Position numbers and translations under genes: made by a program. This document shows positions 1 to 64,000 of a stretch of DNA of 64,000 bases, in pieces; position 1 is the first letter of the stretch, and every line of letters starts with the position of its first letter. The DNA lies in contig NZ_BCTQ01000009.1 of assembly GCF_001571365.1 (NCBI RefSeq), positions 1-64,000 on the forward strand. The letters are read 5' to 3'. Source of the stretch: Achromobacter denitrificans NBRC 15125 (lineage in GTDB: Bacteria > Pseudomonadota > Gammaproteobacteria > Burkholderiales > Burkholderiaceae_B). Below the pieces are notes generated by a model. The model saw only the letters and a list, made by a program, of their open reading frames with translations, did no database searches and was not told the DNA's origin.

Positions 1-48
1 ACATCTACCCACGAACCAGGGCCAAAACCATCGCATGACGCGGCTGTA

Positions 49-124
49 AGCCGAGGACCCCGGAGCCATCCGAAGCGCAGCCCCAGTGGGGCGAGCATCG
101 GAATGGCGCAGGGCAGCCTCGGCG
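49..124. repeat. Imperfect long inverted repeat
   Basis: Arms at about 65-84 and 88-107 are near-complementary, with an outer stem of GCCGAGG (50-56) against CCTCGGC (117-123). It lies downstream of the minus-strand nitroreductase gene. It could be a REP-like dispersed palindrome or a transcription terminator; no U tract is obvious. No gene is seen in positions 1-164. Confidence 0.4.
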
Positions 125-164
125 GCTAAAGAACCCTGACATCCGCCAGTTCGAAGCCCAGTTC

Positions 165-911
165 CTAATCCATGACCCAGCTAACGGTCTCGGCCTGCTC
201 CGCGCGACGGGTTCGGTAGCTGTTGGCGGGATGCGAGGTATCGGCGTAGCCGAAGGAAATGCCGCAGACCACGCGGCGGTCCGGGGCCAGGCCCAGCACC
301 TCGCGCAGCACTTCCGGGTACATGGCCAGGGACGCCTGCGCCACGGTCGCCACGCCGTTGGCCTGGGCCGCCAGCAGGAAATTCGCGACATAGCCGCCGC
401 AATCCATCGCGCCGTACTCGCCCAGCGCCTCGTCGGTGGTGATGATGGCCGCGTGCGGCGCGTCGAACAGCTGGAAGTTGCGCATTTCCTGGCGGCGGTA
501 GGCCTCGCGGTCGCCGCGCGCCACGCCCACCGCGCCGTAGAGCTGAAAGCCCGATTCGCGCCGCCGGGCGAGGTATTCGCCCTGGTACTCGCGCGGGAAC
601 GGGAAATCCGGGGTAAAGCCCGCCTGCTCGGCGCGCTGCTGCAACGCGGCGCGCAGCCGCTCGGTGCCCGCCCCCTCGGTGATCGCCACCTGCCAGGGCT
701 GGCAGTTGCACCAGGAAGCGGTGCGCTGCGCCAGGTCGAGGATACGCGCGATGGTGGCGCGCGGCACTGGCTCGGGCAAGAAGGCGCGGCAGCTGTGGCG
801 CGCGATCAGCCAGGCTTCCAGCGCGGCGTCGGGGCGCTCGTCGGCGCGGGTCGGGTCTTCGTCTTCCGGGCGGGACTGCGCGGCGGTGGGGGGCATGGGC
901 TTGTCTCTCAT
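165..911 (-). CDS. Nitroreductase family protein
   Basis: A 248-aa FMN-dependent nitroreductase-fold protein, probably cytosolic, that would reduce nitro groups or quinones with NAD(P)H. The family N-terminal motif is seen as RHSCR at residues 38-42 (FMN phosphate contact), followed by QPWQ at 71-74 and a C-terminal GISFGYAD stretch. These match the usual order in this family. The open frame extends 33 nt further upstream, but the ATG at 911 gives a more typical N-terminus, so that start was chosen. It is divergent from the LysE-family exporter gene with a gap of about 120 bp. The physiological substrate cannot be read from the sequence. Confidence 0.88.
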   Translation of the reverse strand: MRDKPMPPTAAQSRPEDEDPTRADERPDAALEAWLIARHSCRAFLPEPVPRATIARILDLAQRTASWCNCQPWQVAITEGAGTERLRAALQQRAEQAGFTPDFPFPREYQGEYLARRRESGFQLYGAVGVARGDREAYRRQEMRNFQLFDAPHAAIITTDEALGEYGAMDCGGYVANFLLAAQANGVATVAQASLAMYPEVLREVLGLAPDRRVVCGISFGYADTSHPANSYRTRRAEQAETVSWVMD

Positions 912-1030
912 GTTCGGGGGCCTGGAACGTCGCGGGGGACGCATGGGGCGCTCAAGCGCCCCGGGGCTTTGCCTTTATGATGCCATCTCCGGCCCGACCG
1001 TGGCCGGCCGATCCGTTCCAGGCGAAACCC

Positions 1031-1657
1031 ATGCTGCCCATCGATACCCTGATCGCATTCTTCGGCATTGCCGTCCTGCTGGCCCTGACTCCGGGGCCGG
1101 ACAACCTGTTCGTGCTGATGCAATCGGCCATCTGGGGCCGCAAGGCGGGCATGTTCGTGGTGCTGGGGCTGTGCACGGGCCTGCTGGGCCATACCGCCGC
1201 CGTGGCCGTCGGGCTGGCCGCCGTGTTCGCGGCCTCGCCCATGGCCTTCACCGCGCTCAAGCTGGCGGGCGCCGCCTACCTGGCCTACCTGGCGTGGCAG
1301 ATCCTGCGCGCCCCCGTCGGCGGCGACGCGGGCTCGCGTCCGGAGCCGATGAAGCCCGGCGCGCTCTACCGGCGCGGCATCGTGATGAACCTCACCAATC
1401 CGAAGGTGCTGCTGTTCTTCTTCGCCTTCCTGCCGCAGTTCACCTCGCCGGCGCTCGGGCGCGTGGGCGTGCAGACCATGCAGCTGGGCGCCGTGTTCAT
1501 GGTCTCCACGCTGCTGGTGTTCGGTGCCATCGCCTTCTTCTCGGGCGCCTTCGGCGAGCTGCTGCAGCGGTCGGTGACCGCCAAGCGCTGGCTCAACCGG
1601 ATCGCCGCGCTGGTGTTCGTGGGCCTGGCCGTGCGCCTGGCGACTGCGTCGCGGTAA
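1031..1657 (+). CDS. LysE/RhtB family amino-acid exporter
   Basis: A 208-aa inner-membrane protein with about six hydrophobic segments and the LysE/RhtB N-terminal signature LTPGPDN near residues 16-22. A second family feature is the NLTNPK stretch in the middle, just before a strongly hydrophobic LLFFFAFLPQF helix. Family members export amino acids such as lysine, threonine or homoserine lactones by proton exchange; the substrate here is unknown. An upstream in-frame ATG at 977 would add 18 residues unlike the family, so 1031 was chosen. The nitroreductase gene is divergent. Confidence 0.87.
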   Translation: MLPIDTLIAFFGIAVLLALTPGPDNLFVLMQSAIWGRKAGMFVVLGLCTGLLGHTAAVAVGLAAVFAASPMAFTALKLAGAAYLAYLAWQILRAPVGGDAGSRPEPMKPGALYRRGIVMNLTNPKVLLFFFAFLPQFTSPALGRVGVQTMQLGAVFMVSTLLVFGAIAFFSGAFGELLQRSVTAKRWLNRIAALVFVGLAVRLATASR

Positions 1658-1703
1658 AGGCGACGGCGCCGCCCGCGGGCAGGCGCCGTTCCGCCGGCAT
1701 TGC

Positions 1704-2771
1704 CTAGACGGACGTGAACCGCACGATGCCGTCCGCGCCCAGTTCGCGCTTGAGCTTGCCTTCAAAATACAGCGCATGCAGGTGCGCCAGCGCCTCGCCC
1801 ATGGCGAAGGTCAGCTGGTGCAGGTCGAGCTTGCGCTTGAAGAGCACGGGCACGATGTCCGACGTGGATTGGGGCTGGCCGGCACAGGCCTCCAGCACTT
1901 CCGCGAGGCGGTCGCGGTGGTGCTCGTGCTGCTGCTTGATGCGCTCGTGCAGGCCCTTGAAGGGCCGGCCATGCGCGGGCAGCACCAGCGTGTCTTCGGG
2001 CAGGTCGTCGTAGCGATCCAGCGAGCGCAGGTAGAGCGGCAGGGGGTTCGCGTCCGGCTCGTAGTCGAACACGCTTACGTTCGTGGAAATGCGCGGCAGC
2101 ACCATGTCGCCGGAGATCAGCACCGACAGGTCGGGCGAAAACAGCGACGCATGTTCCGGCGCGTGCCCGTAGCCCACGATCACGCGCCAGTCGCGTCCGC
2201 CGATGCGGACCTGGTCGCCGTGCAGGATGCGGGTGTAGCGCGAGGGCACCGCCGGCACCAGATTGGGGTAGTAGTTGGCGCGCTGGCGGATCTGTTCCTG
2301 CGCGTCCGGATCGGTCAGGCCGTGGCGGGCGAAGTGGTCGACCGCCGATTGGCCGCCCGGGCCGCCTCCCGCGTCGCCGCGGCGCGAAGACCACAGCGAT
2401 GCCACCATGAAGTCGGTCATCGTCATCCACAGGCCCGCGTTCCAGCGTTCGCACAGCCAGTGGGCCAGGCCGACGTGGTCGGGGTGCATGTGGGTGACCA
2501 GCACGCGCAGCACGGGCAGGCCTTCCAGCTCGTTTTCGAAGACCTGTTCCCACAGAGTCTTGACCTCGTCGCGCGAGATGCCGCAATCGACGATGGTCCA
2601 GCCGTCCTTGCCGTCGATGCGGTCGCGCAATAGCCAGAGGTTGATATGATCCAGCGCGAACGGCAAAGGCATCCGTATCCATTTGACCCCGTCCGCCACC
2701 ACGTGCGCGCGGCCGGCCTCGGGTTGGAAATCGGCCCAGGGGTATTGCAGTTTCTGCTCGTTGGGATTCAT
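1704..2771 (-). CDS. MBL-fold metallo-hydrolase
   Basis: A 355-aa metallo-beta-lactamase-fold hydrolase. The metal-binding HxHxDH motif is seen as HMHPDH at residues 94-99, and later conserved His/Asp positions lie in GYGHAPEH, LISGDM and LPAHGRPF. The fold usually acts as a thioesterase, glyoxalase II or other hydrolase. The gene is divergent from the MerR (LiuR-like) regulator, and a GTTTACGTAAAC palindrome sits in the shared promoter, so a role in acyl-CoA or leucine catabolism is inferred. The frame is open for 135 nt further upstream, but that would run through the operator and into the MerR gene, so the ATG at 2771 was chosen. Confidence 0.85.
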   Translation of the reverse strand: MNPNEQKLQYPWADFQPEAGRAHVVADGVKWIRMPLPFALDHINLWLLRDRIDGKDGWTIVDCGISRDEVKTLWEQVFENELEGLPVLRVLVTHMHPDHVGLAHWLCERWNAGLWMTMTDFMVASLWSSRRGDAGGGPGGQSAVDHFARHGLTDPDAQEQIRQRANYYPNLVPAVPSRYTRILHGDQVRIGGRDWRVIVGYGHAPEHASLFSPDLSVLISGDMVLPRISTNVSVFDYEPDANPLPLYLRSLDRYDDLPEDTLVLPAHGRPFKGLHERIKQQHEHHRDRLAEVLEACAGQPQSTSDIVPVLFKRKLDLHQLTFAMGEALAHLHALYFEGKLKRELGADGIVRFTSV

Positions 2772-2787
2772 TGCCTCTCGCTCCACG

Positions 2788-2831
2788 CTTGACGTTATGG
2801 TCAAGTCATCATAATTTACGTTTACGTAAAC
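2788..2831. promoter_or_regulatory. LiuR-type operator and MerR-style promoter region
   Basis: A perfect 12-bp palindrome GTTTACGTAAAC lies at 2820-2831, preceded by TTTAC. The same core occurs at 5580-5591. A second dyad, CTTGAC-N6-GTCAAG, lies at 2788-2805 and includes a -35-like TTGACG. The position between the divergent MBL-fold and MerR genes fits autoregulation by the MerR protein. That binding is inferred, not shown. Confidence 0.6.
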
Positions 2832-2844
2832 TGCCACCCCTCGC

Positions 2845-3225
2845 ATGCCCTCGTCAACCTGGACCATCTCCGAACTCGCGCGCGAGTTCGACGTCACGCC
2901 CCGCACGATCCGCTTCTATGAAGACCAGGGGATCGTCAGCCCGGCGCGCGAGGGGCGCAATCGCATCTTCGGCCCGCGCGACCGCACGCGCCTGAAGCTC
3001 GCCCTGCGCGGCAAACGCCTGGGCCTGCAGCTGTCCGAGATCCTGACCCTGATCGACATGTACGACGGGCCCGGCGATACCGAGGTCCAGCTGCGCCAAT
3101 ACCTGAGCGTACTGCAACAGCACCGCGCCACCCTGGAACAGCAGCGCCGCGACATCGAAGACACCCTGCAGGAAATCTCCCTGCAGGAGCGGCAATGCCG
3201 CGAGCTGCTCGCCCAAAAACCCTGA
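2845..3225 (+). CDS. liuR: MerR family regulator, LiuR-like
   Basis: A 126-aa regulator with a MerR winged helix-turn-helix at about residues 7-40 (SELAREFDVTPRTIRFYEDQ) and a C-terminal coiled coil rich in Gln, Arg and Leu at about 75-122. There are no clustered cysteines, so it is not a metal sensor of the MerR/CueR kind. Proteobacterial LiuR proteins of this size regulate branched-chain amino-acid and acyl-CoA degradation genes. The neighbours (isovaleryl-CoA dehydrogenase, methylcrotonyl-CoA carboxylase) and two shared palindromes support that assignment. The symbol rests on context and size rather than on a sequence search. Confidence 0.78.
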   Translation: MPSSTWTISELAREFDVTPRTIRFYEDQGIVSPAREGRNRIFGPRDRTRLKLALRGKRLGLQLSEILTLIDMYDGPGDTEVQLRQYLSVLQQHRATLEQQRRDIEDTLQEISLQERQCRELLAQKP

Positions 3226-3233
3226 AGCCGCGC

Positions 3234-3251
3234 GGCCCGGCGAGCCGGGCC
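3234..3251. terminator. Hairpin between convergent genes
   Basis: A 7-bp GC-rich stem GGCCCGG/CCGGGCC with loop CGAG lies between the convergent MerR and Bug receptor genes. There is no U tract, so termination is only inferred from position. Confidence 0.35.
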
Positions 3252-3264
3252 CCCGGCTGGGCGC

Positions 3265-4233
3265 TTACTCGGCCTTGATGTTGCCTTCCTTGATGATGCG
3301 CGCGTTGTTCGCGAATTCCGCCTGCACCTGCTTGACGAACGCGTCGCCGGACGCGGTGCCCGGCTGCAGGTAGGACTTGGCCAGCAGGTCCTGGAATTCG
3401 GCGCTGGCCACGGCCTTCGCCAACGCCGCCTGCAGCGGCTGCGCCACGGTCGGCGGCAGGTTCGCGGGCGCGAACACGCCGAAGTTCGAGTAGTACTGCG
3501 CCTGCGGCAGTTTCAGCTCGGCCATGGTCGGCACGTCCGGCCAGGCGGCCAGGCGCTGCGGCGCCATCACGGCCAGCGGCTTGAGCGCGCCGCTGGCGAC
3601 GTGCGGCAGCACCACGTCGCTATTGACCACCAGCAGCTCGACCACGCCGCCCAGGCCGTCGGTCAGCGCCTGGCTGTTGCCGCGGTAGGGCACGTGCAGC
3701 ATCTTGGTGCCGGTCTGGGTGGTGACCGCCGCCATGCCGATGTGGGCCACGGTGCCCTGGCCCGGCGTGCCGTAGCGCACGCCTTCCGGATGCGATTTGG
3801 CGTAGTCGACCAGGCCGGCGAAGTCCTTCACCGGCAGCGCCTTGGTCGCGACGATGGCGACGGGCGCGACCGCCACGCTGGCCACCGGCGTCAGGTCCTT
3901 CATCGGGTCGTAGTTGGTCTTGGCCAGATGCGGGAAGATCGTCAGCGGGCTGGTGGAAGCCAGCAGCAGCGTGGTGCCGTCCGGCTGCGCGCGCGCCACG
4001 AAATCCGTGCCGACCGACGCGCCCGCGCCGGGCTTGTTCTCGACGATGACGGTGGCGTTGGCTTCCTTGCGCAGCACGTCGCCCAGGCGGCGCCCGATCG
4101 CGTCGGCGCTGCCGCCGGCGGTGTAGGGCACGACCAGGGTAACGGGTTTCGCCGGCCAGTCCTGCGCCGCGGCGCCGCCGGCCATGATTGCCAGGGCCGC
4201 CCCCGCGGCCCCGATCAGCAAAGTCTTTTTCAT
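3265..4233 (-). CDS. Bug family tripartite tricarboxylate transporter receptor
   Basis: A 322-aa periplasmic solute-binding protein. It has a Sec signal peptide ([24 protein letters not shown]) cut at about residue 23. The Bug-family core follows, with WPAKPVTLVVPYTAGG at the start of the mature protein, then a VIVENKPGAGAS segment and VPYRGNSQALTDGLGG in the middle. Family members bind small carboxylates or amides and deliver them to a TctAB-type membrane pair, which is absent here. It is downstream of the M20 amidohydrolase on the same strand (58-bp gap), so the two are probably co-transcribed and the ligand may be the hydrolase substrate. Confidence 0.9.
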   Translation of the reverse strand: MKKTLLIGAAGAALAIMAGGAAAQDWPAKPVTLVVPYTAGGSADAIGRRLGDVLRKEANATVIVENKPGAGASVGTDFVARAQPDGTTLLLASTSPLTIFPHLAKTNYDPMKDLTPVASVAVAPVAIVATKALPVKDFAGLVDYAKSHPEGVRYGTPGQGTVAHIGMAAVTTQTGTKMLHVPYRGNSQALTDGLGGVVELLVVNSDVVLPHVASGALKPLAVMAPQRLAAWPDVPTMAELKLPQAQYYSNFGVFAPANLPPTVAQPLQAALAKAVASAEFQDLLAKSYLQPGTASGDAFVKQVQAEFANNARIIKEGNIKAE

Positions 4234-4291
4234 ATTGTCCTAGTGGATATTGCGTAGCACTGCGTTGGGTAAACCGGGGCGGGCGCGGCGC

Positions 4292-5470
4292 TCAGGCCGC
4301 CAGGTAGCGCTGCGCCAGGCGCACCCAGTACGAGGCGCCCGCCGGAATCAGGGAATCGTTGAAGTCGTAGCTGGCGTTGTGCAGCATGCAGGGGCCCAGT
4401 CCATGGCCCGCGAGGCGGTGCTCGCCGTCGCCGTTGCCCAGGAACACGTAGCAGCCGGGCTTCTCCTGCAGCAGGAAGGCGAAATCCTCCGACGCCATGG
4501 CCGGCTCGATCGTGAGCGCGCGGTCTTCGCCCACCACCTCGCGCATCACTCCCATGCAGAACTCGGTCTCGGCCACGGTGTTGACCAGCGCCGGGTAGCG
4601 GCGTTCGAAGAACACCTCGGCCTCGCAGCCATGCGCCGCCGCGATGCTGCCGGCGATTTCGTTCATGCGGCGCTCGATCAGGTCGACCACGTCGGTGCTG
4701 TAGGCGCGCACCGAGCCGCCCAGCCAGGCCGTGTTAGGAATGACGTTGATCACGCTGCCGCCGGCCTGGACCTGGGTGATGGAGAGCACGGCCGCGTCCA
4801 GCGGCCGCTTGCTGCGCGTGAGGATGGTTTGCAGCGACTGGCCGATGGCGAACAGCGCGGGCACCGGGTCGTTGCAATCCTGCGGGGCGGCGGCATGGCC
4901 GCCCTTGCCCTTGACCGTGATCTTGAAGCCATTGGCCGCCGCCATCATCGGGCCGGCGCACACGCCGAACGATCCGGCGGGCAGGCCCGGCCAGTTGTGC
5001 ATGCCGAACACAGCCTCGCAGGGGAAGCGCGTGAACAGCCCGTCCTGGATCATCGCGCGGCCGCCGGCGCCGCCTTCTTCCGCCGGCTGGAAGCACAGGT
5101 AGACGGTGCCGTCGAAGCCGCCCGCCGTCTGCAGGTGCTGCGCGGCCGCCAGCAGCATGGCGGTGTGGCCGTCGTGGCCGCAGCCGTGCATCTTGCCGTC
5201 GTGGCGCGAGCGGTGCTCGAACTGGTTCTCTTCCTGCATGGGCAGCGCATCCATGTCGGCGCGCAGCATGATGGCGCGGTCGGACGCGCCCCGCCTGATC
5301 ACGCCGACCACGCCCGTCTTGGCGATGCCGGTGTGCGTCTCGATGCCCCAGCCGCGCAGCGTGTCCGCCACCACCCTGGCCGTGCGATGCTCTTCGTAGC
5401 AGAGCTCCGGATGCATGTGAATATCGCGCCGCAGCGCCACAATTTCTTCGAGATTGGATAGTTCGAGCAC
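4292..5470 (-). CDS. M20 family amidohydrolase (aminoacylase/hippurate hydrolase type)
   Basis: A 392-aa zinc peptidase-family hydrolase that cleaves N-acyl amino acids or related amides. Metal-site motifs seen are ADMDALP at residues 71-77, CGHDGH at 97-102 and FQPAEEGG at about 126-133, followed by the dimerisation insert. There is no signal peptide, so it is cytosolic. It is divergent from the isovaleryl-CoA dehydrogenase gene, with the 20-bp LiuR-type palindrome between them, and is followed by a Bug receptor gene. This suggests uptake and deacylation of an N-acylated compound under control of the leucine regulon. The exact substrate is unknown. Confidence 0.88.
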   Translation of the reverse strand: MLELSNLEEIVALRRDIHMHPELCYEEHRTARVVADTLRGWGIETHTGIAKTGVVGVIRRGASDRAIMLRADMDALPMQEENQFEHRSRHDGKMHGCGHDGHTAMLLAAAQHLQTAGGFDGTVYLCFQPAEEGGAGGRAMIQDGLFTRFPCEAVFGMHNWPGLPAGSFGVCAGPMMAAANGFKITVKGKGGHAAAPQDCNDPVPALFAIGQSLQTILTRSKRPLDAAVLSITQVQAGGSVINVIPNTAWLGGSVRAYSTDVVDLIERRMNEIAGSIAAAHGCEAEVFFERRYPALVNTVAETEFCMGVMREVVGEDRALTIEPAMASEDFAFLLQEKPGCYVFLGNGDGEHRLAGHGLGPCMLHNASYDFNDSLIPAGASYWVRLAQRYLAA

Positions 5471-5575
5471 GGCAACTCCGTCGCGGTAAAGCCGAATTTC
5501 AGGGACAGATTCAAATATTACTCAGCCGTCTTCCCTGCGTAAGCGTGTTTCCCCTAGGGATAACCCGACTCCAAT

Positions 5576-5595
5576 TTACGTTTACGTAAACGTAA
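5576..5595. promoter_or_regulatory. 20-bp perfect palindrome, LiuR-type operator
   Basis: TTACG-TTTACGTAAA-CGTAA is a perfect 20-bp palindrome. It shares the core GTTTACGTAAAC with the site in the MerR promoter. It lies between the divergent M20 amidohydrolase (start 5470) and isovaleryl-CoA dehydrogenase (start 5718) genes and could control both. Binding by the adjacent MerR protein is inferred. Confidence 0.7.
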
Positions 5596-5717
5596 TATTT
5601 GCACTGCATCATTGCGTAGCGATGGCTGATCGGCGCATCATGAGTCCTCCTGCGGCGGCAAGGCGCCGAGCACGGGCGCCCATAAGAATGTAAGTACCCA
5701 CTATCACGGAGACATCG

Positions 5718-6896
5718 ATGAATCTTCCTGGACTGAACTTCGACTTGGGCGAAGACCTGGATATGCTGCGCGACGCCGTGCGCAACTTCGCGCAGGCCGA
5801 GATCGCGCCGCGCGCAGCCGAAGTCGACCGCAGCGACCAGTTCCCCATGGATCTCTGGCGCAAATTCGGCGAGCTGGGCGTGCTGGGCATGACGGCCGAC
5901 GAGGAATACGGCGGCGCCAACCTGGGCTACCTGGCGCATATGGTCGTGATGGAGGAAATCTCCCGCGCCAGCGCATCGGTCGGCCTGTCCTACGGCGCCC
6001 ACTCCAATCTCTGCGTGAACCAGATCAACCGCAACGGCACGGCGGCCCAGAAGGCCAGGTACCTGCCCAAGCTGATCTCCGGCGAACACGTGGGCGCGCT
6101 GGCCATGAGCGAGCCCGGCGCGGGCTCGGACGTCGTCAGCATGAAGCTTCGCGCCGACAAGAAGGGCGACCGCTACGTGCTCAACGGCACCAAGATGTGG
6201 ATCACCAACGGCCCTGACGCCGACACCCTGGTCGTCTACGCCAAGACCGATCCCGAGGCCCACCAGCGCGGCATCACCGCCTTCCTGGTGGAAAAGGGCT
6301 TCAAGGGCTTCTCGGTGGCGCAGAAGCTGGACAAGCTGGGCATGCGCGGCAGCCACACCGGCGAACTGGTGTTCCAGGACTGCGAAATCCCCGAGGAAAA
6401 CGTGCTGGGCCAGGTCAACGGCGGCGTCAAGGTGCTGATGAGCGGCCTGGACTACGAACGCGCCGTGCTGTCCGGCGGCCCGCTGGGCATCATGCAGGCC
6501 GTGATGGACGTGGTGGTGCCCTATATCCACGACCGCAAGCAGTTCGGCCAGGCCATCGGCGAATTCCAGCTGATCCAGGGCAAGGTCGCCGACCTGTACA
6601 CCACGCTGCAGGCCAGCCGCGCGTTCTGCTACCAGGTCGGCAAGAACCTGGACAAGCTGGGCGCGGAACACGTGCGCCAGGTGCGCAAGGACTGCGCCGC
6701 GCTGATCCTGTACACGGCCGAGAAAGCCACCTGGATGGCGGGCGAGGGCGTGCAGATCCTGGGCGGCAACGGCTACATCAACGAGTATCCGGTGGGCCGC
6801 CTGTGGCGCGACGCCAAGCTGTACGAGATCGGCGCCGGCACCAGCGAAATCCGCCGCATGCTGATCGGCCGCGAACTGTTCAACGAAACCGCCTGA
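5718..6896 (+). CDS. liuA: Isovaleryl-CoA dehydrogenase
   Basis: A 392-aa FAD acyl-CoA dehydrogenase that converts isovaleryl-CoA to 3-methylcrotonyl-CoA in leucine breakdown. Motifs seen: the FAD/substrate segment [14 protein letters not shown], the ITNG segment, and [15 protein letters not shown] at about 244-258. That last segment carries the Glu which is the catalytic base in isovaleryl-CoA dehydrogenases, as opposed to the C-terminal Glu of other acyl-CoA dehydrogenases. The C-terminal [13 protein letters not shown] and [17 protein letters not shown] match the family. Methylcrotonyl-CoA carboxylase genes downstream and the palindrome upstream agree with this role. Confidence 0.93.
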
Positions 6897-6910
6897 CGCA
6901 TCGGCCCGCC

Positions 6911-8794
6911 ATGATCCGCACGTCCGACGTCCAGCGCATCGAGCAGGCCCCCGCTCCGGGGCCCTCGCCGCTGGAGGTCGCGCGGCTGATCCTGGCGGGC
7001 TTCGACCGCCATTACGCGCTCTTTCGCTACAGCGCCCAGCGGGCCAAGGCGCTGTTCGAATCCGGCGACTGGCACGGCATCCAGCACCTGTCGCGCGAGC
7101 GCATCGAGTACTACGACATGCGGGTGCGCGAATGCGCCGCGCAGCTGGAAGGCGCGCTGCGCGGCCGGCCGGGCGCCGCGCTGGGCGCGAACGGCGCCGG
7201 CGCCAACGGTAGCGGCGGCCCCGACGCGCCCGCGCCGCTGGACACCGCGCAAACGGCCTTCTGGCAGCAAGTGAAGCAGGAGTACGTGGGCCTGCTGGGC
7301 GACCACCGCCAGCCCGAATGCGCCGAGACCTTCTTCAACTCGGTCTCCTGCCGCATCCTGCACCGCGATTACTTCCACAACGATTTCCTGTTCGTGCGCC
7401 CGGCCGTGGCCACCGACTACCTGGACAGCCACAAGCCGTCGTACCGGGTGTACTACCCCGTGGCCGAGGGCCTGCAGAAAAGCCTGATCCGCATGGTGGC
7501 CGACTTCGGGCTGGCGCTGCCCTTCGAGGACCTGCCGCGCGACACCCGGCTGCTCGCGCGCGCCGCGATCAAGCAGCTGCGCGCCCAGCTTCCGCGCGAT
7601 GTGGGGCGGCGCATCGCCAGCGACTGCCAGATCCACGCGCTGGGCTCGCTGTTCTTCCGCAACAAGGGCGCCTACATCGTCGGCCGCCTGATCAACCAGT
7701 CCACCGTGTATCCGTTCGCCGTGGCGCTCACGCGCAATCCGGCGGGCCAGGTGCGGCTGGACGCGCTGCTCTTGGGCGCGGACGACCTCAGCACCCTGTT
7801 CAGCTTCACCCGCGCCTACTTCCTGGTCGACATGGAAACGCCGGCGGCGGTGGTGAATTTCCTGTCCAGCCTGCTGCCGCGCAAGCCCAAGGCCGAGCTC
7901 TACACCATGATCGGCCTGCAGAAGCAGGGCAAGACGCTGTTCTACCGAGATTTCCTGCACCACCTGGCGCACTCGCGCGACGCGTTCGACATCGCGCCCG
8001 GCATCAAGGGCATGGTGATGTGCGTGTTCACGCTGCCGTCCTACCCCTACGTTTTCAAACTGATCAAGGACCGCATCGACAAGGACGGCATGGACCACGC
8101 CACCGTGCGGCGCAAGTACCAGATGGTGAAACTGCACGACCGCGTGGGCCGCATGGCCGACACCTGGGAATACTCCCAGGTGGCGCTGCCGCGCAGCCGT
8201 TTCGCGCCCGCCTTGCTGGAAGAGCTTCGCCGCCTGGTTCCCAGCCTGATCGAAGAATCGGGCGACACGGTGGTCATCCGTCACGTCTACATCGAACGGC
8301 GCATGACACCGCTCAACCTGTACCTGCAACAGGCATCCGACGCGCTGCTGGACCCCGCCGTGCGCGAATACGGCGACGCCATCCGTCAGCTGGCCGCCGC
8401 CAATATTTTCCCCGGCGACATGCTGTACAAGAACTTCGGCGTCACGCGGCTGGGCCGCGTCGTGTTCTACGACTACGACGAAATCCAGCGCATGACGGAA
8501 ATGAATTTCCGCCGCATTCCGCCCGCTCCCAACGAGGAGGCGGAAATGGCGGCGGAACCCTGGTACGCCATCGGCCCGAACGATGTGTTTCCGGAAGAAT
8601 TCGGCCGATTCCTGCTGGGCGACGCGCGCGTGCGCGGCGCCTTCATGCGTCACCATTCCGATCTGCTGGAACCGGAATGGTGGCAGGCGTGCCGGACGCA
8701 CGTGGCGCAAGGCCGGATTGAAGAATTTTTCCCTTACGATACGGACAGACGCCTGCGTCCCGAACGCCCGCCGGGCACCGACGCGGCCTCGTAA
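6911..8794 (+). CDS. aceK: Isocitrate dehydrogenase kinase/phosphatase AceK
   Basis: A 627-aa bifunctional enzyme that phosphorylates and dephosphorylates isocitrate dehydrogenase and so steers carbon between the TCA cycle and the glyoxylate shunt. The AceK hallmark APGIKGMVMCVFTLPSYPYV is seen at about residue 360, together with the C-terminal segment around DYDEIQRMTEMNFR. An Ala/Gly/Asn-rich insertion (about residues 92-116) is not expected from the enteric protein. The ATG at 6911 lies 14 nt after the dehydrogenase stop, so it is co-transcribed with liuA. The pairing is plausible because leucine yields acetyl-CoA. Confidence 0.95.
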   Translation: MIRTSDVQRIEQAPAPGPSPLEVARLILAGFDRHYALFRYSAQRAKALFESGDWHGIQHLSRERIEYYDMRVRECAAQLEGALRGRPGAALGANGAGANGSGGPDAPAPLDTAQTAFWQQVKQEYVGLLGDHRQPECAETFFNSVSCRILHRDYFHNDFLFVRPAVATDYLDSHKPSYRVYYPVAEGLQKSLIRMVADFGLALPFEDLPRDTRLLARAAIKQLRAQLPRDVGRRIASDCQIHALGSLFFRNKGAYIVGRLINQSTVYPFAVALTRNPAGQVRLDALLLGADDLSTLFSFTRAYFLVDMETPAAVVNFLSSLLPRKPKAELYTMIGLQKQGKTLFYRDFLHHLAHSRDAFDIAPGIKGMVMCVFTLPSYPYVFKLIKDRIDKDGMDHATVRRKYQMVKLHDRVGRMADTWEYSQVALPRSRFAPALLEELRRLVPSLIEESGDTVVIRHVYIERRMTPLNLYLQQASDALLDPAVREYGDAIRQLAAANIFPGDMLYKNFGVTRLGRVVFYDYDEIQRMTEMNFRRIPPAPNEEAEMAAEPWYAIGPNDVFPEEFGRFLLGDARVRGAFMRHHSDLLEPEWWQACRTHVAQGRIEEFFPYDTDRRLRPERPPGTDAAS

Positions 8795-8827
8795 CCCGAG
8801 CTGTCCCGACCCTCACAGGAGCTAGTC

Positions 8828-10009
8828 ATGTCAGATCCCATCGTCATCGTTTCCGTCGCCCGCACGCCCATGGGCGGCATGCTGGGCGCATTGTCCGGCC
8901 TGGCCGCGCACGAACTGGGCTCGGTCGCCATCAAGGCCGCCGTGGAACGCGCGGGCATCAAGCCCGAGCAGGTCGAAGAAGTCATCATGGGCAACGTGCT
9001 GCAGGCAGGCCAGGGCCAGGCCCCGGCGCGCCAGGCGGCGCTGGGCGCCGGCCTGCCGCTGGGCGTCGCTTGCACCACCATCCACAAGGTGTGCGGTTCG
9101 GGCCTGAAGGCCGCCATGTTCGGCCATGACCTGCTGGCCGCGGGCACCGCCAACATCGTCGTCGCCGGCGGCCAGGAGAGCATGAGCAACGCGCCGTACC
9201 TGCTGCTCAAGGGCCGCCAGGGCTACCGCTACGGCCACAACACCGTGTACGACCACATGGCGCTGGACGGCCTGGAAGACGCCTACGACAAGGGCAAGGC
9301 CATGGGCGTGTTCGCCGAGGACTGCGCCGCCAAGTACTCCTTCACCCGCGAGCAGCAGGACGCCTTCTCGCTGGAATCGCTGCGCCGCGCCCGCGCCGCC
9401 TCGGAAGACGGCAGCTTCAAGTGGGAAATCGCCCCCGTGACGGTCGCCGGCCGCAAGGGCGACACGGTGATCGACACCGACGAGGCCCCCACCAAGGCCA
9501 TGCCGGAAAAGATCCCCACGCTCAAGCCCGCGTTCAAGAAGGACGGCACGGTCACCGCCGCCAACTCCTCCTCGATCTCCGACGGCGCCGCCGCGATGGT
9601 GCTGATGCGCGCCTCCACCGCCGAGAAGCTGGGCGTCAAGCCGCTGGCCCGCATCGTGGCCCACAGCCAGCACTCGCAGGAACCCAACTGGTTCACCACC
9701 GCCCCCGTGGGCGCGCTGAAGAACCTGTTCGCCAAGACCGGCTGGAAGGCCGAGGACGTGGACCTCTACGAAATCAACGAAGCCTTCGCGGTGGTCACCA
9801 TGGCCGCCATGGCCGACTTCAAGCTGCCGCATGAAAAGGTCAACGTCCACGGCGGCGCCACCGCCCTGGGCCACCCCATCGGCGCCTCCGGCGCCCGCCT
9901 GATGGCCACCCTGGTCGGCGCGCTGCGCAAGACCGGCGGCAAGCGCGGCGTGGCCACGCTGTGCATCGGCGGCGGCGAAGCCGTGGCGATGGCGATCGAG
10001 ATGATCTGA
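8828..10009 (+). CDS. Acetyl-CoA C-acetyltransferase (thiolase)
   Basis: A 393-aa class II thiolase. The nucleophilic Cys is at residue 89 in HKVCGSGLKA, the catalytic His lies in ALGHPIGASGAR, and the second Cys is in the C-terminal LCIGGGEAVAM. It interconverts two acetyl-CoA with acetoacetyl-CoA, which fits the last step of leucine degradation. It is preceded by a good ribosome binding site (AGGAG, 8817-8821) and follows aceK by 33 bp in the same direction. AtoB or PhaA would be equally fair names; the sequence alone does not separate them. Confidence 0.93.
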   Translation: MSDPIVIVSVARTPMGGMLGALSGLAAHELGSVAIKAAVERAGIKPEQVEEVIMGNVLQAGQGQAPARQAALGAGLPLGVACTTIHKVCGSGLKAAMFGHDLLAAGTANIVVAGGQESMSNAPYLLLKGRQGYRYGHNTVYDHMALDGLEDAYDKGKAMGVFAEDCAAKYSFTREQQDAFSLESLRRARAASEDGSFKWEIAPVTVAGRKGDTVIDTDEAPTKAMPEKIPTLKPAFKKDGTVTAANSSSISDGAAAMVLMRASTAEKLGVKPLARIVAHSQHSQEPNWFTTAPVGALKNLFAKTGWKAEDVDLYEINEAFAVVTMAAMADFKLPHEKVNVHGGATALGHPIGASGARLMATLVGALRKTGGKRGVATLCIGGGEAVAMAIEMI

Positions 10010-10012
10010 CCC

Positions 10013-10193
10013 GTAGGATGGGTGTAGCGCGCGAAATCCGACAAAAGAACCCAAACCCGGATCGCGCGCAACCCATCGAGCAACGCCCCGCATTCTTTCG
10101 AGTTCCGGTTTAAGCACAACGACCGTTCGATGGGTTACGCGCGATGAGCATCAGGTTTCCTGCCTGCAGTCTCTCGCGCTCCACCCATCCTAC
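10013..10193. repeat. Nested inverted-repeat element
   Basis: The ends are perfect 11-bp inverted repeats, GTAGGATGGGT at 10013-10023 and ACCCATCCTAC at 10183-10193. Inside is a second pair of 16 bp with one mismatch at 10063-10078 and 10128-10143 (CGATGGGTTACGCGCG and its complement). It fills the gap between the thiolase and carboxylase genes. It looks like a small dispersed palindromic element or MITE, not a gene; the frame that runs through it adds 30 unlikely residues to the next gene. Confidence 0.55.
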
Positions 10194-10233
10194 GCGCCTA
10201 CAAATCTCCAACAAGCAGGACGGGTGGAACCCC

Positions 10234-11841
10234 ATGCCCATCATCGAATCCCGCATCAATACGCGGTCGCAGGACTACACCGACAATGCGCAGGCCATGC
10301 AGGCGCAGCTCGACGATCTGAACCAGAAGCTGGCGCAGACGGCGCTGGGCGGCAGCGAAGCCGCGCGCGCCAAGCACGTGGCGCGCGGCAAGCTGCTGCC
10401 GCGCGAGCGCGTCGAACACCTGATCGACCCGGGCACGCCCTTCCTGGAACTGTCACCGATGGCGGCCCATGGCATGTATGGCGGCGAAGCCCCCGGCGCC
10501 GGCGTCATCACCGGCATCGGGCGCGTGGCGGGCACGGAGTGCGTGATCGTCTGCAATGACGCCACCGTCAAGGGCGGCACCTACTATCCGATGACGGTCA
10601 AGAAGCACCTGCGCGCGCAAGAGATCGCCGCGCAGAACCACCTGCCCTGCGTCTACCTGGTGGATTCGGGCGGCGCCAACCTGCCGCAGCAGGACGAGGT
10701 CTTCCCCGACCGCGAGCACTTCGGCCGCATCTTCTACAACCAGGCGCAGATGTCCTCGCAGGGCATCTCGCAGATCGCCGTGGTGATGGGCTCCTGCACC
10801 GCCGGCGGCGCCTACGTGCCCGCCATGAGCGACGAGTCCATCATCGTCAAGAACCAGGGCACCATCTTCCTGGGCGGCCCGCCCTTGGTGAAGGCCGCCA
10901 CGGGCGAGGAAGTCAGCGCCGAGGACCTGGGCGGCGGCGACGTGCACACCCGCCTGTCCGGCGTGGCGGACCACCTGGCCGCCAACGACATGCACGCGCT
11001 GCAGCTGGCGCGCAACGCGGTCGCGCGCCTGAACCGCAAGAAGCCGCAGCCGCTGGCCACCGTGCCGGTGCGCGAACCGCGCTACGCCCCCAGCGAACTG
11101 AACGGCATCATTCCCGCCGACACCCGCAAGCCCTACGACGTGCGCGAAGTCATCGCGCGCATCGTGGACGGCTCCGAATTCGACGAATTCAAGGCGCGCT
11201 TCGGCCCCACGCTGGTGACCGGCTTCGCCCACATCCACGGCATGCCCGTGGGCATCGTCGCCAACAACGGCATCCTGTTCTCGGAGTCCGCGCAGAAGGG
11301 CGCGCACTTCATCGAACTCTGCGCCCAGCGCAAGATCCCGCTGGTCTTCCTGCAGAACATCACCGGCTTCATGGTGGGCCGCAAGTACGAAAACGAAGGC
11401 ATCGCCCGCCACGGCGCCAAGATGGTGACGGCGGTGGCCACGGCCGCGGTGCCGAAGTTCACCGTGCTGATCGGCGGCTCGTTCGGCGCCGGCAACTACG
11501 GCATGTGCGGCCGCGCCTATTCCCCGCGCATGCTGTTCATGTGGCCCAACGCGCGCATTTCCGTCATGGGCGGCGAGCAGGCGGCCAGCGTGCTGGCCAC
11601 CGTCAAGCGCGACGGCATCGAAGCCCGCGGCGGCCAGTGGTCGGCGGACGAAGAGGCCGCGTTCAAGGCGCCCATCCGCGAACAGTACGAACACGAAGGC
11701 CATCCCTACTACGCCACGGCGCGCCTGTGGGACGACGGCATCATCGCGCCGTCCGACACGCGCCGCGTGCTGGGCCTGGCGCTGTCGGCCGCGCTGAACG
11801 CGCCCATCGAAGACACCAAGTTCGGTGTGTTCCGGATGTAG
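10234..11841 (+). CDS. liuB: Methylcrotonyl-CoA carboxylase carboxyltransferase (beta) subunit
   Basis: A 535-aa biotin-dependent carboxyltransferase that moves CO2 from carboxybiotin to 3-methylcrotonyl-CoA. The N- and C-terminal crotonase-like halves are both present. The first has [19 protein letters not shown] and [16 protein letters not shown], and the second has [14 protein letters not shown] and [19 protein letters not shown], typical of MCC beta. The start at ATG 10234 was chosen because upstream residues are encoded by the repeat element. It is followed by the alpha subunit. Geranyl-CoA carboxylase is the main alternative, but the isovaleryl-CoA dehydrogenase context favours MCC. Confidence 0.92.
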
Positions 11842-11897
11842 GCCGGCGCAGCCGCCCACACCGCAGCCCAAGAATAATTTCAGCCTGGATGACATCC

Positions 11898-13910
<2,013 letters not shown>

Positions 13911-13952
13911 CCCGGCACCTCTCGCGCGCGGCGTCGCCTTGCGCCGCTGGAA

Positions 13953-13986
13953 TGGATCGGGGTGGCCTGCGGGCCGCCCCGATCCA
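13953..13986 (+). terminator. Strong hairpin after the carboxylase operon
   Basis: TGGATCGGGGTGGCC and GGCCGCCCCGATCCA form a 15-bp stem with one G-U pair and a TGCG loop. It is followed only by ATTTG, so it is either a weak intrinsic terminator or an RNA 3-prime stabiliser. It sits 43 bp after the liuD stop. Confidence 0.6.
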
Positions 13987-13997
13987 TTTGCGCGCCA

Positions 13998-14017
13998 CGC
14001 ATACGCTTATTTATGCG
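13998..14017. promoter_or_regulatory. Dyad upstream of the UGSC operon
   Basis: CGCATA-N8-TATGCG lies about 100 bp before the first gene of the operon, in AT-rich DNA. The word ATTTATGCG also occurs, on the other strand, about 70 bp upstream of the LysR gene that ends the cluster. A LysR binding site is a reasonable guess only. Confidence 0.35.
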
Positions 14018-14117
14018 TTTTTCGCAATCATTTATCGTAATAGATTGTTCTTGTTATAAATAGCGCGCGACTCCTATGCTCTTCGCAACGTCATCCGACA
14101 GCAACGAGGAGATTCCG

Positions 14118-15233
14118 ATGAGCGCGGTTCTGCAGACTAACGCGTCGCCGACAGGCATGGTTCCGGCCGGCGTGGACCTGGTGGAGTACTACTACGAGCG
14201 GGGCTTCACCGACGGCCTGCCGGTGGTGCCGCCGACGCGGCAGAAGATCGACGAGATCGTGGAACGGCTGGGCGGAGACGCCGGCTTCGTGGAGGCCCGC
14301 GTGGCGCCGCGCTGGGGCGAACTGACCCGCGAGGTCCTGGCCATCAACATGGTGATGGCCGGCTGCAAGCCCGAATACGCGCCGGTGGTGCTGGCGGGCG
14401 TAAAGGCCATTACCGACCAGGCCTTCAATCTCAACGGCGTGCAAGCGACCACGCACGTGGCCTCGCCCCTGCTGGTGGTCAACGGGCCGATCGCCCGGGA
14501 GATCGGCATGAACGGCGGCGTCAACGCCTTCGGTTCGGGCAACCGCGCCAACGCCACCATCGGCCGGGCGCTGCGCCTGATCATGCTGAACGTGGGCGGC
14601 GGCTGGCCCGGGGACCTGGACAAGAGCACGCTGGGGCATCCCGGCAAGTACACCTACTGCGTCTGCGAAAACGAGCTGCAAAGCCCCCTGGCGCCGTACC
14701 ACGTGGAGCACGGCTACAAACCCGAGGACTCGACCGTCTTCGCGATGGCCGCCGAAGCGCCGCACAGCGTGACCAACCACATTTCGAACGACCCCGAGGG
14801 CATCCTCGACACCATGTGCTCCGCCATGAGCACCATCGCGTCCAACAGCGCCGTGCTGGGCGGCCATATCGCCGTGGTGCTGGGCCTGGAGCATGCCGAG
14901 ACCATCGGCAAGCACGGCTGGTCGCGCGCCGACGTGCGCAACTACCTGTACGCCAACCACGGCAACCGCTTCATCGACCTGGCCTACGGCCATCGCTACG
15001 GCAAGGTCTACAACCGCAACCTGCCCAAGTATTACAAGCGCGAGGACGACACCCGCATCCCCATCGTGCACAGCCCCGACCACATCCATCTGTTCGTGAT
15101 GGGCGGCGAGGCCGGCCGCTTTTCCGTGCTGATCCCGGGCTGGGGGCACATGAGCACGCCGGTGCTGCGCGCGGTCGACGGCGCCAGCGCCGCCGGAGCC
15201 GGCGATTGCACGAGCGGCGCCTGCGCCATTTGA
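14118..15233 (+). CDS. UGSC-operon protein of unknown function
   Basis: A 371-aa protein not assigned to a named enzyme family here. It has no signal peptide or membrane helix. Conserved-looking, Gly/Asn-rich stretches are GMNGGVNAFGSGNRANATIG (about 132-151) and VPPTRQKIDEIVERLGG near the N-terminus. There are several His/Tyr-rich parts (HSPDHIHLFV), and the C-terminus ends in a CTSGAC motif (two Cys four apart). The terminal dithiol, together with the UGSC protein and TrxB-like reductase in the same operon, suggests a redox-active partner. The ATG at 14118 has a GAGGAG site at 14106-14111. The function is unknown. Confidence 0.8.
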   Translation: MSAVLQTNASPTGMVPAGVDLVEYYYERGFTDGLPVVPPTRQKIDEIVERLGGDAGFVEARVAPRWGELTREVLAINMVMAGCKPEYAPVVLAGVKAITDQAFNLNGVQATTHVASPLLVVNGPIAREIGMNGGVNAFGSGNRANATIGRALRLIMLNVGGGWPGDLDKSTLGHPGKYTYCVCENELQSPLAPYHVEHGYKPEDSTVFAMAAEAPHSVTNHISNDPEGILDTMCSAMSTIASNSAVLGGHIAVVLGLEHAETIGKHGWSRADVRNYLYANHGNRFIDLAYGHRYGKVYNRNLPKYYKREDDTRIPIVHSPDHIHLFVMGGEAGRFSVLIPGWGHMSTPVLRAVDGASAAGAGDCTSGACAI

Positions 15234-15266
15234 GGCGTCGCGGACACGACAACCAGGAGCAATGAC

Positions 15267-15845
15267 ATGCAGATGAACAACGGTGAAAAAGTCGCGGTGT
15301 TCGACCCGCGCGGCGCGCTGCGCTTCGAGGACACGCCGGTATCGGCGCGCAAGAAAACCCTGGCCGGGCTGCGGCTGGGCATCCTCGACAACTCCAAGTG
15401 GAACGCCAACAAGCTGCTGCGCGGCGCGGCGGCCGCGTTGGGCGAAGACATCGCATTCGCCCAGGTCAACTACTACGTCAAGCACAGCTTCTCCAAGGAC
15501 GCCGCGCCCGACCTCATCGAGCGCATCGCGGCCGAAAACGACATCGTGCTGACCGCCATCGGCGACTGCGGCTCGTGCTGCTCGGCCTGCGTGCGCGACT
15601 CGATCGCGTTGGAACGATTGGGCGTGCCCAGCGCCGTCATCATCACCACCGAATTCGCGCGCGAAACCGAACTGACCCGGCAGGCCATCGGCATGAAAGC
15701 GCTGGAGCCCGTCGTGATCGCGCATCCGGTCAGCTCCATCACGGCCGAGGAAGTGGCGCAGCGCGTCGCCCAGATCAAGGAGCAGGCGCAGCAGGTGTGG
15801 CTGGGCACCAAGGCGCCGCTGCAGGTGCGCGTGGAACTGCAATAG
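15267..15845 (+). CDS. UGSC family protein (cysteine form)
   Basis: A 192-aa protein with the hallmark segment GDCGSCCSACVRD: Cys at 101, 104, 105 and 108. In the UGSC family, first described from marine metagenomes, the first position of this motif can be selenocysteine. Here it is an ordinary TGC codon. The N-terminus VAVFDPRG and the segment RLGILDNSKWNANKLL also look conserved. The fold after the Cys motif (SAVIITTEFA) suggests an alpha/beta reductase-like domain. A ribosome binding site AGGAG (15254-15258) supports the start. It is probably a redox or reductive-cleavage enzyme acting with its operon partners; the substrate is unknown. Confidence 0.82.
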   Translation: MQMNNGEKVAVFDPRGALRFEDTPVSARKKTLAGLRLGILDNSKWNANKLLRGAAAALGEDIAFAQVNYYVKHSFSKDAAPDLIERIAAENDIVLTAIGDCGSCCSACVRDSIALERLGVPSAVIITTEFARETELTRQAIGMKALEPVVIAHPVSSITAEEVAQRVAQIKEQAQQVWLGTKAPLQVRVELQ

Positions 15846-15903
15846 CGGCCGCATGGCGTCGCGACGGCGCGCCATGCGGCGCGCCGACACGGGGAGGGGA
15901 ACG

Positions 15904-19154
<3,251 letters not shown>

Positions 19155-19235
19155 CCGGCTGCGCGCGCATTTCCGACGGGCCTGGGCCTCGGCGCCGCTC
19201 CGGCGGCCGATGACGCCTGAAAAAAAAGAGAACGG

Positions 19236-20183
19236 TCAGGCCCCGTCGCGCCGCCCGCGGCGACCGCGCGCGACGGGAACGGCTTGCACCCAGTCGCTGC
19301 GCAACTGCGCCAGGAAGCCGCTGCTGCTGGGCGTCAGGCCGCGCTCCTTGAGATACACCACGCCGATGGCCTGGCTGAGCGCCGGCCGGGTCAGCGGCCG
19401 CGCCACCAGGTCCGCGCTCAACGCGGCCGGCACCGCGCCGCCGGGAACGATGGCGATCCCCACGCCCGCCCATACGCATTGCATCACCGTCGCGAACTGG
19501 CTCACGGTGACCGCGTGCCGCAACGGCACGCCGGCGATCGAGGCGTGGCTATCGATCAGGCGCCGCGTCTGCGCCTCCCGGGGCAGCGAAACCAGCGCGT
19601 ACGGCGCCAGCTGCTCCAGCGTCAAACCCGCCTGCGTGGATAGCGGATGCTTGCGCGGCATCACCACATGGAAGACCTCGCGGCCCAGCGACACGACCGA
19701 GAATTCGCCCGGCACCTCGTCAATGTAGGTAATCCCCATGTCGGCCACGCCGCTGCGCACGTCGTCCAGCACCGTGCCATGCACGCCTTCGCGGATCTGC
19801 AGTTCGATGCGGGGCCGCGATTCCCGGTACCGGGCCACGATGCCCGGCAGCTGCGTATAGGCCACCGACATCACCGCGGACACGATGCTGCGGCCGCGCT
19901 GCTCATCGGAGATCTCGCGCATGTTCTCGAACGAAATGCGCAGGTCCGACAGCACGCGGTTCGCCAGCGACACGAACTCCTGGCCCGCCGCCGTGGTCTC
20001 GACGCGCCGCGTGGAACGATGGAACAGTTCCACGCCCAGGGCCTTTTCCACGCGCTGCACCGTGCGCGTCAGCGCGGGCTGCGAGATGTTCATCGTCAAG
20101 GCCGCGGCCACGAAGCTGCCGCATTCGGCGACCATGCAGATCGCCTGCAGCTCGCGGGAACTGAGATCGGGAAGGGTGGCCAT
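19236..20183 (-). CDS. LysR family transcriptional regulator
   Basis: A 315-aa LysR regulator with the N-terminal winged helix-turn-helix at about residues 7-66 (FVAAALTMNISQPALTRTVQ) and a C-terminal periplasmic-binding-protein-like effector domain. It is convergent with the UGSC operon and divergent from an MFS transporter gene. Its likely target is the UGSC operon, because LysR proteins often regulate adjacent catabolic genes, but it could also control the MFS gene. Its own upstream region holds the word CGCATAAAT, which matches the dyad before the operon. Confidence 0.88.
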   Translation of the reverse strand: MATLPDLSSRELQAICMVAECGSFVAAALTMNISQPALTRTVQRVEKALGVELFHRSTRRVETTAAGQEFVSLANRVLSDLRISFENMREISDEQRGRSIVSAVMSVAYTQLPGIVARYRESRPRIELQIREGVHGTVLDDVRSGVADMGITYIDEVPGEFSVVSLGREVFHVVMPRKHPLSTQAGLTLEQLAPYALVSLPREAQTRRLIDSHASIAGVPLRHAVTVSQFATVMQCVWAGVGIAIVPGGAVPAALSADLVARPLTRPALSQAIGVVYLKERGLTPSSSGFLAQLRSDWVQAVPVARGRRGRRDGA

Positions 20184-20358
20184 GGCGGATATGCCCCTCG
20201 AAGGCGCTAATGCGGAAAACGAAAATATATACGCCTGCCCAGCATTTCGCGCATAAATGAAAACCCCGGCGCTCGGACCCTCTTAGTTTCCCGTCAGCGA
20301 ATTGTCCCTAGAATGCCGGTTCCGGCGCCTGCCGCGCGCCCCGCCCGTCCACCCCTCC

Positions 20359-21579
20359 ATGCCCGCCCCCGACTCCCCCAGTCCGCTTTCCCGCCCCGCC
20401 TTCCTGCATTTCCTGTGCGCCCGCGTGGGCGCTTCGCTGGCCTTCCAGATCGTCTCGGTGGCGGTGGGCTGGCAGGTCTACGAACTGTCCGGCAGCGCGC
20501 TGGACCTGGGCCTGATCGGGCTGGCGCAGTTCCTGCCCATGGCCGTGCTGACGCTGGTGGTGGGCCACGTGGCCGACCGCTACGACCGCCGCCGGATCGT
20601 GGCCATCTGCATGGCCATCGAGGCCCTCGCGACGCTGACGCTGGCCCTGGCCGCGCTGCACGGCCTGGGCGGGCGGCCGCTGATCTACGTCACGCTCATC
20701 GTCATGAGCTCGGCGCGCGCCTTCGAGGCGCCCACGCTCACCACCCTGATTCCCGCCATCGTGCCGCGCGCCTGGCTGCCGCGCGCCACCGCGCTGTCGT
20801 CCTCGGGCGGGCAGATCGCGCAGATCGCCGGGCCCGCGCTGGGCGGCGTCGGCTACGGCCTGGGCGCGGGCTGGATCTACTGCGTGGCCGCCGCGCTGTA
20901 CCTGACGGCCTTCGCCTCCATCGCCAGCATGGCCGTGGACCGCGCGCCCCCGCGCAAGGAGCCCACCACCTGGCGCACGCTGTTCGCGGGCATCACCTTC
21001 ATCTTCCAGCGCCGCCTGCTGCTGGGCACGCTGTCGCTGGACCTGTTCGCCGTGCTGCTGGGCGGGGCCACGGCGCTGCTGCCCATCTTCGCCAAGGACA
21101 TCCTGCAGGCCGGTCCCTGGGCGCTGGGCGCGCTGCGCGCCGCCCCCGCCTGCGGCGCGATGCTCATGTCCCTGACGCTGGCCCGGCTGACCCTGGGCGA
21201 GCACGTGGGACGGCTGCTGTTCGGCGCGCTGCTGCTCTTCGGCGTGGCCACCACGGTGTTCGGCCTGTCCACCTCGATCCCGCTGTCGGTAGCCGCGCTG
21301 GTGGTGCTGGGCGCGGCCGATGCCATCAGCGTGGTGGTGCGGTCCTCGCTGGTGCAGCTGAATACGCCCGACCATATGCTGGGCCGAGTCAGCGCGGTGA
21401 ACACGCTGTTCGTCAGCGCTTCCAACCAGCTCGGCGAATTCGAGTCCGGCATGCTGGCCGCGCTGGTCGGCGCCGTGCCGGCCGTGGTGATCGGCGGCGT
21501 GGGCACCGTGGCGGTGGCGGGGCTGTGGATGTGGTGGTTCCCGGAACTGCGCAAGCTGCGCTCATTGACCCCGGCCTGA
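20359..21579 (+). CDS. MFS transporter, EntS-like
   Basis: A 406-aa major facilitator protein with about 12 hydrophobic segments. The motif A-like loop between helices 2 and 3 is seen as GHVADRYDRRRIV, and the length fits the EntS/enterobactin exporter-like group (MFS_3). Family members export siderophores or drugs; no siderophore genes are near, so the substrate is open. The start at ATG 20359 was chosen over an upstream TTG. It is divergent from the LysR gene and convergent with the next MFS gene. Confidence 0.86.
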   Translation: MPAPDSPSPLSRPAFLHFLCARVGASLAFQIVSVAVGWQVYELSGSALDLGLIGLAQFLPMAVLTLVVGHVADRYDRRRIVAICMAIEALATLTLALAALHGLGGRPLIYVTLIVMSSARAFEAPTLTTLIPAIVPRAWLPRATALSSSGGQIAQIAGPALGGVGYGLGAGWIYCVAAALYLTAFASIASMAVDRAPPRKEPTTWRTLFAGITFIFQRRLLLGTLSLDLFAVLLGGATALLPIFAKDILQAGPWALGALRAAPACGAMLMSLTLARLTLGEHVGRLLFGALLLFGVATTVFGLSTSIPLSVAALVVLGAADAISVVVRSSLVQLNTPDHMLGRVSAVNTLFVSASNQLGEFESGMLAALVGAVPAVVIGGVGTVAVAGLWMWWFPELRKLRSLTPA

Positions 21580-21587
21580 CCCGGCCG

Positions 21588-21622
21588 CGCCTCGCCGGAC
21601 GAGAGGACGGCCGGGCGAGGCG
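21588..21622. terminator. Hairpin between convergent MFS genes
   Basis: CGCCTCGCC at 21588-21596 pairs with GGCGAGGCG at 21614-21622. It lies between two convergent genes and may act in both directions, though U tracts are missing. Confidence 0.4.
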
Positions 21623-21628
21623 GGCGGG

Positions 21629-23095
21629 TCAGTCGCCCGCCGGCGCCGGGCGCGCCGCCGGCACGGCGCCGGCGTCCGCCGCCTTGGCCGTCAACCGCGC
21701 GAACAGCAGGAAGCTGGCGGCCACTGCGGCCAGGTTGTAGAGCGTGGCCCACGCCAGCGCATGGCCGTAGTGCTGCGCCTGCGCCACGCCCGGCAGATCG
21801 GGCGAGCCGATGGCCGAGAACAGCACCACGCCCACCACGGCCACGCCGACGGTGGTGCCGGTCAGCTGCATGGTGGACGAGATCCCCGAACCCATGCCCG
21901 CATCCTCCGCGCGCACCGCCCCCAGCACCGCGTTGAACGCCAGGGGGATCACCATGCCCTGGCCCGCGCCGTTGAGCACCAGCGCCGCCACGATCAGCGA
22001 CAGATTGGAGGCGTCCACGATCGCGCCGGCCGCCGACAGCGCGATGCCGGCGCCGAATACCACCACGCCCAGCAGCAGCGCGCGGCGGCCCAGTTTCTCC
22101 GCCAGGCGCGGGCCGCAGACCGACGCCGCGAAGAACGCGACCGCCGACGGCGTGAACACCGCGCCCGCGGCGAACGGGCTCAGTTCCAGGCCGAACTGCA
22201 GCAGCATGGTCAGCGACAGGAAGAAAGAACTGATGGCCGAGAAGAACAGGAACACCGCGCCGATGCCCGTGACGAAGCGGCGATTGGCGAACAGCGCCAT
22301 CTCGATCAACGGCACCCCGCCGCGCCGCGACAGCCCGCGCTCGTAGCGCACGAAGGCGGCCAGCACCGGCACCGCGGCCACCGGACCGGCGTAAGACCAC
22401 CAGGGCCAGCCATGATCATGCCCCAGCATGATGGGCACCAGCAGCAGGAACAGGCCCAGCGCCGCGAGCACCGCGCCCACGATGTCGAGCCGGCTCGCCA
22501 CCGGGGCGCGGGTTTCGCGGATGCAGAGCCGGGCGGCCAGCATCGCGGCCAGCCCCAGGGGCAGGTTGATCAGGAAGATGGTGCGCCAGCCCAGGCCGGC
22601 GTAGTCCTGCTCGATCAGGTAGCCGCCCGCAAGCTGCGAGATGGTCGCCGCCACGCCCTGCACCGCGCCCATCGCCCCGAAGGCCCGCGCGCGGCTGGCG
22701 CCATCGAACATGACGCGGATGGAGGCCAGCACCTGCGGCATCAGCATGGCCGCGGCGGCCCCCTGGATCACGCGCCCGCCAATTAGAATCCCGGGACCGG
22801 GGGCCAGCCCGCAGATCAGCGACGACGCCGTGAACAGCCCCATGCCCCACAGGAAGATCCGACGGCGGCCGAAGAGATCGCCCAGCCGGGCGCCGGTGAT
22901 CAGCAGCACGGCCAGCGCGGCGTTGTAGGCGACGATCACCAGGTGGACCTGCGAGAAACTGGCGTCCAGCCCCGTCTGCAGGCTCGGCAGGGCGACATTG
23001 ACGATGAAGAGGTCGAGAATGATGAGGAAATTCGCCGAAAGCAGCGCGGCCAGGGCGAACCAGCGGCCGGAGCCGGCGGAAGAGGTGTCGGTCAT
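21629..23095 (-). CDS. MFS transporter, DHA2 (EmrB/QacA) type
   Basis: A 488-aa drug:proton antiporter with about 14 hydrophobic segments. The motif A loop is seen as GARLGDLFGRRRIF, and motif C-like GPGILIGGRVIQGAAAAMLMP follows, both typical of DHA2 exporters. It is inner-membrane. It is divergent from the TetR gene with a perfect dyad between, so it is very likely repressed by that TetR and induced by its ligand. The substrate is unknown. Confidence 0.9.
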   Translation of the reverse strand: MTDTSSAGSGRWFALAALLSANFLIILDLFIVNVALPSLQTGLDASFSQVHLVIVAYNAALAVLLITGARLGDLFGRRRIFLWGMGLFTASSLICGLAPGPGILIGGRVIQGAAAAMLMPQVLASIRVMFDGASRARAFGAMGAVQGVAATISQLAGGYLIEQDYAGLGWRTIFLINLPLGLAAMLAARLCIRETRAPVASRLDIVGAVLAALGLFLLLVPIMLGHDHGWPWWSYAGPVAAVPVLAAFVRYERGLSRRGGVPLIEMALFANRRFVTGIGAVFLFFSAISSFFLSLTMLLQFGLELSPFAAGAVFTPSAVAFFAASVCGPRLAEKLGRRALLLGVVVFGAGIALSAAGAIVDASNLSLIVAALVLNGAGQGMVIPLAFNAVLGAVRAEDAGMGSGISSTMQLTGTTVGVAVVGVVLFSAIGSPDLPGVAQAQHYGHALAWATLYNLAAVAASFLLFARLTAKAADAGAVPAARPAPAGD

Positions 23096-23121
23096 AACAT
23101 CGGCCAGAAAGAGGGGATGAA

Positions 23122-23147
23122 TTAATATACGTACGATCGTATATTAA
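23122..23147. promoter_or_regulatory. TetR operator
   Basis: TTAATATACG and CGTATATTAA form perfect 10-bp arms around a TACGAT spacer. It lies between the divergent MFS (start 23095) and TetR (start 23185) genes, 26 bp upstream of the MFS start codon. AT-rich and symmetric, it is a good candidate for the TetR binding site. Confidence 0.75.
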
Positions 23148-23184
23148 ATTGAAGAATCGCATGCTGACAAGCAAGGACGGACTC

Positions 23185-23787
23185 ATGGTTGAAACGGATC
23201 GCCGCCGCATCCGGGGCGAAAAGGCGCGCGCCGGGGTGCTGGCCCATTCAGCGCGCATCGCGTCGATGGAAGGGCTGGAGGGCCTGACTTTCGGGCGCCT
23301 CGCAACCGAAGCGGGCGTGGCCAAGGGCAACATCCAGGTGCTGTTCGGCGATAAGGAGGCCCTGCAGCTGGCCACGCTGGAAAGCGCGGTGGACCTGTAC
23401 CGCGCGGCGGTGGTGGCGCCGGCAATGGCGCTCGCGCGCCCGGCCGAGCGGCTGCGCGCGCTGGTCACGGGCTGGTTCCAGTTCGTGCAGGGCCGCAGCC
23501 TGCCGGGAGGCTGCTTCCTCACGGCGGCCAGCAGTGAATACCGCACCCGGCCCGGCGCGATCCGCGACCGCGTGAACCAGCACAGGAACGAAGCGCGCGC
23601 ACGCTTCGAAACCCTCGCGCGCGAAGCCATCGCCGCGAAAGAACTGCCCGCGTCCACCGACCCGGCCAGGCTCGCCTTCGATCTGCTGGCCTACCAGGCC
23701 ATCGCCAACGTGGCCGCGGCCATGGGCGACGAGGCGCAGTTCGCCATGGCGCGCGAACGCTCGCTGGAAATCGTCGGCGCGAAATGA
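23185..23787 (+). CDS. TetR/AcrR family repressor
   Basis: A 200-aa regulator with the N-terminal TetR helix-turn-helix (LTFGRLATEAGVAKGNIQVLFGDKEAL at about 36-62) and a C-terminal ligand domain of the TetR_C_6/YfiR-like size. The ATG at 23185 has AAGGACG upstream; ATG 23161 and a TTG at 23149 are alternatives that would place the start next to the operator. It is divergent from the DHA2 exporter and probably represses both genes. Confidence 0.86.
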   Translation: MVETDRRRIRGEKARAGVLAHSARIASMEGLEGLTFGRLATEAGVAKGNIQVLFGDKEALQLATLESAVDLYRAAVVAPAMALARPAERLRALVTGWFQFVQGRSLPGGCFLTAASSEYRTRPGAIRDRVNQHRNEARARFETLAREAIAAKELPASTDPARLAFDLLAYQAIANVAAAMGDEAQFAMARERSLEIVGAK

Positions 23788-23841
23788 GGGTGGCCCGCCC
23801 CCGGGGCCGCGCCCGCATTGCCCGCCAAAGTTGATACAATA

Positions 23842-23858
23842 GGAATCATTATCATTCC
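23842..23858. promoter_or_regulatory. Fur-box-like site before the first fecI
   Basis: GGAATCATTATCATTCC has GGAAT/ATTCC arms and ATCATTATC, resembling the Fur consensus. A TTGATA/TACAAT pair lies just upstream. Iron-dependent repression of the sigma factor gene is inferred. Confidence 0.55.
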
Positions 23859-23921
23859 ATTCAATCCATGACGACGCGCCCGGCCCCCTGGCCTCGCGGC
23901 GGACGTGTACTCAGGGGCATC

Positions 23922-24467
23922 ATGGGGGAGCGTTTCTTCGGCGTGATCGCCGAGGCGTACAAAGCGTGGAACGCGGAACTGGTCGGTTTCCTGAACCGCC
24001 AGCTCAAGCGCTCGCCGGACACCGCCCAGGACCTGGCGCAGGAAACCTTCGCCAAATGGCTGGCGGCCAGCCATGGCGCCGAGCCGCCCGAGAAGCCCCG
24101 CGCCTACCTGTACGAGATCGCGCGCAACCTGCTGCGCGACCACTGGCGCCGCGAAGGCGTGCGCGGCGAGCACCTGGCGGCCAGCCTGGACGACCGGGAC
24201 TTCGCGCCGCAGGCCGACAGCCTGGCGGCCGACGCCGGCTCGCAGCCCGAGGCGCGCGCCGACGTGAACCAGCGGCTGCGCCGGCTGCAGGCCGCCATCG
24301 ACGCGATGCCCCCGCGCCAGCGCGAGGCCTTCCTGCTTTATCGGTATGATGAATTGCGTTGCGAGGAGATCGCCGACCGCATGGGCATTTCGGTGCGCGC
24401 GGTGGAAAAGCACCTGCAACTGGCGTTGGCGCATTGCAAGCGTCACGTCCACGGCGAAGCATCATGA
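23922..24467 (+). CDS. ECF sigma factor, FecI type
   Basis: A 181-aa ECF sigma factor. Region 2 is at about residues 5-65 (TAQDLAQETFAKWL, then YLYEIARNLLRDHWRR) and region 4 at about 115-165 (MPPRQREAFLLYRYDELRCEEIADRMGISVRAVEKHL). The FecI class directs RNA polymerase to iron-uptake receptor genes when signalled through FecR. The start at 23922 follows AGGGGC; ATG 23868 is an alternative that would leave the messenger almost leaderless after the Fur-like box. It overlaps fecR by 4 nt (ATGA). Confidence 0.88.
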   Translation: MGERFFGVIAEAYKAWNAELVGFLNRQLKRSPDTAQDLAQETFAKWLAASHGAEPPEKPRAYLYEIARNLLRDHWRREGVRGEHLAASLDDRDFAPQADSLAADAGSQPEARADVNQRLRRLQAAIDAMPPRQREAFLLYRYDELRCEEIADRMGISVRAVEKHLQLALAHCKRHVHGEAS

Positions 24468-25426
24468 CCCAATCCCACTCCCTATCCGCCGTCGAAGAGG
24501 CCGCGAGCGCCTGGTTCCTGCGCCGCCGGGAAGTCGCGTCCGATGCCCGCGCCGAGCAGGCGTTCCAGGCGTGGCTGGCCGAATCCCCGCTGCACGGCCA
24601 GGAATACGAACGCCTGGCCCAGGTCTGGGAAGACATGGCCTCGCTGCCGCGCCCGGCCCCGGCTCGCGCCAAGACGCCCGCGCCGCCCCGGCCCGCCCGC
24701 CGGCCCGCGTTCCTGCGCTGGGGCGGGGCGCTGGCCGCCTTGCTGCTGGTGACGGGCGCGGCCTACCAGTACCTGCCCGTAAGCTATGAATCGGTGGCCA
24801 ACGCCTCCACCCAGACCCGCAGCCTGGACCTGCCCGACGGCACCCGCGTCCATGCCAACGTGGGCACCCGCGTCAGCGTGCGCTACACACTGGCGGAGCG
24901 GCGCATCGACATCGACGGCGGCGAAGTCTACATCGACGCCGCCGCCGACCGCCGCCCCCTGGTCGTGACCGCCGGCGGCGCCGAACTGCGCGACATCGGC
25001 ACCGAGTTCAACGTGCTGCTGCTGCCCGACATGCTGCAGGTCGGCGTGCGCAGCGGGCAGGTGCTGCTGGATGCCGACGGCGCCGACGGCCCCAAGGAAC
25101 ACACGCTGCGACCCGGCGACACCGTGCTGCTGGCGCGCGCCGGCGGCCGGCTGCTGGCCCGCCAGCACGTGGCGCCCGGCGAGGTCGGCGCCTGGCAGGA
25201 CGGCGTGGCCGTGGTGCATGACGCCACCTTGCAGCAGCTTGCCGGCTACCTGGCCCTGTACCGCGACGCCCCGGTGCGCTTCGCCGATGAGCGCGCGCGC
25301 GGCCTGCGCCTGTCCGGCACGCTGGACCTGCGCCACCCCGAGGCCTTCCTGGACACGTTGCCCGGCCTGCTGCCCGTCACATTGAGCCGCCGGCCCGACG
25401 GGTCGGCGGTGATCGCCAGCCGCTGA
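24464..25426 (+). CDS. FecR family anti-sigma/signal transducer
   Basis: A 320-aa protein spanning the inner membrane. It has an N-terminal cytoplasmic sigma-binding part with the FecR_N (DUF4880) pattern EEAASAWFLRRRE, a single hydrophobic helix at about residues 90-105 (ALAALLLVTGAAYQYL), and a periplasmic FecR domain with SLDLPDGTRVHANVGTRVSV. A C-terminal STN-like domain receives the signal from the TonB receptor. It overlaps the sigma gene by 4 nt. It links the receptor downstream with the sigma factor upstream. Confidence 0.9.
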   Translation: MTQSHSLSAVEEAASAWFLRRREVASDARAEQAFQAWLAESPLHGQEYERLAQVWEDMASLPRPAPARAKTPAPPRPARRPAFLRWGGALAALLLVTGAAYQYLPVSYESVANASTQTRSLDLPDGTRVHANVGTRVSVRYTLAERRIDIDGGEVYIDAAADRRPLVVTAGGAELRDIGTEFNVLLLPDMLQVGVRSGQVLLDADGADGPKEHTLRPGDTVLLARAGGRLLARQHVAPGEVGAWQDGVAVVHDATLQQLAGYLALYRDAPVRFADERARGLRLSGTLDLRHPEAFLDTLPGLLPVTLSRRPDGSAVIASR

Positions 25427-25532
25427 ACCCCGCCTGTGCCGAATTGCGAATAATTTTTCTTTCGGACGTACGGGTTCCGGCGGCTGGCGCGTCTTCCCCG
25501 GTGAAGATCCACTTCTTGACTGGGGAAAGTCC

Positions 25533-27959
25533 ATGGCGCAACGCCATTTCCGTTGCCGGCTGAACGCCGGCCGTTACGCGCTGCTGTGCGCGCTGTCCAT
25601 GAGCGCCGCGCTGGCGGTAGAGACGTTCGCGCCCTCCGTGGCGCACGCCCAGGGCGCGGCCGCGCAGGCCTTCGACCTGCCCGCCGGCAAGCTGGCCGAC
25701 GCCCTGGTGGCGCTGGGCCGCCAGGCCCAGGTGCAGGTGCTGTTCAGCCCCGACGCCGTCGCCGGCCTGCAGGCGCCCGCCGTGTCCGGCAGGATGAGTC
25801 CGCAGGCCGCCCTGGACCGCCTGCTGGCGCGCAGCGGCCTGGTGGCCGTGCCCAGCGCCACGGGCTTCGTGGTGCGCGCGCCGGCGGGCTCGTCGGCCGG
25901 CGACGCCACCACGCTGGCCCCGGTCACGGTCACCGGCAACGACCTCGCCACGACCGAGGGCACGGGTTCCTACACCACGCCCGCCGTCACCCTGGGCAAG
26001 AACGCCCAGAGCCTGCGCCAGATCCCCCAATCGGTCTCGGTGGTGACGCGCCAGCTGCTCGACGACCAGAACCTGGTGAACCTGGACGACGCCATGCGCA
26101 CCGTCACCGGCATCACCGTGGAAGCGGGCAGCATCGGCGGCAACCATGGCAACTTCTATTCGCGCGGCTACGCGCTGGACACCATCCAGGTGGACGGGGT
26201 GAACACGCCCGCCAGCACCGGCAACGACCTGAGCTCGGGCTTCGGCCTGGCGATCTACGACCATATCGAGGTGCTGCGCGGCCCCTCGGGCCTGTTCCAG
26301 GGCGCGGGCGATCCCGGCGGCACCGTCAACCTGGTGCGCAAGCGCGCGCAGAAGGACTTCGCCTTCAGCGGCCAGGTCATGACCGGGTCCTGGGACCGCT
26401 ACTACACCGAGGCCGACATCACCGGCCCGCTGGACAGCGACGGCCGGCTGCGAGGCCGCCTGGTGGCGTCCTACGACGACCGCCGCTCTTTCGTCGACGG
26501 CGTCTACACCGAGAAGCCACTGTTCTACGGCACCCTGAGCTTCGACCTGACGCCCGACACCGTGCTGACCGCCGGCGCCACCTACCAGCAGTACAAGGGC
26601 CGCCCCTTCTTCGGCCTGCCCGGCTATACCGACGGCAGCCTGCTCGACGTGCGCCGCTCGACCAACCTGGATCCCAGCTGGAACCACATCACCGAAGAAG
26701 TCACCGAGTACTTCGCCGACGTGGAACACCGCCTGTCCAACGGCGGCCGCATCAAGGTCAGCGGCATCTACCGCGAGCAGGACGAGCCCAGCCGCGAGTT
26801 CGGCTGGTCCGACTGCGCGGTGGATCCGGAAACCGGCGACACCTGCCTGGTGTCGTGGAAGTACCGCAGCCACTGGAAGACCTACGGCCTGGACGCCTTC
26901 GTCGCCACGCCGTTCCAGGCCTTCGGCCGCGAACACGAACTGATCGTGGGCGCCGATTACCGCAACATCCACAAGAACTTCCGCTACGGCGGCGGCGACA
27001 ACGCCGACATCAACCTGTACCACCCGGACAACGATGTCCCCAAGCCGGATTACGCGTTCACCAACGGCAACGACGGCAAGACCCAGCAATACGGCCTGTA
27101 TGCGCGCACCAACCTGCGCGTGGCCGACGCCGCCACCATCATCGCCGGCGGCCGCCTGAGCTGGTGGGAAAACCGGACCGAGAATCGCAACGCCTACTTC
27201 AACCAGTTCACCAACACCAAGAGCGAAATCAACGGCAAGTTCACGCCCTACCTGGGCCTGGTGGTGGACCTGAACGAGCAACTCTCGGCCTACGCCAGCT
27301 ACACCAGCATCTTCACGCCGCAGACCACCACCGACGTCAACGGCCAGCTGCTCGATCCGCGCACCGGCAAGCAGTTCGAGATCGGCCTGAAGGGCGAATT
27401 CCTGGACAAGCGCCTGAACGGCCACGCCGCGCTCTTCCGCATGGAAGACGAGAACCGCGCCATGACGGACCCGGACAATCCGCTGTTCTCGATGGCCGCC
27501 GGCAAGATGCGCAGCCAAGGCTTCGAGGCCGAGATCAGCGGCAGCCCGGCGCCGGGCTGGGACGTCACGGCCGGCTACGCCTACACCACCACCAAGACGC
27601 TGAAGGGCACGGAAGAACAGAAGTCGCAGCAGTACGCCTTCATCACGCCGCGCCACACCTTCAACCTCTGGACCAAGTACACCTTCGCCACCGGCTCGCT
27701 GGAAGGCCTGTCGCTGGGCGCGGGGCTGCGCAGCGTGAGCAGCATGTACCGCCTGAACGGTCCCGTGAAGTTCGAACAGCGCCCATACACCACCGTGTCC
27801 GCGCAGGCCGGCTACCGCTTCAACAAAAACCTGGATGCGACCCTCACGGTGAACAACCTGTTCGACAAGGTCTATTACCAGCGCGTCTGGGCGGCCTACG
27901 GCTCGAACTACTACGGCGAACCCCGCAGCGTCATGCTGAACTTACGGGCAAGGTACTAG
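25533..27959 (+). CDS. TonB-dependent siderophore receptor with STN signalling domain
   Basis: An 808-aa outer-membrane receptor. Its signal peptide ends near VAHAQG (about residue 39). An STN domain follows (AFDLPAGKLADALVALGRQAQVQVLF, about 45-110), then the plug with QIPQSVSVVTRQLLDD and the barrel ending in an aromatic-rich strand (SVMLNLRARY). The layout matches FpvA/FoxA/FhuE-type ferric-siderophore transducers. Placed after fecI and fecR, it is both the importer and the sensor of the cassette. The siderophore is not identifiable from sequence. Confidence 0.93.
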   Translation: MAQRHFRCRLNAGRYALLCALSMSAALAVETFAPSVAHAQGAAAQAFDLPAGKLADALVALGRQAQVQVLFSPDAVAGLQAPAVSGRMSPQAALDRLLARSGLVAVPSATGFVVRAPAGSSAGDATTLAPVTVTGNDLATTEGTGSYTTPAVTLGKNAQSLRQIPQSVSVVTRQLLDDQNLVNLDDAMRTVTGITVEAGSIGGNHGNFYSRGYALDTIQVDGVNTPASTGNDLSSGFGLAIYDHIEVLRGPSGLFQGAGDPGGTVNLVRKRAQKDFAFSGQVMTGSWDRYYTEADITGPLDSDGRLRGRLVASYDDRRSFVDGVYTEKPLFYGTLSFDLTPDTVLTAGATYQQYKGRPFFGLPGYTDGSLLDVRRSTNLDPSWNHITEEVTEYFADVEHRLSNGGRIKVSGIYREQDEPSREFGWSDCAVDPETGDTCLVSWKYRSHWKTYGLDAFVATPFQAFGREHELIVGADYRNIHKNFRYGGGDNADINLYHPDNDVPKPDYAFTNGNDGKTQQYGLYARTNLRVADAATIIAGGRLSWWENRTENRNAYFNQFTNTKSEINGKFTPYLGLVVDLNEQLSAYASYTSIFTPQTTTDVNGQLLDPRTGKQFEIGLKGEFLDKRLNGHAALFRMEDENRAMTDPDNPLFSMAAGKMRSQGFEAEISGSPAPGWDVTAGYAYTTTKTLKGTEEQKSQQYAFITPRHTFNLWTKYTFATGSLEGLSLGAGLRSVSSMYRLNGPVKFEQRPYTTVSAQAGYRFNKNLDATLTVNNLFDKVYYQRVWAAYGSNYYGEPRSVMLNLRARY

Positions 27960-28463
27960 GCCGCATGCCTCGTTGGCCGCGATGGCCGCCGGATTGCTAC
28001 TAAAGTAGTACAGGCGTAGTCATAGCGGCCAATTGAGCGGCCCTGTTTCAAAGCATAGATTCATCCATGGGCGCCACACCGCCCATGGCCGGGATGTTCC
28101 TCGCTGGTCCGGCCCTTGTTTCCAGTCGTTGCCTGCTCCACGGGAAGTGCAATGAACACACGGAATACACCCTGCCAGGCCAGCTTCTCTCCCTTCGCTT
28201 TCCAGGGCGGCCCCCTGCGGCCCGCCCCCAGGAATTGGCGGGCCTCGCGCCACCGGCGCCAGGCCTCCCCGCCCGGCCGCCAGCCGCCGGCAGTGCCGGC
28301 CGCCGGGCACGCCGCGACACCCGGCCGATACGCGCGCAAGCCGCGCGGCCGCTGACCCGGGCGCGATCCGCGCCCAACCAACACGAACACCTCCACGAGC
28401 CGGCGGCAAGCCGGCTCGCATGACGACACGCTCCCCGCGCCGGGGAACACCAAGGAGAAAGTC
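27960..28463. other. 504-bp intergenic region, long leader of the exchanger gene
   Basis: No convincing gene is seen; open frames on both strands are rich in Pro/Arg as expected for GC-rich shadows. A promoter-like pair TTGAGC (28033-28038) and TAGATT (28056-28061) with a 17-bp spacer would give a leader of about 400 nt. An AAGGAG site lies just before the ATG at 28464. Confidence 0.4.
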
Positions 28464-30152
28464 ATGACCTGGTTCGTTTCCACCCTCAAAGCCTATCCGG
28501 AAATCGCCATCTTCCTAGCGTTGGGCATCGGCTACTGGATAGGCGGGAAAAGCTTCAAGGGTTTCAGTCTGGGCGCCGTGACGTCGACCCTGCTGGTCGC
28601 CATCGTCATCGGCATCCTCGGGGTCAAGATCTCCCCCAACGTGAAGTCGGTCTTCTTCCTGATGTTCCTGTTCGCCGTGGGATACGGCGTGGGGCCGCAA
28701 TTCGTGCGCGGCATCGCCAAGGACGGGCTGCCGCAGGCGATCTTCGCCGTCATCATGGCCTTGCTGTCGCTTGGGGCGGCGGTCGTGGCCGCGATGATCG
28801 CGGGATACGACCTGGGTTCCGCGGCCGGGCTGTTCGCCGGATCGCAGACCATCTCCGCTTCCATGGGCCTGGCGACCGACGCGATCAACCGCCTGGCCCG
28901 CTCACCCGCGGAAACCCAGGAGCTGCTGGATGCCATGCCGATCGCCTATGCCGTCACCTATATCTTCGGCACGGTCGGCTCGGCGATCATCCTGGCGCAG
29001 ATCGGCCCCAAGCTGCTGGGCATCGACCTGGTCGCGGCCTGCAAGGCGTACGAACAGAAGCTGGGCGCGGGCCAGGGGCCGGCGGACGGGACCCACTGGT
29101 ACGAGTTCGAGTTGCGGGCCTACTCGGTGGCCGAGCATAGCCCCTTCATCGGCAAGACCGTGGCCGAACTTGAGGGGGGAACGCAGGCCGGGTTCCGCGC
29201 CTTTATCGAGCGGATCCGACGCGGCGGGAAGATTATCGAGGTCGATCAGGCCACGGTGATCGAGCCCGGCGACATCGTTGCCATCGGCGGCAAGCGCGAC
29301 CAGTTGATCGCGCGGCTGGGACCCAGCGGCCGCGAAGTCGAGGATGCCGAGCTGCTCGACATCAAGACCGAAGGCGTCGACATCTACGTCTCGAACAAAA
29401 AGGTGGACGGCAAGCCGCTGGAAGAACTGGCGCACTGGCCCGGCGCGCGCGGCGTGTTCCTGAAGAAGATCCGGCGCGGCCCGACCGAGACCGTGATTCC
29501 CATTCTGCCCAAGACCGAGTTGTTCCGTGGCGACGTCATTACCGTGGTCGGGCGGACCCAGGACATCAACGCGGCGGCCCAGAACCTCGGCTACGTCGAC
29601 CGGCCCACGACCGTGACCGACGTCGCCTTCGTCTCGTTGGCGATCACCATCGGCGCGCTGATCGGCGCCATCGTGATCAACGTCAGCGGCATTCCGCTCA
29701 CCATTTCCACCGCCGGCGGCTCGCTGATCGCCGGCATCATATTCGGCTGGTTCCGCGCCATCCACCCCACCTTCGGCCGCATTCCGGAGCCCACGCTCTG
29801 GTTCATGAACTCCGTGGGCTTGAACGTGTTCATCGCCGTGGTGGGGATATCGGCCGGACCGGGCTTCGTGGCCGGCCTGCAGAAGCTGGGCATCAGCCTG
29901 TTCCTGTGGGGCATTTTCGCGACCGCGGTGCCGCTGGTGCTGGGCATGCTCATCGCCAAGTACGTCTTCCGCTTCGATCCCGCCTTGATCCTGGGCATCT
30001 GCGCCGGTTCGCGGACCACCACCGCGGCGCTCGGCATGGTGTGCGAGGAGGCCAAGAGCCAGGTTCCCGGCCTGGGCTACACGGTGACATACGCAGTGGG
30101 TAATACCTTGCTGACCATCTGGGGGATGGTGGTCATCATGATTCTTTCATAG
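28464..30152 (+). CDS. AspT-type aspartate:alanine exchanger family protein
   Basis: A 562-aa inner-membrane protein. Hydrophobic helices lie at about residues 10-165, two soluble RCK_C/TrkA-C-like modules at about 205-365 ([19 protein letters not shown] and [14 protein letters not shown]), and more helices run to the end. The repeat [14 protein letters not shown] and [16 protein letters not shown] matches the AspT/YidE family. AspT swaps an amino acid for its decarboxylation product and so stores a proton gradient. A PLP decarboxylase gene follows, which fits, but the actual substrate pair is unknown. Confidence 0.88.
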
Positions 30153-30164
30153 CGACGCGCAACG

Positions 30165-30195
30165 CCTCGGCCGCCTGGCGGCCGGGGCCTTTTTT
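30165..30195 (+). terminator. Intrinsic terminator-like hairpin between exchanger and decarboxylase genes
   Basis: CCTCGGCCG pairs with CGGCCGGGG (one G-U) around a 5-nt loop, followed by CC and six T. It lies in the 65-bp gap before the decarboxylase start. It would partly uncouple the two genes. Confidence 0.65.
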
Positions 30196-30217
30196 CGCCT
30201 GAAATCCGAGGATTGCC

Positions 30218-32959
30218 ATGACGAACGGAACGCACGACAACCAACTGGACCACCTGTTCTCGAACTCGGCCGCGCGCCTGGACCGGTGGCGCGACATGAA
30301 CGCCAAGGCCCAGACCTGGGCGGCCGAGATGCGCAGCGGCAAGAGCGCGGCGGGCGCCGCCCCCGTGCAGGACGCCCTGGCCGAACTGCGCCCGATGGAA
30401 AGCTACTTCGCCTATCCGGGCGCCCGCTTGCTGCACACGCTGGATGACCGGATCGCGGACGGCGACGCCATGGGCACGGCGCGGCTGATCCTGCGGATGA
30501 GCAATGCCTTGCTATCGGGCAGCTACCGCTACGACGAAGGCGAGTGGGAGGCCGCGGAAGAGTCTTCCGCCAGCGGCCCGGACCGCACCCCGCCCGGCAT
30601 GGGGGGCAGCCTCGCGCACCGGCCCTATTTCGAGGCCCTGTTCGTGAGCCCGGCGCCAGCGGCGCGCACCGCCGCGATCGCCAGCGAGATACGCGAACTG
30701 CGGCGGCACGACGACACCATGATCTACGAGCCGGTCATGGTGGGCAGCGTCGAGGACGCGCTGCTGGCCACCATACTCAACGGCAAGCTGGAGGCTGTCG
30801 TCATCTACGACGGCATTCCCATCCCGTCCAAGCACGAGGCCACGCTGCTGCGCAATTTCCTGAGCGTCTATCAACATCTGGACACCAGCGTGGACGCCCC
30901 GCGCGCGGTCGGCGTGAAGCTGGCCCACCTCATCGCCAACATCCGGCCCGAGCTGGACATCTATCTGCTGACCGACCGGGAAGTGGAAAAACTGGCGGGC
31001 GACCCGGCAGCGTCGGTGATACGGCGGGTGTTCTATGAGGTGGAAGAGCCGATGGAAGTGCACCTGAACATCCTGGAAGGGGTGCGAGACCGCCAGTCCA
31101 CGCCGCACTTCGACAACCTGAAGCAGTATGCGGCCAAGCCCATCAGCACCTTCCACGCGCTGCCGATCGCGCGCGGCAAATCCATCATCAAATCCAACTG
31201 GATCCGAGACTTCGGCGAGTTCTACGGCCTGAACCTGTTCCTGGCGGAAACCTCGGCCACCACCGGCGGCCTGGACAGCATGCTGGAGCCCACCGGCAAC
31301 ATCAAGGTCGCCCAGGAGAAATTCGCGCGCGCCGTCGGCGCCGACCACGTGTTCTTCGTGACCAACGGCACTTCCACGTCCAACAAGATGGTCTACCAGG
31401 CCGTCACCAAGCCCGGCGACATCGTCATCGTGGACCGCAACTGCCACAAGTCCCACCACTACGGCATGGTGCTGTCCGGCGCGCAGCCGCTGTACGTGGA
31501 AGCCTTCCCCATGACCGAGTATTCGATGTACGGCGCCGTCCCGCTGCGCACCGTCAAACAGGCGCTGCTGGACCTGAAGGCGGAAGGGCGGCTCGACAAA
31601 GTCGCCATGGTCACCCTGACCAACTGCACGTTCGACGGCCATATCTACAACACCCGCCGGGTCATGCAGGAATGCCTGGCCATCAAGCCGGACCTGATCT
31701 TCCTGTGGGACGAGGCCTGGTTCGGCTTCGCGCGCTGGTCGCCGTTCCTGCGCATGCGCACCGCGATGGGCGCGGCCGCGGCGCTGGAGCAATGGCGCGA
31801 CGATCCGGCCTCGCAACAGGCATGGGAAGCCCAGTGCGCGGAGCTGGGTGAAAACCTGGATCCCCGGGACCCGCGCCTGCTGGACCGCGAGCTGGTGCCG
31901 AACCCCGGCGCCTTGCGGGTGCGCGTCTACGAAACCGACTCCATTCACAAATCGATGTCCAGCCTGAGGCAGGGGTCGATCGTGGCGGTGCGCGACGAAG
32001 ACTACGAACACCATGTCTCGGCGTTCCGCGAGGCGGTCTTCATCCATGCCTCGACCTCGCCCAACGCCCAGATCATCGCGTCCCTGGACATCGCCCGCAG
32101 GCAGATGGAGCTGGAAGGCTACGAACTCGTCATGCGCGCCATCGAAGTGGCCCTGGCCATCCGCCGCGAAGTGGCGAAGCACCCGGTGATCTCCAGGTAC
32201 TTCAGCGTGCTGGGGGCAGACAAAATGATTCCCGAGGAATTCCGCGCCTCGGGCTTCACCGACTTCCTGGCGCCGGGCGTGAACTGGCTGACCGCCGCGA
32301 AGGCCCTGAAGGACGACGAGTTCTGCCTGGATCCGACGCGGCTGACCCTGGTCTGCGGCACCGCGGGTTACGACGGCACGGCGTTCAAGAACCTGCTGGC
32401 CTCGCGCTACAACATCCAGCTGAACAAGACTTCGCGCAACAGCGTGCTGCTGCAAAGCAATATCAACAACACCCGCAGCGACGTCGCCTCCCTCGTCAAG
32501 GTGCTGCTCGAAATCTCCGAAGAGATCGAGAAGCGCCTGAAAGAGACCGGCGAATCGGGCAGGGCGGAGTTCGCCGCCAAGGTCAAGAACCTGATGGAGG
32601 ACGTGCCCGATCTGCCCAACTTCAGCCGCTTCCACGACGGCTACCGCGACGACCCGGGCAGCACCACCTCGGAAGGAAACATGCGCACCGCGTTCTTCGC
32701 CGCCTACAACGAAGACGACTGCGAATATCTTCCGTTGAGGAGCAAGGAGCTGGACGAACGGCTGGCCAACGGCCCCGATCTGGTCTCGGCGAACTTCGTC
32801 ATTCCCTATCCCCCGGGCTTCCCCATCATGGTTCCGGGGCAGATCATCGATGCCCAGACGATCGAGTTCATGCGCAAGCTCGACGTGAAGGAGATCCACG
32901 GCTACAACGCCGCGCGGGGGCTCAAGCTGATCAAGCCTGCCGCCATCGGACCCCGATAG
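30218..32959 (+). CDS. Large PLP-dependent Orn/Lys/Arg-class decarboxylase
   Basis: A 913-aa enzyme of the fold-type I Orn/Lys/Arg decarboxylase family. The PLP Lys is residue 578 in ETDSIHKSMSS. The cofactor pocket shows FFVTNGTSTSNKMV, DRNCHKSHHYG and FLWDEAWFGFARWSPF in the expected order. Its N-terminal region of about 300 residues is longer than in the usual 710-760-aa inducible enzymes, and it includes a receiver-like wing domain. It follows an AspT-type exchanger gene, suggesting a decarboxylation/antiport pair. Substrate not known; lysine, arginine, ornithine or an acidic amino acid cannot be separated by eye. Confidence 0.88.
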   Translation: MTNGTHDNQLDHLFSNSAARLDRWRDMNAKAQTWAAEMRSGKSAAGAAPVQDALAELRPMESYFAYPGARLLHTLDDRIADGDAMGTARLILRMSNALLSGSYRYDEGEWEAAEESSASGPDRTPPGMGGSLAHRPYFEALFVSPAPAARTAAIASEIRELRRHDDTMIYEPVMVGSVEDALLATILNGKLEAVVIYDGIPIPSKHEATLLRNFLSVYQHLDTSVDAPRAVGVKLAHLIANIRPELDIYLLTDREVEKLAGDPAASVIRRVFYEVEEPMEVHLNILEGVRDRQSTPHFDNLKQYAAKPISTFHALPIARGKSIIKSNWIRDFGEFYGLNLFLAETSATTGGLDSMLEPTGNIKVAQEKFARAVGADHVFFVTNGTSTSNKMVYQAVTKPGDIVIVDRNCHKSHHYGMVLSGAQPLYVEAFPMTEYSMYGAVPLRTVKQALLDLKAEGRLDKVAMVTLTNCTFDGHIYNTRRVMQECLAIKPDLIFLWDEAWFGFARWSPFLRMRTAMGAAAALEQWRDDPASQQAWEAQCAELGENLDPRDPRLLDRELVPNPGALRVRVYETDSIHKSMSSLRQGSIVAVRDEDYEHHVSAFREAVFIHASTSPNAQIIASLDIARRQMELEGYELVMRAIEVALAIRREVAKHPVISRYFSVLGADKMIPEEFRASGFTDFLAPGVNWLTAAKALKDDEFCLDPTRLTLVCGTAGYDGTAFKNLLASRYNIQLNKTSRNSVLLQSNINNTRSDVASLVKVLLEISEEIEKRLKETGESGRAEFAAKVKNLMEDVPDLPNFSRFHDGYRDDPGSTTSEGNMRTAFFAAYNEDDCEYLPLRSKELDERLANGPDLVSANFVIPYPPGFPIMVPGQIIDAQTIEFMRKLDVKEIHGYNAARGLKLIKPAAIGPR

Positions 32960-33018
32960 GGAGGGATATACGCTCGGGCATTACCGGAGCGGCCATGCCG
33001 AGAGACATGGCCGCTCGC

Positions 33019-33306
33019 TTATTGCGGTCCGCCAGGCCGGGCCGGAACCAATCCATAGCGGGCCATCACCGCAACCAGGGCCGCCTTGTCGGGCGGCCCG
33101 CCGGCGCTCGCCGTCGCCTGCACGTCCAGGAAGTACTGGGCGCCGATGTCGGGCGACTGCACGATGAGGGCCCGCGCCTGTCCGTCGAACGGGTTCGAGA
33201 ACTGGTGGATGCTTCCTTTCGGGCTGTACATCCACTCTCCGGCGCCAAGGTCGCGGGTATCCGCGTCCACGGCGTAGCGCAGCGTGCCTTCCAGGACGTA
33301 GACACA
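33019..33306 (-). pseudogene. Cupin domain remnant, N-terminal half missing
   Basis: The minus strand encodes YVLEGTLRYAVDADTRDLG, then GEWMYSPKGSIHQFSNPF and a C-terminal tail. This is the second half of a small cupin, beginning exactly inside the first metal-site strand. A stop codon (TGA) precedes it at about 33306, and no upstream part is found in any frame. A GTG at 33270 could start an 83-aa product, but it would lack half the barrel. It is probably a remnant left by a deletion at about 33306. Confidence 0.6.
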
Positions 33307-33377
33307 CCATCATGCTCCCATCTCCCTCCCTGTGGAAAGGTCTCTTTTGGCCAAGCCTTTATGATTTAAGGTCCAGC

Positions 33378-33403
33378 GGCGTGGCGACCGCGGTCGCCAC
33401 GCC
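33378..33403. terminator. 26-bp perfect palindrome hairpin before the MscS gene
   Basis: A perfect palindrome from GGCGTGGCGACCG to its complement, followed by GTCTTTT on the plus strand. It resembles an intrinsic terminator for readthrough from the decarboxylase gene, 35 bp before the MscS start. Confidence 0.6.
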
Positions 33404-33437
33404 GTCTTTTGGCCTTGATCGCAAAGGAGGTTCCCTA

Positions 33438-35918
33438 GTGGTTGGATCCGCGACGACAGCATCGAATTCATTCCGTCCCCGTACCCATGTCGCCGGTTAC
33501 TGGCGGCGCCGACGGGAGAGACCCTGGCTGGCGGCACTGCTGCTGGCATCGATGCTGTGTTGCATGATGTTCGCCTGGCAGGCCCGGGCCGTGAGCCTGC
33601 TGCCGCAGCCGGCCAAGGAGGCGGCGTCGTCCCAGGCGCTGACTCCCGCGGCGCTGGCCGACCTGCTGGAAAATCCCGATGCGCGCAAGGCGCTGGTGGA
33701 CGAGCTGCGGGCGCAGGCCTCCGGCGCGAAACCCGGCGCGTCCCAGGCCGCGAATGCCGCCAAGGCGTCCGCGCAGCCGGCCGAGCCCGGTCTGCGGGAG
33801 CGAGTGGCCGACAATGTGCAGCGCTTTCTGACCGGCCTGGCCAGCGATATGGGGCAGGGCGCGGACGACATGCGCGCGCTGGCCTCGGGACGCAGCCTGC
33901 GGATGGACGGCGACACCGCCAGCAACGCCTTGCTGCCCCTGGCGCTGGCCGCCATCGCCACGATCATTGCCTTCATCCTGCTGCGCGCGATCGCCATGCG
34001 CACCTATGCGCGCATCGATCGCTGGGTCGCGGCGCAGGGCCGCGCGCCCGAAGCGACGCCCCGGCGCGGCGCGCCGACCTCCCTGCGCGCCTTGTACCGG
34101 CGCATGGGCGCCATCGTGGGAGCGCTGGCCATCGACGTCGGCGTCGTGGTGCTCGCCGCCCTCGCGGGCGCCGCCGCGGCCCTGTGGCGCACGCCCGGGC
34201 GCGGCACGCTGGACACCCTCGCGCTCGTGTTCCTGCAGGCGTTCGTGGCGGTGGAGATCGTCAAGGTGCTGATCCGCACGGTGTTCGCCGTGCGGCATCC
34301 CAGCCTGCGCCTGCTGCCCATGTCCGACGAACTGGCGCGGTACTGGAACACCTGGCTGGTGCGCATCGCCATGGCGGCAGGCTACGGCACGCTGCTGGTC
34401 GACCCCGTGATCACGGCCTCGCTCTCGCCCGCCCTGGGCCGGCTGGCCAACCTGGTCATCATGCTGGCGGTGTACGTGTACGCCGTGCGCGTCATCTGGC
34501 AGAACCGCCAATCGGTGCGAGAGCGCCTGGACCGCCGCGCCGCCGGCGCGACGACCTTCATGGGATCGCGGCTGCGCGTGCTGTCGCGCGTGTGGCACGT
34601 GCTGGGCATCGTCTACTTCACGATCCTGCTGGTGGTCAGCCAGGTCGACCCGACCAACGCCCTGCCCTTCATGGCCCGCGCCACCGCGCAGACGCTGCTG
34701 GTTCTTGCCGTGGGCAGCTTGCTGATCCTGCTGCTGAACACGGTGCTGTCCAAGCCGATCAAACTGCCGGAAGACCTCCGGCGGCGCCTTCCGCTGCTGG
34801 AGGCGCGAGTCAATGCCTATGTGCCCGCCATTCTGAAGCTGGTGGGCCTGATCATCCGCATCGTCCTGCTGCTGCTGGTGCTCGACGCGTGGCACGCCTT
34901 CGACCTGTCGCGCTGGCTGGCCTCGGACGCCGGGGCCGCGGCCATCAAGATGGTGGTGAACATCGGCATCGTGCTGCTGATCGCGGCGCTGGCCTGGACC
35001 GTGATCGCCAGCATCATCGAGCACCGTCTCAGCCAGAGCGAGGGGCGGGGCATGCCCAGCGCGCGCGAACGAACCCTGCTGGCGCTGTTTCGCAACGCCG
35101 CGCTGATCGTCATTGTGACCATGACGGTCATGGTGCTGCTGTCGCAGATCGGCATCGACGTAGGGCCGCTGATCGCCGGCGCCGGCGTGGTCGGCCTGGC
35201 CATCGGCTTCGGCGCGCAGAAGCTCGTCCAGGACATCATTACCGGCATCTTCATCCAGCTCGAAAACGGCATGAACGAGAACGACGTGGTGCAGGTCGCG
35301 GGCGTGTTCGGCACGGTCGAGAAGATGACGATACGCTCGGTGGGCATCCGCACGCTGGACGGCGGCTATCACCTGGTGCCGTTTTCGTCGGTCGACGTGG
35401 TGGCCAACCACATGCGCGACTTCTCCTACCACCTCGGGGAATACACCATCGCGCATCGCGAGAGCGTGGACGACGCGATCGCGCACCTGCGCGCCGCCTT
35501 CGCCGAGCTGATGACCGATTCGGTGCTGGGGCCTGAGATCCTGGAAGAGATGACGGTCGCGGGCGTTACCGCGGTCAACGAGAAGGGCGTGACCATCCGC
35601 ATCCTGATCAAGACCACGCCGGGCATGCAGTGGGCCGTGCAGCGCGGCTACAACCGCCTGTTGAAGAAGCACTTCGACGCCGCCGGCATCGAGCTGCCGT
35701 ACCCGCACACCGTCGTGTACTTCGGCCAGGACAAGCGGGGGTATGCCCCGCCGGCCAATGTGTTCGTGCAGCCCGAGCGCCCCAACGAGGGCGGCAATGC
35801 CCGCGCGGCGGGGCACACGCGCCGCCGCCTGAAGCCGGAAGCGCCGGGCGAGGATTCGGCCGAGGTGCTGGGCAACGAGCTCGAAGCGCGCGAAGACCCC
35901 GACGCGACCCGCGCGTAG
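33438..35918 (+). CDS. Mechanosensitive ion channel, MscS family (large YbiO-like)
   Basis: An 826-aa inner-membrane channel. It starts with a hydrophobic signal or anchor (LAALLLASMLCCMMFAWQARA), has a periplasmic part with an Ala-rich stretch, then about ten membrane segments. The MscS core is seen as LIAGAGVVGLAIGFGAQKLVQDIITGIFIQLEN, whose pore helix is followed by the beta domain (NDVVQVAGVFGTVEKMTIRSV). Such channels open on hypo-osmotic shock. The GTG start at 33438 was chosen because AAAGGAGG lies 8 nt upstream; the frame itself is open from 33312. The C-terminal tail is charged and probably cytosolic. Confidence 0.92.
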   Translation: MVGSATTASNSFRPRTHVAGYWRRRRERPWLAALLLASMLCCMMFAWQARAVSLLPQPAKEAASSQALTPAALADLLENPDARKALVDELRAQASGAKPGASQAANAAKASAQPAEPGLRERVADNVQRFLTGLASDMGQGADDMRALASGRSLRMDGDTASNALLPLALAAIATIIAFILLRAIAMRTYARIDRWVAAQGRAPEATPRRGAPTSLRALYRRMGAIVGALAIDVGVVVLAALAGAAAALWRTPGRGTLDTLALVFLQAFVAVEIVKVLIRTVFAVRHPSLRLLPMSDELARYWNTWLVRIAMAAGYGTLLVDPVITASLSPALGRLANLVIMLAVYVYAVRVIWQNRQSVRERLDRRAAGATTFMGSRLRVLSRVWHVLGIVYFTILLVVSQVDPTNALPFMARATAQTLLVLAVGSLLILLLNTVLSKPIKLPEDLRRRLPLLEARVNAYVPAILKLVGLIIRIVLLLLVLDAWHAFDLSRWLASDAGAAAIKMVVNIGIVLLIAALAWTVIASIIEHRLSQSEGRGMPSARERTLLALFRNAALIVIVTMTVMVLLSQIGIDVGPLIAGAGVVGLAIGFGAQKLVQDIITGIFIQLENGMNENDVVQVAGVFGTVEKMTIRSVGIRTLDGGYHLVPFSSVDVVANHMRDFSYHLGEYTIAHRESVDDAIAHLRAAFAELMTDSVLGPEILEEMTVAGVTAVNEKGVTIRILIKTTPGMQWAVQRGYNRLLKKHFDAAGIELPYPHTVVYFGQDKRGYAPPANVFVQPERPNEGGNARAAGHTRRRLKPEAPGEDSAEVLGNELEAREDPDATRA

Positions 35919-35935
35919 AGGCGGGGTCGGCCTTG

Positions 35936-35987
35936 AAGTCAGACTACAATTTCGGCGCTCATGTGCCGAGAAATTGTGGTCTGACTT
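35936..35987 (+). terminator. Long-stem terminator after the MscS gene, member of a repeat family
   Basis: An 18-bp stem with one G-U pair (AAGTCAGACTACAATTTC at 35936-35953 and its partner at 35970-35987) is followed by TTTTTT. The arm shares the word GTCAGACTACAATT with the copy at 38588-38617 (reverse orientation) and nearly with 59377-59390. Confidence 0.75.
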
Positions 35988-36130
35988 TTTTTGCGGCGGC
36001 TGCGCACACACTGATCCCTACAAATTCAGCCAAACTGATCCGGTCGAACGCTGAATAACGCAGGTACGATTGGGAGCGTATTGCTCGGCGCAGGCCGCGA
36101 CGCTGACGCTACCGTCCCAACGAAAGGCAT

Positions 36131-36153
36131 CGAACTGCCATGTCGGCAGTTCG
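36131..36153. other. 9-bp stem hairpin
   Basis: CGAACTGCC-ATGTC-GGCAGTTCG is followed by TTTCTCTTT on the plus strand. It lies 63 bp before the small membrane-protein gene. It could be a terminator or attenuator; nothing else is seen between 35988 and 36215, although the minus strand has an open frame here that reads partly protein-like. Confidence 0.4.
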
Positions 36154-36215
36154 TTTCTCTTTGCCTGGCCCACAAGTCGTAAATGAAGCTGCTGAAGCAG
36201 CGTTTTGAGGAAATA

Positions 36216-36362
36216 ATGAATTTTTGGGTCCCTGTCGTCTTCGGTACGTTCAAGCTCCTCGTGTTGGGCACGGGCATGTTTCTCGCCATCAAGTCTCACT
36301 ACGATGGAGAAAAAAAGGAGAAGAAGGAGAAAGAGAAGGAAGAGGAGATGAAAGCCCAGTAA
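36216..36362 (+). CDS. Small single-pass membrane protein, 48 aa
   Basis: The product begins MNFWVPVVFGTFKLLVLGTG, continues through a hydrophobic helix to about residue 25, then has a strongly charged Lys/Glu tail (GEKKEKKEKEKEEE). A GAGG site lies 5 nt before the ATG; an upstream in-frame ATG at 36183 would add 11 residues. The composition (one helix plus a charged tail) is typical of small inner-membrane proteins. It is not recognised as a named family. A short GTCAG/CTGAC hairpin with a T tract follows right after the stop. Confidence 0.55.
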   Translation: MNFWVPVVFGTFKLLVLGTGMFLAIKSHYDGEKKEKKEKEKEEEMKAQ

Positions 36363-37010
36363 GGCGTCAGTCTGACTCTTTTTCACGGCCCGATCTCGAA
36401 CTGGCCGTTGGGACTCCACTTGATTGTCTGAGGCGGCTGCTTGCCGCGAAATACCTCCAAAATAACCGGGCTGCACTTTCTTGAAGATTCCCCGATTTCC
36501 GCGTCCATTTGATTGGCCGGCAAATCGGCATGAACGACGGCCTCGCGGGAAGCCGGATCGCCGGATTGCGCAAACGCGACGTCGCGCACAAAAATCTCGG
36601 ACGCAATTCGCAACTGCGCATCAAATGCCTCCCGGCCAAGCAGCGCATCGACGACCGCACGATCAGTCCCGACACCCGAGAACCCGAATTCGCATTCGCA
36701 TTCGCAGCGTCTCAGGCGCGCCGGCTCAGGCGCGGCGACGCCAGTCTGGCCGCGGGCCTGGGCGCGAACGAGCGTCCTCCGCCACATTTGATATCGGGAT
36801 GACGTGATCCGAGCGGGATAAATCCATAAAAAGGGCGTCAGACCACCCGGGATGGGATCCACATCGCCCATCCGTCCCCACGCGCAGGGACTGCGCCGCC
36901 ATGCCTTCTTGCCCTGCGACGGCATGGCGCTTGCTGCACGACGGCAGCGGCGCGTGGGGTTCCGGCGCGCCGCGCATGCATACGCCGGAGCCGATGATCA
37001 AGGAGCAACC
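36363..37010. other. 648-bp intergenic stretch with flanking inverted copies of a repeat word
   Basis: GTCAGTCTGACTCTTTTT lies at 36366-36383, and the inverted relative AAAAAGGGCGTCAGACCACC lies at 36828-36847. Together they bracket a 480-bp segment. Inside, the minus strand from about 36700 to 36383 is open and reads as plausible protein (FSGVGTDRAVVDALLGREAF to WSPNGQFEIGP), ending next to the left repeat. It has no clear start, so it may be a gene remnant. The DJ-1/PfpI gene start follows with its AAGGAG site. Confidence 0.4.
36383..36700 (-). pseudogene. Possible gene remnant of unknown family
   Basis: The frame encodes DALLGREAFDAQLRIASEIF, later AEIGESSRKCSPVILEVFRG and QTIKWSPNGQFEIGP before a stop. 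The amino-acid mix is like a real soluble protein and unlike the Arg/Pro-rich shadow frames nearby. No start with a ribosome binding site is visible, and the stop abuts a dispersed repeat word. I cannot name a family, and it may still be a chance frame. Confidence 0.25.
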
Positions 37011-37562
37011 ATGGCAACCCTCAAGGAACGAAATGTGGCGATTCTGGCCGTCGATGGCTTCGAGCAGGTAGAGATGACCGGCCCGCGTGACAGCCTTCAG
37101 GCAGCAGGCGCGCGCACGGTGCTGATTTCCGCCAAGACTGATCCGATCCTGGGCATGCACCACGACAAACCTGGCGATCGCTTCCCCGTGGACATGACTT
37201 TTTTACAAGCCGCGTCGGAACCGGAGGTGTTCGACGCGCTATTGCTGCCGGGCGGCGTGGTGAATGCCGACGAGATCCGCATGCAGCCCAAGGCTCAGGA
37301 ATTCGTGCGCGCGATGTTCAAGGCGGACAAGCCCGCGGCGGTCATCTGCCATGGCGCCTGGCTGCTGATTTCTTCAGGCGTCGTGCAAAACCGCACGCTG
37401 ACCAGTTGGCCGTCGCTGCGCGACGACCTGGTGAACGCAGGCGCGCAGTGGGTCGATGAGGAGGTCGTGGTCGACGGATCGCTGGTGTCCAGCCGCAAGC
37501 CTGACGACATCCCCGCCTTCAGCCGCGCATTCATTGAATTGCTGCAGTCGACGACGCGTTAA
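37011..37562 (+). CDS. DJ-1/PfpI family protein (YhbO-like)
   Basis: A 183-aa type-1 glutamine-amidotransferase-like protein. The nucleophile elbow is seen as AAVICHGAWLLI with Cys 113 followed by His 114, and an early acidic residue occurs in FEQVEMTGP. This matches PfpI/YhbO proteins, which act as proteases, deglycases or stress chaperones. The open frame extends upstream to 36852, but the ATG at 37011 has AAGGAG 5 nt before it and starts with the family-like ATLKERNVAILAVDGFE. It is cytosolic and stands alone. Confidence 0.9.
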   Translation: MATLKERNVAILAVDGFEQVEMTGPRDSLQAAGARTVLISAKTDPILGMHHDKPGDRFPVDMTFLQAASEPEVFDALLLPGGVVNADEIRMQPKAQEFVRAMFKADKPAAVICHGAWLLISSGVVQNRTLTSWPSLRDDLVNAGAQWVDEEVVVDGSLVSSRKPDDIPAFSRAFIELLQSTTR

Positions 37563-37730
37563 GCGCCCGGCTCATCAGGCGGCGGGCCGGCGGCGATGCC
37601 GGCGCCTTGCGAGGTGGGCGGCGCCGGGGGGGCATGAGGTCTGGCGAGGGCAGAACCCAGAGGGTTCAAGGGTAGAGGACCCGCAGAGAGTAGACTGGGC
37701 CCTTCCCTTTTCCTCTTCGAGACCCTATCC

Positions 37731-38105
37731 ATGATTGTTAAAGCCTTGCGTGTCGGCCTGGGCCAATTGATCGTCGCGGGCGACGCGCTTACGCGCCCGC
37801 GTCCTCAAAAGCGTACGCCGCGAGGCCAGGCCGCCGTGAACAGCGAGGCGGCCTCGCTTGCGCTCTACCAATTTCACGCCTGCCCGTTTTGCGTCAAGAC
37901 GCGACGTGCCATGCATCGGCTGAACGTGCCCGTGGCGTTGCATGACGCCAAGCGTGATCCGCAAGCGCGCGAAGCGTTATTGGCAGGTGGCGGCAAGGTC
38001 AAGGTGCCTTGCCTGCGTATCGAAGAGGCGGGCGGCACGCGCTGGATGTACGAGTCCAGCGACATCATCGCCTACCTGGAACAGCGCTTCGCCAACGTTG
38101 CCTGA
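37731..38105 (+). CDS. Glutaredoxin-like protein
   Basis: A 124-aa thioredoxin-fold protein with a CPFC active site at residues 51-54 (FHACPFCVKTRRAM) and the cis-Pro loop KVKVPCLRI. The C-terminal GSH-binding part is MYESSDIIAYLEQRF. The first about 43 residues precede the glutaredoxin fold; the hydrophobic start (MIVKALRVGLGQLIVAGDAL) could be a membrane anchor. It would reduce disulfides with glutathione. The lipoprotein gene follows by 15 bp, so the two probably share a transcript. Confidence 0.88.
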   Translation: MIVKALRVGLGQLIVAGDALTRPRPQKRTPRGQAAVNSEAASLALYQFHACPFCVKTRRAMHRLNVPVALHDAKRDPQAREALLAGGGKVKVPCLRIEEAGGTRWMYESSDIIAYLEQRFANVA

Positions 38106-38120
38106 CGGCAGTACGCGCAG

Positions 38121-38543
38121 ATGACGCGCCTTGCCCTCCGAATGGCTCTGGCGCTGTGCGCGGCAGGCGCGCTGGCCAGTTGCGATTCTTCGCTGCCTCC
38201 GCCGCCGCCCGGGTCGACACTTACCGCCGAAACCATCGCCACGCGCGAAACGCCGCCGGAACGCCAGTTCAAAGGCGTGCTGGCCGGCAAGCCCATTCAC
38301 TTGCTCGTCAATAACTGCAAGGTCTACAAGGTGGACGCGGCCGAAGGCGAGAATGTGAGCTGGACGCTGGTATTGGAGGGCGATTTCTATCCGCTGCCCA
38401 CGTCGTGCATCAGCCAATCGCTTACCGAAGGCAAAGGCTTCATCACGGCGTTCATCGGACGCCAGGCGTTTGGCGCAGGCGGGTGTTGCACGGGCACACC
38501 TGAATATCGCTCGAAAGACGGGCTGAACTGGAAGCCGCGCTGA
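38121..38543 (+). CDS. Putative lipoprotein of unknown function
   Basis: A 140-aa protein with a lipoprotein signal peptide: a hydrophobic stretch (LALCAAGALAS) ending at Cys 21 in a lipobox-like LASC. A Pro-rich linker follows, then a small domain with Cys residues at NNCKVY, TSCISQ and GGCCTGTPEY, which could form disulfides in the periplasm. It has no recognised family. It is 15 bp downstream of the glutaredoxin gene. Confidence 0.75.
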   Translation: MTRLALRMALALCAAGALASCDSSLPPPPPGSTLTAETIATRETPPERQFKGVLAGKPIHLLVNNCKVYKVDAAEGENVSWTLVLEGDFYPLPTSCISQSLTEGKGFITAFIGRQAFGAGGCCTGTPEYRSKDGLNWKPR

Positions 38544-38576
38544 CCGGACACCGCCTGCCGCCATCGCCTGGCGGCG

Positions 38577-38654
38577 TTAACGATCAGTCAGCGGGGAATT
38601 GTAGTCTGACTCTTTTTGCGCATTCCAGTTGGCGACGAATTCCTTCGCGTCCAT
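38577..38654 (-). CDS. 25-codon open frame running into the repeat word
   Basis: It begins MDAKEFVANWNAQKESDYN and stops at 38577. AGGAAA lies 6 nt before the ATG, and it is 18 bp after the stop of the exported-protein gene on the same strand. Its second half is encoded by the dispersed repeat (38588-38617), so it may be the beginning of a gene cut off by that repeat. Confidence 0.25.
   Translation of the reverse strand: MDAKEFVANWNAQKESDYNSPLTDR
38588..38617 (+). repeat. Copy of the AGTCTGACTCTTTTT repeat word
   Basis: GTCAG at 38587-38591 pairs with CTGAC at 38606-38610, followed by TCTTTTT. The word GTAGTCTGACTC matches the reverse complement of the MscS terminator arm. It is located between the convergent lipoprotein and exported-protein genes, where it may terminate the lipoprotein transcript. 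Confidence 0.5.
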
Positions 38655-38672
38655 ATCGTTTCCTGCCGGGTC

Positions 38673-39746
38673 CTACTTCCTGTCCACGGCCCGGATCACG
38701 TTCGGCTCGGCCTCGGACGCCGGCTTGTAGTACAGCGTGGGCGCCCGATACGTAAGGTCGCGCAGCGCCGCATCCAGCTTGGGCAAATTGAAACTGGCCG
38801 CCCCCGGCGCCTGCCGGAAATCGTCCAGGCTGGCGGGCAACCGCGTCAACGTCAACGAGTCCATCGTGCAGGTGGGGCCGAGGGACGTGTCTTCGCACGA
38901 ATCCGGCGTCATGACCGGCTGATCGACGGGCAACACGAAACCATCCGTCAGCACGGCCTCGCCCGCTACGAGCGTGATCGCCGCGATCGGCGCGAAAAGC
39001 AGTTCGGCTTCGATGCCGGGCGCAGGCGCGGCATCGGCCTGTCCCGCATTGAACGCGATCTCGCCGTTGATCCGCCAGCGCACCTCGCGCGCCGCTTCGT
39101 CGCAACCGCCACCCATCCGCAACAGCACCTCGCAACCCTTGCCCAGGCCGTCTTCGTCCTCTTTCCCGGATGGCGGTTTTGGCGTGGCCATCTTGAACTC
39201 GCGATCCACCGCGTAATCCAGCGTCGCGATGCCGATCTTCTTCAGCCTCTCCATGGCGCTCTGGGGCGGCACCGTGTCGGGCAATTCGGTGCGGGGCTGA
39301 TGATAGGTGATGCGGTTGAGCCGGTATTCGCCCGGCCACACCGGAATCACCTGATACAGCAGCTTGCCGCGCACCGTCTGGAACTGCGGTCCGGGGTCCG
39401 TCGGATCCAGCTTGTGGTCCCCCGCGCCGGCGCTGATCGCGTAGCCCTCTTCCGTCTTGTGGTTCCAGTGCACGAACGTGCTGCGCTGACGCACAAAACG
39501 GTCGCGCGTCGCATCATCCTCGAAATCGCGTTGGGGCCCGGCGTCCAGGTTCAGGGTTGGAATCACCAGCAGCGCCATTCCCTCCTGCCGCGCGTTGCCC
39601 AGCAATTCATCCACATTCACGCGATGGCGCTCCACCAACGCTGCGGTGCGCGCGGCGAAATCCGGCTCGGCGGGCTGGGCAAGCGCCAGCGCCGGGGCGA
39701 AAAGGGCAAGCAGGCTGACGCGGGCAAGCGGGGGGAAAAGCGGCAT
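38673..39746 (-). CDS. Exported protein of unknown function
   Basis: A 357-aa protein with a signal peptide (LFPPLARVSLLALFAPALALAQ), cleaved after about residue 23. The mature part has no membrane helix; it contains DHKLDPTDPGPQFQTVRGKLLYQVIP-type soluble sequence and two Cys-rich parts (GKGCEVLLRMGGGCD and DSCEDTSLGPTC) that may form disulfides. I do not recognise the family. The frame is open 42 nt further, but the ATG at 39746 starts the signal peptide directly. It probably forms a unit with nothing else, as the next gene on this strand starts 128 bp before it. Confidence 0.75.
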   Translation of the reverse strand: MPLFPPLARVSLLALFAPALALAQPAEPDFAARTAALVERHRVNVDELLGNARQEGMALLVIPTLNLDAGPQRDFEDDATRDRFVRQRSTFVHWNHKTEEGYAISAGAGDHKLDPTDPGPQFQTVRGKLLYQVIPVWPGEYRLNRITYHQPRTELPDTVPPQSAMERLKKIGIATLDYAVDREFKMATPKPPSGKEDEDGLGKGCEVLLRMGGGCDEAAREVRWRINGEIAFNAGQADAAPAPGIEAELLFAPIAAITLVAGEAVLTDGFVLPVDQPVMTPDSCEDTSLGPTCTMDSLTLTRLPASLDDFRQAPGAASFNLPKLDAALRDLTYRAPTLYYKPASEAEPNVIRAVDRK

Positions 39747-39873
39747 CGTTCTGGGTTCCTGTGTCCGAGGCGGGAAGGAACGGGGCATTGCAAGCGGCAG
39801 AGCCAGGCAATACCCCGGCGGGAATAGGCCAGGCCATGATATCGCGTCGGCCCCGCCCCCGCCCGCGCAAGCA

Positions 39874-42354
39874 TCAGAACCGCCCGCGCAGCGTCAGCAT
39901 CATGTTGCGCGGCGCGCCGTAGTTGTTGCGGTTCTCGACATAGCCCGGATACTCGTAATACACCTTGTCGAACAGATTGTTCACGTTCAACGCCGCCGTC
40001 CAATTCGACGTCACGTCATACGCGAGCCGGGCGTTCCACACGCTGTACGACGGCCGGCGCACCTTCGAGATGCTGTTGGTCAGCGCGCTCTGCCAATTCA
40101 CGCCCGCGCCCACGCTCAGGCGGTTCAACTGGCCGGGCAAGCGGTATTCGCTCCACAGGCGCAACAGGTGCCGCGGCGTTTCCTCGCTGAAAGTCTGGCC
40201 TTCGCGGTCCGGATCGCTCAGGTACTTGTTGCTGTTGAAGGTATAGCCCGCCGCCACTTGCAGGCCCCGCATCAGCTCGCCGCTCATCTCCGTCTCGAAG
40301 CCCTGGCTTCGCACCTTGCCCGCGGCGCGTGAGCAGTAGCCGCCGTTGCACACCGGCCCCGCCTCGTAGTCCTGCACCGCGCGGTTCTTCTGGTCGATGC
40401 GGTACAGGGCGAACGACGTATTCAGTTTGCCGTCCATCAGCTCGCCCTTCACGCCCACTTCGTAGTTCGCGCCGACGATGGGCTTCAAGATGCTGCCGTC
40501 CAGCGTGGTGGCCGTTTGCGGCTCGAAGATATCCGCATAGCTGGCGTAGGCCGACCACTGCGGCGTCAGCGCATAGACCAGCCCCACCATGGGCGTGAAC
40601 TCCGCGCTGGCCTTGGCGGTGCTGACGTCGTCCCACGTCGCGGCCTGCGTGGTGTAGCGGCTTTCAAACCAGCTGAAGCGGCCGCCCGACACCAGCGTCA
40701 GGTCTTCCGTCAGGCTGCTGCGCAGCTGCGCATAGATGCCTTTCTGCACATGCGGCTCATAACGCGACGTGCGCTGAGAATCCGGAAAGCTGTCTGGCTT
40801 GGGCACATGCGGATTGGGGTGGAACACGTCCAGCGGCAGATAGTTGGAGGCATACTCGATACGATCCTTCGACGTCAGCCGCGACAGGCTCACGCCCACT
40901 GTCAGGTCCTGCGCCATGCCCAGCACCGTGAAGCGCCCGTTCACATTCGCATCAAAACCGATGTGCTCCGCCGACTTGTCGTAATTCCACGCATTGCGCA
41001 TCGGCCCCATCAAGGTCACCGGGTCCACCGCGCCCGTCGCGTCCAGCGCCGAGGTCAGGCTCGTCTCCTTCACGTAGGTGGCCGCCACGTTCACGCGCCA
41101 ATCGCTGTTGAAACGATGCGTCAGGTCCGCAAACACCTGCGTCTCGTCCCGGTCCCACTGGTTCCAGTCCGCGCCCAGAAAGGTCGACCGCTTCAGCCCC
41201 AGCGAACTGCCATCGCTATAACGCGGCAGCCCGCCGAAGAACGGCGTGGACCGCAGGCGCGATACCAGCACGCCCGCGCCCACCGTCGTGCTGGGCGACA
41301 GGTCGTAATCCAGCGCGACGTACAGATTGGTGTTGCGCTCCTTCACCACGTCGATGAACGAGCCCTTGGAATCCAGATCCAGCACCGCCCGCGCCCGCAG
41401 GCTGCCGTCCGCGTTCAAGGCCCCGCCCGCATCCAGCATGCCGCCCACGTGGTCCCACGAGCCCGCGCGCGCCTCCATCAACACCTGCGTCTCGGCGGTA
41501 GGGCGCTTGCGCACCAGGTTCACCGAGCCGCCCGGCTGCCCCGCGCCTTCGAACAGCCCCTGCGCCCCGCGGAACACCTCCACCCGGTCCAGATACGCCG
41601 TGCTGCCCGTGAAGCTATTGCCCACCGCATAGAAACTGCGCGACAGCGGCACGCCGTCGTACTGGATGTTCGTGATCTTGAACCCGCGAGAATAGAAATT
41701 GCGCCCGCCGTCGGCCACCTCGCTGATCGTCACGCCCGTGGTGTTCTCCAGCACCTCGCTGATCGTCGACAAGTTCTGGTCGTCCAAGCGCTTGCGCGTC
41801 ACCACCGTGACCGACTGCGGAATGTCCTTTAACGCCTGCTCAGTCTTGCCGATAGTCGCCACGCTGGACCCGTAAGACTGCGTGCCCTCCGTCTGCGCAT
41901 GATAGGCGCCCGTCACCAGCACCGGCGCCAGCGTGCTGGTGGCGGACGGCGGCTCGGCCTCGACACGGATGCCGCCGTCCACATTCACCGCGCGATAGCC
42001 CGTGCCCGCCAACAGCGCGCGCAAACCCTCCGCCACACCGTACTGGCCATTCAGCCCCGCGCTGCGCGCCCCGCTCAACTGCGACGAGGAATACCCCAAC
42101 GAAATCCCCGCCTGCCGCGCAAACGCGGCCAGCGCGTCATTCAACGGCCCCGGCGCAATCGCGTACACACGGGCGGCATCGGACTGCACCGCCCTGGCCG
42201 GCGCGGCCTGGGCGTAGGAGGGCGGCGGCGCCGACAAGGCGGCCAAGGCCGCCGCCAACGGCAGCAGCACGGTAAAAAAGGGCTGGGGGCAAGCGCGCAA
42301 GCAAGCCCGTGCGCCGGACGACGGCGTCGCGGCCCGGAGACGATGGGTCTTCAC
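39874..42354 (-). CDS. TonB-dependent siderophore receptor with STN signalling domain
   Basis: An 826-aa outer-membrane receptor: signal peptide ending near SYAQA (about residue 49), STN domain (YAIAPGPLNDALAAFARQAG, about 65-125), plug domain with DIPQSVTVVTRKRLDDQ and a barrel ending in NMMLTLRGRF. The N-terminal transducer domain shows that it signals through FecR upstream. The GTG at 42354 was chosen as start because it places the signal peptide well; an in-frame ATG lies at 42435. It is the third gene of the minus-strand FecI-FecR cassette, 180 bp after fecR. Confidence 0.9.
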   Translation of the reverse strand: MKTHRLRAATPSSGARACLRACPQPFFTVLLPLAAALAALSAPPPSYAQAAPARAVQSDAARVYAIAPGPLNDALAAFARQAGISLGYSSSQLSGARSAGLNGQYGVAEGLRALLAGTGYRAVNVDGGIRVEAEPPSATSTLAPVLVTGAYHAQTEGTQSYGSSVATIGKTEQALKDIPQSVTVVTRKRLDDQNLSTISEVLENTTGVTISEVADGGRNFYSRGFKITNIQYDGVPLSRSFYAVGNSFTGSTAYLDRVEVFRGAQGLFEGAGQPGGSVNLVRKRPTAETQVLMEARAGSWDHVGGMLDAGGALNADGSLRARAVLDLDSKGSFIDVVKERNTNLYVALDYDLSPSTTVGAGVLVSRLRSTPFFGGLPRYSDGSSLGLKRSTFLGADWNQWDRDETQVFADLTHRFNSDWRVNVAATYVKETSLTSALDATGAVDPVTLMGPMRNAWNYDKSAEHIGFDANVNGRFTVLGMAQDLTVGVSLSRLTSKDRIEYASNYLPLDVFHPNPHVPKPDSFPDSQRTSRYEPHVQKGIYAQLRSSLTEDLTLVSGGRFSWFESRYTTQAATWDDVSTAKASAEFTPMVGLVYALTPQWSAYASYADIFEPQTATTLDGSILKPIVGANYEVGVKGELMDGKLNTSFALYRIDQKNRAVQDYEAGPVCNGGYCSRAAGKVRSQGFETEMSGELMRGLQVAAGYTFNSNKYLSDPDREGQTFSEETPRHLLRLWSEYRLPGQLNRLSVGAGVNWQSALTNSISKVRRPSYSVWNARLAYDVTSNWTAALNVNNLFDKVYYEYPGYVENRNNYGAPRNMMLTLRGRF

Positions 42355-42471
42355 GAAAGGGATACTCCAATGAGGGTCGGTCGGTGCTGGGCAGTGCGCA
42401 CTGCTACAACCGGTATGACGAACGAATTCGCCCATCCCCTCAGATTTTTTTGTTGCCGGGCCGCCCCAAGA

Positions 42472-42531
42472 CAAAAAGCGCCCCCTCGGGGGGCAGCAAG
42501 CCGCAGGCGCAGCGTGGGGGCATTTTTTGTT
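42472..42531. repeat. GC-rich palindromic repeat with T tracts on both sides
   Basis: A GCCCCC/GGGGGC stem (42480-42494) is followed on the minus strand by GCTTTTTG, and the stretch to GGGGGCATTTTTTG at 42516-42529 gives a second T tract on the plus strand. It lies between fecR and the receptor gene and could reduce transcription of the receptor. Such bipartite palindromes are common in Burkholderiales intergenic DNA. Confidence 0.5.
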
Positions 42532-42534
42532 TGT

Positions 42535-43632
42535 TCAGCCCCGCGCCCGTTCCGGCGCCCGTGCGCGTGCCCGAACCCGCGTCACCCGCCCGCCCCACCA
42601 CAAGCGCCCCGCCTGCGGCTCCACCGGCAGAATCTGGCGCAGCAGCGCCAGTACCTTGCGCGTATCGTCCAACTGGAACACCCCCGACACCGGCAACCGC
42701 GCCACCGCCGGGTCACACTCAATCGCCCCGTGATAACGCGACAGCTCCTGCAAGAAAGCGTCCAGCGGCATATCGCGCACCGACAAAGCCCCCTCGACCC
42801 AGGCCCCGCCATCCATCATGCGCCCCTCCACCGGCGCCAGCGCCCGTACGCCTTGCGGCGTCATCCGCGCAGACTCCCCGGCCCGCAGCGTCGTACCCGC
42901 CGCCTCGCCCGCGCCATCGCGCGGCAGCAACGCCACCGCGCCTTCATCCACCGCCACCTCGCTGCCGTCGTCCCACTGCCGCACCCGATACCGCGTACCC
43001 AGCGCCTGCGCCCGCCCGTCGCGCGTCTCCACGAACAGCGGCCGCGACAACGGGTCATGCCCCGAGATCACATACACCTCGCCCGCCAGCAAACGAATGC
43101 GCCGCACCGGCCCGCCATAATCAATATCGACCGCCGTCTCCGTATTCAGCACCAGCGTGCCGCCATCCGGCAGCGTGACGCGGCGCCGCTCGCCCCGCGA
43201 CGTGGACACATCGGCCAGCGCCTGCCGAACCGCCGGCACATCCCCCGCCCGCCACGCCACCCAACCGCCCGCCGCCAACGCGCCCAGCGACATCAACGCC
43301 TTGCGGCGCGACCGCCGCACCTGCGCCGCCTCAGTCTGCCGCAGAATCCGCGCCGCCGCCTCGCCCGGCATCTCCGCCGCCGGCCGCTGCAAACGCGCGC
43401 CCAGCGCCTGCAAACGCTCCCACACCAACGCATGCGCCGGCTGCGCCCGCAGCCAGGCATCGAACACCTGCCACGCCGACGCGTCCGCCGTGTTGTATTG
43501 CAGCTTGATGCGCCAACGGATCGCTTCGTCCAACACCGCCCGATCCGCCGCGCCCTCCGCGCCGCCCTCCGCGCAGTCCTCCGCACGGGCGCCTGGCGCC
43601 CCTGGCGACACGCCCGCCCGATCAAACCCCAT
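42535..43632 (-). CDS. FecR family anti-sigma/signal transducer
   Basis: A 365-aa FecR protein. It has an N-terminal DUF4880-like part (LDEAIRWRIKLQYNTADASAW), a hydrophobic segment at about 125-140 (ALMSLGALAAGGWVAW), a FecR domain (RGERRRVTLPDGGTLVLNTE) and a C-terminal STN-like domain (YHGAIECDPAVARLPVSGVF). It overlaps the end of the sigma gene by 11 nt; the ATG at 43632 was chosen, since the frame upstream is antisense-like. The last about 15 residues are an Arg/Ala-rich tail. Confidence 0.88.
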   Translation of the reverse strand: MGFDRAGVSPGAPGARAEDCAEGGAEGAADRAVLDEAIRWRIKLQYNTADASAWQVFDAWLRAQPAHALVWERLQALGARLQRPAAEMPGEAAARILRQTEAAQVRRSRRKALMSLGALAAGGWVAWRAGDVPAVRQALADVSTSRGERRRVTLPDGGTLVLNTETAVDIDYGGPVRRIRLLAGEVYVISGHDPLSRPLFVETRDGRAQALGTRYRVRQWDDGSEVAVDEGAVALLPRDGAGEAAGTTLRAGESARMTPQGVRALAPVEGRMMDGGAWVEGALSVRDMPLDAFLQELSRYHGAIECDPAVARLPVSGVFQLDDTRKVLALLRQILPVEPQAGRLWWGGRVTRVRARARAPERARG

Positions 43633-44149
43633 AGACCAGCCGATAGCAGTGCTGCAGCGCCTGCGCCAGATAACGCTCCACCGTCGCCACCGACCTCCCC
43701 ACCTGCCGCGCAATCTGCGGGCACGTATGCCCCTCCATCTGCGCCAACAGAAACACCTCGCGCACCTCCGGCTTCAACCGGCCCAGCATCTGAGCCACCT
43801 GCTCCAGCGACTCCAGAATCAACAGCCGCGACTCTTCCGAGGGCCAATGGCTCTGCGGATAGGTCTGCAACACCGCCAGATAACTGCGCTCGATCTCCAG
43901 CCGCCGCCAATGGTCCACTAGCAAGCGGTTGGCGATGGTGCGCAAGTAGGCCCGCGGCTCGCGCAGCGCAGAGTCAGAAGGGGAAGTGGATTTCGCCGAC
44001 AACAGGCGCACAAACGTGTCCTGCGCCAGATCCGCCGCGCGATGCGCATCGCCCAGCTTCAGCCGCAGCCAGCCGTGCAGCCAGGAATGATGATCGCGGT
44101 ATAGCGTCGCGATACCGGCGTCGGGACTGGCGCTGGGGGTGGCGGACAT
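43622..44149 (-). CDS. ECF sigma factor, FecI type
   Basis: A 175-aa ECF sigma factor. Region 2 is at about residues 15-80 (RAADLAQDTFVRLL, then YLRTIANRLLVDHWRR) and region 4 at about 115-165 (KPEVREVFLLAQMEGHTCPQIARQVGRSVATVERYLAQAL). It should activate the receptor gene downstream when FecR is signalled. A Fur-box-like dyad lies 15 bp upstream of the ATG. An earlier in-frame ATG (44206) would include the operator, so 44149 was chosen. Confidence 0.88.
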   Translation of the reverse strand: MSATPSASPDAGIATLYRDHHSWLHGWLRLKLGDAHRAADLAQDTFVRLLSAKSTSPSDSALREPRAYLRTIANRLLVDHWRRLEIERSYLAVLQTYPQSHWPSEESRLLILESLEQVAQMLGRLKPEVREVFLLAQMEGHTCPQIARQVGRSVATVERYLAQALQHCYRLVYGV

Positions 44150-44163
44150 GGGGATATTTTGGA

Positions 44164-44182
44164 AATGGGAATTGTTCCCATT
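44164..44182. promoter_or_regulatory. Fur-box-like dyad before the second fecI
   Basis: AATGGGAA-TTG-TTCCCATT has perfect 8-bp arms over 19 bp, like GAGAATTGTTCTC-type Fur boxes. It lies 15 bp upstream of the sigma gene on the minus strand. Confidence 0.6.
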
Positions 44183-44266
44183 ATATCCAGACGAATACTG
44201 GCCCAAGCCCGGTGTTCGTCTCCCATGCCCGCCGGCACGGGCGGGTCTTTGTCGTCGGGCGGGCGC

Positions 44267-44599
44267 CTACTGCAACGACGCCGGCGCGTCGTGCAACACG
44301 CCGCAAGGGTCCGCATCCGCGCCGCAAGCCCGCGCCTGCTTCAGCATGGCGTCCGCCAAGGTCCCCAAGTGATCGCACAAGCCTTCCACCCCGCCCATCA
44401 ACGCCGCCACCGTCCACGCGTCTAGCGGCTGTCCGCCGGTCGCGTCAGGCTCGGACGCGCTGTTGCCGACCATGCGTGCCATGGCCGCGATGGCGTAGCG
44501 GGCTCTGTCGATTTGGTAGAGAGGGGATAGGGGGACCAGGCCGTGCTCGGGATCGGCGTCGACGGACCAGGGGTTTTGGGTGAGGGGGTGGGATTGCAT
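44267..44599 (-). CDS. Small helical protein of unknown function (DUF3077/DUF6124-like size)
   Basis: A 110-aa protein without signal peptide. An Ala-rich middle, DRARYAIAAMARMVGNSA and WTVAALMGGVEGLCDHLGT, forms likely amphipathic helices, and three Cys lie in the last third. The size and helical pattern recall small Pseudomonas proteins of the DUF3077/DUF6124 kind, but that link is by feel only. A GGAG site lies in the 20 nt before the ATG at 44599. A structured leader appears to precede it. Confidence 0.55.
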   Translation of the reverse strand: MQSHPLTQNPWSVDADPEHGLVPLSPLYQIDRARYAIAAMARMVGNSASEPDATGGQPLDAWTVAALMGGVEGLCDHLGTLADAMLKQARACGADADPCGVLHDAPASLQ

Positions 44600-45053
44600 G
44601 ACAGGCTCCAAAGACAGGTTAGGCCTGCTCCCCACTTCCAAATGGGGTGGGCGGGCACAAGGCAAGGTTGGAAGACCGGTATCTTTGGAAACCGGCGTGC
44701 GCGAACGCACCCTCGCCAAGGCCCGCCCATAGGGACGTGCAAAGGCGTTCGGACGTGAAAATGCCGCCGAAGCGGCGGCAGTCCGCCAAAGACATTACCG
44801 GCTTCCAAACCGGGCTACCGTTGGTGGCGGTAATGGGGGGAGCATACGGGAGGGGATTGGTGCTGTCCGGTGTTAGTGACAATTTCGCCGCATGATGATA
44901 TTTATATTCAGGCTGATAATTGTCTTTTAACCAGGCCAGTCAGCCGCATACCCTTACCTGCCGACTGCTTTCAGGGGTAATCGTTTCCTCAGCAACTAGC
45001 CGCACCGCGCCATCAGACTAATAATGTATTGGGGCCGCGAGGCATCTTAAAAA
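44600..45053. other. Leader region with hairpins, then low-GC junction
   Basis: Read on the minus strand, the part from about 44870 to 44600 precedes the 110-aa gene. It holds a GCCGC-TTCG-GCGGC hairpin with a UUCG tetraloop (44764-44777) followed by ATTTT. It also holds related words GGTTTCCAAAGATACCGG and CCCGGTTTGGAAGCCGG that can pair with themselves, and a CTGTCTTTGG/AGGCTCC region next to the ATG. It looks like a structured RNA leader. From about 44885 the base composition drops, marking the edge of the low-GC island; nothing is seen to 45053. Confidence 0.4.
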
Positions 45054-45650
45054 TCACACAGGATTCAATTCCCTCAAATTTGATATCGCGCGCCGCAGAC
45101 TTGCCGAATGATCTTGAGCATTTTGCAACGCCCATCTGCTTTTTACAAATTCCTTAAGATGAATATTATAGCCCGACCCTCTCTTGCTCAAATCCATTGA
45201 CGACACCATTTCATCTCGATACAACCGTTTCTTGGATTTTGAAATTAAATTCAAAATCAGCAACTTGGGATCGACTACTCTATCCACATTCATTGGAATT
45301 TTATTAGGGACGGTTTGAAAATAGGATGAAAAACCGGCACGATCGGCCAATATCCAACTTTCAATCTCAGTCACCGCCAAACGAAACACAAAATCGCGCG
45401 GTGCATGTAGAGGTCGCCACTGCCTAGCTAACTGTACCGGACACCTCCCGTCGGTATCTGCTATACAAAAAACAGGCTGCACATACTGAGCTTGCTCCGC
45501 ATACCGGGGCAAATTGGTAGTGAGCTTTGTTATGCCTCTGGCATCAATAGCCATTCCCGATAATTTCCATGCCGGCAATAATGTCTGTATTATCTTCTCC
45601 CCTAAAGAACAACATAGAACATCTTCGCCTATCACTAATATTCGACTCAT
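45054..45650 (-). CDS. Toprim-like (DUF4276-type) protein, putative defence nuclease
   Basis: A 198-aa protein. The Toprim acidic positions are seen as Glu 9 in LVIGED and the DxD pair at 65/67 in FCIADTDG, and the segment TEIESWILADR at about 94-104 is typical of DUF4276-type proteins. Its ATG overlaps the stop of the AAA ATPase gene by 4 nt, so it is translationally coupled. AAA plus Toprim pairs (PARIS, OLD-like) act in phage defence, the Toprim being the effector nuclease. Family placement is by motif only. Codon use is AT-rich, unlike the neighbours, which indicates transfer. Confidence 0.7.
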   Translation of the reverse strand: MSRILVIGEDVLCCSLGEKIIQTLLPAWKLSGMAIDARGITKLTTNLPRYAEQAQYVQPVFCIADTDGRCPVQLARQWRPLHAPRDFVFRLAVTEIESWILADRAGFSSYFQTVPNKIPMNVDRVVDPKLLILNLISKSKKRLYRDEMVSSMDLSKRGSGYNIHLKEFVKSRWALQNAQDHSASLRRAISNLRELNPV

Positions 45651-46810
45651 TCCCACAGCCCCAACTGATCAATGGCTTGTGGCCTCGTTTTTGGCAACAG
45701 GACTTCCGCAACCGTCAAGCCGTAACGAGTCTGCTCTTCCTCCTCCTTATTCGGGGGCCTTATGGTTGAGCCGTTCGGTCCGGGTTCGATTAAGAGAATC
45801 TGACTATCTTCTGAAACTTGCTGTAGCAGAGTCTCGCTATGGGTACTTACTAAGACTTGGCGTGAAGATAGACGCTTTTTTCGACCTCTCAACACTCGAT
45901 CGATCAGTAGAGGTATGTGCGAAACAATGCCGTCATTTAGCGACAATTCCGGTTCCTCCAAGAGAAGTAACCCCTCCCCCTCTTGCAAGGCCCAAAGTAA
46001 ACCAATTAAGCGCAATGTTCCATCTGAGAATTGATTTTCTCTCTGCCAAGCCCCGTTGACGCGCCAGTGAGTAAAATTGGCTTCCAAATGCCATAAACCA
46101 GTCACCACATCCTGCTCAAATCGCAGTTCGGAAAATAGTGGAACTGCGGTAGCGAGAGATTGCTGAATCCGCTTTAATCTGGCATCTCTAGTTTTCTTCG
46201 GAGTCTTTGCAATACGTTGCATTAGCCCTTGTCCAAAGGGATCACTTTCTGGCATACGTGCTCCGATCTCATCCCCATGCTTTAATAATTGAGGAATTAA
46301 ATGGAGATACGTCGTACTAGCAAAAAACTCTGCCAATTCGCGAAATTTCGCGTTACTACCAATTTGCTCCAGATGAGTCTGGGTCAATCTCTCAGGGTCC
46401 TTTAGATCATCTTTGTCCGGCCTATTTAGCACCTCATCGCTACCACACATAACGCGTTCTTCAGCGACGATAACCCTCTGCTGACCTTTCCCTTCAGCTT
46501 TAAGCGCCAAGATATAAGCCCACTGAACAGGAACATCGCTTGAATCATCCAACAAATAAATTTCAATGCGAATTCCCGGATCGCGACGTGCATGAAGGCT
46601 GCGCAATTTAGTCAGTCCACCTCTGTCGCGCAAGGCTTTTTGAAGCCCTCCCCCTTCCGACTGCGCTAAGGAGCGCAGAAAACGAAATACGTCTAAAAAG
46701 TTCGACTTACCTGATGCATTCGCCCCAATTACGAAACTCCGTGGCTTCAAGGGGATATTAATATCCTGAAAGTTCCTCCAGTTCTTTAACTTGATTCCCT
46801 CAATTTGCAT
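45647..46810 (-). CDS. AAA family ATPase (AAA15/AAA_21), putative defence sensor
   Basis: A 387-aa ABC-class ATPase resembling RecF/OLD heads. Walker A is IGANASGKSN at 28-37, the signature is QFSDGTLRL at 260-268, Walker B is LLLLEEPELSL at 281-291, and the switch His is in VSTHSE at 321-326. All catalytic residues are intact. Such proteins in tandem with a small Toprim partner sense phage proteins and release or activate the partner. The gene is AT-rich, first of a coupled pair, and lies in a low-GC island. Confidence 0.85.
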   Translation of the reverse strand: MQIEGIKLKNWRNFQDINIPLKPRSFVIGANASGKSNFLDVFRFLRSLAQSEGGGLQKALRDRGGLTKLRSLHARRDPGIRIEIYLLDDSSDVPVQWAYILALKAEGKGQQRVIVAEERVMCGSDEVLNRPDKDDLKDPERLTQTHLEQIGSNAKFRELAEFFASTTYLHLIPQLLKHGDEIGARMPESDPFGQGLMQRIAKTPKKTRDARLKRIQQSLATAVPLFSELRFEQDVVTGLWHLEANFTHWRVNGAWQRENQFSDGTLRLIGLLWALQEGEGLLLLEEPELSLNDGIVSHIPLLIDRVLRGRKKRLSSRQVLVSTHSETLLQQVSEDSQILLIEPGPNGSTIRPPNKEEEEQTRYGLTVAEVLLPKTRPQAIDQLGLWE

Positions 46811-47120
46811 ATTTACGCCTTTCGCTTAATTTTGGCCAGAAAGTTCGTTTCAAGTATATTTGAACGAAGAAAAATTCACCATCACCAGGGAGAACAACTT
46901 AAACCAAAGACATCGTCAATCAGGGAATTATATTTTCATAGAATTTGGAATTAACTCTCTAAAAACAACCTTCGAGATCAATAACGATAAATCCCATTTC
47001 CTTCAATCCCCCCTTTTATCCCCGGGGGCATAAAATAATAGTCTACCATTTCTTTTTTTAGTCAATTCGAAAATGTTCTTCGCTTAATTTCCGCCCCCCA
47101 TTGAAGAAAAGGGCAGAGAA
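46811..47120. other. 310-bp low-GC intergenic region with a dyad
   Basis: TTCAA-N6-TTGAA at 46849-46864, within GTTCGTTTC...GAACGAAG, lies 39 bp upstream of the AAA ATPase start and could be its operator. No gene is seen in the remainder, which is A/T-rich. Confidence 0.4.
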
Positions 47121-47993
47121 TTAAGAAATTAATTCTCGCATGAGATCACCATTAGAGACGCCCATGCGATAAAGAGCAGTATTGGGATATCTTTCCTTTA
47201 GCAACTCGCGCACTCTAGCTTCCGTCGCTTCTGACGTCCGATTGCCCAGTGTGACAGACTCCAGCTCCTCGGGATAGAACTGATAGTCTCCATACTGTCT
47301 ACCTCCCTCATCGTTTCGCCATGTAAGAACTCTCCACTCTTGCTCATTAGACCAACTGGACTTTTTCGTAAAACAGACCGCATGAAGTGTCTTTTCCCTC
47401 AATTCAGAGGTATCTCCGTACAACAAGAAGTCCAGCCCCGAACCTACAACGGGGCATTCGTCCAAGTAGGTTACCTTACGTGCTGCAAGCAGGGGCGTTG
47501 AGCGCTCTTCAATATGCTGAAAACCAAGAACGCAACCCGTGTGAGATCCGGCATAGTTTCCCCACATCGCATCAATGCTAAAGTCGGTGGTCACACACAG
47601 AACTCTCGCCTTATTGATGTCAAGTGCCTCGAAGTAATTCCGTAGCGTCGTTGCAATTCGATCATCAATGTCAGGTTGAGCCATATGCAACATTTGATGC
47701 AATTCCTCTCTGGAAAGACCACTAGCAACTAACTGCCTAATCAGGACGAGCAACTCCTTCGTCGATGGCCCCAACCGGTCTTCGTCCAAACCCTCGCCAT
47801 CAAACACCGCTGATTCAAGGATTCCTGGTAGTAGTGCACTGGCTTCCGCTACCGATGGTTCAAATCTCGGCATCCGTCGAAACTCGGCAACATCGTTAAA
47901 TAGCACGGGACTGGACCAACGAAGACGAGAGCCTTCCAGAACTATGGAAGCGGTTTTTGCCGAAGTATATTTATAGAATACCGGTGGATGCAT
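47121..47993 (-). CDS. DUF2971 domain protein
   Basis: A 290-aa protein with DUF2971 features: YKYTSAKTASIVLEGSRLRW at the N-terminus, LFNDVAEFR (the LFNDPFE-like segment) at about 31-39, MWGNYAGSHTGCVLGF at 143-158, and FTKKSSWSNEQEWRVL at about 216-231. The biochemical role of the family is unknown; such genes often sit in defence islands. It shares strand and low GC with the AAA-Toprim pair but is separated by 310 bp, so it may be a third component or an independent gene. Confidence 0.8.
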   Translation of the reverse strand: MHPPVFYKYTSAKTASIVLEGSRLRWSSPVLFNDVAEFRRMPRFEPSVAEASALLPGILESAVFDGEGLDEDRLGPSTKELLVLIRQLVASGLSREELHQMLHMAQPDIDDRIATTLRNYFEALDINKARVLCVTTDFSIDAMWGNYAGSHTGCVLGFQHIEERSTPLLAARKVTYLDECPVVGSGLDFLLYGDTSELREKTLHAVCFTKKSSWSNEQEWRVLTWRNDEGGRQYGDYQFYPEELESVTLGNRTSEATEARVRELLKERYPNTALYRMGVSNGDLMRELIS

Positions 47994-48221
47994 TATTTTT
48001 CTCGTATTCGACGCAAATATTTTTTAACCTTTTCTTTCGCTCTTTGAAAAAATTCACCCCCAAGAAACCGGGAATTTCAGTCCCTTTTAAAAGGCGGTAG
48101 CGAAGAAATATCGGACTACAACTCGCAAAAAAATAATCTGAAATTTTTGCTCAACCCACAGTTCCGAGGGCCAGCCTCCACACGCGATTGATGGCCTAAA
48201 CAAACACCTTATCATCAGTAG
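47994..48221. other. Low-GC junction of the island
   Basis: A/T-rich non-coding DNA from the DUF2971 start to about 48220, where composition returns to high GC inside the ABC ATPase gene. No gene or site is seen. The boundary lies within the last codons of the ABC gene. Confidence 0.4.
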
Positions 48222-48836
48222 CTAGCAAAGAACTCCAACATCAATAGTCCGCGCCCCACACCCCTCCACCAACTCCCCATCATGGCTCGCAAACAACACC
48301 ACCCGATCCTTCCCCCAAGCCCTAAATAACTCCGCCAGCACAGCCCGCCCCCGCGCATCGAACCCCTTGCTAGGCCCATCCGCGATCACCACCGCCGGAT
48401 CGCCCAAGGCCGCCGCCGTCACGAACACCTTGCGCCGCGTGCCGGTCGACATCTGTTCAAAGCGCTTGTCCAGATGCGGCTCCAGGCCCAGGTCATAGGC
48501 CAGCTCCAACGTGGCCTCGTCCAGCGCCACATTCTTTTCCGCCGCGACCTGTTCCAGCAGCCCGCGCCCCGTCAGCGTGGGAAACGCGAGGCAGTTGTCG
48601 GGCACGTAGGCCAGGCGGGCCTTGGCTTGTTGGGGCGCGTGGGTCAGGGAATGGCCGTCTATCCAGACGTCTCCGCTATCGGGCGCGAGGACGCCTGCGA
48701 TGATATTCAGGAGGGTGGATTTGCCGGTGCTGTCTTCTTCGCATAGGGCCACGCACCCGGGCGTGAAGCGGTGGGTGAGGCCCTGGAAGACGAGGTAGTC
48801 GCCGTAGCGTTTGCTGAGATTGTCGAGTCGTAGCAT
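48222..48836 (-). CDS. ABC transporter ATP-binding protein with degenerate motifs
   Basis: A 204-aa ABC ATPase-like protein. The Walker A position reads CEEDSTGKST, missing the usual glycines, while Lys and Ser/Thr remain. The signature is MSTGTRRKV in place of LSGGQ, and Walker B reads VVIADGPSKGFD, where the catalytic Glu is Gly. It is thus unlikely to be an ordinary ATPase, though the rest of the frame is intact. The protein is short, and its C-terminus ends exactly at the low-GC junction, so it may be truncated. No permease gene is adjacent. Confidence 0.7.
   Translation of the reverse strand: MLRLDNLSKRYGDYLVFQGLTHRFTPGCVALCEEDSTGKSTLLNIIAGVLAPDSGDVWIDGHSLTHAPQQAKARLAYVPDNCLAFPTLTGRGLLEQVAAEKNVALDEATLELAYDLGLEPHLDKRFEQMSTGTRRKVFVTAAALGDPAVVIADGPSKGFDARGRAVLAELFRAWGKDRVVLFASHDGELVEGCGARTIDVGVLC
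48805..48835. repeat. Direct repeat, copy 1 (5-prime end of the ABC gene)
   Basis: TAGCGTTTGCTGAGATTGTC and on, 31 nt, matches positions 54380-54410 at 29 of 31 bases in the same orientation. Here it is the coding start of the ABC ATPase (minus strand). Confidence 0.7.
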
Positions 48837-48893
48837 GGCGGGAAGTTTACGCAGGATCAGGGGGGACTAGAAGCGGCGGCGCGCGCTATGCCA

Positions 48894-48912
48894 TAATTGA
48901 TAACGATTCCTA
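48894..48912. promoter_or_regulatory. Fur-box-like site before the third fecI
   Basis: Within ATAATTGATAACGATTCCTA the GATAACGATT core resembles a Fur box. It sits 20 bp upstream of the sigma gene start, as in the other two cassettes. Confidence 0.5.
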
Positions 48913-48931
48913 TTTATTGATAGCGCAGGCC

Positions 48932-49432
48932 GTGGACTCGACACGCGATAGCCGGTTTTCCACCATTTATAAGAACGACCATCCGTGGCTGGAGCGGCGG
49001 CTGCGCAATGGGTTGCGCAACCGCGAGGACGCGGAGGATGTGGCGGGCGAGACGTTTACGCAGTTGCTGTGCCTGCCGGCGTTGGAGCAGTTGAACGAGC
49101 CGCGGGCCATGCTGGTCACGATCGCCCGGCGCATTACGTGGCGGCTGTGGCGGCGGCGCGAGCTGGAGCAAGCGTGGCTGGAGGTGCTGCGCTTGCAGCC
49201 GGAGCCGCTGGAGCCGTCGGCCGAGGAACGGGTGCAGACCTTGCAGGCCTTGCAGGCGCTGGATACGGCGCTGGATGGACTGTCTGCCAAGGCCAGGATG
49301 GCGTTTCTGTATAGCCAGCTCGACGGCCTGACGCATGTGGAGATTGCGGCGCGGCTGAAGGTGTCGCCGACCATGGTGCGCAAGTACATCGTGCAGGCCT
49401 TGCGCCGTTGCTGCGAGGTGTTTGGGGTATGA
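48932..49432 (+). CDS. ECF sigma factor, FecI type
   Basis: A 166-aa ECF sigma factor. Region 2 is at about residues 5-70 (REDAEDVAGETFTQLL, then MLVTIARRITWRLWRR) and region 4 at about 110-160 (SAKARMAFLYSQLDGLTHVEIAARLKVSPTMVRKYIVQAL). The GTG at 48932 was chosen; a TTG at 48917 is the alternative. There is no ATG near the start. It overlaps fecR (ATGA) and heads the third iron-receptor cassette. Confidence 0.87.
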   Translation: MDSTRDSRFSTIYKNDHPWLERRLRNGLRNREDAEDVAGETFTQLLCLPALEQLNEPRAMLVTIARRITWRLWRRRELEQAWLEVLRLQPEPLEPSAEERVQTLQALQALDTALDGLSAKARMAFLYSQLDGLTHVEIAARLKVSPTMVRKYIVQALRRCCEVFGV

Positions 49433-50373
49433 CGGCCTTGGATGCGCGCACCCGCGAGGCGGCGATTGAATGGCAGGTCTGTTTGTCCAGCGGGCAGGCC
49501 AGCGATGCGGACCGCGCGGCGTTTGACCGGTGGCTGGCGGAGAGCCCGAGCCATGGCGCGGCGTGGCAGCGGCTGAACGCGGCGCTGAACGGCACGTTGC
49601 ATGCGCTGCGGCCGGGGTTGCTGGCCGATGGCGATGCGCTGCGGCGTTCGCTGGTGGGGCCGCAGCTTGCGCAACGCCGGCGGCTGGGGAAGCTGGCGCT
49701 GGCGGGCGGGGCGCTGCTGCTGGGCGCGGGCGTGGCGGACCGCTATGTGCCCTTGCAATCTCTGGCGGCGGGCTATGTGACCCGCACGGGCGAGCGCCGG
49801 CGGGTGGCTTTGCCGGACGGCAACACTATGGAGCTGGATGCGCGCAGCGCGGCGTCGTGGGAGGGGCCGCAGGTGGTGCGGGTGTCGGCCGGCGCGGCGA
49901 TTTTTGAGGTGGGGGGCAGCCAGGGGCTGCACGTGCGGCTGCCGCAAGGCGAGGTCAGGCTCGGCCAGGGGCGCGCCATGGTGCGCTGCGGGGCCGGGCG
50001 CAGTTTCTGCCTGGCCTTGAGCGGGGCCGCCGAGGTCACCACGCTGGCAGGCGTGCGCCAGCCCTTGGCGCCGGGGCAGAGCGTTTGGTTCGATGCGCGG
50101 CAGGTGGATGCGGTGCAGAACGGCCAGGAGCACGCCGCCGCTTGGCAGAACGGCGAACTGGAAGTCCATGACGAGCCGCTGCAAACCGTGGTGGATGCGC
50201 TGGCCCGGTACCGGCCGGGCTGGCTGCGGATGTCGCCGCAGGCGGCGCGGTTGCGCGTGACGGGGCTGTTTCCGCTGGACGATGGCGACCGGGCGCTGGA
50301 GGCGCTGAGGAATACCTTGCCGATCCGGGTGCAGCGGTTGAGCGGCTGGTACGTGATGATCGATCTGGCCTGA
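49429..50373 (+). CDS. FecR family anti-sigma/signal transducer
   Basis: A 314-aa FecR protein: N-terminal DUF4880-like part (REAAIEWQVCLSSGQASDAD), hydrophobic segment at about 85-100 (LGKLALAGGALLLGAGVA), FecR domain (RTGERRRVALPDGNTMELDA), and a C-terminal STN-like domain (YRPGWLRMSPQAARLRVTGLF). The ATG overlaps the sigma stop by 4 nt. It relays the signal from the receptor downstream. Confidence 0.9.
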   Translation: MTALDARTREAAIEWQVCLSSGQASDADRAAFDRWLAESPSHGAAWQRLNAALNGTLHALRPGLLADGDALRRSLVGPQLAQRRRLGKLALAGGALLLGAGVADRYVPLQSLAAGYVTRTGERRRVALPDGNTMELDARSAASWEGPQVVRVSAGAAIFEVGGSQGLHVRLPQGEVRLGQGRAMVRCGAGRSFCLALSGAAEVTTLAGVRQPLAPGQSVWFDARQVDAVQNGQEHAAAWQNGELEVHDEPLQTVVDALARYRPGWLRMSPQAARLRVTGLFPLDDGDRALEALRNTLPIRVQRLSGWYVMIDLA

Positions 50374-50456
50374 ACTTTTTTTACGCGCCGGGTGTTTTTT
50401 TGATGGCGCCGATGCACATACAGGGAACGCGTGCTCACGCATCCACGGAGTGTTCC

Positions 50457-52820
50457 ATGCTTTCCCTGAGGTTTCCGGCCGCCTGCGTCATCGCAGCCGC
50501 CGCCTGCACCGCCCATGCCCAGGCGCTGCGCCAATACGATTTGCCCGCGGGCCGGCTGGATGTGGCGCTGACCCAGATCGCGCGCATCGCGGGCGCGGTG
50601 ATCTCGTTTCGGGCGGATCTGGTGGCGGGCAAGTCCGCGCCGGCCGTCTCCGGCCAGTTGTCCCTGGAAGAGGCCACCGCCCGCGCGCTGGCCGGCAGCG
50701 GGCTGGAGTTGCGGCGCACGCCGGATGGCAGCCTGACGGTGGCGCCGGCCAGCACGACCACGCTGGCGCCGGTGACGGTGGAAGCGGCCACGCTGGGCGT
50801 GACGGAAGGCACCCATTCCTACACCACGCCGGTCATGTCCACGGCCACCAAGTTCGCGCTGTCTCCGCGCGAGACGCCGCAGTCGGTCAGCGTGGTGACG
50901 CGCCAGCAGATCGAGGACCGGGGGTTTCAGTCGCTGGACGATGTGGCCCGCGACGCGACCGGGCTGACCACGCGCCAGATCGGCGGCGGGGAACGCACGC
51001 AGTTCTTCTCTCGCGGTTTCGAGATCAGTTCATTCCTGGCTGACGGGGTGCCGCTGGGCTACGACTACGACACGCAGGGCGTGGCGACGCTGGCCATGTA
51101 CGACCACATCGAGGTGTTGCGCGGCGCGGCCGGCATGATGACCGGGGCCGGCAATCCCTCGGGCACCATCAACCTGGTGCGCAAGCGCGCCACGGCGGCG
51201 CCGCAGTTCTCGGTGACGGCCAGCGCCGGCAGTTGGGACAATTACCGGGGCGAAGTCGACGGCTCGGGCCCGCTGAACGAGGCCGGCACCTTGCGCGCCC
51301 GGGGCGTGGTGGCCTATCAGGATTCGAATACCTTCAAGAAGGCCTACGAGCACCAGCGCCAGCTCTTCTACGGCACCATCGAAGCCGATCTCACGGCCAA
51401 CACCACGCTCAGCATCGGCGGTTACTACAACCGGGAAGACAACCCGGGCGCGGACTGGAATGGGCTGCCGACGCGCCGGGACGGCAGCTTCTATGACTTC
51501 AATCGTTCGATCCGCTTGTCGCCGGACTGGGCTTATTGGAACAAGGAAAACACCAGCTTCTTCGCCGAGCTCGACCACCGTTTCGAGAACGGCTGGTCCG
51601 GCAAGCTGACCGCCCGCACGCTGCGCGCCAAGATGAACATGCTGGGCAGCTATCTGTACCCCCTGGAAGACTCGACGTTCTTCGGGCAGGGGCTGGGCCA
51701 GTATGCCTATGACAAGACCCAGTACAGCGTGGACGGCTATCTGAGCGGCCCCTTCACGCTGCTGGGGCGCACGCATGAACTGGTGCTGGGCGGCAGCTTC
51801 CTGAAGAACAAGGACGACGACGGCCCCGGCGGCTGGCCCTTGGACTACAACATGACGGTCGACCCGGAACACTGGGACTCCAGCGCCGTGGCGAAGCCCG
51901 CGTTCGTCTACCCCTGGTCGCGCAAGGGATACCAGCGCCAGATGAGCGGCTACGCCACCACCCGCCTGAGCCTCGCCGATCCGCTGACGCTGATGCTGGG
52001 CGCCCGGCTGGACTGGTATGAATACGACATGACGCTGAAGTCCGGCGACTACGTCAGCCCGCCCGCGGACTATAAGGTCAAGCACGAGCTGACGCCCTAC
52101 GCGGGCCTGATCTACGACCTGGACCGCCAGCATTCCGTCTACACCAGCTGGACCAGCGTGTTCCAGCCGCAGAGCAGCCAGTCAACCAGCGGCGCGCCGC
52201 TGGACCCGGTCATCGGCACCAATCTGGAAGCGGGGATCAAGGGGGAGTACTACGACGGCCGGCTCAACGCCAGCGCGGCGGTGTTCCAGATCCGCCAACG
52301 CAACCGTCCGGTTGCGCTGGCCACGTCCGCGTGCGGCCCGGGGGTGATCGAATGCTATGCGCCGTCGGGCAAGGTGCAAAGCCGGGGGGTGGAGTTCGAA
52401 GTGGCGGGCGCGATCACGCCGGGCTGGCAGGTGTCGGCCGGCTATACGTACAACCAGTCCAAGTACCTGGAGGATTCGGGCAGCCTGCGGGCGGGCGCGG
52501 CCTACGACACGCAAACCCCGCGCCATCTGTTCAAGCTCTCGACCATGTACACCTTGCCGGGCGCGCTGAATGCGTGGCGCGTGGGCGGGGCGGTGCGCGT
52601 GCAGAGCGCGATCAGCTTGCCCGCCTACAACGTGCGCCAGCCCGGCTACAGCGTGTGGGATGCGGTGGTGGCGTATCGGGCATCGCCGAATCTGGATCTG
52701 CGCTTGAACGTGTACAACCTGTTCGACAAGTATTACTACCAAGCGATAGGCAGCAACCAGGACAATAATCACTTCGGCGCGCCGCGGTCGTTTTTGTTGA
52801 CGGCGAAGTACGCGTTTTAG
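50457..52820 (+). CDS. TonB-dependent siderophore receptor with STN signalling domain
   Basis: A 787-aa outer-membrane receptor. The signal peptide (MLSLRFPAACVIAAAACTAHAQ) is cut at about residue 22. An STN domain (YDLPAGRLDVALTQIARIAG, about 26-88), a plug with ETPQSVSVVTRQQIED and a barrel ending in SFLLTAKYAF follow. The ATG at 50457 follows CGGAG; the frame is open from 50400. It is the transported-ligand sensor for the third cassette. It differs from the other two in sequence, so it probably takes a different siderophore. Confidence 0.92.
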   Translation: MLSLRFPAACVIAAAACTAHAQALRQYDLPAGRLDVALTQIARIAGAVISFRADLVAGKSAPAVSGQLSLEEATARALAGSGLELRRTPDGSLTVAPASTTTLAPVTVEAATLGVTEGTHSYTTPVMSTATKFALSPRETPQSVSVVTRQQIEDRGFQSLDDVARDATGLTTRQIGGGERTQFFSRGFEISSFLADGVPLGYDYDTQGVATLAMYDHIEVLRGAAGMMTGAGNPSGTINLVRKRATAAPQFSVTASAGSWDNYRGEVDGSGPLNEAGTLRARGVVAYQDSNTFKKAYEHQRQLFYGTIEADLTANTTLSIGGYYNREDNPGADWNGLPTRRDGSFYDFNRSIRLSPDWAYWNKENTSFFAELDHRFENGWSGKLTARTLRAKMNMLGSYLYPLEDSTFFGQGLGQYAYDKTQYSVDGYLSGPFTLLGRTHELVLGGSFLKNKDDDGPGGWPLDYNMTVDPEHWDSSAVAKPAFVYPWSRKGYQRQMSGYATTRLSLADPLTLMLGARLDWYEYDMTLKSGDYVSPPADYKVKHELTPYAGLIYDLDRQHSVYTSWTSVFQPQSSQSTSGAPLDPVIGTNLEAGIKGEYYDGRLNASAAVFQIRQRNRPVALATSACGPGVIECYAPSGKVQSRGVEFEVAGAITPGWQVSAGYTYNQSKYLEDSGSLRAGAAYDTQTPRHLFKLSTMYTLPGALNAWRVGGAVRVQSAISLPAYNVRQPGYSVWDAVVAYRASPNLDLRLNVYNLFDKYYYQAIGSNQDNNHFGAPRSFLLTAKYAF

Positions 52821-52868
52821 GGACTGGGGGCGATGCCGACATCCCGGGCTGCCGAATGATTGGATCGA

Positions 52869-52955
52869 AATCAGCTCATAATCAGACCATTTCAGCTCAC
52901 TAAAGCCCATATATGGCTTATTTCATGAGCTGATTGCTGCTAAATTGAGCTGATT
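52869..52955. promoter_or_regulatory. Operator array upstream of the Fic gene
   Basis: Four copies of an 8-bp word occur in 87 bp: TCAGCTCA at 52871-52878 and 52892-52899, and its complement TGAGCTGA at 52926-52933 and 52946-52953. They form nested dyads. A central AAGCC-N7-GGCTT dyad lies at 52903-52919. The array is 21 bp from the Fic start codon, and the Fic protein has an N-terminal winged helix, so self-regulation is likely. Confidence 0.65.
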
Positions 52956-52975
52956 CGACCTGGCTTGGGCACATC

Positions 52976-54346
52976 ATGACCGTCCCCGAAGACATACTCC
53001 AGATGCTCCGCACCCGACAGCGGGAAGCGCGTCCGTGGCTCAGTTCCAGCGAACTGGCCAACGGAATCGACACAAGCTGGTCCACGGTGAAGCGCCAACT
53101 GGACGTCTTGCTCAAAACCGGCATGGTGCAACGCCTTGGGCGCGGCCGGGCTACACGCTACCGGATCGCGGACCCAACGTCCGCCTGGGCGCTCCCGGCA
53201 GCCGGCATCGCCACACGGCTGGCTGAGCCGGCGCCAGACGCCAGCGGAATGATCTGGTCCGAACCCGGGCAAGCGCTGCTGGCCCACCTACGGCAGCCGT
53301 TGGCGTCACGCGCGCCGGTCGGCTACCAGCGCAGCTTCGTGGACGAATACGTGCCGAACCACAGTTCCCTGCTGCCTCCCGCCTTGGCCCAGAGCCTGGC
53401 CGAGGAGGGCCGCATGCAGGGCCAGCAGCCTGCCGGCACCTACGCGCGCCGCGTGCTGGAGCCGTTGCTGCTCGACCTGTCCTGGTCGTCCTCGCGGCTG
53501 GAAGGCAACCGGTATTCGCTGCTGGCCACGCAAGAACTCTTCCAGCGCGGCACGGCGGGCAATGATCTGGACGCCGTGATGCTGCTCAACCACAAGGCCG
53601 CCATTGAGTTCATGGTCGACGCGGTGCCCGTGTATGGCCTGGCGTCCGCCATCGTCGGCAACCTGCACGCGATCCTGATGCAGGACCTGTTGGCCGACGC
53701 CGAAAGCCTGGGCCGCATCCGCCAGACCGTAGTCAACATCCGCGACACGACCTACCTGCCCATCCAGGCGCCCTTGCTGCTGCGGGAAATGTTCGACCGC
53801 ATCGTTGAAAAGGCGCGGCTGATCAAGAACCCCGTGGAAGCGGCGTTCTTTCTCTGGGTGAACCTTGCCTACTTACAACCTTTCGAAGACGGCAACAAGC
53901 GTACCAGTCGCCTGTCAGCCAATATCCCGCTGATGCTCTACAACTGCGCGCCGCTGTCCTTCCTGGACGTGGACGCGCAGGATTATGCCTACGCCATGAT
54001 GGGCGTCTACGAACGCTGCGACGTGGCGCTGGCGGCGGACCTGTTCATCTGGGTCTATCGGCGCTCGATTCGTAAGTACGCCATTCAACTCGACGCGGCG
54101 GGCGTGCCGGACCCCGTGCGGCTGCGGTTCCGCGAAAAGCTGAACGAAGCGATCGGCCGGGTGGTGCGTGCGCGGCAGACCGCCGATGCTGCGCTGGCGG
54201 CGCTGGCCTTGTCTGAAGACGATGCGCGCGTGTTTCGTCCGATGTTGGCGGAGGAGTTGCGGGTGCTGAATCTGTACAACTGCGCGCGGTATCGGTTGGC
54301 GATGGACCAAGTGCAGGAATGGATCGAGGCGGGGCGGCCGCAGTAG
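52976..54346 (+). CDS. Fic-fold protein with N-terminal winged helix, altered active site
   Basis: A 456-aa protein. A winged helix-turn-helix domain is at about residues 1-65 (SSELANGIDTSWSTVKRQLD). The inhibitory helix motif SxxxEGN lies at 171-178 (SSSRLEGN), and the Fic core has QPFEDGNKRTSR at 301-312. The usual HPFxDGNGR has His as the catalytic base; here it is Gln 301, and the second Gly is Lys 308. Ordinary AMP transfer is therefore unlikely, though related transcriptional-regulator Fic proteins show the same change. An operator array lies upstream. It sits next to the third iron-receptor cassette. Confidence 0.85.
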   Translation: MTVPEDILQMLRTRQREARPWLSSSELANGIDTSWSTVKRQLDVLLKTGMVQRLGRGRATRYRIADPTSAWALPAAGIATRLAEPAPDASGMIWSEPGQALLAHLRQPLASRAPVGYQRSFVDEYVPNHSSLLPPALAQSLAEEGRMQGQQPAGTYARRVLEPLLLDLSWSSSRLEGNRYSLLATQELFQRGTAGNDLDAVMLLNHKAAIEFMVDAVPVYGLASAIVGNLHAILMQDLLADAESLGRIRQTVVNIRDTTYLPIQAPLLLREMFDRIVEKARLIKNPVEAAFFLWVNLAYLQPFEDGNKRTSRLSANIPLMLYNCAPLSFLDVDAQDYAYAMMGVYERCDVALAADLFIWVYRRSIRKYAIQLDAAGVPDPVRLRFREKLNEAIGRVVRARQTADAALAALALSEDDARVFRPMLAEELRVLNLYNCARYRLAMDQVQEWIEAGRPQ

Positions 54347-54379
54347 GCACGCATTTGCGGTGTCAATCACGCGCCCGAT

Positions 54380-54410
54380 TAGCGTTTGCCGAGATTGTCG
54401 AGGCGTAGCA
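54380..54410. repeat. Direct repeat, copy 2 (fragment of an ABC-gene start)
   Basis: The 31 nt match 48805-48835 with two differences, in the same orientation, 5.6 kb apart. Translated on the minus strand it gives LRLDNLGKR and then a stop, so it is a remnant of the 5-prime end of an ABC ATPase gene. Confidence 0.65.
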
Positions 54411-54477
54411 AGCGCGGTCGATTTGGCGCCCGCGTAGCCCTATGAAGGCATCAGGACGGGCGCTTCCCACAGACCGG

Positions 54478-55446
54478 TCAATTGGGCTTCAGATCGATAT
54501 CACGGGCCACTTGCCCCAGCAGGGCATAGTCCGTGCGAGCCCGTTCAGTGGCCTGCTGCGACGTATTCCCCACGATCACCCAGCCCAGTTCCTTGAGCTT
54601 ACGCTGCATCTCGGCATCCTTAAGGCTCGCAACCACCGCCCCCTGTATTTTTTCAACGACCGCGGGCGGCGTGTCCTTGGGCGCAGCCAGACCAAACCAC
54701 CCGGTCGGAACCAGCCCCGTGATGCCCAGCTCCTTCGCCGTGGGCACTTGGGGATAACCGTCGAACCGATAGTCGCTGGTGACGAACAACGCAGTCGTCT
54801 TGCCCGACGTGACGTACGGGATTTGCGAGGCGGCGTTGTCCATCATGGAATCCACGTGCCCGCCCAGGATGTCGTTGACGGCGGGCGCGGCTCCCTTGTA
54901 GCCCAGGATGCTTAGGTTCACCCCAGCCAGCTTGGCAAAAGCCGCTTGCGTCAGGTGCGCCTGGGTGCCGAGCCCGGCGTTCGCCGACGAGAGGCCGCCG
55001 GGTTTCGTGGTGCTTAACGCCTTGAACGCCGCGTAATCCTGCGTCGGGAAATTCTTGCCCACGACAAACACGAACGGGACTTCCACGGCGATCGAGATCT
55101 GCGCCAGGTCCTCGACGGGGTTGTAGCGCAACTTGTAGATGTGCGGATTGACGGCGATGGTGCCGCTTGCGCTGAGCAGCAGCGTATAGCCGTCTGGCGC
55201 GGCGCGCACGACGTGCTCGGTGGCGATCGAGCCGCCCGCGCCGGGTTTGCCGTCGACGATCACGGGCTGCCCCAGGCGCTTGGACATCGCTTCCGCCAGC
55301 AGGCGGGTCATCGTGTCGGACGCCGACCCCGGCGCGTAGGGGTAGATGATCGTGATCGGTTTGGCGGGGTAGGCGTCCGCGGCGTGAGCCGGCGTCAGTC
55401 CCACCGACAGCAGCAATGCGGTGATGGCGGTGCAAAGGCGTGTCAT
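54478..55446 (-). CDS. Bug family tripartite tricarboxylate transporter receptor
   Basis: A 322-aa periplasmic receptor. Its signal peptide (MTRLCTAITALLLSVGLTPAHA) is cut at about residue 22; then come YPAKPITIIYPYAPGSASDTM, IVDGKPGAGGSIATE and YKGAAPAVNDILGG. It is 12 bp downstream of the GAF-protein gene on the same strand, so the two are co-transcribed. Ligand unknown; no transporter genes nearby. It should be controlled by the LysR gene divergent from the GAF gene. Confidence 0.9.
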   Translation of the reverse strand: MTRLCTAITALLLSVGLTPAHAADAYPAKPITIIYPYAPGSASDTMTRLLAEAMSKRLGQPVIVDGKPGAGGSIATEHVVRAAPDGYTLLLSASGTIAVNPHIYKLRYNPVEDLAQISIAVEVPFVFVVGKNFPTQDYAAFKALSTTKPGGLSSANAGLGTQAHLTQAAFAKLAGVNLSILGYKGAAPAVNDILGGHVDSMMDNAASQIPYVTSGKTTALFVTSDYRFDGYPQVPTAKELGITGLVPTGWFGLAAPKDTPPAVVEKIQGAVVASLKDAEMQRKLKELGWVIVGNTSQQATERARTDYALLGQVARDIDLKPN

Positions 55447-55458
55447 CGTTTTCTCTCC

Positions 55459-55980
55459 CTACGGGCGGGTGGTATGAATGATCTTTTGAATGAGGGGAAT
55501 GGCCATCGCGGCGTATCCGCTCAGTTCCGGCAGCATGTCCTGGCGATACCAGCCGGCCTCGTGCAGCAGGTTCAGCGACGCGATGGTCTGGCCGTCCCAT
55601 CGGACCGGCACGTTCACGGCGCTCTCGCAGCCGAGTGAATGGATGAGCTCATGGTCTGGAAATGCGCGCGCGCATTCCGCGCGGTCGATGCAGATCCGCG
55701 CCTTTCCCTCAAGCACGACAGTGGCGTAGAACTCGCTGTTTTCCCGGATGGGCTTGGCGCCGCCTGGCGGGTAGGCCTCGGGCTGGCTTGAGAAATACCG
55801 CCGGCTCTGCTCCGCCTCTCGATCCAGCACCAATACCGTGAACAGCCGATAGCCGATCCGCGCGGCCAGCGCGCGGGCCAGCGCCTGCAGTCCGCATTCG
55901 GGTTGGGGCGCGGCGGCCAGGGCCTTCGCCATGTCGCTTAACGCCCGCGTCTGCGCCATGTTTTCTGTTGCGTTCGTCAC
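55459..55980 (-). CDS. GAF domain protein
   Basis: A 173-aa cytosolic sensor-like protein, almost entirely one GAF domain: RIGYRLFTVLVLDREAEQSRRYF, then FYATVVLEGKARICIDRAE and the C-terminal SLGCESAVNVPVRWDGQTIASLNLLH. GAF domains bind small ligands or cyclic nucleotides; here it may be a catabolic sensor or, by analogy with free methionine sulfoxide reductase-type GAF proteins, a small-molecule enzyme. The GTG at 55980 was chosen; ATG 56028 would overlap the promoter of the LysR gene. It is first in an operon with a Bug receptor. Confidence 0.75.
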   Translation of the reverse strand: MTNATENMAQTRALSDMAKALAAAPQPECGLQALARALAARIGYRLFTVLVLDREAEQSRRYFSSQPEAYPPGGAKPIRENSEFYATVVLEGKARICIDRAECARAFPDHELIHSLGCESAVNVPVRWDGQTIASLNLLHEAGWYRQDMLPELSGYAAMAIPLIQKIIHTTRP

Positions 55981-56036
55981 CGCTTGCCCTCGTCTATCGG
56001 GAAAGGCATTTTGGCTGCCAATGGCCATACGAGGCT

Positions 56037-56075
56037 AATGAATAAACCTGAGAGATCCATTACCATTTCCGCATG
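56037..56075. promoter_or_regulatory. LysR operator, site A
   Basis: AATGAATAAACCTGAG, then TCCATTA after 3 nt, repeats almost exactly at 59325-59361. AATGAA/TCCATT forms an imperfect dyad with a 13-nt centre, as in LysR sites. It lies between the LysR gene (start 56073) and the GAF gene. Confidence 0.7.
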
Positions 56076-57038
56076 GACTCCACCTCGATCGACCCGCCCT
56101 GGACCCGCCGGCTCAAGCTTCGGCACTTGCAGGTGCTGGCCGCCCTGGAAACCGCGCGCAGCGTCACCGGCGCCGCCAAAGCCATGCACATGACGCAGCC
56201 CGCGCTCTCGCACTGGCTGAGCGACATGGAAGACCTGGTCGGCACGCCGTTGTTCCTGCGCGGCCGGTCGCTTGAACTGACGGAAGCCGGACGGGCGCTC
56301 TGGCGCTATGCGTGCCGCGTGCTGGGAGACACCGCGCGCACCGGCGAGGAGATCGAAGCGGTCAAGGGCGGGGTGGCCGGCCATCTGCATATCGGCACCA
56401 TTCTTTCCGCGGCGCCGGTGTTGCTGCCGCGCGCCATCGCCGCGCTGCACCAGCGTTCGCCGAACGTGCAGATCGAACTGGTCGAGGGCTTGCTTGAACC
56501 GCTGATTGAACGCGTGGAACGCCGCGAGATCGATCTCATCATCGGGCCCTTGGACGTGCGCGCCAGCCGCTCCGGCCTGTGCACCGAATGGCTGATGACC
56601 GACGCTTTCAGCGTGGTGGCCCGGCGCGGGCATCCGCTGGCGGAACTGGATGCGCCCTCTTGGGAGGACGCCCAGCGTTATCCGTGGATCCTGCCGCCGC
56701 TGGGCACGCTGTCGCGCGCACGGCTGGATCAGGCCGTGGTGGATGCGGGCATGCCGCCCCCGAAGCCATCCGTCGAGACCAGTTCGCTGGTTGCGCTGTT
56801 GTCGATGCTGCAGGACCGCGATTACATCGCCACCTTGGCCAGTTCCGTCGCGCACATGTACGAACGGCTTGCCCTGATCAGCATCGTGCGCGCGCCGTCC
56901 CGCCTGGAGTTCGGTCCCATCGGCATGTTGTGGGCGGCCGACTCGCCCAGCATCGTGCTGCCGGCCTTGCGTGAAACGCTGCGCCAGGAGGCGCAGCGCA
57001 CCTCCCAGGGCAGCGCCGCCAGCGACGCGGCTACTTGA
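56073..57038 (+). CDS. LysR family transcriptional regulator
   Basis: A 321-aa LysR regulator with the winged helix-turn-helix at about residues 12-70 (LRHLQVLAALETARSVTGAA, TQPALSHWLSDME) and an effector domain with YATLASSV and GMLWAAD-like C-terminal strands. It is divergent from the GAF-Bug operon, and its operator word occurs again before the Bug-creatinase operon, so it probably controls both. Its end overlaps the end of the creatinase-like gene by 8 nt. Confidence 0.9.
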   Translation: MDSTSIDPPWTRRLKLRHLQVLAALETARSVTGAAKAMHMTQPALSHWLSDMEDLVGTPLFLRGRSLELTEAGRALWRYACRVLGDTARTGEEIEAVKGGVAGHLHIGTILSAAPVLLPRAIAALHQRSPNVQIELVEGLLEPLIERVERREIDLIIGPLDVRASRSGLCTEWLMTDAFSVVARRGHPLAELDAPSWEDAQRYPWILPPLGTLSRARLDQAVVDAGMPPPKPSVETSSLVALLSMLQDRDYIATLASSVAHMYERLALISIVRAPSRLEFGPIGMLWAADSPSIVLPALRETLRQEAQRTSQGSAASDAAT

Positions 57039-58221
57039 CGGTGGCGTACTCCAGCGTCTTGGGCGTGTGGGTCAGCACGCGTGGCGTGCTCCCGACCACG
57101 ACCGTGTCGTCCAGACGGAAGCCGCCGATACCGTAGGCGTAGATGCCCGGCTCGGCCGAATACACCTCGTTGTCCAGCAAGGGGCGTTGGTTGAAGGCCA
57201 TGTCTTCCGGGTACTCGTGGTGAATGATGCCCACGGCATGCCCGGTGCGATGGCGGATGAAGTCCGCGTACCCGGCCTTCTCGATCTCGGCCTGCGCGGC
57301 CGCGTCGATCGCGCAGACGGGGTTGCCCGTGCGCGCGGCGGCGATGGCCGCCTCGTTGGCCGCCTTGGCCGCGGACCACAGCCGCGCCTGCTCGGCCGAG
57401 GGCGTGCCGCAGAACCAGGTGCGCTCGTTCTCGATCGTCAGGCCGTTCAAGCGCGGAATGACGATGTTCACCAGCACGTCGCCTTCCTGGATCCGCGCGC
57501 CGCATGACGCGCCATCGCCATGCGGCGAGGCTGACGCGGGGCCGCTCAGGGTCCAGCAGCGGATCACCTCGAAGTGCTCGCCCGGAAAGCGCTCGGCGGC
57601 CTCCTGCACGAACAGCGACGCCATGGCGAAGTCCAGTTCCTGCACCAGCCGGCCGGGCCGGATGTTCTCGCGGTAGCGGTCCTGAATCCAATCGGAGATG
57701 GACGCGGCGGCCGCCATCACGGCAAGCTCTTCGTCATGCTTCTGCCAACGCAGGGCGCGGCACTCGGGTGTGGCGTTGCGCAGGACGACGTCGGGCAGGA
57801 AGCGCGCCAACTGCGCCAGCACCGGGCTGCCGCCTTCAACAGCGATGCGCGACCGCGCCAGGCCTGCCGCCTTCAACCTGGCCGCCAGCACCTCGGGCAA
57901 TTGGGTAATCAACGGCAGCCGGTTCTGCACGCGCGGATGCTCGGCGTAGTAGCTGATGTCGGTGATCCAGACCTTGCCCTGTTCCTGCGAGAACTGCATG
58001 TGATGCGTGGACAGCTCGTTCATCACCAGGAAGGGCGTGCCGTTGCGGGGCACGACGGCAAAGATCGGCCGTTCCCAGGGCAACACGTCGGTGTGGAAAT
58101 TGGTGGCGAACTGGAAGAAGTCCGCCGACGTGAAGATGACGGCATCGACCGCCAGCTCGTCCATCATGGACGTCATCTTGTCGAACCGGTATTGCCAGAC
58201 AGCCTGGGTGAGTTTGGGCAT
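57031..58221 (-). CDS. M24-fold hydrolase, creatinase-like
   Basis: A 396-aa pita-bread-fold protein with a creatinase N-domain and an M24 C-domain. In the catalytic domain the usual metal Asp pair is missing: the first segment reads VNIVIPRLNG (about 251-260) and the second is NERTWFCG (265-272). The His-bearing loop HRTGHAVG (324-331), HHEYPED and AEPGIY (357-362) remain. This pattern is that of metal-free creatinase and ectoine-hydrolase-type enzymes, not aminopeptidase P. It is 22 bp downstream of a Bug receptor on the same strand and likely acts on that receptor's ligand. Confidence 0.82.
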   Translation of the reverse strand: MPKLTQAVWQYRFDKMTSMMDELAVDAVIFTSADFFQFATNFHTDVLPWERPIFAVVPRNGTPFLVMNELSTHHMQFSQEQGKVWITDISYYAEHPRVQNRLPLITQLPEVLAARLKAAGLARSRIAVEGGSPVLAQLARFLPDVVLRNATPECRALRWQKHDEELAVMAAAASISDWIQDRYRENIRPGRLVQELDFAMASLFVQEAAERFPGEHFEVIRCWTLSGPASASPHGDGASCGARIQEGDVLVNIVIPRLNGLTIENERTWFCGTPSAEQARLWSAAKAANEAAIAAARTGNPVCAIDAAAQAEIEKAGYADFIRHRTGHAVGIIHHEYPEDMAFNQRPLLDNEVYSAEPGIYAYGIGGFRLDDTVVVGSTPRVLTHTPKTLEYATVK

Positions 58222-58243
58222 GGTGTGTCCTTTGTCGTGGTGT

Positions 58244-59233
58244 TCAGTCGTTGCTCAAGCCCAGCTGGCGAATCAGCGGGCCCCAGGTGGCGCTATCGCG
58301 CGCGGTCCATTCGGCCACGGTCTCGGGTGACGAGGGCAGGGGCTCAAGCTGAAGCTCCTGCAAGCGCGCCTTGACCGCGGGATCGTCGAAGAAGCGCCGG
58401 GTCTCGGCGTTGAGGCGCGCAATGGCCTGCGGCGGCGTGCCCTTGGGCGCCACCAGCGCATACCAGCCCGGCATCGGAAAATCCTTGAAGCCCAGTTCGG
58501 CCAGCGTGGGCACGTCCGGCACGCTTGCCGCGCGCTTGTTGCCCACCACGGCCAACGGCACCACCTTGCCCGCGTTGGCCTGCACGGCGCCCGTGTTCAG
58601 CACGTCGGCCATCACCTGGGTCTGGTTGGCCATCACGCTGGTCAACCCGGCGGCCGCGCCGTTGTACGGGACATGCATGAGTTTCATGCCCGTCCTCTGC
58701 GCCAGCATCTCCACGACCAGATGGGTGGAATTGCCCTTGCCCGCCGATGCGAAATTCAGCGACTCGGGCTCGGCCTTGGCGCGGGCGACCAGTTCGTCCA
58801 ACGACCGGATTCCCGTCTGCGTACCGGCGACCAGCAAGAAGGGCGTATTCACCAAGAGGCTGACGCCGTCGAAATCCCGCGCCGGCTCATACGGCATGTT
58901 CTTGTACATATGCGGGTTGAAGGCCAGGTACGACACCCCGCTGACCAGCACCGTGTACCCGTCGGCCGGCTGCTTGGCGACGTAGCTGGATGCCAGGATG
59001 CCGTTGGCGCCCGGCCGGTTCTCAACGACCACCGGCGTCTTGAGCTGCCGTGCCAGGTAGTCCGCCCACAAGCGGCCGATCACATCCGTGCCGCCGCCGG
59101 CGGCCTGCGGCACGACCAGCTTGATGGGCTTGTCCGGATAGTCGGCGGCGGCGTCTGCGCTGACGCCTGCGAAAAGCAAGAGCGCGATCCCTGCTACTGC
59201 GCAGCGGGCGCGTCCCGGTATTGTCCCCAACAT
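58244..59233 (-). CDS. Bug family tripartite tricarboxylate transporter receptor
   Basis: A 329-aa periplasmic receptor. Its signal peptide ends near DAAA (about residue 28); then come YPDKPIKLVVPQAAGGGTDVI, VVENRPGANGILASSY and VPYNGAAAGLTSVMANQ. The ATG at 59233 was chosen; an upstream ATG at 59251 and further frame to 59326 run into the operator. It forms an operon with the creatinase-like gene and has LysR site B 92 bp upstream. Confidence 0.9.
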   Translation of the reverse strand: MLGTIPGRARCAVAGIALLLFAGVSADAAADYPDKPIKLVVPQAAGGGTDVIGRLWADYLARQLKTPVVVENRPGANGILASSYVAKQPADGYTVLVSGVSYLAFNPHMYKNMPYEPARDFDGVSLLVNTPFLLVAGTQTGIRSLDELVARAKAEPESLNFASAGKGNSTHLVVEMLAQRTGMKLMHVPYNGAAAGLTSVMANQTQVMADVLNTGAVQANAGKVVPLAVVGNKRAASVPDVPTLAELGFKDFPMPGWYALVAPKGTPPQAIARLNAETRRFFDDPAVKARLQELQLEPLPSSPETVAEWTARDSATWGPLIRQLGLSND

Positions 59234-59324
59234 GTCATCCCCATGAATCATCAACTGCGTCGCGACTGGACGGCGGCTTTTGAAGCCTGCGAGAGGATTA
59301 TGGGGAGATCGGGCATGTCCGCCC

Positions 59325-59361
59325 AATGAATAAACCTGAGGTTTCCATTAGCATTTTGGCA
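59325..59361. promoter_or_regulatory. LysR operator, site B
   Basis: AATGAATAAACCTGAG (identical 16 nt to site A) followed by TCCATTA and CATTT. It lies upstream of the minus-strand Bug receptor gene. Positions 59377-59390 add a copy of the AGTCAGACTACA word. Nothing else is seen to 59518. Confidence 0.68.
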
Positions 59362-59518
59362 TGATAGAAAATGTCCAGTCAGACTACATTTACAAACCCG
59401 GCCTCTTCCAGGCATTCGTAAAAGTGGACACATCCATCGATGCCTGTGGAGCAGGTGCCCGGGGCTCGATGCGGTACGGCCGCAATGACTCCGCCTTCTA
59501 CCCCCCTCTGACAAGACC

Positions 59519-60079
59519 ATGCTATTCGGAAAAATCGACACCTTCGCGATAGAAGCAATGCCGGAACCTCACCTGCAACCTCCCTCTCAAGTTTGGGGCC
59601 GGATGCGTATCTGGTGCGAGGGTTGCGAGATCGGCGATTTCGAGGATCCGTTTTGCGGGCTGTACACCAGCTACATGGGTTTCCACGCCCTCCGCGACAG
59701 GCTTTCATCCCTCTGGCTGGATGAATTTGAAGGCTTGAGCGATCAGGAACTTTGGAACCTGCTGGACGGCGCGCTATATGGCTACCAAGGCGACATCCCG
59801 CTGGCGGACGAGCGCTCGCTCGAAGAAGTGCAAAGGGATTCTGCGCGATATGAGCCGTTCGACTTTCTGACCAATTGGGGAGAACAGTTCGATCAAGGCG
59901 GAAAATCCTTCATCGTCTACACCCCGGCAGGCAGGGTGCGCATCCTGAACCGATCTCTGCCGCCGGCACGAGGCCTGGCGCTTGAAGCCTCCCTTGTAGA
60001 CGTTACCCAAGCCATAGACGGGTTCACCGCATGGTTCGAGCAAGAGAGCGAACGCCTCGGCGAACCTACCGTCGAGTGA
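59519..60079 (+). CDS. Imm42-like immunity protein, orphan
   Basis: A 186-aa soluble acidic protein starting MLFGKIDTFAIEAMPEPHLQ, with RMRIWCEGCEIGDFEDPFCG at about 28-47. These two segments match the opening of Imm42-type immunity proteins, which neutralise toxins of polymorphic secretion systems. No toxin gene is beside it; both neighbours are a LysR site and an IclR gene. It has no signal peptide. Assignment is by pattern only, and an unknown small cytosolic protein is the alternative. Confidence 0.55.
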   Translation: MLFGKIDTFAIEAMPEPHLQPPSQVWGRMRIWCEGCEIGDFEDPFCGLYTSYMGFHALRDRLSSLWLDEFEGLSDQELWNLLDGALYGYQGDIPLADERSLEEVQRDSARYEPFDFLTNWGEQFDQGGKSFIVYTPAGRVRILNRSLPPARGLALEASLVDVTQAIDGFTAWFEQESERLGEPTVE

Positions 60080-60241
60080 GCAAGACAGCGGCGCGGCGCG
60101 GCTCATCCGACCCGAGCCCACGCGCGCCTGGCGAATCGCATCGACTTTCACCAGACAAAACTTTGTTGCGCTGCAACTTTACCCGTTGCACGCGGCTTTC
60201 TTATCTTGTCTGCGTGTTCCCTTTTTTCCCCTTTCCGCCCG

Positions 60242-61012
60242 ATGCCCACCCAGGATTCCTCCGTCGTTTCCGCTACGAAAAAGGCCTGCCGCGTGCTGGC
60301 CAGCCTGTCGGACCGGCGCATCCACCGGTTGACGGACATCGCCCAGCATGCGGGCCTGGATATCTCCACGGCGCTGCGCATCCTGAAGGATCTGGAATCT
60401 GAGGGTTTCGTGGAGCGAGACCCTGAAAGCAAGCATTACATGCTCGGCCCGCAGGTCTACGCCATGCACCACGCCATGGTGGACGGCCTGGATTTGCGCG
60501 GGCTGGCGCGGCCGGCGCTGATCCGGCTGGCGCGGCAGTTTGGGGACACGGTGATTCTGTCGATGCCGGTGGGCTGGGAGTCGGTGTGCGTGGACCTGTG
60601 CTTCGGCGATTACCCGATACGCGCGAATTATCTGGAGGTGGGCAGCCGCCGGCCGCTGGGGGTGGGCGCGGGGAGCCTGGCGTTGCTGTCGGCGCTGGAT
60701 GGGGACGAGGCGCGGACGGTACTGCCGCGGGTGCGCGAGCGGCTGGCGGCGCGGTATCCGCGGTTTCCGGCCGATGCCCTGGATGAGGCGGCGCAGCGGG
60801 CGCGCACGTTGGGCCACGCGATGCTGCTGGACGTGGTGGTGGAAAGAATGGGCGGGCTGGGCGTGGCGGTGCGGGGCCCGAGCGGCCGCGCGATCGGAGC
60901 GCTGAGCGTGGCCGCGTTGAATGAACGTATCGAGCCGCGCGAGCAGGAGCTGGCGCAGGCCCTGTCCGAGGAGGCGCGCGCGATCGAGCGGGCGTGGATG
61001 CCCCATGCGTGA
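60242..61012 (+). CDS. IclR family transcriptional regulator
   Basis: A 256-aa IclR regulator with an N-terminal winged helix (RIHRLTDIAQHAGLDISTAL at about 28-47) and a C-terminal effector domain (YLEVGSRRPLGVGAGSLALL, then MGGLGVAVRG). It probably regulates the thiolase operon it heads; the thiolase start overlaps its stop. The ATG at 60242 was chosen; an upstream in-frame ATG at 60206 lacks a clear ribosome binding site. Confidence 0.9.
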   Translation: MPTQDSSVVSATKKACRVLASLSDRRIHRLTDIAQHAGLDISTALRILKDLESEGFVERDPESKHYMLGPQVYAMHHAMVDGLDLRGLARPALIRLARQFGDTVILSMPVGWESVCVDLCFGDYPIRANYLEVGSRRPLGVGAGSLALLSALDGDEARTVLPRVRERLAARYPRFPADALDEAAQRARTLGHAMLLDVVVERMGGLGVAVRGPSGRAIGALSVAALNERIEPREQELAQALSEEARAIERAWMPHA

Positions 61013-62177
61013 GCCCGCCGATAACCCGATCCTGGCGCATGCCTATGTGCAGGGCGCGGCGGTGACGCGCTTTGGCCGGCATGAGGGGCGTAGCGCGCTG
61101 GACCTGATGGCGGAGGCCGCCGAAGGGGCGCTGGCGCGCGCCGGGCTGGCCCGCCGGCGCGGCGCGATAGACGGCGTGCTGTGCGGCTATGCGACGACGT
61201 TTCCGCATTTGATGCTGGCGAGCCTGCTGAGCGAGAAGCTGGGGTTGGACCCGCACTATGCGCATGGAATGCAGATGGGCGGCGCGACCGGGGCGGGCAT
61301 GGTGATGCTGGCGCGCGAGCTGGTGCGCGCGGGCACGTGCCGCCGGGTGCTGGTGGTGGCGGGCGAGAACCGCCTGACCGGGCAGGCGGTGGATGCGTCC
61401 ATCCAGACGCTGGCGCAGGTAGGAGAGGCGGACGTCGAAGTGCCCAATGGGGCGTCGGTGCCGGCGTATTACGCGCTGCTGGCGTCGGCCTATATGCATG
61501 CCACCGGCACGCGGCGGGAGGATCTGGCGGAGCTGGCGGTGCTGATGCGGCGGCATGCGGGCGGGCATCCGCTGGCGCAGTTGCGCGAGCCGATCAGCGT
61601 GCAGGCGGTGCTGGATTCCAAGCCGATAGCCACGCCGTTGCATCTGCTGGACTGCTGCCCGATTTCCGATGGCGCGGTAGCGCTAGTGGTGAGCGCGGAC
61701 GAAGGGCCGGTCCGGATTACCGGCGCGGGCCAGGCGCACCGCCATCAGCATTTGTCGGCCATGCGCGACGTGATGGACACGGGCGCCTCGCGCGCGGCCG
61801 GACGGGCGCTGGCGCAGGCGGGGATGGAGGTCGGGGATGTCGATTATCTGGCCATTTACGATTCCTTCACGATCACGCTGGCGATGCTGCTGGAAGAACT
61901 GGGCTTGGCGCCGCGCGGCGGCGCGGCGGCACGGGTGCGACGCGGGGATTTCGACGCGGCGGGGCCGCTGCCGCTGAACACGCACGGCGGGCTGTTGTCG
62001 TTCGGGCATTCGGGCGTGGCCGGCGGGCTGGCGCACGTGGCCGAGGCCTGGATGCAGCTTGCGGGCCTGGCGGGCGAGCGCCAGATTGCGCCGCGCAGGC
62101 GGGCGCTCGTGCACGCCGACGGCGGCGTGCTGTCCGCGCACGTCAGCCTGGTGTTGCAGGCGGAGGACGCGGCATGA
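61005..62177 (+). CDS. Thiolase-like protein without nucleophilic Cys (SCP-x/lipid-transfer type)
   Basis: A 390-aa thiolase-fold protein. The N-terminal half has RSALDLMAEAAEGALARAG and MQMGGATGAGMVMLARELV at about 88-106, where the nucleophilic Cys of true thiolases would sit, but no Cys is present. The C-terminal half has PLNTHGGLLSFGHSGVAGG, the substrate-binding His region. Such proteins pair with a DUF35 partner and take part in side-chain or aromatic acid CoA breakdown. It overlaps the IclR gene by 8 nt and the DUF35 gene by 4 nt. Confidence 0.85.
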   Translation: MREPADNPILAHAYVQGAAVTRFGRHEGRSALDLMAEAAEGALARAGLARRRGAIDGVLCGYATTFPHLMLASLLSEKLGLDPHYAHGMQMGGATGAGMVMLARELVRAGTCRRVLVVAGENRLTGQAVDASIQTLAQVGEADVEVPNGASVPAYYALLASAYMHATGTRREDLAELAVLMRRHAGGHPLAQLREPISVQAVLDSKPIATPLHLLDCCPISDGAVALVVSADEGPVRITGAGQAHRHQHLSAMRDVMDTGASRAAGRALAQAGMEVGDVDYLAIYDSFTITLAMLLEELGLAPRGGAAARVRRGDFDAAGPLPLNTHGGLLSFGHSGVAGGLAHVAEAWMQLAGLAGERQIAPRRRALVHADGGVLSAHVSLVLQAEDAA

Positions 62178-62515
62178 ACGAACGGCATCCCCTGGACTTG
62201 CGGCGCTGCGCGGATTGCGGCGCGTGGTGGGCGCTGCGTCCGTATGCCTGCGCGGCCTGCGGCGGCACGAACCTGCAATGGGCGCGCGCGACCGGCGAAG
62301 GCGAGGTGCTTGCGCACAGCACGGTGCACCGCGCGCCGGATGCGTCGTGGCGCGCGCTGGCGCCCTACGTGCTGGCGCTGGTGCGGCTGCGCGAGGGCGC
62401 GGTGCTGATGGGCCATGCCGCGCCCGGCGTGGCGATCGGGCAGGCGGTATGCGCCCGCGATTTCGAGCATGGTGGCAACACCCTGCTTTGCTTCGAGGCG
62501 CGCCGGCCGCCGTGA
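62174..62515 (+). CDS. DUF35 OB-fold/zinc-ribbon acyl-CoA-binding protein
   Basis: A 113-aa protein with a rubredoxin-like zinc ribbon at the start (two CxxC pairs: CADC at about 12-15 and CAAC at about 26-29), then an OB-fold (TGEGEVLAHSTVHR, YVLALVRLREGAVLMGH). DUF35 proteins bind acyl-CoA and partner thiolase-like proteins. Its start overlaps the thiolase stop (ATGA). It works in the same CoA pathway. Confidence 0.85.
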   Translation: MNERHPLDLRRCADCGAWWALRPYACAACGGTNLQWARATGEGEVLAHSTVHRAPDASWRALAPYVLALVRLREGAVLMGHAAPGVAIGQAVCARDFEHGGNTLLCFEARRPP

Positions 62516-62590
62516 CGCACAGCCGGCAAGCGTAGCTCCCTTTCCAACCCACTGAAAAAAAACGTCCCGCTGAGGACGGAGGAGACACTC

Positions 62591-63574
62591 ATGCCTGCAA
62601 ATCCCGGATGGCGCGCGGCGCTGGCCGCCTTTACCCTGGCCGCCTGCGCGGCGCCGGGCCTGGCTGCGGCCGCGCCGGCCTGGCCGACGAAGCCCGTGAC
62701 CCTGGTAGTGCCCTATCCGCCCGGCGGCCCGACAGACATCGTGGCGCGCGTGGTGGCGCAAGGCCTGGGCGATGCGCTGGGCCAGACCGTGATCGTCGAT
62801 AACCGCTCGGGCGCGGGCGGCAATATCGGCGCCGACATGGTGGCCAAGAGCGCGCCAGACGGCTACACGCTGCTGCTGGCCACCACGGCGCACGCCATCA
62901 ACATGTCGCTGTTCAAGAACCTCGGCTACGACACCCAGAAGAGTTTCGCGCCGGTGTCGCTGCTGACGAAGGGGCCGCTGGTCATCGTGACGCGGCCGGA
63001 CCTGCCGGCGCACAGCGTGAGCGAGCTCATCGCGCTGGCCAAGCAGCGCGCGGGGCAATTGACGTTTGCGTCATCGGGCAACGGGCAGTCCACCCATCTG
63101 TCGGCGGAGCTCTTCAATACGCTGGCGGGCACTCGCATGGTGCATGTGCCGTATCGGGGCAGCGCGCCCGCGCTGACCGATGTGATGGGCGGCCAGGCCG
63201 ACCTGATGTTCGACACCATGCTGTCGTCCATGCCGTATGTGAAGGCCGGCAAGCTCCAGGCGCTGGCGGTGACCGGCGCGCAGCGCTCGGCGGCCGCGCC
63301 GGACCTGCCCACCGTGGCGGAAGCGGGCCTGAAGAACTATGAGGCCACGGCCTGGAACGGCCTGTTGGCGCCGGTAGGCACGCCGCCGGCGGTGGTGCAG
63401 ACGCTGAGCGACGCCGTGCAGAAGGTGCTGGGCCGGCCGGACGTGCAGCAGAAGTTCGCGGCCCAGGGATTCGCGGCGGATTGGATGACGCCGGAGGACA
63501 CGCGCCGCTTCCTCGGCGACGAAGTACGGAAATGGGCCGACGTGGTTCGCGCCTCGGGCGCCACCATCAATTGA
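62591..63574 (+). CDS. Bug family tripartite tricarboxylate transporter receptor
   Basis: A 327-aa periplasmic receptor. Its signal peptide (WRAALAAFTLAACAAPGLAAAAP) is cut at about residue 28; [34 protein letters not shown] and [16 protein letters not shown] follow. A GGAGGAG site precedes the ATG. It is 75 bp after the DUF35 gene and 23 bp before the acyl-CoA synthetase, in the IclR-controlled series. It is probably the receptor for the substrate activated by the next gene. Confidence 0.9.
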   Translation: MPANPGWRAALAAFTLAACAAPGLAAAAPAWPTKPVTLVVPYPPGGPTDIVARVVAQGLGDALGQTVIVDNRSGAGGNIGADMVAKSAPDGYTLLLATTAHAINMSLFKNLGYDTQKSFAPVSLLTKGPLVIVTRPDLPAHSVSELIALAKQRAGQLTFASSGNGQSTHLSAELFNTLAGTRMVHVPYRGSAPALTDVMGGQADLMFDTMLSSMPYVKAGKLQALAVTGAQRSAAAPDLPTVAEAGLKNYEATAWNGLLAPVGTPPAVVQTLSDAVQKVLGRPDVQQKFAAQGFAADWMTPEDTRRFLGDEVRKWADVVRASGATIN

Positions 63575-63597
63575 AGGTCACACGGAAAGGAGCATTC

Positions 63598-64000
63598 ATG
63601 GTTTCCGACAACCGCGACGCGGCCGCGCTGGACCGGCTGCTGGCCCCGGCATCGATTGCGATCGTGGGCGCGTCCGACAACCCCGACAAGATCGGCGGGC
63701 GGCCCATTCATTACATGCGCCGCCACGGCTATGCGGGCACCTTGTATCCCATCAATCCGCAACGCGCCGAAGTGCAGGGAGAACGGGCATGGCCCGACCT
63801 GGACGCCTTGCCCGCGCCGCCGGACCTGGCCATCGTGGCGGTGGCGGGCGAGCAAGCCGTGCAGGCAGTGGACCGCTGCGCGGCGCTGGGGGTGTCGGCC
63901 GCCATCGTGATTTCGGCGGGGTTCTCGGAAACCGGCGAGGCGGGCCGCCGGACGCAAGACGCCATGACGGCGCGGGCGCGCGCGGCCGGCATGCGCATCG
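63598..64000 (+). CDS. Acyl-CoA synthetase (NDP-forming) type protein, partial
   Basis: The first 134 codons are within the window. The N-terminal CoA-binding (Rossmann) domain is seen: RLLAPASIAIVGASDNPDKIG and YPINPQRAEVQGERAWPDLD, then AIVISAGFSETGEAG, typical of ADP-forming acetate-CoA ligases and Pat-type acyl-CoA synthetases. The ATG has AAAGGAG upstream. The gene continues beyond the window end. It would activate the acid imported in this operon. Confidence 0.88.
   Translation, partial: MVSDNRDAAALDRLLAPASIAIVGASDNPDKIGGRPIHYMRRHGYAGTLYPINPQRAEVQGERAWPDLDALPAPPDLAIVAVAGEQAVQAVDRCAALGVSAAIVISAGFSETGEAGRRTQDAMTARARAAGMRI

Follow-up and report, generated by a model that had tools for sequence, protein, structure and literature searches.

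A candidate HEC-01 ATPase and Toprim pair beside a separate DUF2971 gene in a variable slot bordered by a C4 antisense RNA

The window considered in the current analysis is the whole stretch of 64,000 nucleotides, to which all coordinates refer. It carries three open reading frames within 45054-47993, all on the minus strand and at the coordinates given in the first-pass annotation (Table 1). They encode an ATPase, a short Toprim protein and a DUF2971 protein, with G+C contents of 0.472, 0.436 and 0.487 respectively; the window outside the island has 0.673. The island as a whole (44890-48221) has a G+C content of 0.455 compared with 0.673 elsewhere in the window, and stretches of the same length lying outside it, sampled every 50 bases, always have at least 0.62. 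The sharp difference in composition from the surroundings that had been claimed earlier is thus borne out, with genes of 44-49% G+C in a window that is otherwise 67%. The DUF2971 gene lies upstream of the pair on the same strand, as had been stated, at a distance of 310 bp. An imperfect 17-bp direct repeat (88%) is seen at 46821-46837 and 47079-47095, near both ends of the gap between the DUF2971 and ATPase genes, and may be a junction scar or a chance occurrence.

The island had been described as lying between two iron cassettes. FecA/FecR/FecI-like cassettes, named by eye, do flank it, but the features next to it are, to the left, a C4 antisense RNA accompanied by a gene of 110 residues and, to the right, an ABC ATPase gene. 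The 110-residue gene, which the C4 RNA leads, matches no Pfam family at E ≤ 1e-4. Each of the other 42 genomes of the genus has a match to the ABC ATPase gene (75-97% DNA identity), in most cases at a different place.

Table 1. Features of the locus, in coordinates of the window
Feature	Position	Strand	Basis
110-aa gene behind C4 leader, left anchor of slot	44267..44599	-	recurs with C4 leader in genus
C4 antisense RNA (RF01695), left edge of slot	44643..44734	-	Rfam, 69.9 bits (gathering score 45)
Variable slot	44850..48221	.	same flanks in G013 with other filling (Upx + reverse transcriptase)
HEC-01B stand-alone short Toprim protein, 198 aa	45054..45650	-	PADLOC PDLC04193, AlphaFold2 model, conservation
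ATGA overlap, ATPase stop/Toprim start	45647..45650	-	sequence; -4 start in related loci
HEC-01A ABC/AAA_21 ATPase, 387 aa	45647..46810	-	PADLOC PDLC04180, Pfam AAA_21, motif positions
DUF2971/PDC-S31 protein, 290 aa, predicted ART-like fold	47121..47993	-	PF11185, PADLOC, model
ABC-transporter ATPase gene, core-like, right edge of slot	48222..48836	-	PF00005, 61 bits

The ATPase shares high similarity with the HEC-01A model of PADLOC (469.8 bits; residues 1-384 of 387 onto profile positions 1-379 of 382) and has been assigned to AAA_21 in Pfam (1.7e-26). It has a Walker A motif at 29, the signature FSDGTLR at 261, a Walker B motif with its Glu at 281 and an H-loop at 322. Most of these motif positions are invariant across 27 aligned sequences, comprising the window and 26 related loci (L028 left out), and the ABC core is, as judged by these residues, intact. 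PDLC02980, a model labelled AriA with the same 304 positions as Pfam AAA_21, is matched at 1.7e-24, and HEC-01A is far better. The N-terminus matches GajA. Lower scores are obtained with the mad3 (59 bits) and AbiLi (62 bits) models of PADLOC, and the score of 65.9 with the NCBIfam MAD3 model is far under its cut-off of 420.

The Toprim reading frame (45054-45656) opens at a GTG; the ATG at 45650, which is the best start, gives a protein of 198 residues and makes the two genes overlap by 4 nt (ATGA), in agreement with the overlap noted earlier. Translational coupling of the two genes through this overlap is likely, judging from their arrangement. The protein matches the HEC-01B model (192.7 bits; 5-197 of 200 onto 2-192 of 195). 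Its first-pass label, DUF4276-like, names the right type and overstates the match: Pfam DUF4276 (PF14103) is the only family found at E ≤ 1, with 16.9 bits under a gathering cut-off of 30.2, and no DUF4435 match is listed. The acidic residues on which that annotation had staked its proposal are conserved among 49 sequences, in which D65 does not vary and E9 and D67 are each kept in 90% or more. In the VIA structural comparison of the AlphaFold2 model (pLDDT 95.9), the best six rows are OLD and PARIS entries, which differ by about 1 Z and are nearly level; from their length, the PARIS chains among them would be AriB. The model is therefore predicted to have a Toprim-nuclease-like fold that, among the rows listed, fits the OLD and PARIS nucleases best.

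A pattern scan of a species-genome collection for the ATPase gene has revealed 27 related loci, with ATPases of 42-78% identity in organisms ranging from Betaproteobacteria to Chloroflexi, Planctomycetes, Ignavibacteria and a methanogen. A Toprim partner adjoins the ATPase gene in 26 of the 27 by tblastn and in all 27 by a profile that was partly built from many of the same sequences; L028 ends soon after the ATPase. The order is A before B, and the Toprim start lies -4 to +10 nt from the ATPase stop in all 26 measured loci, a -4 start as in the window being possible in 19 of them. The pair has a patchy distribution, the ATPase being present in only one of 43 genomes of the genus and four of 268 of the family.

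The neighbours of the pair were scanned as the two nearest greedily called reading frames on each side (95 in total). A type III-like DNA methyltransferase gene directly precedes the pair in four of the 27 loci (L006, L010, L015 and L016, the last assigned by 78% identity to L015), and a gene for a ResIII-type protein then follows at L015 (228-7456) and L016 (5365-12531), so that some relatives may, on their gene order, be linked to restriction-modification. The other neighbours are mostly unremarkable: apart from the methyltransferases, only families with one or two members are found among the 25 of 47 listed.

The first-pass annotation could not match the three genes to any described system. 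The ATPase and the Toprim protein match the PADLOC candidate HEC-01 over their full length (470 and 193 bits), and the pair is therefore not undescribed; it belongs, with good support from sequence similarity, to a known candidate family and is not new. The third gene belongs to PDC-S31.

The DUF2971 protein matches PF11185 with 27.0 bits, over the cut-off of 22, and PDC-S31 of PADLOC with 79.3 bits. Across 38 sequences there is no variation at K8, Y9, Y147, E219 or R221. Its model (pLDDT 93.5) has Tpt1/DarT among its structural comparison rows, and Foldseek alone gives no significant match. The protein is predicted from this model to be an effector of ADP-ribosyltransferase fold acting alone. 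No function in print for PDC-S31/DUF2971 was found by the literature search. Two tandem DUF2971 genes are observed at L151 (G039:C97, about 7574-9662), just downstream of a C4 RNA cassette and on the same strand. Relatives are also found on IMG/VR viral contigs (L099-L114), possibly as prophage cargo.

The surroundings of the island have been compared with eight sister genomes, from which 28 proteins, a hand-chosen subset of the reading frames without control proteins, were scanned with PADLOC; 19 gave matches, one of them weak (PDC-S15, 24 bits). One genome, G013, has flanks 95.5% and 96.6% identical to those of the window around a different filling, namely Upx (2338.5 bits) and an RT_VI reverse transcriptase (247 bits). 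The genes of these two proteins adjoin each other in the slot (L079:6006-11195). The contiguous left fec flank is also common to four genomes with other contents: Avs3a/Avs3b (2428 and 210 bits) in G022, PDC-M18A/B in G039, where the slot is split between two contigs, DUF2971 in G002, and DUF2971 with a type IIG restriction-modification protein in G021. In G011 and G010 a related fec cassette is found some 2 kb away from the C4 cassette, which borders PDC-M65A/B in the former genome and PDC-S54 (550 bits) together with a HEC-06-like protein in the latter. In G037 only the C4 cassette (about 570 bp) is matched at the slot; it adjoins PDC-M11A/B genes, and a fecI match is about 10 kb away.

Homology of the left flank ends at 44849 in G013, G039, G022, G011 and G010, at 44827 in G037 and at 44600 in G002 and G021. 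Among the genomes examined the right flank with the ABC ATPase gene is in place only in G013 and G039, and the far side of the slot in G002, G021 and G022 corresponds to 52.7 to 54.5 kb of the window. The proposal that an ATPase with a short Toprim partner makes a defence candidate has gained from the HEC-01A/B matches, the model fold, the conserved acids and this defence slot of the sister genomes.

The C4 RNA of the window borders the slot also in G013, G039, G022, G011, G010 and G037, and was not found at the G002 and G021 loci. Inverted repeats containing TTTGGAAG occur before the C4 RNA (44798-44813) and just after it, and resemble, by eye, possible target sites. The genus has 49 copies of the C4 RNA in 31 of 43 genomes, up to three per genome, and these are 31 of the 54 genomes with a match among 268 of the family. 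The 49 loci (window, L079, L084, L086, L115 and L120-L163) were inspected on both sides, sides shorter than 4.5 kb being dropped from the G+C test. A 1.5-kb stretch below 53% G+C lies within 5 kb of the C4 RNA upstream in 22 of 47 and downstream in 11 of 43 cases, compared with 5 of 160 control segments; on either side, the figures are 28 of 41 against 5 of 80 control pairs, the loci being partly orthologous and hence not independent. Four of the 11 DUF2971 genes of the genus (three loci) are within 3 kb of a C4 RNA, for which a uniform model gives 4e-10, a value overstated because two of the genes are adjacent. At the 17 of the 49 loci displayed, the C4 RNA is mostly followed by a similar gene of roughly 100 residues. 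The low-G+C genes near the C4 RNAs displayed include some that appear by eye SIR2-, SEFIR- or AAA-like.

C4 antisense control is so far known from phage immunity. We put forward, tentatively and with somewhat more doubt than confidence, that the C4 RNA and its gene of about 100 residues serve as a landing pad or carrier for the defence islands of this genus, with unrelated antiphage genes swapped at its edge. C4 control would then have been co-opted at hotspots, HEC-01 and a DarT-like DUF2971 ADP-ribosyltransferase being the present load. No C4-bordered hotspot in print is present among the literature matches listed, and it is this hotspot, unlike the pair, that is without printed precedent among those matches.

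For the pair, a role as a two-part phage-defence switch is reasonably probable, in which the ATPase senses infection and holds or releases a small, probably metal-dependent Toprim nuclease, DUF2971 being a separate family. In PARIS, three copies of AriB are sequestered by a hexamer of the ATPase AriA and freed by a phage trigger, whereupon dimeric AriB cleaves tRNA (PMC12409363). A similar control of HEC-01B by HEC-01A would agree with the gene overlap, with the ABC motifs being intact and with the small Toprim protein having a gene of its own. By this analogy HEC-01A would sense infection, and its assembly would hold the Toprim protein in an inactive state, with release triggered by a phage product; the released protein would cut nucleic acid, with RNA such as tRNA as the first guess and DNA as the second, and the cleavage would stop the infection. 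The pair would thereby defend against phage.

The choice between the two substrates is rather finely balanced. An OLD- or Gabija-like DNA nickase in place of an RNase is a serious possibility, if somewhat the less favoured one. Against it, the structural rows lie about 1 Z apart and are nearly tied, and a small Toprim gene separate from its ATPase gene is the layout of PARIS and not the fusion of OLD or GajA. A toxin-antitoxin-like or island-stabilising module with no part in phage defence is unlikely. Pfam does call AAA_21 a putative AbiEii toxin of a type IV toxin-antitoxin system, and an ATPase restraining a toxic Toprim protein would likewise stabilise an island; but the nearest solved folds among the rows listed are OLD and PARIS entries, and a role in defence agrees better with the defence slot and with the copies linked to methyltransferases.

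It is more doubtful still that the three genes are ordinary low-G+C cargo without a role against phages. Uncharacterised ATPases are common on genomic islands and the role of the pair is so far a prediction, but the family-level matches and the contents found beside the same flank or C4 cassette in the eight sister genomes speak against this. Least probable is the trio of the first-pass annotation as a single three-part system, in which DUF2971 would be a second effector or regulator. The genes do share a strand and a low-G+C island and lie close together, but the DUF2971 profile has no match at the 27 pair loci; in 26 of these the upstream sequence is 1.5 kb or longer and could accommodate the arrangement of the window. 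The pair profiles have none at 18 DUF2971 loci, which represent 17 places, L095 and L117 being one place and several viral-contig copies near-identical. The family genome G106 has a pair of lower G+C without DUF2971, between genes that are core-like by eye, and DUF2971 has other companions in two slots, those of G002 and G021, and also occurs close to C4 RNAs in G039 and G029. These distributions suggest that DUF2971/PDC-S31 is a separate candidate and an independent neighbour of the HEC-01 pair.

The candidate HEC-01 is now a well-bounded, overlapping two-gene unit with a predicted nuclease site, set apart from a bystander gene, and DUF2971 gains the fold-based hypothesis of an ADP-ribosyltransferase. 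The address of the pair, a C4-bordered slot, is unusually informative. The C4 antisense RNA may serve as a readily searchable marker of the variable islands that carry defence genes in one bacterial genus, and searches beside C4 RNAs could, if the link is causal, uncover new defence systems.

Among known systems, the third gene of the window is a member of PDC-S31/DUF2971, and its model resembles Tpt1/KptA and DarT of the ART superfamily, a likeness that is not significant by Foldseek alone. Unlike DarTG, it has no DarG-like (macrodomain) neighbour, and the neighbours on both its sides are ATPases. The ATPase of the pair has some likeness to MAD3 of MADS and to AbiL, but the MAD3 cut-off is far from reached and no methylase gene is present among the scanned neighbours. 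OLD, GajA of Gabija and HEC-04 (IbfA) also combine an ABC ATPase with a Toprim domain, GajA resembling the N-terminus of the ATPase and OLD the Toprim model, but they are single fused polypeptides, whereas the window has two reading frames without a UvrD-type gene beside them. HEC-04, a candidate in which an ATPase and TOPRIM are fused, gives protection from T4 and T5 and not from T7 or lambda (PMC12111858). PARIS (AriA/AriB) has a separate ABC ATPase and a short Toprim gene, and its chains are among the best structural rows; AriB is of the DUF4435 type, whereas the Toprim protein here matches models of the DUF4276 type. To our knowledge, location in an Hma locus is a circumstance of naming and no required part of HEC-01; the present pair lies outside Hma genes, in a fec-flanked slot bordered by a C4 RNA. 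The name stems from such a location (PMC12111858), and among the literature matches listed HEC-01 itself appears only as a predicted system, in one paper (PMC12724379). It is HEC-01 that the pair of the window resembles most fully, with both proteins matched over their full length, adjacent and with A before B.
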